Positions 1 through 64,000 of a stretch of 64,000 nucleotides of DNA are shown one piece after another (position 1 is the first letter of the stretch; every line of letters starts with the position of its first letter). Made by a program: the position numbers and the translations under genes. The DNA comes from Tetrahymena elliotti 4EA (lineage: Eukaryota; Ciliophora; Oligohymenophorea; Hymenostomatida; Tetrahymenidae), in NCBI GenBank assembly GCA_000231825.2, contig JH720301.1:1474123-1538122 (forward strand), read 5' to 3'. Below the pieces are notes generated by a model. That model worked only from the letters and a program-made list of their open reading frames with translations, did no database searches and was not told where the DNA came from.

Positions 1-3000
1 CTTACCGAAATGAAACTAGAAAGCTTTGGAAGTATTATATAGAAGATCTTTTTAGGTGAAAATACCCTATTGAATAGCTTACTTAAGGTTAAAACCAACC
101 TAGAATACAACCCTAAAAAAATGATAGAGGATTTGGATTAACTTGGCAATAGAGCAAGAAGAAGAAACTCTTCTACCTAAGTAGCAGAAGTTAATAAAGA
201 TGAAAAATTTATTTAAAAAGCTAATGAAACTGTTATACAAAGTAAGAAAAAGGTTAAAGACCGCTTCAAAATGACATCAGATTTTGAAGTTCCCAAAGTA
301 AATTATATTCAATAGTTTCATGTTATTTAAAGATTTTTTATTCTAAAATTGATAGGTTTTTGCTGATAAAGGCACTGATACTGCTTTAGATAGAGAAGAT
401 GCAAAAAATCTTAATAATGTAATGAAAAAAAATGAAGAACTTGATGAGATAAGAAAAGAATTTGATGAATCTTCGAAAGAAATAGAAAATTTCTTGAAAA
501 ATAAAAATTTAATTAATTTTAATGATGAAAGATCTAAAGCTGAATCATCTCTCAAGCATATGCTAAAAGACCTTTCTTAGAAGAAGAGAAAAGCTGAATA
601 AAGTAATTTATATTTAAAACTACAATAAATTATTAAATCTGATATAATTAATCTAGTTGAAAGGGAAGGACATTCTCTTTTGTAATTTGATCCTTATTAG
701 TAGATGCAAAATTAAGCAAAATAAAATGCAAATGCTGCATTAATATTTGGTACTCCACCTGGCCATATCTTAAGAGATGGAAAACTCATAGCTATATCTT
801 CAATAGAAATATAAGTAAATTTTAAAAAATATAGTCGATTATTTAGGTTTTTAAATGAAATTTAATTAAATAAAGACTGAAAAAGATCCTAATCTGGATA
901 AAATAGCTAAAATGACTTAAGAAATGTAAACAAAATAAACTAAATTTACTGAGTTAGAAAAGAAAGTGAAAGAAATCTAAAAAGATGCAGATATCTATAA
1001 AGAGTAAGTAAAAAAATTAAATGATAAAATTAGTGAAATGAATGGTCTGGCTAAGAAGAAAGAGGAAGATTAGAAAAAAGAAAAAAAAGAAAGAGAAAAG
1101 CTTATTGTAATGGATGAAAAGGGTAAAGAGAGATTCAGAAATATTGTTGAAGAGAACTATCGCTTAAAGCTGAAGCTTAAGGAGCTGGTAGAAGAAATTA
1201 AACTATTAGAAAAAGAAAACAAAGGTGCTTTAGAAAAATTCAAACAATTTATTATGAATAGTAATTTAACAGATGAGCAAAAGCGTATGCTTATTGGCAA
1301 AGTAGAAGAATTGTTTACTCTTGATCTTTCTAAGAGATTAAATTTAAGAGAGCTTGAGCATTTAAGTAAGATAGATAATGATATGCTCAAAGATCCACTA
1401 ATAAGAGCTATTATTGGAGATCCTGTTGCTATGGTTAAAAAAATTAAGTAGGACGAAAAAGATAAGTAAAAATTAAGAGCAAGTCCTAATTATAACCCTG
1501 ATTTTGATCCTAACCTCTTAGAAGATGGTCAAAGAATTATAACAAGAAAAGTCAAAAAGAAAATAAGAAGATTAAATTCAAAAGGATAATGGGTAGAAGA
1601 AGTACGATTTATTTTTAATATTTTATTGATAAAATAGTTATTTTATTAAAGGAAATTGAAGTTGAAGAAGAATGCGTTGTTGATAAGTTCGGTAATGTTA
1701 TTAGGTCGAGAGAAAAGCCAAAAGAAGGCTTTTCTATGGATCCTCTCATGCAAAATTTTATAAATAAGCATGGTGGATTAGCTATTGGTGGAGCTAAATT
1801 CAATTTACCATAAAAACCTAATAAGCCAGTTGCTAAAAATGGATAAGTAATAAAAGAAGGAGAATGGTTTGTTGATCAAAACGGTAATAGAGTAAAAATG
1901 ACTAAAAATGCCAAAGGAGAGGAAGAATATGAAATCCAAGAAGGTAAAAATTAAAGTGGATTATTTTATAATTAATATCTTTTATCTAAAAATAGAATAT
2001 ATTGATGAATTCGGCAATAAGAAAATAAGAAATAAGAAAATGATTATTTCTAAAGACAAAGATGGAAATGAAATCATCACAGTAAATTAATTAAATCTTT
2101 TTAATCTAAATTTTTAATGAACTATTTTATTTACTTTTGAAATAGGAAGAATATATTGACCCTAAAACTGGTAAAAAGATTACAGTATAGAAAAAAGTTT
2201 TTAGAGACAAAGATGGAAATGTACAAATTTTTTTTATTTTTTTGTTTTAAATATATATTTTTTAACTAAAGGAAGTTATTGAAGAAATCACAACTGACGC
2301 AAATGGCAACAAGATAACAAAAAGAACAAAAGTTCTAAGAGATAAAGATGGTAAAATATTAACTTAAAAATAACACAATAAAATCTTTATTTTATAAAGG
2401 AAATGAAATTATTGAGGAAGAAATAATAGATGAATTTGGTAATAAAATTATTGTCAGAAAAAAGGTAATTTTTTTATGAGAAAAAAAAGATAGAGAATAA
2501 ATTAAAAATAAAACTTTTCAATTAAAAAGAAAATGAAAGATGCCAATGGAAATGATATTTGGGTTACTGAAACTATTAATGCTGATGGAAGTAAAACAAT
2601 TGTGACAGAAAAAATTGGTAAAAATGGAGAAAGGATTATCATAGAAGAAAAAATTGATAAGAATGGAAAAAAAACTATTGTAAAACTTTTAGGATTTATC
2701 AATTAATTATTGACATTTAATTATAAATAATTTTTAGACTGAAAAAAAGATTACAATTGGTAAGGATGGAAAACCCATAATAGAAGAAACTATTATAGAT
2801 GAAAAGGGAAATAGAATATAGAAAACAATCAAGTAAGAGATTGATGCTTCTGGTAACGTGGTGACAATAGAAGAAGCTGTAGATGAAAATGGTAACAAAA
2901 TTATCAAAAAAACTAAGATGATAGTAGATAAAGATGGAAACTAAGTTAAAGTTGAAGAAATCATTGATGCTAATGGAAATAAGATTACTAAGTTCACCAA

Positions 3001-5258
3001 ATAAATAGTAGATGCAGATGGAAATATAATCACAGTTGAAGAAACTGTAGATGAACATGGAAATAAAATTACAAAAGTAAATTTTAAAAAAAATAAATTC
3101 TGTGATTTTAAATGTCTTTAAAAATAGAAAATTAAAAGATTATTCGATAAAGATGGAAACGAAATCATTGAAGAAGAAATTATTGATGCAAATGGAAATC
3201 GTATTATTATAAGGACAAAAAAGAATAAAGATGGTTCAATTGAAGAAGAAAGGTATAACCCCGAGACAGGAGAAAGAATTATTGTGAAGAAAAGAATTGA
3301 CGCCAACGGGTAATAATTATTTACTTTTCAGTTAATTGTTTTCATTTATTTTATAATTCATTTTTAAATAGACGTGAAATTATTGAAGAAACGAGAATTG
3401 ATAAAAATGGTAAATCTGTAACTACTACTAAAGTAATAACTACTGATAAATTTGGAAATAAGATTATTGAAGAATCTTATATTGATCCTGAGACAGGCTA
3501 AAGAGTTACAGTTAGGAAAAAAGTCACAAAAGACAAAAATGGAAATGTAAAAAAATCATATTATATATAAAAATTAAAGACATGCATAATTCTTTATTTT
3601 TAGGATGTTGTTGAAGAGACTATTATTGATGAAAATGGAAGAGTAAAAACTGTTAAAAAAAGAGTCTTTAAAGATAAAGATGGTAGAGATGTGATTGAGG
3701 AGGAAATTACAGATGCTGATGGTAAAAAATACAAAATTAGGACTAAAGTTTATAAAGATGCTGATGGTAATGAAATTATTGAAGAAGAAAGAATAGATGA
3801 ATTTGGTAACCAAATTTCCTTTTTCAATAAAAAATGTTTATCAAATAAATAATCTTATTAGGTAACAGAGTCATAGTAAGAAGGAAAAAAGATAAAGATG
3901 GTAGAGAAATAGTTGAGGAAATTAGAATCGATGCAAATGGAAATAAGACAGGTATTTAAATATGTGGTTTTACAGTTGATTAATTTTATTATTTATTCAA
4001 GTAATCCATAAGGTAATCAACAAAGATGGAACTATTGAAGAAACTATAATTGATGCCAAAGGAAATATAACTAAAACTAAAAGAAAACAAGGAACTGAAG
4101 ATAAAGAAATTTAAGTTAACAGCATTTTTGGTGCAAACTCTGTAGTCAGTACTTAAGATTTACAAAGAATTCTTGTAAATCTTGGTTGTACTGAAGACGA
4201 TGCAAGGATGATTGTAGAAGCTATCATGAATTATATTCACAAAGGTACTCCATTTATATTGGGTGATGGTGATGATGCTAAGCTTAGGAATGCTCAAAAT
4301 AAACATAGTGATAATCTCAAAGATTTGAAAGAGCAGAGAAAGAGAGAAATGGAAGAACTTCGTAAAAAGAGAGAAGAAGAGAGATTAGCTAAGTTAAAAG
4401 AGATCCAAGCTCAAAAGGTAGTCTAGTTTTTTAATAATATAAAGAACTAGTTTCAAAATTATTTTATAAAAATATCTAAAGGATGCTCGTAAGAGAAAAG
4501 AAGAAGAAAATGATGAAGATTTGGAAGTCATTGATGACAAAATGAATGAAGATGAGTAGGCTGAAGCTTTATTCAGAAAATTAAAGAATTAGAAGTCTTT
4601 GATGGGAGAATTATTAAGAAATATTAGAAACTAGTTAGGATTAAGTGGGGATTAAGAAATAACTCTAGAGATGTTTAAGGAATATATGGAGAAATACAAG
4701 TAGGTTCACTCCAAGTGTGGAGAAAACTGTCCTCATTTAAAGAGATTCTATGCTAAGTTAGGTTTCATTCAGAATAAGTACAAGAGAAAGTTCTTAAAGA
4801 TGAAGGATACCAAAATAAATGCATTCTAAGGAAAAAATTCTAATAAAGAAAAGTTACCAAGGATCATGAGCAATTGTAAATTTTATTAAATTAATTTTTA
4901 TGTTTTTAATTAAAAAAAATATTTTCAAAAAGCTAAGGGATTATCAGATAGTGGAAAATCATTTTCATCATCTTTCTACTAAAATAATTAGATGAATTAA
5001 TCTAATATTATTTACAAGACTTAAGGCAGCTAAATTACTTCTTCAAATAGAGTGCTTACTGTTGAAAATGAATCATTAACTGGATAAGATACAATCAAAG
5101 GAGACTATGATTTCCAAAAAAATAAGCAAAATAATTAGTCTTAGGAAGAAGATAAAGCTGATTTCGATTAAGAAGAGTATGAAGATGAGTAAAATGATGA
5201 TGTTGATAACTATGATGATGAGGACCAACAAATAACTAATGAAGAAGCTAAGATTTGA
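1..5258 (+). CDS. Giant D-x-D-G-N repeat protein, 5' end outside window
   Basis: The reading frame is open from base 1, so the start lies upstream; it ends at TGA 5256-5258. With TAA/TAG read as Gln and about 15 short introns removed (for example 298-355), the order is: a charged coiled-coil region (about 1-1450), a run of roughly 20-residue repeats like DKDGNEIIEEEIIDANGNKI (about 1860-4080), a second helical charged stretch with many K/E/R (about 4140-4900), and an acidic D/E/Q-rich tail. The repeat has an Asp/Asn/Gly turn, but I do not see a complete EF-hand loop, so calcium binding is only possible. Several introns fall at the same point of the repeat, just after D-x-x-G-N, which suggests growth by exon duplication. 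I do not recognise the family. Long helical-plus-repeat proteins of this kind in ciliates are often cortical or ciliary, but that is inference. Exon borders in the repeat zone are good; the total number of repeats is approximate. Confidence 0.8.
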
Positions 5259-5875
5259 AATCAAATATAAATAAATTAAAAAAACTTATCTTAAATAATA
5301 TGCATTCAAGTTAATGGTTTATATGAAGTTATTTTAAGTTAAAAAATATCTTAAATAATTAATTCCAATTAAATTATTTTTAAAAATCAACTAATATCAT
5401 TTTTTTTCTTTTTCGTACACCAAAAATAATTAAATTTAAAATATTATAAATAATTATTAAATAAAAAACTGCAAAAATACTTTTAAAATTATTTAAGGAT
5501 TTCACTAGATGAAAGAATATCTTAGATTTAGATGGAAGCTTAATAAATTATTATATTTAATTTTTAACTAAATTAAATTCAACCATCATTACGAATATTT
5601 AAATAATTTTTTTTAACCAATAAAAATTTAATTTTGCAACATCAAAAAAAGAATCAAATCTAAAATTTTTTTTAAATGAAATTATTTTCTAATTTTTATT
5701 TTTTTTTAATTTTTATTCAAATTTAATATTTTAAAATGGTATTTTTGTAATTATTTAAGGATAAACAAATAAACTAAATACTTAAAATAGAATTTTAGAT
5801 AATTTATAAATATTTTACTTTTGTTTTTGATATTCTTAACTAAAATAATAAGGAGCTAAGCTATCATAATATATT
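5259..5875. other. Convergent intergenic region
   Basis: This is an AT-rich spacer of about 0.6 kb between the 3' ends of two convergent genes. It contains poly-A and poly-T runs and no supported gene. Confidence 0.6.
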
Positions 5876-6964
5876 TCAAGCACTATCAGCATAGTAAGTA
5901 GGAACAAATAATCCATCTTCTACTGTCTTTTTTAATAAATTTTCATCAGTTACACCTGTCATTACAAGAAGAGTGTCAAGGCCAGCATTTTAACCTAAAG
6001 CAATATCAGTATCTAAGTTGTCTCCAATCATAATAGCTTCTGATTTATTGATATTGTATTTGTTACACAATAGGTCTACTACAAAACTATTGGGCTTTCC
6101 TGTGACTAAGGGTCTTGTATCACATGCTATTGCAATAGCATTAACAATAGTACCACCACCAGGCATTTTTTTCCCTCCTGCCATGATGTACTTATCTTCA
6201 TTAGTGGCAATAAATTTAGCACCATTTTATACATAACTACTAGCATAGGCCATCATAGTATAGTTAAATTCATAGTTAATACCTACTACAACAGCTCCTA
6301 CTCCACTATCAAGCTTAAGATTTTCAAATTCATCAGCAGTCATTTCTTTACTTTAACTATGGTGCTCATTACTCCATATGTAATCGATTCCATAATTAGC
6401 TAATTCTTCACAAATACCCTTCATTCCTACTACATAACACTTTTTAACATTTGGAAGATTATTCTTAATGTAATAAGCTGCTATACTAGAAGCTGCAAAA
6501 ACCTAAATTATTTTTAATTTTTGATAAAATTTTAATTTATTTCTTTCAAATTTCCTTTCAATAATATTTTTAAAATTATTTTCTCATTTTTTTCTATTTA
6601 AAAAGCTTTCTTTGTAAAAAAATAAATATTCTGATTACTCTTTCTTCTTCAGTCTCAACACCTAAAGCTTTTAATTTTTCAACATAAGTCTTTCTTGATC
6701 TACTACTATTGTTAGTGATGAAGAAGCATTGCTTTCCTTCTTTTTTTAATTGTTAATAAGAGTCAATTGCGTTTTGGATTTTATGGGAGCCATTCCACTT
6801 TTATTACAAAAAATATTGAAAAATGATTAAAATAAATTATGTAAAGTATCAAAAAAGACTTATGAATTAATTACGTAAACACCATCCATATCGAAGAAAA
6901 AGGCTTTATACTTATCCTTCAAGTCAAGAAGGTTTTTAACTTTTTAAGGGAACTTAGATGCCAT
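5876..6964 (-). CDS. HAD-family phosphatase, phosphoglycolate/4-nitrophenyl phosphatase type
   Basis: Three exons (6875-6964, 6639-6797, 5876-6502) give 291 residues; all junctions are phase 0. The four HAD motifs are visible: motif I FFFDMDGVY near residue 25 (nucleophile Asp and acid Asp), motif II FFITNNSSRSR in exon 2, the conserved Lys before the GTIVNAIA segment (TGKPNS), and motif IV MIGDNLDTDI with its acidic pair. The cap between motifs II and III is the C2 type of the phosphoglycolate phosphatase/pyridoxal phosphatase group, and the length fits that group. Such enzymes hydrolyse small phosphate esters, in particular 2-phosphoglycolate, in the cytosol. There is no signal peptide. The exact substrate cannot be told from sequence. 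The neighbouring repeat gene is convergent and unrelated. Confidence 0.9.
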
Positions 6965-7460
6965 TTTATATAATAACAATCTTTAAAGAAAGAAAGGATT
7001 TTTAGATATCTTTTAGTTAATTAATTAATATAAAAAATATTTATTAATTGAAATTATGTTTATTTAAATGTAATGAGGAGAAGTATAGGCAAATAATATA
7101 TTTAAAAAAAGAAAGTATTTGATGCATATTAAATATTTCGTTTTAGAAATTTTTAGAATAAAAGAAATAAATAAACAAATAATCAACAAAAAATAATCAA
7201 GAAATCAATTAATTATTCTTGAATGATAAAAATAAATTTTGATTTAACTGCTTTAAATTTTAGCGCATCAAAACTAAATCCGTTTATTTTAGTTGCATTT
7301 TTAGTAAAAAATTATCTTTATAGAAATATTATGAAATTTAGATTTCTATTCCCAAAAATAATCCTTTATTTGTTTCTTTACTTTGATGAGATTGTCAAAA
7401 AAATGTTTTGTTTTTTAAACCACTGATGTTTTCTATTAGTCCATTGATTCAACATGGCCT

Positions 7461-7524
7461 TTTTGAACAGAATCAGCCTAAATAAACTAAAAGAACAATT
7501 AAATCTGGCTGATTCTGTTGAAAA
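7461..7524. repeat. 18-bp imperfect inverted repeat with 28-nt loop
   Basis: The left arm 7461-7478 and right arm 7507-7524 are complementary with one mismatch (core AACAGAATCAGCC / GGCTGATTCTGTT). The arms are GC-richer than their surroundings. As RNA this would be a strong hairpin. It could be a structured transcript, a transposon-end relic or a regulatory element; nothing nearby decides this. Confidence 0.6.
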
Positions 7525-8514
7525 TTTTCTTTGACTTTTGCAATTGTACAAATATTGATGATTTTTGCTTATGTATTTTTCTAATTGATTCAAATTAATT
7601 TTTTTTATTTTTGCTATTAAGAAATGTCCTATGTTAGTTTTCTTGTTAATATTTGTATCAAAAGAATAATTTAAAAAAACAATATTAGAATAAAAAATCC
7701 GTTGACCACTCTTAAAATGGTAATAAAACATATTTAGGAAGTAGAGAAAGAGGATATAAAATTGAATGTTTTCAAATATGAGTTTTTTTTGTACTTATTT
7801 AAAAAAAATTTAAAAAAGAACCAGCTAATTTTTGGAGCAGCTGTTTGCCTAATTATTTGATTACAATTAAATTAAACAGTTTTAAAAGAAAAATCTAAAA
7901 GAAATTGGCTATTCTTTTAGCAAAATAAGAAAAAATTAAAAACAAACCAGTATTAAAATTGTTTAAGAAAGGCACTTTCCATTCCATTAAATCAAGAATG
8001 CTATATAAAATTTATGTCTATACGATTGGCAGTATATATTCCAAAAAAATATTTTTAGGTATTCCTAAACAATTTTTATGCTCAAAAAATGATAGCTCAG
8101 AAATTTTTAAAAATTTAAATTTTTGATTGTTAGTTCAGGGTGTCTTTTAAATTTTATTTTCTGTAATCTGATTGGCTACTTGAGAAAAAATTTTATGGTT
8201 CTTTTCTGTGCCAAAAAATCCGAGGCGAATTTTAAGGGCTGTTCGATTCTATTAAAAGTTTGTTTTAAAGGGATAAATAAATTAAATTAGGAAGAGTAGG
8301 TGGGTATAAAATTTAAAGAAGTAGTAGAAAATAAAGAATAAAAGTGGCTGGCTTTAAAAAATAGATTAGTCAAATTAATTTATTTTGAATTATCTAGTTT
8401 TAATTTGCTGATTTGATTTTGTTAAGAAAATAACATAACATATTTGAATATTTTATATATTCAATTTAATTAATAATAATTAACAAAAATCTAAAGCAAA
8501 AAAAAACAACGACG

Positions 8515-8624
8515 CTTGTCTTTAATTCTCCCAGTAACTCTATTAGATAGTCATTCTTTGATTATTAATAAACTAACTAGTCTTGTATTAATAAAGGTAA
8601 CTCATTTAAAAAATAAAAGACAAG
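8515..8624. repeat. Short inverted repeat enclosing 92 nt
   Basis: CTTGTCTTT (8515-8523) and AAAGACAAG (8616-8624) could close a 110-nt element about 225 bases upstream of the JmjC start. The arms are short, so chance is a real alternative. Confidence 0.3.
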
Positions 8625-8848
8625 TATAATCAATTAATATACAATAAAAATTGATCTTTTTGTTTCAGTTTGTTGATTGCTAAATTAAATAAATCCGAAT
8701 ATAAATTATCTAATTGCGTTCTAATTTATTAATATTAAATAAAAGAGAACAGAGTAATTTTAAAAAAAAAATTGTTTTGATAAAACTTTAGCTTGTTACT
8801 TAAGTAAAATCTCAAACTATTTATTTAAATCTTTTGCTAAAAACACTA

Positions 8849-12111
<3,263 letters not shown>

Positions 12112-13049
12112 ATTTAATTAATATTTACTTCCTATCTAATAATAAAAGCTCATTTCAAAGTGTGATACAAGAAAATTGTATCCTTAAATAATAAAAAAAT
12201 CATCTCTTTTAAATCTAAAACAACTATTCTTAATATTATTGTCTAAAATATAACCTTAAGACTAAAAAATCATTTATTCTTTCAAAATTAATTGTAATTA
12301 AAAAAAACAAATCACTAACAAAGAAATTGTTATTGTTCATAACTCTTTTAAAAGTGAGGAAATTAATTGAGTTCATTATTTCCCATTTTATTATATTTAA
12401 AACACTCCAAAAATATACTTTATAATTATTAAACTGTGACTTACATTTGTATATAAACGTTTATATTTCATTATTTTCAAATTAATAATTACTTTTTTAC
12501 ATTCTTTTATTCTTTTTATTTACCAAACAAATATGAATTTTCTTATAAAAATAAAAAAATCTTGCATTTTAAATTAAATTAATTTAAAATTTAAATGTTA
12601 AAAATAAAATTTTTTTGATTCACTTAAATCAAGTCAAAAATATACTAACTAATAAATAGCTACTATTATTTTTATTTTAATTAAAAATATCTTACCTTCA
12701 ACCAAAAAAGCTAATTTAGTTTAGATATTCTATTTAAGATAATGGTAATAAATTAATTTTACTTTGATAAATAATGAAGAGAGTAAACAATAATATACTT
12801 AAAAAGGCTTTTGATAAGTAATTAAAAGTTTCTGCTGATGTAAGTATAATTAATAAAGTTATTAAAAAGATTTTACAAAGTTCTGAAATAAGAAATAATA
12901 AATATGAGTACAAAAAGAAATAATAATATTTTTTCAAAGAATTTAATTTAGATAAAAGTTATTCAGTAAGTGTTTAAGAGTTATGTTTATTTAGGTTTTG
13001 ATTTAAATAAAATTTTATTGAGTAATTATTTCTGTACATATTGAAAAAA
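12112..13049. other. Convergent intergenic region
   Basis: This 0.9 kb spacer lies between the 3' ends of the JmjC gene and the LRR-ankyrin gene. Short open frames exist on both strands at 12,700-13,000, but they are hydrophobic low-complexity readings of AT-rich DNA with no coding signal. Confidence 0.5.
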
Positions 13050-16000
13050 TCATTAATTTTTTTGATTAAGTAAAAATTTTTTTTGCAAAGAGGAAACTTT
13101 TGGTTTTTGTAGATTGTATTAAGTAAATTTTATAGAGGGTTATTCTATTTAGCTTGGGTCATATTCTTCCTCAGTTGGGAGTGTTTACATTAACTGAGTT
13201 TCATTTAAAATTTAATTTTTTGAAACGGGATTTTAATATTACAGTTAAACTCTTTGTGCCATTTCATAGTAATAAAGAGGATTAGTGAGCATTTAGCTTT
13301 CATCATATCTTTAGTTAAGTTATGTTAGTGAAGTTTGTGTATTTAAAATTTAAGACTAAGATTGAATAGAGTCTCTTTTTTGAGAAGAAAAAGAGGAACT
13401 AGAAAAGTACCTATCTTGTTAAATTATTTAATTAATTGAGTTGTTTGAATAATCCAATTACTAGTAGAGAGCTAACAAGTTATTTTAAGGGAACAGTTAT
13501 TAGAAAAATATTTGTAAAACTTTTTAATCTTGAATCTTTTGCATCAACTAGCTTGTTTGGATATTGACCCAATCTTTTTCATGTTTAATATCTTTGATTG
13601 AAGGGTTAGTGTTTAGTTTTAAATGGGAAATCTAGGAAGTTAGCTATAAATTAATATTTTAAAAGAATATGTAAATCTAATTAATTATTAAATTAAATTA
13701 GGTAATTGCACTTGAAATTTATTGTTGCAATATTGTTATTTCTGTTTATTATGAGTCTTTAAAATAGTGGTTTGTTATCAACTCTTTAAGCATATCTTTC
13801 AGCTAAGTCTCAATATCCTTCATACTCCCTAGGCTTTCTAATTTTTTATTTAGAGTTATTTCTTGATTCTTTATTTTTTAATCTAAATATTTTAGTGATT
13901 ACATTATTTTATCTATTTTTTTCTGTGTTTTAGCCTTAAAGCAATGATAGTTCCAAATTTTTTCATTGCTAATTATATCTTAATTCTATTAAGGGTCTTA
14001 TCCTTATTGATTAATATCAACTTATTTCTAGCTATACATTGTAGATAAATTACTTTTGAAAAAATTTTAAATATTTTCACTATATTTCTTTTTTATTTTA
14101 ATTGGCTATGGAGCTGAGTTTATTAACTGTTTATTTCTTTCACTTGATTCTTAGCTCTATTTATCATCTTATGGTGTAAATTAGCCTAACATAGGATAAA
14201 TATGCTTTAAATTATTTGGTGAGTATGGCATAGTACGAAGTGAAAAACTTTCGTTTAGGGATTCTTCAAAGTTTTCTTAAAGTTCATCAATATTTTATTC
14301 TCCGTCTTCAAATGAACTCTCACTTTCATTTATACTTTATTCTAATAAATCTTTCAACTACTCTGCATCTTGTATAACATCACTTAATTTTGAAGGCTTG
14401 GCATAGTTTGATTTAAAATATGGGCATTAATTATTTAATTTTTGAAAGATTTTAGGATTATTATTCCCATTATGCTGCTTGATGCTGCTCTCTTCTATAC
14501 TTTCTAAATCCTCAGTTTTAACATCTATTTTATTAGCTATTTATTCTTTTAGTAATTTATCTTAGATTAATTTAGGCTGGAGCTTGGTCCACGAAAAAAT
14601 CTAACTAACCTTGACACCCTGTTCTTCACTTACTAAATCTTAACAAAAATCTAACTCAGTTGAATCATATTTACTTTTTTAAGTTTAACCATTTTTATTT
14701 TTTTAATTAATTAATTGAGTCTGGTTTGTTGAAATTTAACTGATTGCACTTTTTTAGTATTAATTTTAATCATATTAAGTATGTTTTTAATCTGTTTATA
14801 AAGATTAATTTTGTTAATTATTTTTAGTATCATAATTACTAATCGTCATCAGTTCATCTGAGGCATTTAATGCAGATTCACTGTATAAATTGTCATTAGA
14901 AAAGCTTTCTAATAAATTCTAAGCTTTATTTTATTAGTACTCAGGTAGTTTACGGATTGGGCACATTTTATTCTAATATTTTTAGAAATCTTCTCTAGAC
15001 TTACGAAAAGCCTGTAAAGAACTTTAGATGATAAAAGAACCTAAGTAATGCTGGCTGTCTTAATCTTAAAAGCTATTAAAACAAGAATTATTCTAGGAGC
15101 TTTAGTCTTTGAAGTTATTTAAGCTCTCATTTTTAAAAGCATTTGTTAGATAATACTATGAATCTTTATTACTCACTTATATATCAGCTTTTTAATTCAA
15201 GTCAAAATTAGATTTTTGTTTAGAGGATTGCAAAAAACTACTTTGTTTGTTGTTACTTAAATGATTATCAGAATTAAGGCTTTTAAAAGCATTTATATCT
15301 AATATTTTACTACTTTAGTATGGAGTACTTTATGGATTGAAGTATGGAATATTCTGATTACTTTTTTACAAAAATTAATGTGAAGAATTTTATTGTTCAA
15401 AATTTTTGTTTATTGTTTCTTCATATTCTTAATTGTTTATGTAAATTTAAGATTTCTCCAAAGCTAATTATTGGTTTGGTAGCTAATTGTTAAGGACTGA
15501 AAGACGTGAGTTTTATTTTATCTAATCATAAAAATTATATGCTTTACTTTTTTAAGAAGGATTTATTTGTGTTTAGTCTTCATCTTAACAGTCATACATT
15601 TTATTTTCAATAACTTTAATCGTGTCTTGATTGATAAAAAAATCTATTATTCTCACTTCCCATCTTTTCAAAAGCTTGCTTATGGTTGAGTGTCTCTATG
15701 AAAGACTGTATGGAGTTCTATCATATAAGTTTCTGATAGTAAAATTGTAATTTTATTTCAAAATGAGATACTCAACAATATCTGTAAAGCAATTGATGCA
15801 AGAAATATGGAGGATATTCATTTTTTCTTCTCCTCCCTTCTAATAAACTTTAAAAAGAAGTTTTCTTTTTTCCTAGTTAATCTTTGTTTCATAATTGTAA
15901 TCACTCAGCTAAATAAAATCAGGATTCGTTTTATAGCTCTATTTGTTAAGTTAACCCTAGATTTTATTATAAGTGAAAGCATATTAAATTGCAGATAGAT

Positions 16001-17843
16001 AACCTTTTTTGGCAGCTATATGAAGAGGACTCCATTTATTCTAATTTAAAATGTTAGGATTAGCAAAGTTTTCTAGCAACAAATCTCCAATTCTTGCAGC
16101 TTCTTTTGCATTATTTTCAAAAACCTTGAATAATATATGCATACAGCTATTCTTTTCTTTATCTAAATGATTTATATTAGCTCCTCTCTCAATTAAATCT
16201 TTCACTAGATAATATTGTAATTTTCCAACAGCTAAAAGTAAGCATGAAGATCCACTGAATCCAGAGCCGATGTTTACATCAGCCCCTCTATAAATAAGAA
16301 TCTTTGCACAGTAATATTATTCCTCTTTAATAGCAAGAGAAAGTGGAGAGTGAAAATGCTTATCCACAAGGTTTAAAAAATGTTAAAAATCATAATTCAG
16401 TAAACTCTACAATGCTCCTATGTCTTCATTATAAACTGCTTGATGAACTAAGGTGCCTCCTGATTCAGGAGAAACAACTCTATAAAGATCAAACACTTTT
16501 GAAAAAGCTCTCACGAATTTCAAAAAGCTATATTTTTAATTTGAAAAATCAAAGTCTTGTAAACAAAAATCAAAGCTATCATCTCTTTTACTGTTTTAGT
16601 TGCTATTTGGATTATCTTAATGCTGTAAATTCTTTTATTGAGAAGAGAGTTGTGTATTATACTTAAAGATTCTAAAATTATTAGGCTTTTTAAGGTTATC
16701 CATGTTGATATTGTGTACATTTTTTTATGAATTATTGAAAAGATCTTTTTTAATAGCAGACATAAGAATTTAAATAGCTTCTCTATTTTGAGTAATGCTC
16801 ATAGGAGGATTAGCATATCTAAACCAATCTATAGATAACTCTTTTAAAGTTCCTTCTACTTTAATTATTGCTGAAGGAATATTTTCAAAATCATTCGAAG
16901 TAAGACCTAAAACTGCCAAATAAGGTAAGTTAAATAACTCTTCAGGGATAATTTCAATGTGGTTCATACTAAAATCTAAGTTCGTTAAATTTTAAAGATT
17001 TTAAATGTTTTCTGGAATGAACTTTAAAAGATTATTTTAAATTGAGAACTCTCTAATTTCTAGTAGTTTATCAAACATCAAATCAGGAATTTATTTAATA
17101 TAGTTATTATCAACCTTCAATGTGCGCAATTCACATAACTCAAATACCTCGAAAGGAATATCATGTAGTTTATTTTAAGTTAATTCAAGTTTTGTTATCT
17201 TTTTCCAATCATTTGGATTTACAAAGCTACTCAAATGAGTGTATTCTTTTTTAGTTATTGCTAAAGAGAAGCCTACTAGTTAAGGAGATTTTGAATTATT
17301 ACTTCTTTCAGTATCTCTCTGATTATTATTTTTACTTGTATCTCCATCAATAAATGAAGATGTTAAATTTCCTATCTGATGGCAATTCTACAAATTGGTA
17401 TTATTTTTAAATGAAATAGAAGCCAGATTGATTTTTTTAAGTTACTCGATTGCTATTCCATTTTAATGCTATTTTTTAATATGCCCAAATCCAAAAGGGT
17501 CGTTATCATCAAAATTCATTTTTATAGATGATGTTAAGCTTTTGCTAGAGAACTCTTATTTCTTATTATTATTATATTTTTAACTTGGGTTTTCAGTGCT
17601 TTTAGATTTTTCTAAATACAGATTTTGTGGAAACATCCCTAGTTTCTAGTGAGAGTCTATCTTTTTTAATCCTTTTTCAATTCTAACTACTCCTTTCTTA
17701 TGCTCATTTTTATTTTATTCACTAAATATAGATGCTTTATTATTTTACTGCATTTTCTAAGAAATATTTAAACTTTCTATAGTTGCGGCTAGCTACTTAA
17801 CCTATCCTTTAGGACTTCTTCCTGTTAATTTCTCCCTTATCAT
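13050..17843 (-). CDS. Leucine-rich repeat and ankyrin repeat protein, single exon
   Basis: One uninterrupted frame of 1,597 codons (4,794 nt) ends at TGA 13052-13050. The order is: an N-terminal amphipathic, Gln-rich helical part; leucine-rich repeats at about residues 213-345 (WKKITKLELTQNKLHDIPFE and following N-x-L-x-x-I-P units), closed by a SIDWFRYANPP cap; a linker; ankyrin repeats at about 455-730 (for example WSPLHIAAKKGYLSA and DRTPYSLSQ); then about 870 residues of Ser/Asn/Gln-rich disordered sequence with a coiled coil near 1310-1400. I chose the ATG at 17843 because it is the first ATG in the frame. The frame stays open and helical to a TGA at 18009-18011, so a short upstream exon is possible. 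LRR and ankyrin modules bind proteins; no enzymatic domain is visible. The absence of introns over 4.8 kb is unusual beside its intron-containing neighbours. Confidence 0.9.
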
Positions 17844-18905
17844 TTCTTTAATTTTATGGGAGTTTGCAATTTACTGCTCAAAATATTATTTTTACTAATG
17901 AGTTTACTCTACTATGTAATATGCTACCTAACTTAATTTTTATTTTAGATATCTAAAACTCTCTTCTACTACTTATTTATGTTATTAGCCAGAATGAGCT
18001 TACTTTATTCAGTATTTATTTAGCTTAAAATATGGAATACTAGTATATTAAATTTTGTTATATGAAAACAAATTTTTAACTTAATTAATAATAATTATTG
18101 TTAAGTTTTAAAAGAAAGGAGAGAACGAATATAAACAGCTTTTAATTTTTGCGATTTTATTTCGAAAGGTAATTACTTAAAAAGACTAGATTAATCTGCA
18201 AATTAGAGTAAATCTATTTTTACAAAAATATTAAAAAACTATTAAATTTTTCCAATTAAAATATTCTTCTAAAAACACAGTTATTTCCATCATTTCAAAA
18301 TGTATTTTTGATATTCAAAAATATTTATTTAACTTAATAAATGAATTAATCAGTAGCCATCAAGTCAGAGCAACTCTTTTATTTATTTATGCTTTTACAA
18401 CAAAGAATATTAGTAAAATTTATTTGTCATATTTCTTATTATTTTTATTCAAACATATTTTGATTGGATCTAAAATATTTATTTAGTGAATTATCATAAT
18501 AGGCTTTAATGCTATTTAAACAGAAATAAATTATAATGTTTCTTTCATTATTTGTTAATTTTAATAAAAATTCTAAAGTATTTAAAAATATACAAAAATA
18601 AATAAAACTAATTTAAAAATCTTGAAAAATTTCATAAATTAATGAAGGGATTTTTCTTAAATCTTATTCATCATTCAATTTTATGAAATTAAATTGACTA
18701 ATTAGTAAATTTAACCTGTAATAATAATAAGTATTCTCTTAAAAAACTAAGTGCTATTTTAAAAGAATAATTTTGTAAAATAAAATACCTTATATTTTTG
18801 AAATCAGATGATAAATTATACTAAAAAAAGAAATCATTTTAGAAAACAAAATTTACAAATTAATTTTATTAATTTAATTTAAATTATTTTTTATTCATTT
18901 TTTTT
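17844..18905. other. Intergenic, AT-rich
   Basis: This 1.1 kb stretch lies between the start of the LRR-ankyrin gene and the end of PEX10, both on the minus strand. The first 165 bases may hold an N-terminal extension of the LRR-ankyrin gene; I see nothing in the rest. Confidence 0.5.
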
Positions 18906-19865
18906 TCATTTAAAATTTACAATTTAAATTACCTTTTATGGTAAACAAGCTTAACGACAACTTGGGCATTCTGGTTTAATTTACGTACTTTTTATAATGC
19001 ATTCCCAGCAAAATAAATGTCCACATGGAGTTGTTGATGTAATTTTTCTTTTATCATAGCACAAGGCACAAAGCAACTCTTATGGGATATCTACTTAGTC
19101 TTCTTCTTCTTCAAGTTAATTTGCATTTTTATCTTCACCAGATTTATATTAGTATTCAGAATTTATTTAATTTTAAATTTATTTTGATTGCTAATAATCT
19201 TAATAAACTCTATATCCATATCTAATAAACTCAATAGCTAATTGTATGGCTACAAGCACTCCAACTTTTTTGTAAGTGATATTGTGATTTTAAGGTTGTT
19301 TTTGGAAAACATAAAAAATACTAGTTATTCTTTTTGATATTTACACAAATAACCCATCTAAAAAGAACATACAAAGATGAAATTTAATAATTTTCTCATA
19401 GATTCCATCATAATTAGGTAAATTTCTGATAAAACTTGCTAAAACTCCTCTATATTCTTTTCTTTCTGCCATCATCATTTCTCTAGATTAATCATATTGT
19501 TTTTTCACTAGCTTTTTAAAAATAAAAGGAGACAGGGTAGTTAAAATGACAAACAAAATTCTCCTCTTTAAGCTTGTTGGAAGGCCTTTCAAGTCAAAAT
19601 CTTATTTATTAAATTGATGTAAGTTACAAAATTCTTCTCCTAAAGTTTTCCTGTTGGAAATAGTAGTAAGAATATAATAAGCGAAGAATGATAATATTTT
19701 AAGGGTATCTTAATTTGATGAGATAAATCTATAGCTAAGCAGTTTAGGTGCAAATATTTCTAAAGCATCTATTAATTTCTAAAATAGCCCATAACCATAT
19801 TCTTCATCTTTTTAATTCAAACGCAGCAATTCTGGCTGGGTTGAAAAAATCAATCTATCAGACAT
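18906..19865 (-). CDS. PEX10: Peroxisome biogenesis factor 10 (RING E3 ligase)
   Basis: A single exon encodes 319 residues, close to the usual PEX10 length. Residues about 10-230 are the Pex2/Pex12 N-terminal region with hydrophobic, membrane-associated helices (for example the [20 protein letters not shown] region). A Gln/Glu-rich linker follows, then a C3HC4 RING finger from Cys266 ([22 protein letters not shown]). PEX10 works with PEX2 and PEX12 in the peroxisomal membrane; this ligase complex ubiquitinates the PEX5 import receptor so that it can be recycled. All eight zinc ligands of the RING are present. Start and stop are clear: the ATG opens the conserved region and TGA lies 15 codons after the last ligand. 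PEX2 and PEX12 share the same domain layout, but a complete C3HC4 finger at the C-terminus fits PEX10 best. Confidence 0.88.
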
Positions 19866-21433
19866 TTAATAATATTTGTGCACTAATGTTCTATTTTTCT
19901 ATTAATTTCTAAAAATTCTAATGATGAGTTATTTAAGATAGCAAAATTTCAAGTATTTTTAATCAAATTAAAAATTTTTCTTTAAGCTTTTATAAGCAAG
20001 TAGATATGATGAAATCTATTAATTGAGTATATTATCTTTATTTTTAAAAAAATTATTTCATTAAGGTTGAATGGATTACTTATTCATGTAAAAAATATAT
20101 TTAAACCAATAAAAATGTTTATTTAAAAAGTAAAGAATTGCTTTTTTCAAACCATTTATACAAAAAAAACGTATTATTTATATGTTTAAAGCTACAATAC
20201 ATTTCTAAAAATACTTGCATAATCATTTTTTTAAATTTTAGTTTCAAAATAATTTAATTTGACATAATTTATTTGATTTTATTTTTGGAGATTTTATTAA
20301 ATCTAATAAGTTTTTTATTAAAAACAAATAACATTTTACATTTTTTTATATATTAAAGCCAGCTATTGCCTCAAAATCATTAAATCTATTAATTTATTTT
20401 TTCTAACACTAATTTTAAATTAATATCTAAATGAATATCTAAAAATAATTTTCAATTTAATTTTTAATAACCTATATTTTTACTAATTTATTTATTTTAT
20501 TAAAACTAAAAATATGGCTATCTCAAGAAATTTTATTTTTCTTATCAAATTTCTTATTTCTATTTCAGTAAATGAGAATTGATGCTTCATTAAGAGTAGA
20601 CTTTCTATTTTGGCTTGAATTTAAATTTATACTAGCTAATTTGTTGATATAAATAATCATTCTTATGATTTGGCACTGGTTATTTTATTAATTATAAAAT
20701 AACTTTTTAATGTTAGATTAAAAATTTAAATGAACGAATAAATAAGTATGTTCTAATAATAGGATAAATTATTGTATTAAAAAGGGAGGTAGTCATTTCG
20801 ATAAAAATAAAATAATTAAAAAATAAATAATGAGATTATTTACAAATGTAAATTAATACTATTAATTTCATTTCTTTTATTATCTCAATAAAAAAGTCTT
20901 AATAATTTAAAATTTTGCAATCTTTTTTTGATCTCAATATTTGAATGATTTTTCTTGATGATGATTTTGATGGGTTTGAAGTTGACGTAAGCTATCTACA
21001 GAAAATAAGTAAAGAAATATACATAATTATAAAATTAAAAATTGCAAGAAAGTTATTTTTAGAAAATCTTTGATCAGAGCGAATAGATAAAAGTGTGTAA
21101 ATTTTTAGTATAATTGTAAAATAGAAGAGCCAGCAACATTTTTCCAACAATTTAAATGAATAAATTAAAGTTATTTATTAGATGGAAGGAAGGTTTTGTG
21201 ATAAAATTTGCCATATTTTGGCTTTCATAAATAAAGATTACAAATAAAATATACATCCAACAGATAATAGTTATATTTACAAATACGAAAGAGTTTTTCT
21301 TATAAGAAGTAAATTAAAGTATAATATATATGTGAGTATATAAAGATTTTATTTGAATATATAGTATTTAAGGCAGCATTTGTAATTAGCAAATGCAATA
21401 TTTAATATAGTAAAACTATTTGAGAGATAGTTT

Positions 21434-21456
21434 GGTAGGTAGGTAGGTAGGTATGG
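21434..21456. repeat. TAGG tetranucleotide microsatellite
   Basis: About five tandem TAGG units are followed by a degenerate GGAGGTAG tail. G-rich repeats stand out in this very AT-rich DNA. No gene overlaps it. Confidence 0.85.
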
Positions 21457-21646
21457 AGGTAGTGAGTTAGATGATAACTTGGGTTAGGAGAAATTGAAAC
21501 TATTAAGGAATTGAAATTTTAAATCATCTCATTCTAATATCCCTCAGTTTTATTATTCTTATTATTCTTCTTCTTATTCATTTTCAGCATTCTTGCGCTA
21601 TCTTTTTTAAATAACCATGAAGTTGCTTTTAACAAATTAAGTGTGG

Positions 21647-21667
21647 GAATATTATTGCGCAATATTC
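21647..21667. repeat. Palindromic element
   Basis: GAATATT and AATATTC flank ATTGCGC, and ATTGCGCAAT is itself a perfect 10-base palindrome. It could be a dimeric protein-binding site; no further evidence. Confidence 0.4.
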
Positions 21668-23605
21668 AAAATAAATTGATTGTTAATAAGAACGCTGTTT
21701 CTAAAAAAGTCAGCCTTCTTCTAAAGATAGTTTTGTCTTAATTAGCTTTAATGCCATAACATTTTAGCTTCATTCAAGTAAGATGCAAAAGTTTCTTAAA
21801 AGTTCATTTTTGTTAATGTGTACTAAATGTATGAATGAATGTGTTTATTTATTATTTTCTTGGTGTATTTTAAAAATATCAAATGAGCAAATTTGATAAA
21901 GAAATTAATTTTTTGTTTTTTTCTGAGGTTGTTAGATTTTATGCCTCTTTTTTCTTCAGCTTTGTTTGAATAGTTTTTTTTTGTTATTTACTTTTTTTGC
22001 TTTTAATCAATCTATTTAGATTTAATTGTTTTGATTATTTAGAGAAGCCTTTAACTATACATAGTAGGCAAACAAGCAGATGTTTATTAAAAGCAAACAG
22101 AATAGACATAGAATTTTCTTTTAATGACGAACTAATTTATAACTCTAAATCAAGGACTATTAAATTCACAATTAGCTTGCTCGTTTGTTTTCTCTTTAAT
22201 AATTCATTCATTTATAAATTAATAATTTGATAGATAGATAGACTTAATTACTTTTATAAAGAGAACAATAAAATTGTAATTTTTTCCTTTCAAATAGTAT
22301 ATCAGAAAAAACAATGTAGTCAGTCAATCATTAATTCATTCATTCAATCTTCTATCACTCTCTCATATTTTTCTATTTTCAATAGAGACTATGAATGAAG
22401 TTATTTATAAATTTATGTAATAATTAATGGCCTATTATGGAAAAATAAGAATTTTTTATTTTTTGAGGCTACTTAGCTTGAGTTTTCATACATAATTTCA
22501 AACAATAATTTTATTAGCCATGTCATTTGTTTCTTTTAATTTATCTTAATTATTTCTTTACATTTTCTTTTTTTCCATTCTATCATCATTTACTTAGTTT
22601 TAAATTATACTTGCTGTCGTCAAGCTAATTTCAATTATCAACTACTCATAAATCCAATAAAATTTATGTTTCTATTTTTCAAGAAATTTCTGTTTTGTTT
22701 TTTTCCTTTTCCCTAAAAATTAAACAAATAAGCAAAGTATTTATAAACTTGTAGATACCAACAAGCACATTATCATTTTGCTTCAAAAAAATATTTCTGT
22801 ATAGAGAGAGGAAAATTTAATTTAGAATTTTTAAAAATATAAATTTTAAATTTGTTAGAGCATTCTAAACAAACAAAAAAATAAAAAACTTGTTTAGTTC
22901 TTACGTTTGCTGTGTATGACTGTCTGCATGCACAAATTAATAGTTTCTACCCATATCATGACACAATTTCTCAAATTAAAAATATAAAAGATATACAAAC
23001 TTGTTTACACACAAAGCAAAATATTTTAATTTTTGCTAAAATTTATTTATTTTTGAATTTTTAATTGGTCATTTTAAAATAACCAAATAGAAAACATTTT
23101 ATGTTTGCTAATTGTTTAATAGAATCTATACTATATTATTTTCTTTTATAATCTCATTTTTGCCTAGAATATTAATATAATAATACATTAATTGAAATAG
23201 TTTGGCTAATTTAGGTTTCTATTACTGAAATTGTAAAAGAGACACTTCTAGTCTTTAAAATATTATCCATAAAAATTTTTTAGTTCCATTTACATTAAAT
23301 CTCATTTTGTAAAATACCTGAAGAGTAAAATTGTTTAAGGAACTAAATAGCAATAATTACAGAAGAAGAAAAAAGAAACAAAAATGACAGAAGTAAATGT
23401 TTAATTGGATAAAAATTAATCTTATAGAATAAATATACAATTTAACATCCAAATGAAATAGACCAAAACAAAAAATAAATTAAAATTATTATTCTAGCTA
23501 GAATAATTCTTATCATTCTTATCATCAATGTGTTCAAGAATTTATTTTCATGGTATTCAAGAATATATTTTAAAGCCAAAAAATACTTTTAAATTAATCA
23601 TCCAA

Positions 23606-25223
23606 TCAAGAATATATCTTAGGATTATTCAAGAAAACATCAACAGATTTAATAATTTTCTCATTATTATCAATGTTTAGTTTATATCTTTATGCCATTT
23701 CACCAAACTATTTCTCTGCCTCACTAACAAGTTCTTTATAACTCACTATTTCATCTACCCAGTCTTGGTCTTTTTTTTATTATGGCTTTAGTCTGTGAAT
23801 TATTTGTTGGGTTTATGAGTGATCATTAGCTTCATAATAACGACCAGTTTCTGGATCAACCTTTAATGTTTTATATTAATTCAGTAAATTATCATCTTCG
23901 TCATCTAAAATAATTATAAAGTGGGGGTTGATAGCATAAGTTTATATTGACTTGAGTTAACTCTAACCTTTTTATTTAAAAACATAAATAAATTATTTTA
24001 AATTCTATTCGCAAAGATATTTCAAAATTTTGTATTTAAATATAATATATTACTCTTAGGGAAACCCTCAACGATATAGCCTCTTTACTTAGAAGATGTG
24101 TTAAGTATCTAAGCTCTTAACAAACCTATAATAATTTCGTCAGGTATTTAAGAATGATTTTTAATTGCTTAATAAACAAATTTTCCGATATGAGTTTTTT
24201 ATTAAATGTGTTTATCAAGTAATTCATAAATAGAAACAGCATTAAATCCATATTTTTGAGCTATTTACTAATATAGTTGATGAGCTCTGTGACGAAGATG
24301 AGGAGGTCTTATAATTAAAACTCTAGGAGATCTATTATTTTAATTTAAATAAAAATAATTAAAAATAAATTAACAAACCATTAAATCTAATTTAATAATT
24401 TATTTTTATCTAATCTTAAAATTATTTTAATTTATTTGTTTTCTTTTCATTAAGAGAGATATCTCTACTCTACTAACATTATATTTAAGCATCTTCAAGT
24501 ATAAAATAAGCTATGAGACTATTTAATTATTTTAAAAATAAGACATATATATATTTACCTTAAGGGAACTACTCTTTTGTCCTTGAGTTTGAGGATTGAC
24601 TTAATATTTTCAACTAATTCTTATTTTGATATGCCTGACACATTGAAGTAGTCATGGAATCCATTATACATTTATCTGATTTCCTTTTAATTAAGATTAT
24701 CTCTTGTAATAGCTCTCTCTACTAATTCATGGTTATTTTTATAAACTTAGACATAATGAGCCTTTAAATCATTATGGGAACTTTCTAAAACAAAAACTCT
24801 GTCTGGGATAATACCATTTTACTGAGCAAATATTGCAGTTTCAAAATCGTAAGGGTAGCCATTAACAATAATTCCTCTGAAATGCTTTTCAACCTTAGAA
24901 ATGAGGTTTTTAACATTTTAATTAACAACGTCACTTTTCTTAGATTTAAGTTATTCATCATCTTCAAGATTGATAACTTCATAATTGAATGCATTTGCTA
25001 TTTAATCAATGATTTCCTTTCTTTTTTCTTTTGTTGAACCTGTAAAAAATATCAATCTTTGGTTGCGCTTAGAAGTAATATATTCAATTAAAAATTGAAC
25101 TGGATCAGCTGGTTGATTCAAAATTAGCTGCTTTGTATATGATTCAAACAAATCAGGTAGTTTTTAATCTTCAATATATTATTAAATAAGCTTTTCATAG
25201 CTCACTTTTTCATTTTAATCCAT
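23606..25223 (-). CDS. AK8: Adenylate kinase 8-like protein, two kinase-like domains
   Basis: Three exons (24559-25223, 24054-24331, 23606-23967) give 434 residues with consistent phases. Residues about 8-48 form a DPY30/RIIa-like helix pair (YEKLIQQYIEDQKLPDLF, LNQPADPVQFLIEYI), as at the N-terminus of AK8. Two adenylate kinase folds follow. The first has RGIIVNGYPYDFETAIF and the second has GYIVEGFPK, the usual GFPR-type strand; VDPETGRYY and DWVDEIVSYKE close the second domain. AK8 is an axonemal protein that balances adenine nucleotides in cilia. Both P-loops look degenerate (FFTGSTKEKRK near residue 60, IIRPPHLRHRA near 228) and lack the normal G-x-x-G-x-G-K, so activity is doubtful. The next gene upstream is on the same strand, 458 bases away. 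Confidence 0.82.
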
Positions 25224-25681
25224 TTATTTAATTGAGTGTATGTCACTTTACTGTTTTATATGTGCAATAAAAGCTATTTTAACTGTTGATTTGATATATG
25301 TTCTAACTTTTTATAATACAAATCTAAGATTTTACAAAATTTAATTTATGTTTTTGAAACGTAAACGATATTTTTATTAAATTAAATTTCTAAGATGAAT
25401 AATCTAACAAATCATCCATTATTAAAACAATGAAATTTCAACTCCAAATAACAAAATTATTATCAATTAATCTAACAAAATTTAAGAAAAATAAAATATT
25501 TATTTACTGATCTATGAACAACTAAAAAAACTAAATTAAAATTATTTAACAAAAATAAATAAAATTTTATTTTTTAAACAAAAATTTAAAATTTGTGAAA
25601 TTTATTACAATAAATAACTCTATTAGATTTAAAAGTTTTTTAAATTTTTATCATAATTAGTATATTTTCTTTTGAAATGTC
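25224..25681. other. Intergenic, AT-rich
   Basis: This 458-base spacer separates two minus-strand genes. It is almost pure A/T and probably holds the promoter of the AK8-like gene and the 3' UTR of the coiled-coil gene. No other feature is seen. Confidence 0.6.
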
Positions 25682-27835
25682 TCAATTTAAAGAATCTGAT
25701 TATTCATCATCAAGTATTTCTTTTTCAGAGAAATTATGCTGGTTTTTGACATTTATTGCTGATGTTTGCCTTTTAGCTATTTAAGTTCTTTTTTGTTGCA
25801 ATTTAGTTTAGATTTCTTATTCATTTACATCTAGATTTGAAAATTGATCAAATAATACTTCAAACATGTATTAAACTTAGGTACTCATATCCTCAATAGA
25901 TGATGATTATAAATTAGTTTTGTTTATCTAAAATTTTAGATATTAAATTTAATATTCAATAATTTAGTGAAATTAAATAAGTTTACTTTTTAAAGTTGAC
26001 TGTATTAAAATTGTTCAACAATTCCAGATAATCCCTTTCTAATATCTGTAAGTAATCTAAAAGATCTTTATTACTTTTTTAAAAGAGTTAAATAAATAGA
26101 ACGATTAAGTTATATAAAAATAATATACATCTTGCTTAGCCTTTATTTGCTAGAATATTTAATCACTTATCTGTTATTCAAGCAAATCCTGTGTTGTCTG
26201 ATCCATTTCAACTTGAAGCTTGTCTTCTTATTAAACTGTACATTTTTCATTTTTTAATTATTTTAGCAACTCTTACATCTATTATATCTCCATTCTTGTA
26301 TCATTCATTATTTAAATTTATGATTCTTATTTCTTCTTCAAGAAAATGTTTGTTTCTCTATTAATTTATAAAGTATATTTTTGTTAAAAATGTTCTAAAT
26401 AATATTTAAAATTTATTTTTTCTAACTAAAAACTGTAAATCCTTGCTACTTAATACAATTTAAGGGTAAAGTTTATCTTAATTTTATCATATGTTTGTGA
26501 AGATAAAAAATATTTACTTTATTTCTTCAAAGTTATCTAATACATCTGTTGGGTTTTCTAAAGCAGGAAGGTTAGAAGCGATTTGTTAAAATTAAATTTT
26601 TAAGTTATCTAGCTTTGCTCTTAGTTCTTACTACTCAAGATAAACTTTTTTTCTTTTTTCTTATAATTATTTTTCTCTTTCTTTTCGCTCTTAAATTTTT
26701 AGTTCTTATTAAAATTTGGAATACTCTATCTCTTTTTCAATAACTTTTTCTAGATTTTCTTCATTCTATTTATGAATCAGTTGGTCTCTAACCAAAATAG
26801 TTGATTTTACCTCAAGCTACTTTTTAAATTATTCTTACTCGATAAGCTAGGTCTATTAATGGTAAAAGAAAAAAATTAAAATCTTTTACTTAAAAATTCA
26901 ATAAAAAAGTTAATTTTACACGAATTTGGTCTATTTGTTTTGCATCATTTACAAGGTTTTCAGTTTCTTTCTCTAAGAAGATATTTAAGTCTGCTAAGAC
27001 ATCTCTGTCTTTATAATAAGGCATTTTAATAAACTCTAAATCTTTCTTTCTTACACTCTTCATATTTTTAAGAATATTTCTCTCCATTTAAAGTTCATTC
27101 ATTTTATCTTAAAAGTAATCTATCTCTGATTGTAACTATCCTGCACTTCCTGAATCTTAACCTTTCATAAAACTGACTCTTTCTTCCTCATTAAGAATTT
27201 TATTAAGTTAAGTTTATAAATCAAAGAGTTTTCTTTCTCTTTCTTTAACTTATTCCATAGTTTTATTATATTTATTGAGACCATCTGTTAGATTTTCTTA
27301 CATAACTTCAACCTATTCTGCTCTGTTTTTAAAAAACATTCTACTATTCGTTTAACCTATTTTAAAAACGAACACAAAAAATCTTATATAAGTGAAAGAG
27401 GAGTAGTTATTTAATTATTAGAAAATACTTTTTAGATCATAAGTATCCATTGAGTTCTAATTCTTTCTATCAAATAAAGTCTTTTCAACTTAATTCATAA
27501 ATAAATCATCTGCTTTCTCTTTTTCATCTAAAGAACTTTCACTGCTTTTAATCTTATTCTTTGGTGGCTACACTTACTTTAAATTTTTTAATCTTTTAAT
27601 GGCCTATCCAAGCTTTTGAATTAAAATTTAAAAATAAAAATCAATCATCTAAGTTGCATATTTATTTTTAATAGATCTTAATTACTTCTCCCATAATCAC
27701 TTCAATTTTTTATTTTGGTTTTTAAATTTTGATTGATTCTAGTTATGATACAGTTTTACGCATAGATCCTTTTTATCTATTATCTCCAAATTATGTGATG
27801 AAAAAGTTACTATCTTGATAGGATAGTGAAGTCAT
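25682..27835 (-). CDS. Coiled-coil protein, possibly axonemal
   Basis: Seven exons (27686-27835, 27429-27648, 26920-27356, 26518-26852, 26129-26357, 25987-26073, 25682-25927) add up to exactly 568 codons, 567 residues. Nearly all of residues 120-480 is alpha-helical with heptad-like K/E/Q/L spacing (for example RERKLFDLQTQLNKILNEEE and KEREKQLQEKRKKVYLEQQE). I see no catalytic motif, signal peptide or membrane segment. The first intron would be only 37 nt (27649-27685), short but in phase and bounded by GT-AG. It is adjacent and co-oriented with the AK8-like gene, which may hint at a ciliary role, but co-orientation alone is weak evidence. The C-terminal LLTDIRKGLSGIVEQF segment faintly recalls outer-arm docking-complex proteins; I cannot confirm that. 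The protein is otherwise unrecognised. Confidence 0.8.
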
Positions 27836-29211
27836 ATTCTAAGTATTTTATAATTCATGTAGCACACTCTTAGGAATTCTTTCTTTTAAAATATTAGAAA
27901 AATTTAATTCATTTTATCTCAAAATATTTCAAAAAAGTATATTTGATAACTCTTTTTCATTAAAAAATATCAAAATGTTAAATTTTTGAAAGATGCAATT
28001 AATTACTCTCTATCCCTTTTATACTATGAGAGTTAGTTATCCTTGTAGATTATTCCAAAGCTGGTAACACAGTAGAAGATCTATTATTACCAGGCGCTTT
28101 TGAAATGTAAGGATTAGATTAGTTTAAATTTTTAACTGATTGCATAACTAATTTTTGTAAAAGTTTCAAAGGTATTTATAACTCTTGCTAATAAATTCTA
28201 CAAATATGCAAAGAATGTTTTATTTTTTAATAATTAATTATTTAAATAGTATAAATTAAAATTTAATGAAAATGGTTTATTTAAGTATTTACTGTCCCAT
28301 AAAGGGCACAACAAAATTTTAAAGCTATATTTTATGATGATAAAATAATTTTTTATTCAATTAGTGATAATTTAAATATTTAATTAACATAAATGATAAA
28401 AGATCTAAAAAATATTTAAATAAATAATAGTTTAGGTAAAATGAAGATTTCTGTTGACTATCATACTATCAGATTTAAAAATCAATTCTACTTTAAAGGT
28501 ACTAAAAAATTTGTACAAAAAATATTATGTTTATCCATTTAATGTTAATCATTTATAAACTTTAATTGAAATATTAAATGTCTGTATTTTGAACTTTAAT
28601 TATCCATCCATTATTAATTTTATTTAGAAAATATTAAGGAAATTTTAAGTGAGAAAATAATAAATAAATCTTATTTTATCTCAAATAAAATTTACAATAT
28701 TAATGATGATCAAACCAAATATGTAATCAAACCCTTATCACTATCTAAAATTATTTTTATTTGATTAAAAATATTAGCAATCTTAATACTTTTAATTAAT
28801 AGTTATTTTTAGGTTAAGAAAAAATCAAGTTACTTGAATAAAGATAATGCAGTATCATTAAAAACTTGAATCTTTCACTATTAATTTTAAAAATTAAATC
28901 TAGAATAGAAAAATTTAAATAATAAATTAATTTTATCTTATTTTTTATTGATTTTTATAAGCAGCATTTATTTAGTTTGTTTGTAATAAAGAGTCTCATT
29001 GAGTCCTTCATTTGTATTTTAAAGCCCATAGATAGGTTGAGGTATTGTCTTATTGTCTATTGATACAGTGGGAAAAGGATAAAGAGAAAAAAAGTATTTG
29101 CTTGTTTTTTTTCAGAATCATAAAAAGAATCAAATATATAAGTGTTGCTTTATAGATAATCATAAAAATCAAATATATAATAAAAAGAAATAAAATTTGT
29201 AATTAATTAGA
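27836..29211. other. Intergenic, 1.4 kb
   Basis: This is the divergent upstream region between the coiled-coil gene (-) and the small membrane protein gene (+). It contains one exon-like open segment (listed separately) and is otherwise non-coding AT-rich DNA. Confidence 0.5.
28030..28269 (+). other. Exon-like open segment of unknown status
   Basis: Seventy-nine codons are open after a TGA at 28027-28029. The reading includes VDYSKAGNTVEDLLLPGAFE and a Cys-rich tail (TNFCKSF, CQQILQICKEC). The use of GCT, GGT, GGC, CCA and GAA codons looks more like coding than the surroundings do. There is no good start codon, so it would need an upstream exon that I could not find. The opposite strand is also open here, so this may be chance or a gene relic. 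Confidence 0.25.
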
Positions 29212-29496
29212 ATGGTTAATACTGCATATCCTACTCCTTTAAAGACTATTTTAAAGACAACCCCTGCTTTCGTTGTCTATTTTGTTTTCGGATTGGGTTT
29301 CTCTACTGTTATCTACGACATAGTCTACCACCCTAAAGATCGTATTGAGAGATTCTACTTCAGATCTAGCAAGTTTGAGAGATTAGCAAGAAAGAGAGAT
29401 GAAAAATTAAGACATTACTTCAAGCCTGCTATTGAATGGTAACCTTGGTACAATACCTCGACCAACCAAGTCACTAGACCTCTTCTCAGATATTGA
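29212..29496 (+). CDS. Small single-helix membrane protein, likely mitochondrial
   Basis: A single exon encodes 94 residues when the in-frame TAA and TAG are read as Gln; it ends ATT-TGA-free at TAT-TGA 29494-29496. There is one hydrophobic helix at about residues 18-40 (FVVYFVFGLGFSTVIYDIVY), a short N-terminal side, and a basic C-terminal half rich in Arg/Lys (DRIERFYFRSSKFERLARKR). The codons are unusually C/G-ending for this window (ACC, CAC, AAG, ATC, TCT), the pattern of highly expressed ciliate genes. Size, topology and codon use resemble accessory subunits of ciliate respiratory complexes or ATP synthase. That assignment is inference; I do not recognise the family. Confidence 0.85.
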
Positions 29497-30541
29497 AAAA
29501 ATTATTATAATAAGCATAAATTTTAGGTTTCAAATATAAATGAGGGAGTATATATGATTAAATGCAAAAACTTAATTAGCTATCAATGTTGATGAAATAT
29601 ATCATAAATGATTGATTAATATTCTATTATACTAGATGTGAACTTTCTAATAAGATATATCAAAATAAAATTAGCAAATTTAAAAAATTAATAGAATTGA
29701 AAAGGCAAATTTAATAAGCCTTAATTATGACTGGTGTATGTAATTCATATTGATTGCAGTAAGTTTTTCTTTCTTAAAAAAATTAATCTGCCTACTCACT
29801 TAATTTAAGTTAACATATTTTTAATAAAATATTTAATGTAAAATAGATATAGTTTAATAAATAAAAAAGTAAAGCTTAAATAAATAATAAAATAAAACTC
29901 CCCCTTGATGAAATAATATTCAACCATCATTCATTTTCCTAATTTAAAATCAATTTTTATCATTAAAAATACATCAAGAACTTAATTCTGTTTAAAATAA
30001 TAAATATATTATATTAACTTTTAAACCCTATCTAAGTAATACAAATAATCAATAGTTAAATTGAAAACAATTTTAAGCAACCTCAATATATTATTTAAAA
30101 GTTTTGAAATACTCTTAAAAATAAAGAAAAATTTAATTTTTAATTTAAAAAATTTTATATATTTTAAAAAAAAACATTTTATTTAGTTGGATTCTATTTA
30201 ATTACTAGAAATAGATTAAAATTTATTTCAGAAGAGTTAACATTTTATATTAAGAAATCTTTTCAAGAAAAACAAAATTTTTTAATTTAAAAATTTTAAT
30301 CTTAATTTAAAAAAATATTTTATTTAATTCTGTTAATTAAAGATGATTTAAATATATCAAAGACCTACCAGCTTATTTTATAGTAAATGAGATATAATAA
30401 TATTTAATTGCAAGAGAGTTCTAAAAATTTGTTGAAAATAAATAAATATCTAATTTAAAATTGTTAGGATATATATTTTATAATAAAATGAATTTAAGAA
30501 AATATTGAATGTGGATTTATTATTTTCACATTATTCTAAAA
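29497..30541. other. Convergent intergenic region
   Basis: One kilobase of AT-rich DNA lies between the 3' ends of the small membrane protein gene and the triple-C2 gene. No supported feature. Confidence 0.6.
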
Positions 30542-32719
30542 TCAATCATAATTAAGAAGCTAAGGGCCTTAGTAGTAGCCAGGAGAAGAATCTACTTTAG
30601 ATTAAAATCTTTATCCTAGGCCAAATGAAACACCAGGCTTTTAAGCTGGAGACTTATGGAAAATTTCATATCTAGAATCAGGTGTATATAGTTTTTGCTT
30701 AGAATATTTGGCATTATCAAAATATTTTCCGCTGAAGTTTGAAGGTGCATTATAACTGAAAGATTCAAATCCATCATATTACTTTTATGGAAATCTTTAA
30801 GCCTTGCTCATAGAGTAAGATTGGATACTATGTCTTAGGGATTAAGCGCTATGAACATTAGACATTCCCAAACCAAATACTGAATCTTTATAAAGTTTAT
30901 TATATTCATAAACATTAATTTTATAATTAATTTTAGGCAAAGATATTGAATGGGCAGCTTTGATTGCTTGAGGAGGTTTTGGAGGGGAAGGGGAATGCCT
31001 AACTACTGGGGTTTTAATTCTAAAAATATTGCTGCTATCATCTAGTTGAGGAAGAAAACTTTTGTTTCTTTCAGTTGACATCACACTTTATTTCATCAAC
31101 TCTCTTCTTTTTAATAACATTTCTCTCTTTTTGATTTCTTCTTCTGTGGGTTTTGTTTTTTTTCTCACATCTAATGGATCATTTTTTGATGATTCTTTCA
31201 TTTGATTTTCCAGTCTTTTGATAGCAAATAAGTTAAATCAAAAAACTTTAGATATTTTTGTTATAATTTACTTAAATTCGAAGTCAATGTACATCTATCC
31301 TTGTAAACTTTCTTCATTGTAAAGCTCTACTTTTTGGGATCTAAATTTTCCTCCATCAGAAACAGAGGATTCAAGAATAAGATACCCATATCCAATAACA
31401 TCATCTTCTTATTTACAACTTTTGTCTTAAAGTTTTACTTCAATCTTATTGTCAAAAGAAGTTGATGTGAAGTATATCAATTCTTTCCACTCAGGTTTAT
31501 TTGTTGTTTGGTTTAAAACACTGGATTTTTCTATTTAGCTTCCCCATAGAATAAGCACTTATGGGTCTTAAACTTAAAGATTTTTCTCTAAGTAAACTCT
31601 TATAGTGGAAACAATTAGCTTTCCAGGCCTCATTATGTATGGGCTTGCAAGTCTTCCATTACTCTTTTAAGAAATTAAATTTATAAAATTATTAAAATAC
31701 TAAATTATTTTTTACAACTAAGGAATCATCTAAGCTAGCATTAGTAGGAGCTACAGGCAATTGATATTCTGTTTAAAAATAAAGACTTCCTACAGTTTAA
31801 CCATCTAAAGTAATTGGAATTTTATTGGCTGATGAGCCTTAAGGAATTTATTTAAATTTTAAGATTGCTGACCCAATTTTTTCTTCAATTTACTCACCAT
31901 CAACTATTTCTAAAGAGAGTTCCTACTCAGTTTCTATAACTAAATTAAATGTCTCTGACCACTTTAGATTCTTCCCAGAGGTAATTGATTAGTTCGTTCT
32001 CCATATTTTTTTACCCATAGTAATTTTCAAAATAGGATTCTATATTTTATAAATAGAAAAATAATAAAAATTCCATCATAAACTATAAAAAAACTGTTTT
32101 TATTTTTCATAATAAAGCATTTATATATAATAATTTACATTAGGAGCAGATATTTAATTAGCATTCTCAAATTCTAAGTTTGCTTTTATTTTTGTTATCA
32201 AAATTTTATGCACATTAAATTGCTTTTTCTTCTAGTTGGTATTTAACCATGATTAGGCAGGTCCTGCTTCAGGGATGAACTCAATATTAAGAAATATTTC
32301 TCCAATACTATATCCTTCGCTCATCAATTCTACTGGATGATCAACAACACTTTTCTTTTTAATGAATGAGTTAATTCCTACTTCCTGCATTCCTACTAGC
32401 TCTTCCTTATTTCCCTATCCACTCTTAAGAAGATAAATACCTAATCTAGTTTCATCTTTTCTTTTTAAAATAAATATCTCATTCCATTTAGGGTTTGAGC
32501 TTCCTCCTTCAGACAATTTAGTTTTTTTTAATTATTCTCCAAAAACAATTTATGTGATGAGGGGCTATATTTACAATTAAAAATTTTTTAAGTCAATATA
32601 CTATGTATTTTTATATCAAAATAAGAGAATATGTAAAGATTTACTGTTTCATCTACTTAGCCTTAAAGTTTGGTAAGACTTGCACTTTTTACAGTAATTT
32701 TAAATGTTCCTTTACTCAT
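30542..32719 (-). CDS. Protein with three C2 domains
   Basis: Five exons (32645-32719, 32139-32564, 31716-32039, 31272-31663, 30542-31214) give 629 residues with all phases matching. Three C2-type beta-sandwiches are visible by the repeated P-x-W-x-E signature: C2-1 (FKITVKSASLTKL, NPKWNEIFIL), C2-2 (KILITKIKANL, NLKWSETFNLVIE) and C2-3 (GKLIVSTIRVYLEKNLQ, KPEWKELIYFTSTS). C2 domains bind membranes or proteins, often with Ca2+. The usual Asp pairs of the Ca2+ loops are incomplete in C2-1 and C2-2; C2-3 keeps some (VQDPQV, VKLQDKS). The last about 220 residues are a basic Ser/Pro/Tyr-rich disordered tail (for example RHSPSPPKPPQAIKAAH). No membrane segment is seen. It may act as a peripheral membrane adaptor; a ciliary or cortical role is possible but not shown. 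Confidence 0.85.
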
Positions 32720-33821
32720 GTAAATACTAGACTAGTTTTAGAATAATAACTTCTATGGATATATATTAAATATTATTTTTTGCGTTTAAGAAATAAATTA
32801 ATAAAAATAATTAATATCGCTATCAAAAAGTATAACCAACCTAATTGTACATAATATTTACAATATTATAATACCTTTAAAATTATAATTAAATTAAATA
32901 GTTAATTCAGATCAACATAAAATAATTTAATAAATTTATTCAATATTAATTTTTGATAAATGTCAAATCATCTAAATAAATCAGTATTGCTAAAATATTC
33001 TTTACAAGTATATGTTAATGAAGATAACCTCAATTAAGTTGTTTGATTTGATAATCTTTTCCATATAAATAAAATTCAATAAAAAAGTTTTATAATTCAC
33101 AAAAAAACTGTAATTACTACAGAAATTTAAAAAAGAAAAAATATTACTTGTGCTTAATCTAAAATAATTAATTAAATTTCATATATTGTTTCTATTAAAG
33201 CTCATAGAATTAATTTAGAAATATTTTATTTGAAAATACTTATCTTGTCAACAAAATAACTTAATTTTTTTAATCAAATTTGATAGTAAGTAAACTTTGC
33301 TTCATTTAAAAGGCTTTCAAAAATTTTTTAAATAATAAATTGACACTTTAGCCATAGTTTGATAAAATAATTTGAGATGACTTTATTTTATGATATTCAG
33401 TAGTAATTGTTTGTAAAATAAATAATCTTTCAAAAATCATATCTCAAAATAAACAAAAGTAACTAGACTAAAGATCTTTAAAATTATAAACACCAAAGCA
33501 AAAAATATTTTGATCAGAAATAATTTTGAGCATTCGATAAAATTTAATTCAAAAAATAACATTTAAAACTAAAACAAGAGTTTAATTTAAAAAAATATTT
33601 TTAAATTCAAAGATAATTATATTAATAATGCTTAATATTTGGAATTATGAATTTAAACTGAAAATTTGGATTAGAGTATTGAGAGATAATTTTTGGCTTT
33701 AACAAATTTTTATTTAAAATAAAATTAATTAAGTAAATTATTTGTATTCATTTTTGTAAAAAGTAATCTTAAAATTTTTTAATAAATTTAAAATAATAGT
33801 ATAAATCAAAACAAATACTCA
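32720..33821. other. Intergenic, AT-rich
   Basis: This 1.1 kb spacer between two minus-strand genes consists almost entirely of A/T runs. I see no coding, RNA or repeat feature. Confidence 0.6.
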
Positions 33822-36396
33822 TCACTCAAACTGGTGATTAATAAGAATTTTTGCTTTTTTTATAGGCTGTTTTATTTTAAATTTAATTATTTTTATTTGG
33901 TTGGGTTGAAGTAACACTTTAAAAGATGTCTTGTTTACAATTTAAATTTCTGGATTAGAAATCATTAAATTAGATTTTAAAGACATACTGCTAATATAGG
34001 TAATTGCTTACTTTCCTTTATTTTAAATTTTTAATAAGTACCTATAATATTTATCCCAACCTTCTTAAATTTAACCATAGGTAGAAATTTAAATGGTCTT
34101 TAAATCTCTAAAAAAAGATTTAATAAAATTATTATTTATATCTTTGCCTTGATCTCTTTTTAGTAGCTCTAAAATAATAATTAAAATTAGATTCATGCAA
34201 ATTAGTATTTAATTTTTACCAAATTGTATATTTCCAGAAGAATAGCTTGATAAAACCACTTCTTCAAGCTCATTATTTATTTTTTCATCTTTATACATCT
34301 TCACTTTAATTGCATACCTTTACCAAATAATTTAAATTTAATCTAAAGAATAAGCTAGGTAAAAAAATTACTCTCCTTTATCTAATTCTACAAAAGATGA
34401 CTTAGATTGAATGTAAGTCACCTTATTGGAATCCCAGCAGTCTTAGCCATTATAGCATACTTATGTTACTTCATCTGAGGATATCTTAAACAATCTAAAC
34501 TCTATTTTTTATGAGGATAAATCTTTTTTAGTTGCCTATATTAATCGTAAACATAGTTTAGTTTTATAATTCAATTTAAATTTATAATATTTCGCCTTCC
34601 TATTTTAGAGTTTAATCTTTATAGACTAATACTGATAACCATCTTTAAAATATTAAATACAAACATAAGCAAAATATTCTTAGAATTCTTTTAGAGTCAT
34701 ATTAACAATTCCATCTTTTTCATCATAAAAATAATTTCCTAAGGTATTAAAAAACATTTCTTATTTTACCATTCTTTAAAAAATAATTTAAAAATATTAT
34801 TGTTTACCCAAAGCTTTCTTAAGTTCTTTAATTTTTTAAGTATTTTGTTTCTATAGCTTTCCTTACCACTCATTTTTACCCCACGGATTTTTTAACTTTA
34901 CTATTGTTTATTCCTCTTTTAAATAAAATATATTTAATATTAATTTTGATATTTGTAAATTTACTGTAAATATAAAGAGAGAGCAAAGAGTATGCATGGT
35001 TTTAAATTAAGCTAACATTTTCATCTTTCAAGTCAACTTTTGTGGTGACTACAATAATGTAGTTGCTTTTAATACTGTTTTGTAAAAAAGTTAATAACTC
35101 TTATTTAGTAAAATCTTTTATCCAAAATCCTTCTGTTGGATATGGTAAAATACTCTCCATAGCATCTTCAATAAGCATTTGCTCTGTATCAAAATAGCTT
35201 CCATTCATTTTTGCCCATGCTTTCTCTAATAAGGCAACCCATATTGAGTTTTTATAAAATTTAGAGTAAATTAACTATTTATTTTTCTAATGGCAAGGAA
35301 GATAGTAATCTATTATAACTTATTCTGCATAACCATTGCAGTAAAATGTTGTGCAATATAATCCTATTTCAGGTTTAGAAATATCAAAATTAAATATTGA
35401 TTTTATAAGCTAAGGGTTCATTGATAGCGATTGCAGTACAGCTAAGAAATAACAATTCATAGACTCTCCCTAAATTTTTTAATAAATTTGAAACATTAAA
35501 TCAAGGTTTTAATTTAAGAGTATTCCCTTTCAGTAATTCATAGAACTAGTTTACTCTAATCTATTCATGCAATAAAGAAGAATAAGAGGATAAAAATGAA
35601 ATTTTGAAGTAGCTTTTTGAATTTATTCAGGGATTAAATATTGTACTTACATTCAAAATTTTAAAAAACTTACTTGGATTATATTTGATGGTGAAATTTA
35701 TTCAAAAAGAGAATATTTGCTTTTCTTTTCATAGGAAAGAAAATATTCATTCTAACTATATTTACAAATATGTTCAGGTTAAAGCCATATTATCTATTTA
35801 TCCTTTTACTAATTTGAGTTAAAGTTTATTCCAAAAACATTTTGTGGTATATGAAGAAAAGAAGGATCTATAAATTTGTACGTAATAAATAAAGATGTAT
35901 CGATTTGTTTAAATGAAAGTTTATGGCTTTAAAACATAAGAAACTCCTTAAAATAATTGATAGTAAATGTGCTTACATATTTGTAATTTATTTGGCTAAA
36001 GTCTAAATTTGTTCCATTATTAGTTTTTTCAATTAAATACTAATGTGAGTGCTAAGAATTATATGATAACGTTAAACTAACATATTTTTGATACAGTTTA
36101 TCAAGTGAGAATCCTCCTACTTTAAATAATATCTTTAAACTATCAACAGAATTATACTAAAAGCATAAATCTAAAATTGTTTATTTTTCTTTATTCTTTT
36201 AATGAAAAATAGTTTAGCTGAATTGACTGTATGATACTTCAGAAATATAGAATATCAAATATTTAAGCAATCTATGTTTATTGTATAAACATATCAAGTG
36301 AATTACTGTATTTTTTTACTCATCTAATTAATCATTCAAATCTAAATCTTTATTCTCTATTAAATGGATAAGATATTCCAGTTTACTAAATTACAT
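33822..36396 (-). CDS. Ankyrin-calpain cysteine protease
   Basis: Four exons (35977-36396, 35674-35946, 34965-35469, 33822-34915) give 763 residues, or 746 if a 51-nt segment in the last exon is also an intron. Residues about 1-120 look like ankyrin repeats (LEYLIHLIENKDLDLN, NTVIHLICLYNKHRLLKYL). The calpain protease core follows: entry motif WLQPEHI, nucleophile Cys237 in QGESMNCYFLAVLQSL, His389 in QNHAYSLLS, and Asn409 in LKNPWGKNEW. The spacing (152 and 20 residues) is like that of classical calpains, so an active enzyme is expected. The rest resembles the calpain beta-sandwich domains. I see no EF hands. Calpains cut proteins at limited sites, often triggered by Ca2+. The start ATG lies 80 bases from the end of the next gene. 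Confidence 0.9.
34169..34219 (-). other. Possible 51-nt intron with no stop and length divisible by 3
   Basis: Bounded by GTAAAAATT and TTATTTTAG, this segment can be read through (GKNQILICMNLI) or removed without changing frame. The hydrophobic read-through sequence and very high A/T content favour an intron. Confidence 0.6.
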
Positions 36397-36476
36397 ATAA
36401 AAACTAAAAAATATAAAATATAAAATAAATAAATAATAAAATTATTGACAAAAACATGGAAAAAAATAAAAGAAGG

Positions 36477-36998
36477 TCATTTTTTAAAAATAACTTGGTT
36501 GATAAGATAATTATCTGAAAGATCATTTACTTTATTTGCTAACTTAGTGCTTTTTTATGTTTATTTTTTTTTGATAGGCTTTTATGCTGCTTCGTTATTA
36601 TCTTTTTAAACTATATTTTATTCTTGATGATCAGGAATATTTTATGCTTAAGAGGAATTATCAGCTTTAATATTGATAATTTCATTTTTGTTATCTTCTT
36701 ATTTTTAAGCATTTTTTTCATATTTTTTGATAGCTTTCATTTTCTTTTTATATTCTGCTTTCTCTTTTTTATAGTTCTTTTATGCTTTTTCTTCTAAATT
36801 CAAATATCTTTACATGTCTTAATCTGGAAGATCACTAAACATCTCTTTGACTTTTTTTGCAATTTAACTTTATTTTAGCTTAGGGTCTTCTTATTTAAGC
36901 TTCAAACCTACTTCTTAAAGGTAATGATGGAAAGCAGATTAAGGAGGTTTTGGCTTTTATAATTTTTTTTCAATATCTTCTTATGATTGCTTAATCAT
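36477..36998 (-). CDS. HMG-box protein
   Basis: A single exon encodes 173 residues. Residues about 12-80 form an HMG box (QKPKPPQSAFHHYLQEV, IAKKVKEMFSDLPDQDMQ, YKKEKAEYKKKMKAI), the three-helix fold that binds and bends DNA. The remainder is Gln/Asn/Lys-rich and disordered. The HMG region is clearly paralogous to that of the gene at 40,039-40,758: both start with K-P-x-P-P-Q-S-A-F and share IAKKVKEMF. This copy ends at TGA 36479-36477 without any selenoprotein domain. Proteins of this size with one HMG box act as chromatin architectural factors. It lies only 80 bases downstream of the calpain start on the same strand. Confidence 0.85.
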
Positions 36999-38171
36999 GA
37001 TTTATTCTTATTTATTACTCTCAAATAAATTTTTTGAACTAATTAATTAAAATTAAAACGATAAAAATATCGAATTTTTAAATTAAATTTTTTTAATGAA
37101 TATTTTAAAATTAAAAGACACATTTAAAACTGTTTCCCAAATAATTTAAAATGATTATTTCAAATATGAAAAGTAAATAAAATAGATTATTCTATCAATT
37201 ATAAAATAAATTTTACACTTTCATCTAAAATTATCTTCATTTAAAAATAAATAAATAAACTTTATATTATTAAATTTATGAGGAATTCAAAAATGATTTT
37301 AAAACTGAAAATAAAGTTTCAATATTATTTTGGCTTATTATAAATGCTAAGTTAATTTCTAACAAATTTAAAATATAAAATTATTATCTAGTCTATAAAA
37401 AATCATAAACATGAATGAATTAAAATATAAAGATATTATTCTTACATATTTTCAAAGAAGAAAATGAATACAAATTATTTTATTTTTAATGAAAGAACTT
37501 CAATAAAATTATTTATAAAATAATTAAAATAAATCTAAATGATATTTTTTTTGGATTAAACTAATTTTAAAAATAAAATATTAAATTTCAATGAGGTTTG
37601 AGATAAAAAAGATTAATTATAAAATTCCAACATATTTTTATTTGAAACATTTGAAAAAATGATTGGAATTCGATCTAATTTTAAACAAATTTATTTTACT
37701 TTTTTAGATGTTTTCAAAACAAATTGATAGTTTTTATGATTTGAAATAGTTTAATTTATAGTTTTAATTAATTTAAATTTATGGTTTTTACACTCAATGG
37801 TTATTTTTAGAATGTAAATCTAATTATTAACTGAAGATTGCTTTAATAAGTTGGAAAACAAAAGTAACTAATAAAAATAGAAAAGCACAGAATTAAATTT
37901 GTAGGAATAAAATCTAATTTATTTATATGATAATTATATAGGTATGAAAATATACAACGATACTTATTTAATTTAGAGGAATTAGTAGTTTTTTATAATA
38001 GTAATTTAAAGGGAATAAATATTGAATTTTCATTTAGAGGAAAAAAGATAGTTAACATAATTGTTCCAAGTTGTTCCAGAAATATTTGCCTTTTATTAAA
38101 TTTTAAAAAAATATTGAATATAAATAAAAATGATTAATTTATTGTAAGCTCTAAGGTTTTAAAATATATTG
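36999..38171. other. Intergenic, AT-rich
   Basis: This 1.2 kb stretch lies between the HMG-box gene and the Mpv17 gene. It has no coding signal on either strand and no clear repeat. Confidence 0.6.
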
Positions 38172-38814
38172 TCAAAAAAATAATACGCATATTGCTTTGA
38201 GATAGGCAGGAACAAAAAGATGAATTAGGCATGAGGCTACAGGCCATGCTTAATGGTAATTTTATAAAGAGAAGGAAACCTTAGTTTCAAAAGCATTATA
38301 TATAGAGTCTAAGCTGTTATTATAAAGTATGTTAAAATTAACATGGTAAATTAATTGCATGACTGGGAAGCATATAAAGTAGTCTAATAACATTTTAGCT
38401 ATAAGTCTATCAAAACTAATCTTTTTAGTCACTTTATCATATATAGGAGTATTAAGAGGTTTACCAAGTAAAAACTTTAAAGTCTGAGGTTGAATTTTAT
38501 TGAACCAAACAAAAAGCCAAGGAGCTGCTATAAATCCGACTGTGTAATTAATTCCAATTCTTTTGAAATCATAAGTTTTTCTTTCTTCAAAGAAAGTTTA
38601 ATAAGTAAAGTCAGCAGTTGACAAAATGAGTCCTAAAATATTTCATAAGAAATTATTTGATGAGAAAGGAAATAAAATTTAATAAACATAGAAAGTATGA
38701 AAATATATATTAATTAGTATAAAAAATATCTCATAAGAATCAATATTTACCTGAAGTAAACATCCTAGTGAGGTAAGGATATTTGTTAAGGCAATTTTTG
38801 TATATGTTAATCAT
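38172..38814 (-). CDS. Mpv17/PMP22 family membrane protein
   Basis: Two exons (38751-38814, 38172-38632) give 174 residues, the typical family length. The N-terminal signature is YKNCLNKYPYLTRMFTSGLI followed by the D-x-x-x-Q of STADFTYQ. The C-terminal family signature is present as QAWPVASCLIHLFVPAYLK, equivalent to the W-P-x-x-Q-x-x-N-F-x-x-V-P block. Four hydrophobic segments fit the four-helix fold. Members sit in the peroxisomal membrane (PMP22, PXMP2) or inner mitochondrial membrane (Mpv17, Sym1) and probably form channels for small solutes. Which membrane it uses cannot be told here. It sits between the two paralogous HMG-box genes, all on the minus strand. Confidence 0.88.
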
Positions 38815-39920
38815 TTTAAATAATTTATGTGTATTGAGTTTGAGTGTTTGTTATGTTTTTTGACCAAAGCCAAGAAAGAGGCTGCTGCTAACTTTGAGAT
38901 AAAGTTATGTGTTTTAAAATTCAATATTTTCACTTTTTTTTGTTTTATTAATGATTATCAGAAATAATTACAATTTCAGATGAAAATTTTTAAAAAGATG
39001 CATAATATAGATAAACTGATTGCACCTCATAGCTAGTAAATTAATATTTAATTTTTTCACCTTAGTAGTTCATTTTATGAGAAATTATCTAATTAATTAC
39101 AAACCAAGTAAATATTTTTAATTATTTTGCAATCAGTAATTGTATGACTAACTTTATATTTTCACTGCGTCACTTTTTTGAAAATAAATCTTACAACCAT
39201 TTTTGCAAAAATATAATCTGCCTAATCCTATTTAATTTCATCTTTAGTCCAAATAATTTTATGTGTTTTCTATTAAATTTAATTCTATTTTATCATATTG
39301 AATTAGCCTTAATAAAAATATATGTCTATCATAAATTTTGCTAGAATATTCTGTTCTTGCTGAAAGTCTTCTAATACAAATAAATTCAATAAATTCTATT
39401 ATTTTTCATCTTTGAAATTATTTTCTAACGAAAATGAATGGATAATTGAATATATTTAATCAATAAAATTACAAATACACAAGTTTTTTAGATAGTTACA
39501 CATGAAAACTACCCTATCTATACTTGAATCATAATTATCTATTTGCATTTATTTTCTATTCTATTTAAATTTATTTCAAAAAATGATTGTCTTTTAATCG
39601 AAATTAAGCATTTCATATTTTTAATCCAACTTAATCAATAATTTTTTGATCATAAATGTATTATTTAAATTTATTTTTATTTTTAATTTGAAATAATTTT
39701 TTTAATTAATTGAAGTCATTAATTTTAAATGGTTTATCATCACTCAGACTTTATAATAGTGATACAGTTATTCAATTCGATTTCTAGCTGAAAACATAAA
39801 ATAAAAGATTTAATTTGTAAATATTTTGATTAAATTTATTTATTGACATAATACAATAAAATAAATAAAATATAATAGCTAAAAAGCAAGATTATTGCTT
39901 AAAAAAGTCATTTTGTTCAT
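38815..39920. other. Intergenic between Mpv17 and the selenoprotein gene
   Basis: This is 1.1 kb of AT-rich DNA. A 66-codon ORF at 39144-39344 (+) is hydrophobic low-complexity sequence and is not supported. The 3' UTR of the selenoprotein gene should lie just to the right. Confidence 0.5.
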
Positions 39921-39973
39921 AATATTAAGCTTCATTAGAATTTACTTGAATACTAATCATTTATCTTTAATAA
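39921..39973 (-). promoter_or_regulatory. Candidate SECIS element in the 3' UTR
   Basis: Read on the minus strand, ATGA (39960-39957) is followed by TTAG-T-ATT, a loop containing AA (39947-39946), then AAT-T-CTAA and TGA (39934-39932). TTAG/CTAA and ATT/AAT pair, with one T-T mismatch, which places TGA opposite ATGA in the SECIS quartet arrangement. Lower-stem pairing TATTAA/TTAATA supports the fold. The upper stem (8 pairs) is shorter than usual. It starts about 80 bases after the stop at 40,039. A second, weaker ATGA lies at 40015-40012. Confidence 0.4.
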
Positions 39974-40038
39974 ACATTAAATCCAGGTTTTTAGGTATTA
40001 TAAATTTATAGTCATAAATTAATTTGTTATTTGTGTTT

Positions 40039-40758
40039 TCATTCTTTAATTTCATCCAAAACCTTTTTGAATTCATCCAAGGTTTTGGCTGTTATTTTTT
40101 ACTTCAAAACGTTTTTTTTGTTATTCCATATTTCTATTTCTTCTTTTTCTCCTTACTTCTAGTAGACTACTTCTAGCCTACCTTACTTATCTTTTAGAGG
40201 AACACCTACAACTTCAGCACCAGGGAATCTCGATGAGATGGCCTTGCTAGCTAAGCCGTAAGAGTTTCTGAAACCTCACCCTTAGCAGTATCTAACTGTG
40301 AAAGTTAAGCCACAACTCTTTTTAGTAGGTTCTTTTTTTATACCCTTTTTAGTTGGTTCCTTTTCTTTTTTAGCAGGTTCTTTATCTTAGTTATCAGAAG
40401 TAGAATTATCCTCTTATTTGCTTTTACTTTAGCTTTTTTCCTTTTTGGTTTCTTGAGCCTTTCTTGTTTTATTCGGTAATTCTTAAGTGTCCTCCTTATT
40501 TTTCTTCTTGTATTCAACTAATTCTTTCTTGTATTTTTCAAGTTCCTTCTCTTCTATCAGTTGATATTTTTACATTTCTTCATCTGAAAGATTTTCAAAC
40601 ATCTCTTTTACCTTTTTTGCAATAGCACTCTATTTCATTTTAGGATCCTTTTATTTAAGCTTAACACTTGCCTCTTCAAAGTAATAGTAAAAGGCAGATT
40701 ATGGAGGTTATGGCTTTTAGATTTCTTTATTTGTTTCTTATTTTACTTTTTTACTCAT
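40039..40758 (-). CDS. HMG-box/selenoprotein H fusion with in-frame TGA (selenocysteine)
   Basis: One exon of 240 codons, ATG 40758 to TGA 40041-40039, encodes 239 residues if the internal TGA at 40278-40276 is read as selenocysteine 161. Residues about 10-80 are an HMG box (KPQPPQSAFYYYFEEAS, IAKKVKEMFENL). A Lys-rich linker with EPTKK repeats follows (about 85-150). Residues 150-239 are an Rdx/selenoprotein-H-like thioredoxin fold: beta strand LTFTVRYC, motif C158-Q-G-U161, helix GFRNSYGLASKAI, then RFPGAEVVGV, RLEVVY, IEIWNN and TLDEFKKVLDEI. Selenoprotein H is a nucleolar, DNA-binding redox protein in animals, so joining it to a DNA-bending HMG box is coherent. Conventional reading would stop at residue 160, in the middle of the conserved motif. 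Splicing out the TGA would need a 12-nt intron, which is unrealistic. A frameshift or sequencing error is not needed because the frame continues unbroken. Confidence 0.88.
40276..40278 (-). other. In-frame TGA read as selenocysteine
   Basis: This is codon 161 of the HMG/SelH gene, in the context TGC-TAA-GGG-TGA-GGT. It occupies the U of C-x-x-U. TGA is otherwise the only stop in this window. Confidence 0.85.
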
Positions 40759-41715
40759 GATTTTTTGTATTTATTTTGATATTAATTTTTATTCAAAGAT
40801 ATTTCAAAATTTTGTTTTTTAAATTAATCAAATTTTAGAGCCAATTTTTTATAATTTTTTGTAAACGAATCAATAAATAATTGGTATCAATTTTCAAATT
40901 TCATTTTTGAATTTAAAATGTTTTGTTTTAGATTAAAGTTATAAAAATTGATAAATTTGAATAAAATTGTTAAATTGCATCAAGATAATAATATTTTTTT
41001 TTTAGTCTTTTAAGAATAGAGGAGGTTTTAGATTGAATAAATAGTTTTACAGAAATTTCTTTTTTACTCAAAGCCCATCATTGAAGTAAAATATAGTAAT
41101 TAATCAAAGGCCACAAATAAGATACATAATTTTAAATAAAAATTTGAATTTTTGTTGTTTTAGCTCTACACTCAGTCATCAATAAAATTAGTAAAATTTT
41201 AATAAAAAATTATATATTAGATAGGATACATTCTTGTTTAGTTAAGTAAATAAAAAGTTTATTTTGTAATGAAAATAAAATTTTTTAAATTTATTAATTT
41301 AAATTTAGTATATTAGTAAAAATAAAAAATACTATCTTCATATTTATTATTGATTTTTCAAGTATTCTTTATTATAAACATCAAATAAAAAATTAAATAA
41401 AATCTTTGGGATTTTATAAATAATTTGTGAATGTTAAGATATTTTTGAAATAGTCAACCTTTTAAAATTTAAAATATTTAATTTGAATAACTAGAAATAC
41501 CAAAAGTTTTAGATATTTTATTTGATGTAAATTTATGGCAAAAAAAAATATGAATAAATTTTTCAGATTTGAAAAATAAGTTATAAATTTAGAGATGATT
41601 TTATTTAAAAAATAAAAAGAAATATTTTTAGATATTATTAATTAACTATTTAAACAATAAGATAAAATTAGAATCAAATAAATTTTAAAAAGCAAGTAAA
41701 TTATTAATGAATAAT
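40759..41715. other. Intergenic, AT-rich
   Basis: This spacer of nearly 1 kb lies between the HMG/SelH start and the end of the Q/N-rich gene, both minus strand. No supported feature. Confidence 0.6.
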
Positions 41716-44700
41716 TCATATTTTATATGATAAATCTTTACTTGGCTTAACAGGATTTTATAGAAAAGGTTTCTTTTATTTAAGGTCATTGTATAGTTTT
41801 TCAAAAGTTTTATTTTTTTTATGTTATGGCTGGATATGAAGGCCTGATTGATAAGAAAAAGGTCTATTTTCATTACTCTCTCCTTTCACATTATTTTTAT
41901 TTAGACTACTTAATTGTCTATTCAAGTTTTATTCATTTTTTTATAAGTTAAGTTCGTCAATTAATGAATCATCTTAAATGTAATCACTATCTCTTTACTA
42001 CTTTTAGACTTGAGTTTATATATTTTCTTCTTCATTTTCATCACTAGAGAAACTATTGATAATATTTTGTAAAGCTCTTTTCATTGAAATTGTTCTATTA
42101 TTTGAAGGCTTTTATGAGAGTAAGTGAGATAAAGAATCATATGCTACTTAATTTTGATCTTAATACTTCAACAATCTATCAGTTTTACTACAATTCAATT
42201 AAACTTAAGAAGGAGAAATATCTCTAGAGCTCTTAAGAGGGAGTCTACTATTATCTTTTGACTATTATTCATAGCTTTCATTTTAAATTCCTCCTAAACT
42301 TTAATGATTGCTAATTTACTTTCTTAAATTAGAATAGAAATCATTATTACTAAATTTGTTTTTATCATTTTATTTAACCTCTTAATTTTATCTACTAAAT
42401 GAGAGATGATTGCAATTACTAGATTTTAGCTCAAAGCTATCTTTTTTATATAATCTCGAAGAGTTGGCCATTTACTTATTTTACTAATCCTTAAATGAAA
42501 TATTTAATGCCTTACTTTATACCCTTTCTCTAGGACTACTATCTTGTTGATAATTTACTGATTGTTCTTTTTCACTCTTTTATAAATTTTTTCTATGATT
42601 TTCTAAAAAGGTGTTGAATGTATATGGCTTAGATGATGTTTACTAAGTACTCTATTATGCATTTTAATTTTTAGGGATATCATTTTAAACAGAATTCTTT
42701 TTAAAATGCTTATTGAAAATAGTATTTTAATTTATGATTCTATTTTCTTCTTCTGATTTATTATGTTTACGTACTTTCGAAGAAGACTGATTATTGGAGT
42801 GTATTCTACTTCTTTCTTAATCATTGCTATTTATTGCTGCATTACTGAAATTAAGCTTAGAATCATTTAAGTTTTTATTATTTTTATTTGAGATGGGAGA
42901 ATTTGATTCTTTATTCTATTTCTTATTAATTGAAATATTTTTAGATTTAGAATTATAATTATTTTTATCATCATTTTATCCCAAGATCTCAACTTCATCA
43001 TTCTCATGCTACTCTTCCTTGCTTATAGTGTGATTTTTTTTGCTATCAACTTATAAGGTTTTAAGTAGTTAAACTGAGTCTTAAGTCTATTTATGTATCA
43101 TACTATTCAAATATGTGTTGTTCATATGAGAACTTATCGAACTTTTATTTTTACTAGTAAAAGAACCCTTCTTCAAAAAGTTGCTATTATCAAGTCTGTT
43201 TATGAATTTTTAAGGTTGTTATTTAGATATTTATCCTGGGATATTGTTTTTAAATACTGTCTGGTTAGTTAAGTCATCGAAAATTGATCTTTTTTCTGCA
43301 TCTTGTTAATTTTGGCTAGAATGCTATAATTACCATCCGCTTTTAACTGAAAAATTTAAATTAGAATTTTGAGAGTCATCTCTTTGCTTTGTATTGCTTG
43401 AATAATGATGGCGTGATGTTAAAAATAAATTTTTCACTATCTCATCCTTACAATTTTCTAAAACAGGGCTGCCTATACCAGATTTATTAGAATTGATACC
43501 CAACTTCTTATCTGAATGGAATGAATCAAAATTCAATTCTTTTTATTTTAAAATTAATATTAAAAATTTCAAATAAGTTAAAAACAAAAATTTTACTTTT
43601 CTTTGAAGAGTTAGATAACACTTCTTAGAGTTTAGAATTGTTTTTTAAAACTTTAGAATTAGAATCCAAGTTTTCAATCTTTATTTTTTTAGAAGAAGAC
43701 CCTTTTGGACTGATTAAATTCAATCTATTTTTTATAATTTGCAATAATAATAAATAATTAATTCCACATTATGTTTAAGCTTAAATTTGCAAAAGAATAA
43801 AGTTAATTTACAGATCTTGTTTTGGTGAAGTTGAGATGTAACCAAAGTTGAGGTATCCACCAGATTTTCTAAATAATTAAGATTTAATTAAAAAAATTAA
43901 TTTTAATGCAAATAATATCTTACTTAGAACTAGATTCGAATTTTTATGAAACTTAAGAAATATTTTTTAGATTATTCATGCATTATGTGTTTGGAGATTT
44001 CATCTTAGTTTGGGCTTAGTTGATATATTGTTCTTAGTTTTCTTTATTATCTTTTGATGAAGAGCAGTAGTTATTTACAAGAGGATCTGTTTTCTTTTTC
44101 TCACAGGATAATTTCAAATAATTTTAAGTAGTGCTTTCATCTTCATTTTATTTGTTTTAGACTATATTCTCTTTGTTTATTTGCAACTACTTTTCTTAAA
44201 TGATATTTTTATTTTTCTCTGAAGATATATTATCTTTATTCTGACTATCAGTTTCATTCTTTTTGTTTAAAATATTTGTGTCCTCTTTAGCAGCTTTTAA
44301 GGGTTACTTAGGGCTTTCATATTTTTCTTTTAAATTTTCCTCTTTATCTTTTGTTTAAGAATTTGTTTTAGAACTTTCATTTTTGTCTCCTGATTGATTA
44401 CACTTTTAAGAGCCTGGATTGGTACTGTTATATTAACTTTCCTCATTTTGTATTATTAAATCAATCTTTGATTAAATTCTTTCATTCATGAACTCTTCTG
44501 TCAAAAGAATAACAGATGGTTTTATTCCAGTATATATTTAATTATTTCTCATTACAGAAGGTATTATAGTTAAAGCTGGTGCATTTTGTTAGACAAAACC
44601 ATCTATTAAATAATAATTATTTTTTTTATATGGGATATATTCAAAGACTCTGTTTTTAAAATTTTAAACTGGTAAGTTAAGTGAAGGATCATGCAAATGC

Positions 44701-46619
44701 ATGTGGATTGATAAACGATAAAATTATTCTATGAATTCTAATAACTCGCTTGATTCATAAAGTTCCTATAAATACTGCTTAAAATCTTCTTGGTTTTGTT
44801 CGAAAAATAATGTTTCTCTAAAAATATTCATTTTTTTAACTTTTTATGACGAGCCTGAAGATCCTTCTTACTCTTCATAGTCTTCCTCTTCATCAATATA
44901 ATCAGATTTCTAATTTTGAAATTCTGAAAAATACTAATGACCAACTATTTTATCAGCTTATGATTTAAATTTTGAAATGATAGCTGCAACTTTTGGATGA
45001 TCAATATCAGCAACAACCTTAAATATGTCATTATTATAATCTTAGTAAAGCTTAGATAGATTCTATTCATAAACCTTGGCATGCTTTTTATCTAGTTAAA
45101 GTAAATCCATAACTTTAGAGTTAGTTTCCTTAATGTGATTTTTAGAAACTTCATGAATTATTATAAATAAATCTTAAAGCAAATTCGTCAGAATTAAAGG
45201 ATTCTCAAAAAAATTAATAAAAGTATTTGCTACTCCATCAGTTACCAAGCTTTCCCATTTAGTTTTAAATTCAGAAGGAAGAAGGTGTTAGGAAGAAGTA
45301 TTATTTTGGTTTTTACCATTCAAAGCTAAATTTTCTTGTGCTTACTTTAATGCATTGTTAACCTTAATATTTTCCTTTTGTAAACGATTTAAGTCATCTA
45401 AAACCTTTTCAATTTATTCATTTTAATCTTATATTTTGTTTTTTTTCTCATCTATTTAAGACTGAAGCTATTTCTCTTATTCTCTAAATGTTTTTTCCTT
45501 CGAATCTAACTCCTACTCTAAGGTTTTAAGCTATTCTCTAAGTCTCTCAATTTCCAAAATATTTTGATCATTAATTCTTTTCTCTATAAATATGTTAGAA
45601 ATATCTTCTGTTTGGCTCTCTTTTGTATCTTTTTATACTAATATTCCTTATTAATTATTCATCAATTAACTTTTCTTTTCAAAATGCTTTATTTATTCTA
45701 TTTTTTCAGCTCTATCTTTGATGTTATTTATTTTATCTGATATACGCTTGAGAGAATTATTCTATCTAGACTAAAGCTATTATTACGACTAAAGAAGAGA
45801 ATTACCATATTCTTTTTGTGAACCTCTTGGTATATTTTGCTATTATTATATATTATATCCATGCTAGTTTAGACCACTATTATTCAAACTTCCAACACCA
45901 TTATATGATCTATTTGACTCACAGCCTTACTATTGCTAGGCTATCAATGTTTTAGAATAAACTGAAGTATTTTAATTGAATGATTAGTTGATGCTTTTAT
46001 CAAATTAGTTTAAATAATTTTAATTATTATCCTAATCTCCTGAAATGTCTTCTTCTTATGAGATGTAATGGTTTCTATTTGAATCACTTAATTAACCTTT
46101 TACATGAGATGTCAAGCTAGTATTCTACTAAAATACATTTTAATTATAATTTGCTTTTACTCTGGTTTAAGAAGTTTGTCTTTAATTTTCATTAAAATAT
46201 CCTTTTTAATTAGCAAATGCTTTAAATTAATCTGAATTATACTAGTCCTATGACATAGAGGTGTGATTATATTATTAATTATTATGATTATTATATTGTT
46301 CATTATGTTCATTTAAAATAGATATTTGTGAAGATTGCTGCTACTATTATATTCCTATACCACTTGTCACTCCAAAGTATTTTTTCTATACAGTTGGACT
46401 TTTTAATTCTTAAAAATTTTTTTTAAGTCTCTTCATTTCTGTAATCAAATCCTTTTATTAAGGATCCCTAGCATCTTTTAAGGTGTTGCTACTACTATTA
46501 TGACCATTAATTTGATTTATAAAAGTATTATGGGCTATAGCATTAGTAACACCTTATGAGCTATGATATGAAGTATTGGCAACCCTTTCAGAAGACTTTC
46601 CTCTAGAGCTTTAGCTCAT
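41716..46619 (-). CDS. Long Q/N-rich coiled-coil protein, unknown function
   Basis: Four exons (43924-46619, 43812-43868, 43597-43724, 41716-43538) add up to exactly 1,568 codons. The N-terminal 280 residues are rich in Gln, Asn, Ser and Tyr (many TAA/TAG codons). A coiled coil runs from about residue 290 to 425 (ISDKINNIKDRAEKIEQ, NILEIERLREQLKTLEQELD). Next comes a more ordered segment with hydrophobic spacing (KWESLVTDGVANTFINFFEN, HPKVAAIISKFKSQADKIVG), then an acidic stretch near residue 580 (DEEEDYEEQEGSSGSS). A second folded part (LSIHMHLHDPSLNLP, KPSVILLTEEFMNERI) is followed by about 900 disordered Ser/Asn/Lys-rich residues. I do not recognise a catalytic or binding domain. The layout suggests a scaffold, perhaps of the cortex, centrosome or an RNP granule; that is inference only. 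Confidence 0.85.
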
Positions 46620-47337
46620 TTTGATTAGTATAAAGCTAGATTTATTTTTTTTAATAGTTTGTTATTTTTTGATACTTATTTGAATTGAATTTATATTAAA
46701 ATTTAAGGCTGCTTATTAATAGAATCAATTAGTAAAACAAGCTTATACAAACAAAAAATACTCTGCCTATTTACTTTTTTGAATTTGATTTATCTTGACA
46801 ATTCAAATTAAAGGTTGTGATAAACACAATCTTTTGGAACTAAAACGTTAATAAATCCGTCTTATTTTCATTATTGTTTAAAATTCTTTCTTCTTATTTT
46901 AAATATTATTAAAGTTTTTTCATAAAATAATTTTTTTGGTTTGAGCTTTTCTTTTACAAAATATTTCTGAAATTTTCTAAATTTATTTAAAAAAAGGTAT
47001 TATTTTAAATTTATTCTTTGCTATTTCATAAGTAGATATAGTTATTAAAAAAAATAAGATTATATGGCTATAAACTCCAAAGTAGTAAATAAGATAATAA
47101 ATACACTATTAAAGGAGACATAAAATAATTTAGAGGGCTGAGAGTATTAGTATTCTAATAATTCATACTTTTTGAATTGCTGAAAAAAGATACAAATTAG
47201 TGTGTTATAAGAGAGCTATTGAGTCAAATAAGATAAATAAAAAGAATAAATTCATACAATAAATAATTAACTAATTTGAAAAAATTATTTATAGATTCAT
47301 TCAATATTTACCATTATTAGACACTATATAAAATTAA
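46620..47337. other. Divergent promoter region
   Basis: This 0.7 kb AT-rich region separates the starts of the Q/N-rich gene (-) and the propeller/coiled-coil gene (+). It should carry both promoters. No gene is seen. Confidence 0.6.
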
Positions 47338-50235
47338 ATGGAGAACAACCTTTTAGAAGCAAGACTAAATAAGATCTTATAAGATAAAAAGTTTAGCAAA
47401 TTAAATAATAGCTTAGACAAGCATCTCAACAAAGAAACAGGCATTTTTATTAAGGACTACTTTTTAGTCTTAGAGTATGAATCTGTAGATGAAAAGAAAA
47501 TTGAAAGCAAAAAGAAAGACATTTTAGATAATTAAATGCATGATCATATTGAAAAAGATGATAAATCTGTCTAATATTTTGCACTTTATCTCTGGATTTT
47601 TAACTTGACTGCTGGTTAGTTCTTAGAAAATAATGAAAATAATATAGCAACTAGAATACCAGTAAATTTACAAAGTTATAATTAGTTCAATGCATAAGAT
47701 TAGCAAATACAATCTGCTTAAAGTATAATTAATAATTTAGGTAATGTCTTTTGCATGTCATCAAAGATTGGAGAGCAATCTCTTTAAATTATAAATAGCA
47801 ACATAGATGAAAATTAAATTGCAATTTACTCAGAAAAATAAATTTTTGTTGGACATGTTGAAAGCATCATAAATTCTTGCTTTAATTAGTAAAAACCAGA
47901 AACTCAATAAGCTTTAACTATGTATAGAGTTTAGCTATTTATTTAAAAGTACACTCCTAGTATTTTAAGTATTAAATTCCACAAATTATCACCTCATCAT
48001 TTAGCAGTACTTTTAGAGGATTAATACTTTTGTGTTTATAATCTACAATCAAGTCTCTCTTATCAAGAGGTTTAGTTTAATCTTTAATAAATTCCGCGCT
48101 TTGGTAGAAACGAAGAGTATAATTATTAAGAAAAAGATAAAGTTTAGTTTGTAGATTTTGAGTTTGGTGGAAACTCCTTTTTCACTAACTAGACCAAATC
48201 TAATTTATAAATTCTTTCTGATTTTGATTTTCTGTCAGTCTATTTCTTGACTGAAGATGGTGAAATCTACTACTAATCTCCATTTTTAGTTAAAGACATG
48301 AGAATTAACAGATAATTAATTGAAGAGCTTAAAAATTATCTTATTCAAGAATTGAAATTAGTAGAGAAGTATGAGCTTATCTAAGAAAAGCAATAGTTGT
48401 AAGTTATTTATTTATTTATTTATTCATTCATAAAATCAATCTATTTGTTTTGAGTTTAACTAATTCATATTTAAAAATTCTTCAGAAATGATTTTAGTTG
48501 TGTGATTAAAATTTATTTTTAAATATAAATAAATAGGCTAAAGTCTTATTTAGACTTAATAGAAGAAATCGAGACTAGAGATTTGATTAGTGAGTGTGAA
48601 TAACCCACCAAATTGTCCTAAATTGTAACTAATGATCATAAATCTGTTACATAGGAAGTTCCTATTTTTAATAGTATTAGTATGCAAGATTTGCAGAAAA
48701 ATGACTTCTAAATTTAATTAAGATATGTACCTATTGAATAAAATAACTAAGATGATGAGCAATTAGAAAGTAACTCACACTCTTAGTTAAAATAAACCAC
48801 TTTTGGAACAAAATCTACTCATCAAGTTTTTTCTAAATCCTTAATGGATAGATTTACTAGAAATACCAAGAACCAAATTATGTTTAGAAAATATTGCAAG
48901 CTTTACAAAGTAGAGACAAATGGATAGCTTCATGTTTTTATTTTAACAAAATAAATTGGCAATAAGACTTATTCAACTGTATCTTCTCGTTTTAGTCCTC
49001 TCCCTGTCATGCCCACTCACACTGTTCAAGACTTTTATTAATTTTCTCTTATTAAAGGAGAAAAGGCACATCTTGGTTGCCCTTTAAGCTCTCATGTTAA
49101 TTATACTGGAAGTTAACTAAGAAAGAATATTTATGAATATAAGTAAAATTAATTTGCTAGACTCTGCTCAAAAGCAATAGATACATAGTCATTAGGTAGT
49201 ATTTGTTTCTAATTAATGAATAGAGTTTATTCGATTAATTTTAGATGGATTTAAAATTTAATAGTAACAAACTTATCTGATCCCAAAGTATTTAATGATG
49301 AAGAATTATCTAAAAGTGAATTAAGAATTTTAGTTGACTCTGAATAAATTGATAGCTAAGACAAACTAGATGCATGTAAATTGACAGATTTATCTTATTA
49401 TTGTCTATCAGAAAAAGAAAGAATGCTAATTGCATTCATTCCATCTGATTAATCACAGAAATCATAAAACTTTAGATTAAAGTGCTTTACTTTAGACTTT
49501 TTGTCAAATTACATTCAAATCCAAAAGAGTGCTAAATTAATTTCTGAGACTCTACATAAAATGGTTAAGGCATAATTAGAACCAGAAAACTCTAGTATAA
49601 ACCCAAACCTAAATAAAGAGCTTGCTAAAAACGATGCTTAACTTCAAGATATTGCAGACAAAGATAGCAAAACTGACCTTGATCTCTTTTAAAAATAAGT
49701 AACAGCATACCTAAAAAAGCATGAAGAAGTATTACAATAAAATATTTAGTAGATACAAAGTAAATATCAAGAGGTATTAAAGAAAAAAGAAGAGCTCCAA
49801 AAAACAAAAGAAAAAACAGAAACACAATTCTATGAAATAATTGAAAATAAGAAAAACTAATTATTAAAAAGCAAACAAAATATTGAAAACAAGAATAAGT
49901 CAATCAACTAAAAGATTTAAGAAATAGCCTAAATTTTAAAGAACCCATAAGCATAAGTTTAATTGGGCAAAGTTCCAGAAGCTGAAATTACATTTAATGG
50001 AAAGTATGAAGAACAAACCTAGATTTATTACAATAAACTCAAAGAAATTGAAGAATAATATCATAAATACTACAAAAATAGAAGTGAATTTTTCGATTCT
50101 TTAGGTGACCAATGCAACAATGCATTAAAAATTGATTCTAGCACTTTAAATATGATTAATGAAACTAGAGCTAAGTTAAGAAAGCACATGCAAATCCTAG
50201 ATAATTAGATTGCTTCTTCTAATCAAGATGACTGA
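47338..50235 (+). CDS. Propeller plus coiled-coil protein, Nup88-like candidate
   Basis: Two exons (47338-48398, 48537-50235) give 919 residues. Roughly residues 1-650 are rich in short beta strands spaced as in a beta-propeller (for example KFHKLSPHHLAVLLEDQYF, DSEQIDSQDK loops, RMLIAFIPSDQ). Residues about 715-915 are a strong coiled coil (KHEEVLQQNIQQIQSKYQEV, KEEQTQIYYNKLKEIEEQ-type heptads, ending RAKLRKHMQILDNQ). A propeller followed by a C-terminal coiled coil is the layout of nucleoporin Nup88/Nup82, which docks Nup214 and Nup62 on the cytoplasmic face of the pore. The length is similar. I cannot show residue-level homology, so this name is tentative; another propeller/coiled-coil trafficking protein is possible. 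The intron opens with an ATTT repeat. Confidence 0.8.
48405..48425. repeat. ATTT tetranucleotide run inside an intron
   Basis: About five TTTA units follow the 5' splice site of the only intron of the Nup88-like gene. Confidence 0.8.
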
Positions 50236-50840
50236 GAAGCAACCAAAAAAAATTTTAAAAGATTTAAAATTAATTTATATACTTTATATCAGTTGATTAA
50301 TCCAATCTTTATTTTATTTTTACTCTCACCATTAATTCTTTCTTTATGTATTCCAAAAATTATTTTTGCTTCATGTAATTTTATTTTACTGCTTTTTTAT
50401 ATTAGTTCAGATTGTTATTTTCGTTTAAAAATAATTTTTGAATAAGAAGAAGATTGGTCAAAAACCACAATTTAAAATTAAGCAATTTATTTTTTTAAAA
50501 GTAAAAGAATGAAGAAGATAATCTAATTTTAATTTCATTAATTTATTATAATTAAGTAAATCTATTGAGATACTACTTGCATATTTTTAGGAGTAAAATA
50601 TTTTTTACATTAAAAATACTTGTTACTTCATTTAACGTTATTAAGTTTATAATTATTGCCTTTTTCAGTAAACTTTTATATAATACTCTGTTGAATTCTG
50701 GTATCTTAGACTAAAAAATTCAGATTTATATTCTGAAATTACCAAATTAAAATCACAAAAGATATAATTAAAAAAATTATAAAAATAGAACAAAACATTG
50801 TTTTTTAGAATTCACTTAAAAATTTTTGAAAAGTAAGTAA
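50236..50840. other. Intergenic, AT-rich
   Basis: This 0.6 kb stretch lies between two co-oriented plus-strand genes. No supported feature. Confidence 0.6.
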
Positions 50841-51833
50841 ATGTGTGAAAAATTTATCTTCAAAAATAAAGAGGAAGAGTTTTATATTGAGGAAATTCAT
50901 AATGGGGATGTAGAAACTATTGTAGAATTTCAAAAGCATTTAGCTATTGACAGTGAAGGAGTTTAGTTGAATGAAGAATTTGTGAGAACTGCTACAAAGT
51001 TTATTTTAGATAATCCTGAATATGGAATTCATTTCATCATAAGAACATTAGCTCCTCCATAATAAAGTGTTTCTTTTGCTCTTTTATGCCCTGAATTAGA
51101 TTTATATACAAATAAACCTATTTGGTGGTATAATTCTGTTTTTACAGAAAAATCTTTCAGGAGAAGAGGGTTTTTCAAAGTTATGCATGATTTTATTTAA
51201 AGTTGGGTAGGCGAGTGTAAAATCAAACTTTATGCAGACGAGGACAATGGAGGGGCTTTGTAGTGCTATAATAAGCTAGGTTTAAAAGATACCAATGAAA
51301 TATTTGTGGAAATTGATTTCTTTTTCAGTAAGGAGTAAATAAACTTTGAAAGAAATTAGGAAATTTATAAATTCAGTATTGGCTAAGCAAATGAAGGAGA
51401 TTTAATATTCAATTCTTTCAACAAATTTATTTCAATATGTAATAAAGATCTTCTTGATAAAAAGGATGGAGTATCCTCTATTATCAAGAATATTAAATCC
51501 GGAGGTATAATCTTAATTAAAGAGGTAAAAAAGACATAAAATTAAGAAGAGCTAATAGGTTTAGCTGTTTTTGGCTATGAATATAGTGAATGGAAGAAAG
51601 GACATAATATAATCATCACAGACATGAGACTCTCTGAAATTATATTAAATGATTAAACAAAAACATAGTAAATAATCTAAAACTTAGTCACTTATCTAAA
51701 AAATGAATAAGTTGAGCTTGAAGCTTCTGTGTAAAGCATTAGATTTATTGTTGATAGAAAAAATTAAAAATCCATAGATCTTTTAATTAGCTCTAAGCTC
51801 TAGGTTTCCCATTACATAATACTTTCAAATTGA
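50841..51833 (+). CDS. GNAT-family N-acetyltransferase
   Basis: A single exon encodes 330 residues. The N-terminal half is a GNAT fold: IWWYNSVFTEKSFRRRGFF (about residues 92-110) carries the V-x-x-x-x-R-x-x-G-x-A/F acetyl-CoA loop, and KLYADEDNGGALQCYNKLGL is the motif B segment with N-x-x-A-x-x-x-Y-x-K-x-G-F/L. These fix acetyl-CoA and the catalytic tail. The C-terminal half (FSIGQANEGDLIFNSFNKFI and following) may be a second, weaker GNAT-like lobe, as in some two-domain members. The acceptor (small amine, amino acid or protein) cannot be told from sequence. There is no signal peptide and no intron. Confidence 0.85.
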
Positions 51834-53060
51834 ATATTAATTTTAAAATAAATTAAAAAGAAATAATATTTTATTGTTTTTTAAGAAATAGTGTAAATTC
51901 ATAAATATTTTACAAAATAATTAATAATTGAATAACATCATAAGTTAGAATATTTAATTAACTGTTTAGAAAGAATAAAAAATTATTATATAAGACTATA
52001 TCAAATTTATTGTTCTAAAAAAGAGATATATTATTAATAAAAAAATATGCTCAAATATGTATTAGTAAATAGACCAAAATTTTAAAAATATAATATTAAT
52101 ATCATTTATATAAATACACTAGATATTTGACCACCTGATAAAATCAAAATTTTCCTTAAAAATAGTAAACAAGTTAAAAAAAAATGTGAAATAATAATCT
52201 ACAGTTCAGTTAATAATTTCTTCAGGTTTTTTATTGATTATTTTTTTGAAATTATTATTACTTTTTATTTATTTTTTCCATTCCTATTTAATATATTTTA
52301 TTTTTTAAATAGAAATATTAAATTATTTATTTATTGTTATACAGATGCAATTTATAAATAGATAAATATTATCGAAAATTGAAGTTTAGTTTTTTTAAAT
52401 TAATGAATTGAAATAGGAATTGAAGTTAGTTAAAATATGTTTACTCTAAATTCTAATAAATCCAATAGAAGATTCTTATTAAATAATTATTATTATCATA
52501 CTCAGAATTTAGGTTTTAAAAATAAATAATTTATTTATGAAATGTCATTGAAATTAGTTAATGAGAAACAAAAATAAATTAGTGCAAAGGAGAAAAATAA
52601 TAAATCATTGAATAAATTCCACGTAATAAAACGAAATATACAAGGGATGGATTATATTTTGATTGAATTTTATGAATCAATTAATAATAAGCAAAAAAGA
52701 AAGAAACTGAAGATATATCAAAAATAAATAAAATGAATGCTTGCTATTTATTTTAATATAAAATCAATAAATTTTGAGTTGAGAGTGTGTTTGTTTATTT
52801 AGAAACAAAATGATGAATAATATTGAATAAAAGAATGCATTATATTATACAATGAAGAATGAATGCCTTATGGCTATTTAGACAATTATTTAATGTTAAA
52901 ATGAATGAGTGAGTTGAATTAGTAATTTCAAAAATAAAGTAATAATAAAAACTGAGCTTGCTTATATCTTAAAATAATTGTTAAAATTTTAATTATTATC
53001 AATATTTAGATATTTTTAAAAATATAAAAGTAATTAATTCATCCATTCTTTAGCAGCAAA
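51834..53060. other. Intergenic, AT-rich
   Basis: This 1.2 kb stretch precedes ERGIC3 on the plus strand. GAATGAATGA-like short repeats occur near 52,740-52,920. No gene is seen. Confidence 0.6.
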
Positions 53061-54107
53061 ATGTTTGGTGGTGGTGTTCAATCAAAGCTTAAAAGTTTTG
53101 ATATGTATAGAAAGTTGCCTTCAGACTTAACTGAACCAACTTTATCAGGAGCTATTGTTTCAATAGTTAGCACTTTGGTTATGCTTATTTTGTTCATTAG
53201 TGAATTCAATGGATATCTTTCTATTGAAGAAAATAGTGAAATGTTTGTTGATGTTGCATAGGGTGGATAAAAAATTCGTGTCAATTTAAATATTGAATTC
53301 CCCGCTTTCCCTTGTGACATATTTTCTCTTGATGTTTAAGATATAATGGGTTCCCACTCAGTTAATGTTGAAGGTGATCTTGTCAAGACTCGTCTTTCAA
53401 GTACTGGAGCTCAAATTGAAAAGATTAAATAAAATACTGGCGGTGATCACGGACATGGTGGACATGGCCACGGTCATGGAGATGTTTCTCTTGATCTTGA
53501 ACGTGTTAAAAAGGCTTTTAACGATAGAGAAGGTTGCAGGATTTCTGGTTTTATGCTTGTCAATAAGGTACCTGGTAATTTCCATATTTCCTCTCATGCT
53601 TACGGAAATTATCTCCAACGTATCTTCTAAGACTCTCGTATTAACACTCTTGATTTATCCCACACTATCAATCATTTATCTTTTGGTGAAGAAACTGATC
53701 TCTATCGTATTAAAAAAACTTTCTCATAAGGTATTTTACAACCTCTTGATTAAACCAAAAAGATTAAGCCTGAAAATCTTAAAACAGTTGGTGTTACTCA
53801 TTAATATTACATTAATGTTGTTCCTACAACTTACAAAGATTTATCTGAACATAAATACCATGTTTATCAATTTGTTGCAAACAGCAATGAAATGACCACT
53901 TAACACTTACCTGCTGTCTTCTTCCGTTATGACCTTTCTCCAGTTACTGTTTAATTCTCTCAAACTAGAGAATCTTTCCTCCACTTCTTGGTACAAGTTT
54001 GTGCTATTATTGGTGGTGTTTTCACTGTTGCTGGTATTATTGACTCAATTGTTCACCGTTCTGTTGTCCACATCCTCAAAAAGGCTGAAATGGGCAAACT
54101 TTCTTGA
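53061..54107 (+). CDS. ERGIC3: ERGIC3/Erv46 ER-Golgi cargo receptor
   Basis: A single exon encodes 348 residues, slightly short for the family. The order is the N-terminal KSFDxYRK-type motif (KLKSFDMYRKLPSDLTEPTL), transmembrane helix 1 at about residues 30-52, a lumenal beta-rich domain (RVNLNIEFPAFPCDIFSLDV; GCRISGFMLVNKVPGNFHIS), FFRYDLSPVTVQFSQ, and transmembrane helix 2 at about 305-328 (HFLVQVCAIIGGVFTVAGII). A short cytosolic tail follows. Erv46 cycles between ER and Golgi in COPII/COPI vesicles with Erv41. An unusual His/Gly-rich insert, GGDHGHGGHGHGHGD (53439-53483, residues 127-141), sits in the lumenal domain. The codons include many C-ending forms (TTC, CAC, GTC), consistent with good expression. 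Confidence 0.92.
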
Positions 54108-54676
54108 ATAAATAGACAATTTAGAATAAAAATATAGAATTAAATAGGATTTAGCAGAAATTTATAGCTTTTAATTTAGTTTTCAATTAAAAATAATTGA
54201 AATGTATGTATGTAGCATACCAATAAGGAAGCAAAGAAAGCAAATCTACAAATCTTAAATATTTTTATAAAATGCATTATAAAGTTAACCAATTTGTTCT
54301 TAGTTAAATTTCTTTACATGTAAGCAAATTATGCATGTTTCCCTTTTATTGAATCTAAATTCTTTAGTTAAAAATTATGCTATCTTTACACTCTTACTCA
54401 CCCTTTTCCAACTAAATTACCAATTAAATAAGTTAGATATTTTATTTATTATTTTATCAGATAAAAATATTTGTTCGAACTTATAAAAATGTTAAGCAAC
54501 TCTTTTTGAAGATGTAAAACTCTACGAAAATAAAAAATCAACATGAATTTTAAGTTTACAAAATTAAAATATTTTTTGCTTAAAGCTTTATTATAATTAA
54601 TTATTCTTTTTTAATATTTTGAGTAAATTTTTCTTTTATTTTTAACAGCAATTAGGTTTGTTATAAAATCTATCAC
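54108..54676. other. Convergent intergenic region
   Basis: This 0.57 kb spacer lies between the 3' ends of ERGIC3 and the Beclin gene. No supported feature. Confidence 0.6.
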
Positions 54677-56131
54677 TCACTCTCTATCAAGAAGTTCTAT
54701 TTCTTTTTTACTATCATATTGAGCATTTAAACTAATAATAAATTTGAAATTTATCAGCAATTTTTTAAAGGCCTAAGTCCAATTATCAAGGCCTTTGTAT
54801 TAAGCATTTGTAGGTGTTTAAGTTGTTAAAATAAGACCATCTATTGAGCCATTAGAAGATTCAACTTTGAATGGCAATTAAATATTTTAAAAGAAAGATT
54901 ACTATAAGTAATCTACAAATAAAGAGAATTCTTCCACAAGAAGCTTCATAGCCCTATTGAATTTTGCTTCCTCACCTTTATTATTAAATGGTCCCCTCAA
55001 AAAGAGTTATTCACTCTTATTTACTTCACAAATATAAGAATCATTGCCACAAACTTAAATATCCTTAATGAAATTTGTTTGATATCCAAATTTATTCATC
55101 AAATACAAAAACATCAAAATAACTTGGCCTAATCCTGCATTTGTTTCATCCCAAATAATCTTTTAAAATTAAACAAAATTCTCATTTTTTCAAGAAACTA
55201 AAATAAGAAATTTATTTACATCCTCATTGAGTTTTTTACCTATCATTAAATTATTTATCAGTCCAGCTTATTCACTTACTTCAATAAAGAAGACTGAGTT
55301 GATGGTGTTATATTTATTGAGTTTATTGTTCAATTTATCATTATAATATTATTCTAAATTTTAAGCAATCTATTTCTTATTTAGTAAAGTTTACAATCTC
55401 TTTTCGAATGCATTCACATCAACCCAATACCTTATTTATTTTATATCACAAACTTTAAGAAAGTAAAAAAGAAAATGACAATTTTAAGATAAAGAATAAT
55501 AATAATGTTCAAACATTTTTCTAAAAATAAAATATCTAAATGAATAGCTTTTCTAAATCAATAAATTTCCAAAATAAATTGTTACTCAGATTCTCTTATT
55601 TCAAAGTCCAATACATTTTTTTTCAATTTTTCAAAGTCTTAATTTAATTGTTCTTCCTTGTTCTTTAGCTCTTCTATTTCCAATTTTTACTTTTATTGCT
55701 AGCTTTGATTGATCAATTTTTCATTTTCTTCAATTTTTTATTTTATATTTAGAGTATTTTAATCTACATGCTATAACTTTTTTTAAGTTTCTGTGATTTC
55801 ATGTCCTATTATTTCAATATCTTATTATTCATTCTTTAACTGTATTTTCAGGCAAGGTTCACATAAATAAAAAGGCTGCTAGTAGAAATCTACAAGATAA
55901 AGATGCACATTAAGGTCTATTTATAAGAATGAAGTTTACTTAAAAATGATAGCTCTTAAAAATACCTTTTCTCTCTCCTTTTTTGCAATTACCACAAACT
56001 TTTTCTTCATCTATTTCTATAAATAAAATGTTAAAAAATAATTTGCAAATATATGAGAAATGAACCAAAGAAACAAAACAATAAACTAAGATATTTTTAC
56101 CTTCTAAAATAATTTTACTCGTATTATCCAT
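54677..56131 (-). CDS. ATG6: Beclin-1/ATG6/VPS30 homologue
   Basis: Five exons (56101-56131, 55966-56016, 55586-55916, 55220-55520, 54677-55159) total exactly 399 codons, 398 residues. The N-terminus has two C-x-x-C pairs, Cys18/Cys21 (KVCGNCKKGER) and Cys46/Cys49 (LCEPCLKIQ), as in other Atg6 proteins. A coiled coil (about 55-135) follows, then IRYWVDVNAFEKRLQ, and the evolutionarily conserved domain: INNLMIGKKLNED, IIWDETNAGLGQVILMFLYL and the closing NWTQAFKKLLINFKF. Beclin is a core subunit of the Vps34 PI3-kinase complexes that start autophagosome formation and endosome sorting. The stretch NCHFLFYFLKVC just before RYW is more hydrophobic than usual, so the exon 4 start is the least certain boundary. 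Confidence 0.9.
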
Positions 56132-56811
56132 ATTTATATTACTTACTTTAAATATCTTAAATGCTAAATTTGAATCTAAATTTCTTTGTAATTAAAAAAC
56201 TAAACTATCAAAAATTTACTAAATTAAATAAATAATAATATCTATCAAAAACTGATGATATCCTTTATATAAATCAAAATAAATGTATATGTATTTGGAT
56301 CCTTCCCTCTAATTATATTCAATAGTAGAAATAATGTGAAATTTGATCCAATCAAATATGTTTTTTTATATTTGATTTGTTTTGTTTTCTAAAAATCATT
56401 TTTTTCTTTTATTTTTTAGAATTTTTGTTTAAAATTATGTTTTTTTAATGTATTTATTATGGTTTAATTCTATTTTATACAATTTATTACATCTTCTCTC
56501 TTGTAACGAAATTGCTTTTTTACCATTAATTTAGAAATGAGAAAGAAAAAAAATATCACATCTACATTAATCAAGCATTAATTTCTATGAATACTAACAA
56601 AGGAAATATCTTATCATATTTAAATATTAATAAAATAGTATTAATTGTTATTAAAATAAACACAAAAACCCTAAATTTATTTTAGATAATATGAATACCT
56701 TAAAATAAATTTAACTAGAGACATCTAATATATTTTACTCAAACAAATTGAGAGAAATTTAATTTATTATTAACAATAGCTGTCTTCTTAGATATGATTG
56801 GTTACTTTTAA
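56132..56811. other. Intergenic, AT-rich
   Basis: This 0.7 kb spacer separates two minus-strand genes. No supported feature. Confidence 0.6.
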
Positions 56812-58224
56812 TCATTAACAATCCTCCTTTAAAAGCATGTCAATACAATTTTTAACATCAAATTCACTATAATCTTAAACTATTTTCTTTTTCATCATCA
56901 AATAGAACAAAAGAGTTTATAATGAAGTGTATTTATGGTAATTTATGATTAGTTGATAAGGTTTTTATCCTTAAAAGTTCTCATAGTCTTAGTCATCTAA
57001 AAAGGCCAAGATATTATCACTATTACACTGAACTGTTTAAATATAAATTTCATCAGTAGGATACTTTTCCATTTAATTTTGTTCCTCAATATCCATGTCT
57101 TTTTCTTGTTCCTCTTAGAAAGGATTTCTGAGGTATTGAATTTTCTTTCTAAATTTAATCTTTCTAGCGTTATAATCCAAAAATTCTAAAAATACTCCTC
57201 CTTCTTAAACTGCTTCATAAAAAATGTATTTTTCATTAACAAGTAAAACCTTACTAATCAACTAATCAAATGACCTATCCAATATTAAGTCTGTTAATAA
57301 TTATACTTTGGGTTCCTAATCATTAGAAACTTTAAAAACTCTTAAAAAAGGAGCACTTTTTCCATTTCCAATAAGAACCATTTAAGTACACTCTTTATCA
57401 ATATATCTTACTGAAAGTGCACAGCTTTCTTATTTTATTGGTAATTTGATTTTCTTATAACCCTAATAAATAAATAAAATAAATTTAATATCATCATTAA
57501 AAAAACTGTTATTTACATTTATTTTACTCTTTGATACATTATAAGTATGCAAAACAAATTCTGCATTTTCAGCTTTAGAAAATTATCTATGATTCTCAAA
57601 TATTGCAAAAGTATCAAATTCATTTAATTTACAAAATAGAACTTATGTAGATTTAGTTTCCATATGAAACATGTAGGTCTTTTACTTCTCAAAAAAATTG
57701 TAAATAGAGCAAAAAAATATATTTTTATCTTCTGAAGGTAAATTAGTTACTCCCATAGCTTCACAAGTTGCTATAATATTTAAGTTATTAAATCCTTCAT
57801 ACATAAATCCATCCACCATCAAGGTTTATTTTTATTCATCACTTAGTTCAGTATTATTTCCTGGTATTTTGATTTGACAATTATTTTGTAAGAACCGTTT
57901 TGATTGTAAATCTATTAAATGCAGTTCATATTAAGCTGTAAATCCAATATATTACCTGTTATTTAGAGTTATTAGCTTAAAATTCTAAAATGAAGTCTGT
58001 GCTTTGATTTCTCCAATATTTAGAATTTATTTTGTTTTGAGAGATATGTGGTAGAATTTTTTATCGAAGAATACAACAAAAATAGAAGGGTCAGTGATTT
58101 TGTTTCCCTCAATAAGCACAGCTTCTTTGACCTATTCTTAAGAGTGAGCAATTTAAATGCTAAAGGTTTCAGAAAAAAACCCATTATTTTTACTTGATTT
58201 ATATTTTTACTTTTTACAATCCAT
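56812..58224 (-). CDS. Unrecognised protein, beta-rich
   Basis: Two exons (57517-58224, 56812-57462) give 452 residues; the junction is phase 0. The sequence alternates short hydrophobic strands and polar turns (SIFVVFFDKKFYHISLKTKQ, RQYIGFTAQYELHLIDLQSK, YIDKECTQMVLIGNGKSAPF), like a beta-propeller of irregular WD type, but WD signatures are absent. An acidic insert (EEQEKDMDIEEQNQ) and a helical C-terminus follow. No signal peptide, membrane segment or catalytic motif is visible. I do not recognise the family. A WD-like ribosome-assembly or trafficking factor is one possibility, without direct support. Confidence 0.8.
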
Positions 58225-59032
58225 CTCAAAAAAAGAAAAACTCAATTAATTAATTAAATTCTTAAGATTATTAATTATCATAATTCTAAGAATCTTTTAA
58301 ATATAAATCCAATATTTGTTCAACATTTTTTAACACCCTATTTAGAAATTATTTTTCTTCTTTTTTAATGATAAAAAAACCAAAAGATAGAAACCTTTGG
58401 ATTGCATCCCAAATATTATTTTTATTATGCCTATGGAAAACTTACCAAAAATAAATTATTAAAGATTAAAAATTTTTAAAGCTAAAAAATATAATTTCTC
58501 TACTTAAAAACAATACTGATAAGTTTTTAAAAATCTAGATTTTTCAATTGATAAAATGAATAAAGGATTTAACTATTAAATTATAAATTTGACTATTTTA
58601 ATGGATTTTTTTGGAAATCATGAAAATGTTTATATTGATAAAAATTTTTTTGTAGTAAGAATTCTTTGTGCTAATTAGTTTAAACTTTAGAAACAATTTG
58701 CCACATCTACACTTTCTAAAGATATTGAAAGAAAAAATGTTTAGAGAATGATTGGAAATGATAGAATATGTGAAATAATTAGTTATAATAATTCAAATAT
58801 TTGGATTCAAAGGGTGAGGTTTGAAATAATAGGTAGGTAAAAGTTATTTAAGAATAATAAAAGAAAAATGAGAGATATAGAATACAAATTAATAATGATT
58901 AAACTAATTAAATTATTCAATTAGATATTTATTAAATTTATTTTTATTTATTCATGAATAATTTTGAGATTATTATTTTTATTAATGCTTTTATTATTAC
59001 TATTCTAAAATAACTTTCATGTTTTTTATTAA
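58225..59032. other. Intergenic, AT-rich
   Basis: This 0.8 kb spacer lies between two minus-strand genes. No supported feature. Confidence 0.6.
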
Positions 59033-60874
59033 TCATTCTTGATCCATTTCATTAACACTTTCGAGATTATTTCTATTAACAGTAGAACTTTCAACATCAT
59101 TCTATTTTTATTATAATAAAAGTTATTATATATAAATTATATTAATTAATTAGATTACGAAGACAGGAGGAACTGTGTAGTATTTTATTTTACCAGCATT
59201 CCAATCTTAAATAACCATTCTAGCTGCCATATCTAAATTAGGAGCACCACCCTATTGAATAATTAAGAATTTTAAATCAGCATAAAGTATTATCAATAAG
59301 TAATAATTTACCTTTTTTATTTTACCCTTGGCCAAAGCTAAATTGCATAGGAATTCAGTTGTATTTTTATAATCGGCTATCTTATATAATAAAAGTATGT
59401 CATTTTTGCTTACTTTTTTAAGAATTTCTTCAACAGGGACTATTGGGTCTTCGATTTAATCGGGCTTAACTATATTTCTAAGTAAGGTAGAACTTTTGCT
59501 GTTTTCATCATCAAAGATGACACCAGGACAATCAATAATTTTAACTTTGCTATCAATGCTAACTTCTTATAAAGTTTTTGTGAAACCTGCAGTGCTACTA
59601 ACTCCACAAGCTTTAGATCTTTTTAATCTTTTTAAAAAAAATAATTTAGTTTATCTAACTAAGTTAAATCAATAAATATTTTTCTTACGAGTTGATAAGA
59701 GATGATTTTCCAACATTGGGATAACCGATAACACCGACAGTGACGGCAGTTTTAGTTCCTTCATTCTTAGAATAATTCTTAATTAATTCAAGTAATTTGT
59801 CAGCACCAACAGATTTGCTACTGTTCATCAATTCATTAGTTAAATCTTCTCTTTCAGTCATTGACTTTTTAAAGATTGTGTTACCAGATAAATGACTGCT
59901 TTAATTTTAAGTATTTCCCTTAAAGAGGACTGTGGCATATTCTCTTCTGAGAACCTTTAACCAAGCTTCAGCATTACCACTGTTATATATAAATAACATT
60001 TAGTATGAATGGATTTTACATTTGAGTTAAAATTAAATACTTTTAGCAGTAAAATATTTTCTAAAAGCATTGAAAAAAATCTAAAAAAGTAATTCAAAAA
60101 TATATTACGAAGGAATTAAGTCAATCTTGTTTAAAACGAGAATGATCTTCTTGTTACCCTTCATAGAAAGAGCTTCAGCTTCAACCTTTCTGCATCTGCA
60201 AGATTCAGGATCTCTAGCATCTAAAACTTCAAGAATGATATCGGAAGCTTCAAGAACCTTTTTCATTTCCTTGTAATACTTTTTACCTTCCTTAACAATA
60301 ACGTTAGCTTCATTAAGATGGACGCCATCATATTCATCAAGGTTTTCTTTAGCTAAGTTCTTTAATTCTTATTCTTCATAAATTAAATTTTTGTTTTGAA
60401 CAGTTTCAATATCAATATCTTCATTCTTTTATTTGTTTTAGAGCTTTTCTAATTCCTTTTCTTTTTTCTTTCTTTCTAATTAATCCAAAATATTCTTCTT
60501 GAAAGGGAACAAGTTAGGAAGATCGACATTTTGAGTGCTCTCTAAATTATATTACAAAAATTTTTTAATTCAAAGAAAGGAGTTAAATTTAAAGAAAATA
60601 ATCATTCAGCTTTTTAGTTTATTTGCATCAGTAAAACTTCACTTTCTAACAAATATAATTTTTAAACTCTTATTAGAGCTCTGTCAAAAAATAGCTGATA
60701 ATCTATATTAATAGAATTTTTACTCTTCTTAATGATACCCAAGGCCTTGAGCTTCTTGGCTTCTTTTTTCATCTTTTTATTGTGGTCTTTAATTTTCTTT
60801 TCAATTTTATGCTTTTGAGCACATGACTATCTCTTAGAGTTTCCGTGCTTAGGCTTATTAGCGTGTTTACCCAT
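59033..60874 (-). CDS. Nucleolar GTPase, nucleostemin/GNL3 type
   Basis: Six exons (60724-60874, 60109-60541, 59689-59979, 59312-59627, 59159-59251, 59033-59101) give 450 residues with consistent phases. A Lys-rich nucleolar N-terminus ([15 protein letters not shown]) precedes a coiled coil. The GTPase is circularly permuted: [14 protein letters not shown] and [10 protein letters not shown] (G4, residues 188-191) come before [20 protein letters not shown] (G1, about 278-297) and IIDCPGVIF (G3). This order defines the YlqF/NOG2/GNL3 class. Members act in late assembly and nuclear export of the 60S ribosomal subunit. The last intron (59102-59158, 57 nt) is divisible by three and has no TGA. Yeast Grn1/Nug1 and animal GNL3 and GNL3L share this architecture; I cannot separate them. 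Confidence 0.92.
59102..59158 (-). other. 57-nt intron with no stop and length divisible by 3
   Basis: Bounded by GTAATCTAATT and AAAAATAG, the segment is free of TGA and keeps frame if retained. Its extreme A/T content shows it is an intron. Confidence 0.75.
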
Positions 60875-61702
60875 ATCTTTTAATGTTTTGTGTAATAGAA
60901 TTTATATAAATTAGCTATCTTCTCCTTATAATAAGAAATTTTAGTTTAATTTTTTTTTGTAATTGGATAATATTTGAATAATTTACACAAAGATAAATTT
61001 AAGATATATTTTTTAATAGCTTTTAATCTGCACTAATTTTGATTCTATCAAATTTTATTGATATTGCTCACAGTTAATGCTACTAATATTTATGATCAAA
61101 TCTTATCTCTACTAATTATAATTAGAATTTTTACTATCTACTTTCTAATATCATATTCTTTCATGCTCAAACTCATTTCAAATAAATTAGTTTTTTCATT
61201 TTTAAATTACCATTTACAAATAAAATAATTTATCTCAATAAAAATTCTATTTTAAATTTACATTTTTATTTTATTTGATAAAATAATTATTAAAAAATAG
61301 ATAAAAATTAAAAGAATCACAAGATAGATTAATTAGCTTAATTTAAATTCATTGAAAAATATTTTAATAATATTATTTTTCAAAAAATTAATAAACTTAA
61401 TTTGTGTTGATTAAACACACTCAAAACAAAATATTAAGAAAGATAAAGTTATTTTTATAAAAACATAAATAAAGTTCTTTAAAAATCAAATAAAAAACTG
61501 TTAATCTCCACAAATTCACAAATTCGATAAAAAATTATTGTAAAGTTAACCAAAAAACAAATAAAAAAATAATTTTTCAATTATGGTAAAAGTGTAAAAA
61601 CTTAACATTGAAAGTATTTTAGAAAAATAAACTGAAATAATTTACAAAAAGAAGTGAGGAATACAATATTTAAAGAAGAAAATCAACAATTTAATAAATA
61701 TT
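60875..61702. other. Intergenic, AT-rich
   Basis: This 0.8 kb spacer lies between two minus-strand genes. No supported feature. Confidence 0.6.
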
Positions 61703-63241
61703 TCAAATATATTATTGTTGTAGTTAATTTTGTGATTATTCTAGTGGATTTAATTCTGTTTTACTATTAATATTATTTAATTTATTTTTAAAAATTAGCT
61801 TAGCCTTAAGTACCATTAAGTTCATAGCTTTTTCCTTTAGATCAAAGACAGTGAGGAATTACTAAAGAACTTCAGGTTTGATACTTAATAATATAAGTAA
61901 TTAATCTGGAGTGAATTCTCTGAACTGTTAATAAGTAACTTAATACTGTGAGATTATCTCTTAGTTGTTTTAGTTTTCTTCTTGTACTACTTTTACTGCT
62001 TTTATATGTTTTATTGTTTCATATAATACATTTCTTAGCTCTCTATCTTATAGACGAGTTTGTGAAAGTATATTGTTTTATTTTTATAAAGCTATAGCAT
62101 TATTTTTTGAAAAAATGTCATTATTGTTAATCTCAAAAAGCATAGAATCAGCCAAACCTGCATAATTTGAGATTTTATGTGATTTCATGATTCTTTTTTT
62201 CTAAGAACTAAAACACTCGTTCATGAGACGTTTCATTTCTAAAAACCCATTTGATTTTTTCATAAAGTAATGTTTGATTTCTTCATTTATATCTTTGACT
62301 TTTTAAATGTCTTTATGTAGTTTTTATATAGGATCATACTTTAATGGAGGCAAAGCTTAAGAAGAGTTGCTTTTTTACAAAATATTGAACTTTTAAAATT
62401 CATCTTCACTATTTATAACATTAATATTGTAATGCTTGATATTACTTATGCTATTAGAGCTTTGCATAAGTTTTTTATATTTTAAATTATTTTAGGAGTA
62501 TGAATTAGCTAAACTGCTATTTTATATTTGAGGAAACTAAATAGATGGATTTTGCTAAGAGGAGATACTATTATTGTTAAAATTAAACCCATTCATCATT
62601 TACTCAGGTACAGAAGTCAAGTAGTGATCATCTGTTGAGTAATCGCTATTAAATGGAATTGATCCAGATAAGTGATTCTGATTAAAAGAATTAAATAATT
62701 ATGGATTTTGCTTACGAATTTTCCTAATCATTTAAACTAATTATTCTTTTTTTCCATGCTTTTCCATAATGGTGGAGTTAAGTTAACGCAATTAATTCTT
62801 TTATCCATAAATCTGCTCTTTTAATTATGTTATCCTTTATTGACAGGCTCCAATTTTTTATGAAATACTATCACTAGTGTTCTTTAGGCTATCTGAAAAT
62901 AATTACAAACTTTGCAGATTATCTAAATCCTTTTTTATCATGGAGCTCTCATTCACTTCAATACCTTGCTTAGCTAATTTTTCTTCTAGTTTTTAAACTA
63001 ATCTTTCTTCTCTATTAAGCCTATTTAAATCGACAAGTACCTTATTTTTGAGTTTATCTTAATTAACATTTTTTGCAAATGAAACCTTTTCATCAATATT
63101 GTCAATAAAATCCTTCATTTCTAAATACTCATATTTAACTTAATTTGGCATATCAACACTTATCTAAGGTGTTGCTCCAAAAAACCCACCAAATCCAGCT
63201 TCTTTTTTAACCGCTGTGAGTAGTTCACCATTTCTTTACAT
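61703..63241 (-). CDS. Coiled-coil protein, unknown function
   Basis: A single exon encodes 512 residues. The start at 63241 is the first ATG after a TGA in the frame. The N-terminus is Gly/Phe-rich (KKEAGFGGFFGATP), followed by a long helical region (about 30-190; EEKLAKQGIEVNESS, KEQIYGQKNQLRQLNSTIM). A Ser/Asn/Gln-rich disordered middle with many phosphorylatable residues follows, and then a second helical part (KHIKAVKVVQEENQNNQE, PDQLLILLSIKPEVLQQFL). No catalytic motif is visible. The short GFGG/FFG start plus coiled coils faintly recalls channel nucleoporins, but one FG-like motif is not enough to name it so. Confidence 0.78.
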
Positions 63242-63879
63242 TTACTATCTAACTCCTAATTATTTTAAAATTAATTTTCAACAAGTTACGCTTAAATAGT
63301 TATTAATTATTAATAATCCTATGAGAAATTCTATTGATTATAAAACTAATATCTTCCAAAATGAGAACTCCAAATCATATAAATTATTATTTTTTGCTTT
63401 TAAATAAATCTTTTACATAATTAAAATGATTATCAAATTATCTATTAAACTTATTAAAACCTTTATTTCAAACAAAGTTATTATTATTAAATGTTAAAAA
63501 TAAAATTTACCTTAAATAGTAAATGTTTTACAGAGTTAAGTAGATTTTTTTTTTAATTGATGATCATAAAATAATAACTTTATGATTTCGTTTTTTTAAA
63601 AAAAAGTTACAGTTTAAATATTTTATGGTAATTATTTGATTAACTTTATATTTTTCATAAAAAGAAAAATAATTATTTTTATTTTTTTTTTGTTATTGTT
63701 GTATATTTCTATATTTCAATTACAATTCAAACAAATTTATATTAAATAATTTGATTCATATGTTTATATCTTATAAACTTAAAAATTGATCAGACTTTAG
63801 TATACAATAATTTAGTTTTCATATAAATCATTAAGCTTTAGTTGAGTAAGTAATTACTGATAAAATTTGTATCAAAAAA
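63242..63879. other. Divergent promoter region
   Basis: This 0.64 kb AT-rich region separates the coiled-coil gene (-) and the kinase gene (+). No gene is seen. Confidence 0.6.
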
Positions 63880-64000
63880 ATGAGCAGCAAATAGTCTAAA
63901 TTATCAGAGTATGAATTAAAGTATAAAGAAATAGAATTAATAGGTAGAGGAACATAAGGCTCTGCAATGCTTGTGGAGTGTAAATAAGATAAAAAAAGGT
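63880..64000 (+). CDS. Protein kinase, N-terminus only (runs off the window)
   Basis: ATG 63880-63882 opens a frame that continues past the window end. The visible 40 residues are MSSKQSKLSEYEL followed by the nucleotide-binding loop IELIGRGTQGSAMLVECKQD, which has the G-x-G-x-x-G of eukaryotic protein kinases. A short N-terminus followed directly by this loop is common in NEK kinases, which are numerous in ciliates and often control cilia. The catalytic Lys and HRD/DFG motifs lie beyond the window, so the subfamily is a guess. Confidence 0.8.

Follow-up and report, generated by a model that had tools for sequence, protein, structure and literature searches.

A candidate ciliate selenoprotein gene that would join an HMG box to a selenocysteine-containing Rdx domain

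The question posed by this locus is whether an in-frame TGA ends a short HMG-box protein or is decoded as selenocysteine (Sec), in which case one polypeptide would carry both a DNA-binding and a redox domain. The sequence-only reading of the window, by which we mean the whole 64,000-nucleotide stretch of DNA that was analysed, had described a frame of 239 residues with TGA at the U of C-Q-G-U (residue 161) and left its strand unnamed. Such a frame exists on the minus strand at 40039..40758, as established by translation in the ciliate code with one internal TGA taken as Sec and by a codon-usage test. Its start ATG lies at 40756-40758, the in-frame TGA of codon 161 at 40276-40278, the C-Q-G-U active site at 40276..40287 and the terminating TGA at 40039-40041, and all features of the gene given below are on the same strand.

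The proposed passage from an HMG box through a Lys-rich linker into an Rdx domain stands, with Pfam HMG_box and Rdx both scoring above their cut-offs. The HMG box (residues 16-84; 40507..40713) matches PF00505 at 41.1 bits (cut-off 25.4), its PDB sequence matches are HMGB1, HMGB3 and HMG protein 2, and AF2 predicts helices at residues 22-37, 43-55 and 59-92; the Pfam score and the three-helix box make the protein a member of the HMG-box family. The Lys/Glu/Gln-rich linker (residues 85-149; 40312..40506), delimited from the sequence, is mostly predicted disordered, with pLDDT <50 at residues 93-147, and the full-length AF2 model (pTM 0.38) does not give the relative placement of the domains. 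The thioredoxin-like domain (residues 150-239; 40042..40311) matches Pfam Rdx over residues 154-216 at 31.2 bits (cut-off 22.6) when U is read as C, while NCBIfam TIGR02174 scores 25.4 bits on the protein, under its cut-off of 34.2. The Pfam score, the CxxU motif and the thioredoxin-like fold place the protein in the Rdx (SelW/SelT/SelH/MIEN1) family. Of the neighbouring frames, 39165-39548 has a single Pfam match, which falls under the cut-off, and 41719-43125 has none at E<=0.1.

Does the coding sequence continue beyond codon 161? Seventy-eight codons follow in frame up to the terminating TGA, and with a codon-usage table trained on 3252 codons from conserved exons of the same genome these give a log-odds of +50.8 bits, with the five alternative frames ranging from 1.4 to 17.8; none of 2000 base shuffles matched that score. 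The four segments of 3' flank that follow the gene score negative in 24 of 24 frame readings, and GC is 0.35 downstream of the in-frame TGA versus 0.17 in the 3' flank. The gene thus has a UGA at the catalytic position with coding sequence after it, as eukaryotic selenoprotein genes do. The statement that a recognisable Rdx fold follows the TGA needs one qualification, in that the 78 residues taken alone have no Rdx match in Pfam at E<=10; Pfam recognises the domain only when it spans the TGA. One hypothesis is that TGA 161 is a true stop, such that only a 160-residue HMG protein is made and what follows is the remnant of an Rdx frame. However, a remnant would be expected to drift, whereas here codon usage and GC are still those of coding sequence past the TGA, the TGA coincides exactly with the U of the CxxU motif, and structure prediction gives a complete fold.

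We propose that a SECIS in the 3' UTR of the mRNA would direct the decoding of UGA codon 161 as selenocysteine. A putative SECIS-type element does lie 3' of the stop: the hairpin AUGAUUAGUAUUCAAGUAAAUUCUAAUGAAGCUUAAUAUUAUGAA (39916..39960, minus strand), 78 nt after the stop, which was picked up by a SECIS scanner, a covariance model and a strict scan and has a UGAU/UGAA core, 11 base pairs, one bulge, an apical AAA and a mini-stem. According to PMC7409322, SECIS elements in the 3' UTRs of ciliate GPx genes are on average 76 bases from the stop, and their core is written in the same notation, UGAN/KGAW. The presence of the window hairpin downstream is a further point against a true stop at codon 161.

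The scanner pattern ([AG]UGA, helix, AA, helix, GA) returned a candidate in all six of the T. thermophila SECIS elements taken from Table 2 of PMC2612030, and over the 1.5 kb that follow the stop on the minus strand its sole site is the hairpin running from 39960 to 39916. When 84 stretches of 1542 nt, together covering both strands of the window, were scanned loosely, 6 contained a site at least as stable as -4.9 kcal, a count that very probably includes the gene's own hairpin; by energy alone the hairpin is only suggestive of a SECIS. The strict scan, whose rules were set after the window hairpin was known, yields just two sites in the window, this hairpin (-4.9) and another at -1.8. Any strict site appeared in 2 of 3000 shuffled 3' flanks and none as good as the hairpin. 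Within the 342-nt 3' flank the pairing probabilities of the hairpin are 0.81-0.99 and it also forms part of the MFE structure; a 100-nt local fold around it prefers another structure. The stability of the whole flank is not unusual (z -0.96), and for this reason only the local hairpin counts.

The covariance model was built from six other elements, three from the same genome and three from T. thermophila, with the window hairpin left out. These six were chosen for gapless alignment at 45 positions, which is the already known length of the window hairpin, so the model favours that hairpin somewhat. Searched against the 64 kb on both strands with filters off, the model returned the hairpin as its best match (24.4 bits, E 0.0048), followed by matches of 20.7 and 20.1 bits. 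The controls comprised 23 loci, among them six Sec genes that had no part in building the model, and the sensitivity of the model proved middling. A SelW-like gene (L005), a thioredoxin reductase (L029) and a GPx (L019) scored 30.1, 28.1 and 27.5 bits, and SPS2 (L025), a second SelW-like gene (L006) and a SelT-like gene (L001) reached 18.3, 16.4 and 14.8 bits, no higher than chance matches in the window, with an off-site match in L006 scoring more than the true one. The window hairpin falls between the strong and the weak true Sec cases. Rfam listed nothing at E<=10 on 39000-40900. Its control loci were eight other Sec loci (L001, L005, L006, L019, L021, L025, L031, L032) and the Cys-type locus L003. 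Of the eight, three (L005, L019, L032) gave a SECIS_1 match, as did L003, always below Rfam's cut-off; the other five were missed, and the silence of Rfam at the window hairpin is therefore weak evidence. In PMC7409322, some ciliate GPx genes have Sec without a detected SECIS, and others the reverse.

Can the organism insert selenocysteine at all? The genome searched (90 Mb, 134 contigs) carries most of the machinery: Rfam finds a tRNA-Sec with a UCA anticodon at 62.5 bits (and four further matches below its cut-off), which ARAGORN did not detect, and SepSecS scores 421 bits. SPS2 has a UGA in the context GUG and a SECIS, its selD exons scoring 109.9 and 72.4 bits, each under the whole-protein cut-off of 125. 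Other UGA genes include Rdx members of SelT-like (CTGU) and SelW-like (CGGU and CGSU) type, two GPx genes with CKUG and three thioredoxin reductases ending GCUG-stop (L031), SCUA-stop (L032) and TCUA-stop (L029). A SECIS was found 3' of nine of the nine other UGA genes, by the scanner in every case except L029, where it was found by the covariance model.

These data bear on another hypothesis, in which UGA 161 would be translated as Cys or Trp with no part for selenium. Ciliates are known for both readthrough of stops and changes of code, and in a SelW-like protein, P0007, the U position is given as W, which may reflect only the translation code used. However, the UGA sits at the catalytic U, the genome has other genes of the UGA-Sec type with SECIS elements, together with tRNA-Sec (UCA) and Sec synthesis genes, and the window gene itself ends in TGA and is followed by four segments that lack coding signal. 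We regard such readthrough as highly improbable. The TGA at codon 161 is very probably selenocysteine, and the earlier assignment of Sec to the CxxU motif gains support from the post-TGA coding statistics, the SECIS-type hairpin and the Sec machinery alike.

When the whole protein was used as query, P0003 of Tetrahymena utriculariae was alone among 1008 candidates in reaching E<=0.001. It is deposited as a "hypothetical protein" of 155 aa, and its C-terminus, ...TFTVRYCSG, falls immediately before the U position. The HMG-linker-first-strand arrangement and the break point are common to the two gene sets, and P0003, known from its protein entry alone, does indeed appear to be the orthologue of the window gene, cut by a gene finder at the Sec site. 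The expectation that gene finders would truncate the protein at residue 160 was thereby met with a case in hand. The comparison across Tetrahymena species that had been called for is answered in part, in that P0003 shares the break point, but no orthologue from T. thermophila or T. malaccensis was among the matches of the whole-protein search, which covered annotated proteins; an unannotated orthologue may exist in either species. The Rdx half alone as query gave four candidates, none at E<=10, and a profile of five Rdx sequences gave six proteins of 56-104 residues. Because candidates for the profile were confined to 0.55-1.75 times the query length, that search was unable to reveal an HMG fusion, and only the whole-protein search could do so. 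The window gene was absent from the matches of an initial search of the genome for the Rdx family and appeared when the genome was searched with the window protein.

That genome search, with alignment and Pfam, also brought out an HMG-only paralogue of 173 aa at 36477..36998, about 3 kb downstream of the fusion gene and on the same (minus) strand. Its HMG box scores 49.8 bits and is followed by a basic tail, 41 of 71 aligned residues are identical to the window protein, Pfam finds no Rdx match in it, and the SECIS model lists no minus-strand match 3' of it between 36000 and 36477. Two more HMG-like matches elsewhere in the genome are weak (29.6 and 25.3 bits). The simplest history would be a pair of HMG genes in which a Sec Rdx domain is present in one member, whether by gain in that copy or by loss from the other. 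Both the paralogue, being HMG-only, and the deposited P0003, which stops at the same place, could be taken to favour a true stop at TGA 161; set against the coding signal, the intact active site and the hairpin, we judge a true stop improbable. Another way to dispose of the TGA would be an intron that removes it, and introns do occur in 71% of T. thermophila gene models (PMC2612030). However, removal would delete the CxxU, where the alignment to the SelW-like genes of this genome is gapless, and the T. utriculariae gene model has no intron there, such that splicing is the least probable of these readings.

Two T. malaccensis proteins, P0005 and P0009, appear to be SelW proteins whose annotated start is a Met past the UGA. 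Together with P0003 they show that deposited Tetrahymena gene sets cut short some Rdx selenoproteins, and selenoproteomes in those gene sets are therefore probably under-counted. In the case of the window gene, the part that ordinary gene finders cut off is the Sec redox domain.

To which Rdx subfamily does the domain belong? The sequence-only reading named selenoprotein H. The active site is YCQGUGF, with a G and an aromatic residue after U, as in the reference sequences of SelW and MIEN1. Searched by sequence against the PDB, the Rdx half matched MIEN1/C17orf37 and nothing else, and the five-sequence Rdx profile brought in mouse SelW as well, together with clearly false matches such as lectins and hemagglutinins. 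By fold, mouse SelW is among the top seven matches; the other six are bacterial, and the titles of three of these are SelW-related or Se-binding. The fold-match list (VIA-align) includes no SelH chain, and this is no argument against SelH. Against reference sequences, the whole Rdx domain scores 61 with SELENOH, 63 with SELENOW and 77 with MIEN1, and the part after U scores 50, 31 and 36, respectively; the SelW-like L005 of this genome scores 104 and 65, and L005 and L006 give the top scores among those compared. A ten-row Rdx tree decides for neither SelH nor SelW, with support for one of its seven inner branches and long branches for SELENOH and the window protein. The name selenoprotein H is thus not established: motif, PDB and fold matches are SelW/MIEN1-like, and the post-U part fits human SELENOH better than SELENOW or MIEN1. 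We therefore assign the protein to the Rdx selenoproteins at the level of the family only, SelH-like in plan.

What kind of protein would result? Like vertebrate SELENOH, the window protein has an Rdx fold with CxxU together with a DNA-binding part; unlike it, the protein has a full HMG box, a long linker and a SelW/MIEN1-like active-site context; the two are likened here in plan. It shares a YCxxUG[FY] type motif with SelW, MIEN1 (Rdx12) and bacterial SelW-like proteins, but SelW is a free single-domain protein and here the Rdx domain is fused to an HMG box. The box and basic tail resemble those of HMGB-type proteins and of the HMG-only paralogue, from which it differs by carrying the Rdx domain; HMGB proteins are not known to have one. 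The title of a 2007 paper by Panee reportedly describes SelH as a redox-sensing HMG-family DNA-binding protein. According to PMC10650576, vertebrate SELENOH is nucleolar, has an N-terminal RKRK motif and an AT-hook, and is reported to bind heat-shock and stress-response DNA elements. Sec redox domains are joined to foreign domains in the algal fusions of SELENOM with pVHL or ShKT domains as well (PMC7539508), although families and partners differ; "hmg" has no occurrence in the main text of that paper. No HMG-box selenoprotein is described in the titles and abstract starts listed by full-text searches of mostly open-access literature.

The architecture is most likely that of an HMGB-type chromatin protein with a Sec thiol oxidoreductase, vertebrate-SelH-like in plan. 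Taking the evidence together, we consider it likely that this is a genuine selenoprotein gene, its UGA 161 being read as Sec via a 3' UTR SECIS, and that its product, an HMGB-type DNA-binding and -bending domain, a long flexible basic linker and a Sec Rdx (SelW/SelH-like) thioredoxin fold, acts as an oxidoreductase on chromatin. The HMG box and basic linker would most likely hold the C-x-x-U thiol-selenol oxidoreductase on DNA, the flexible linker would let the Sec domain reach neighbouring proteins, and the selenol would attack oxidised thiols of chromatin proteins, either reducing or sensing them, as proposed for vertebrate SelH. Computation supports the frame, the domains, the SECIS-type hairpin and most of the Sec machinery directly, and from these we infer transcription of the hairpin, Sec insertion, nuclear location, DNA binding and redox activity. 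The arrangement points to a redox enzyme anchored to chromatin, with a production that may be tied to the supply of selenium, and the earlier phrase "chromatin-tethered redox sensor" would be a fair description. A ciliate full HMG box on a Sec redox domain would be a second version of the SelH idea, in or near a genetically tractable genus.

This preferred reading admits a refinement, in which the supply of Sec would decide what one mRNA gives, a short protein of HMG box plus linker under scarcity or the HMG-redox selenoprotein under sufficiency, the arrangement having arisen when one copy of the HMG pair gained a Sec Rdx domain. Since the UGA comes after the complete HMG box and basic linker, the short form would keep the whole DNA-binding part, and failed Sec insertion would still leave a paralogue-like HMG protein, which makes a selenium-dependent switch possible; the HMG-only paralogue is a hint that this genome can support a protein of that kind. 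However, an orphan beta strand would be left at the end of the short form, and the protein might be degraded or its mRNA be subject to NMD. We hold such selenium gating to be possible but rather unlikely; if true, the redox equipment of chromatin would be linked directly to selenium status through UGA decoding.

Further observations concern other selenoprotein-type genes of this genome. The SelT-like L001 and the SelW-like L005 and L006 each have CxxU and a 3' SECIS; the 2008 T. thermophila selenoprotein list (PMC2612030) has six members and no SelH, SelW or SelT. An Rdx-like match at L007 has one TGA, not at CxxU, and is probably an exon edge. The thioredoxin reductases L029 and L032 end C-U-A-stop, unlike L031 (G-C-U-G-stop), and a SECIS-type hairpin lies 3' of each. 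Locus L003 (1414-1893) is an Rdx gene with CVSC, Cys replacing Sec, and has a strong SECIS-like hairpin at 1850-1893 that scores 35.7 bits in the SECIS model and 24.3 bits with Rfam SECIS_1, below its cut-off. Its T. utriculariae counterpart, P0006, has a gene model that lacks just the CxxC/U stretch, as if a TGA had been skipped. L003 could still carry a C-terminal Sec, or it possibly records a recent Sec-to-Cys change with the SECIS still in place.
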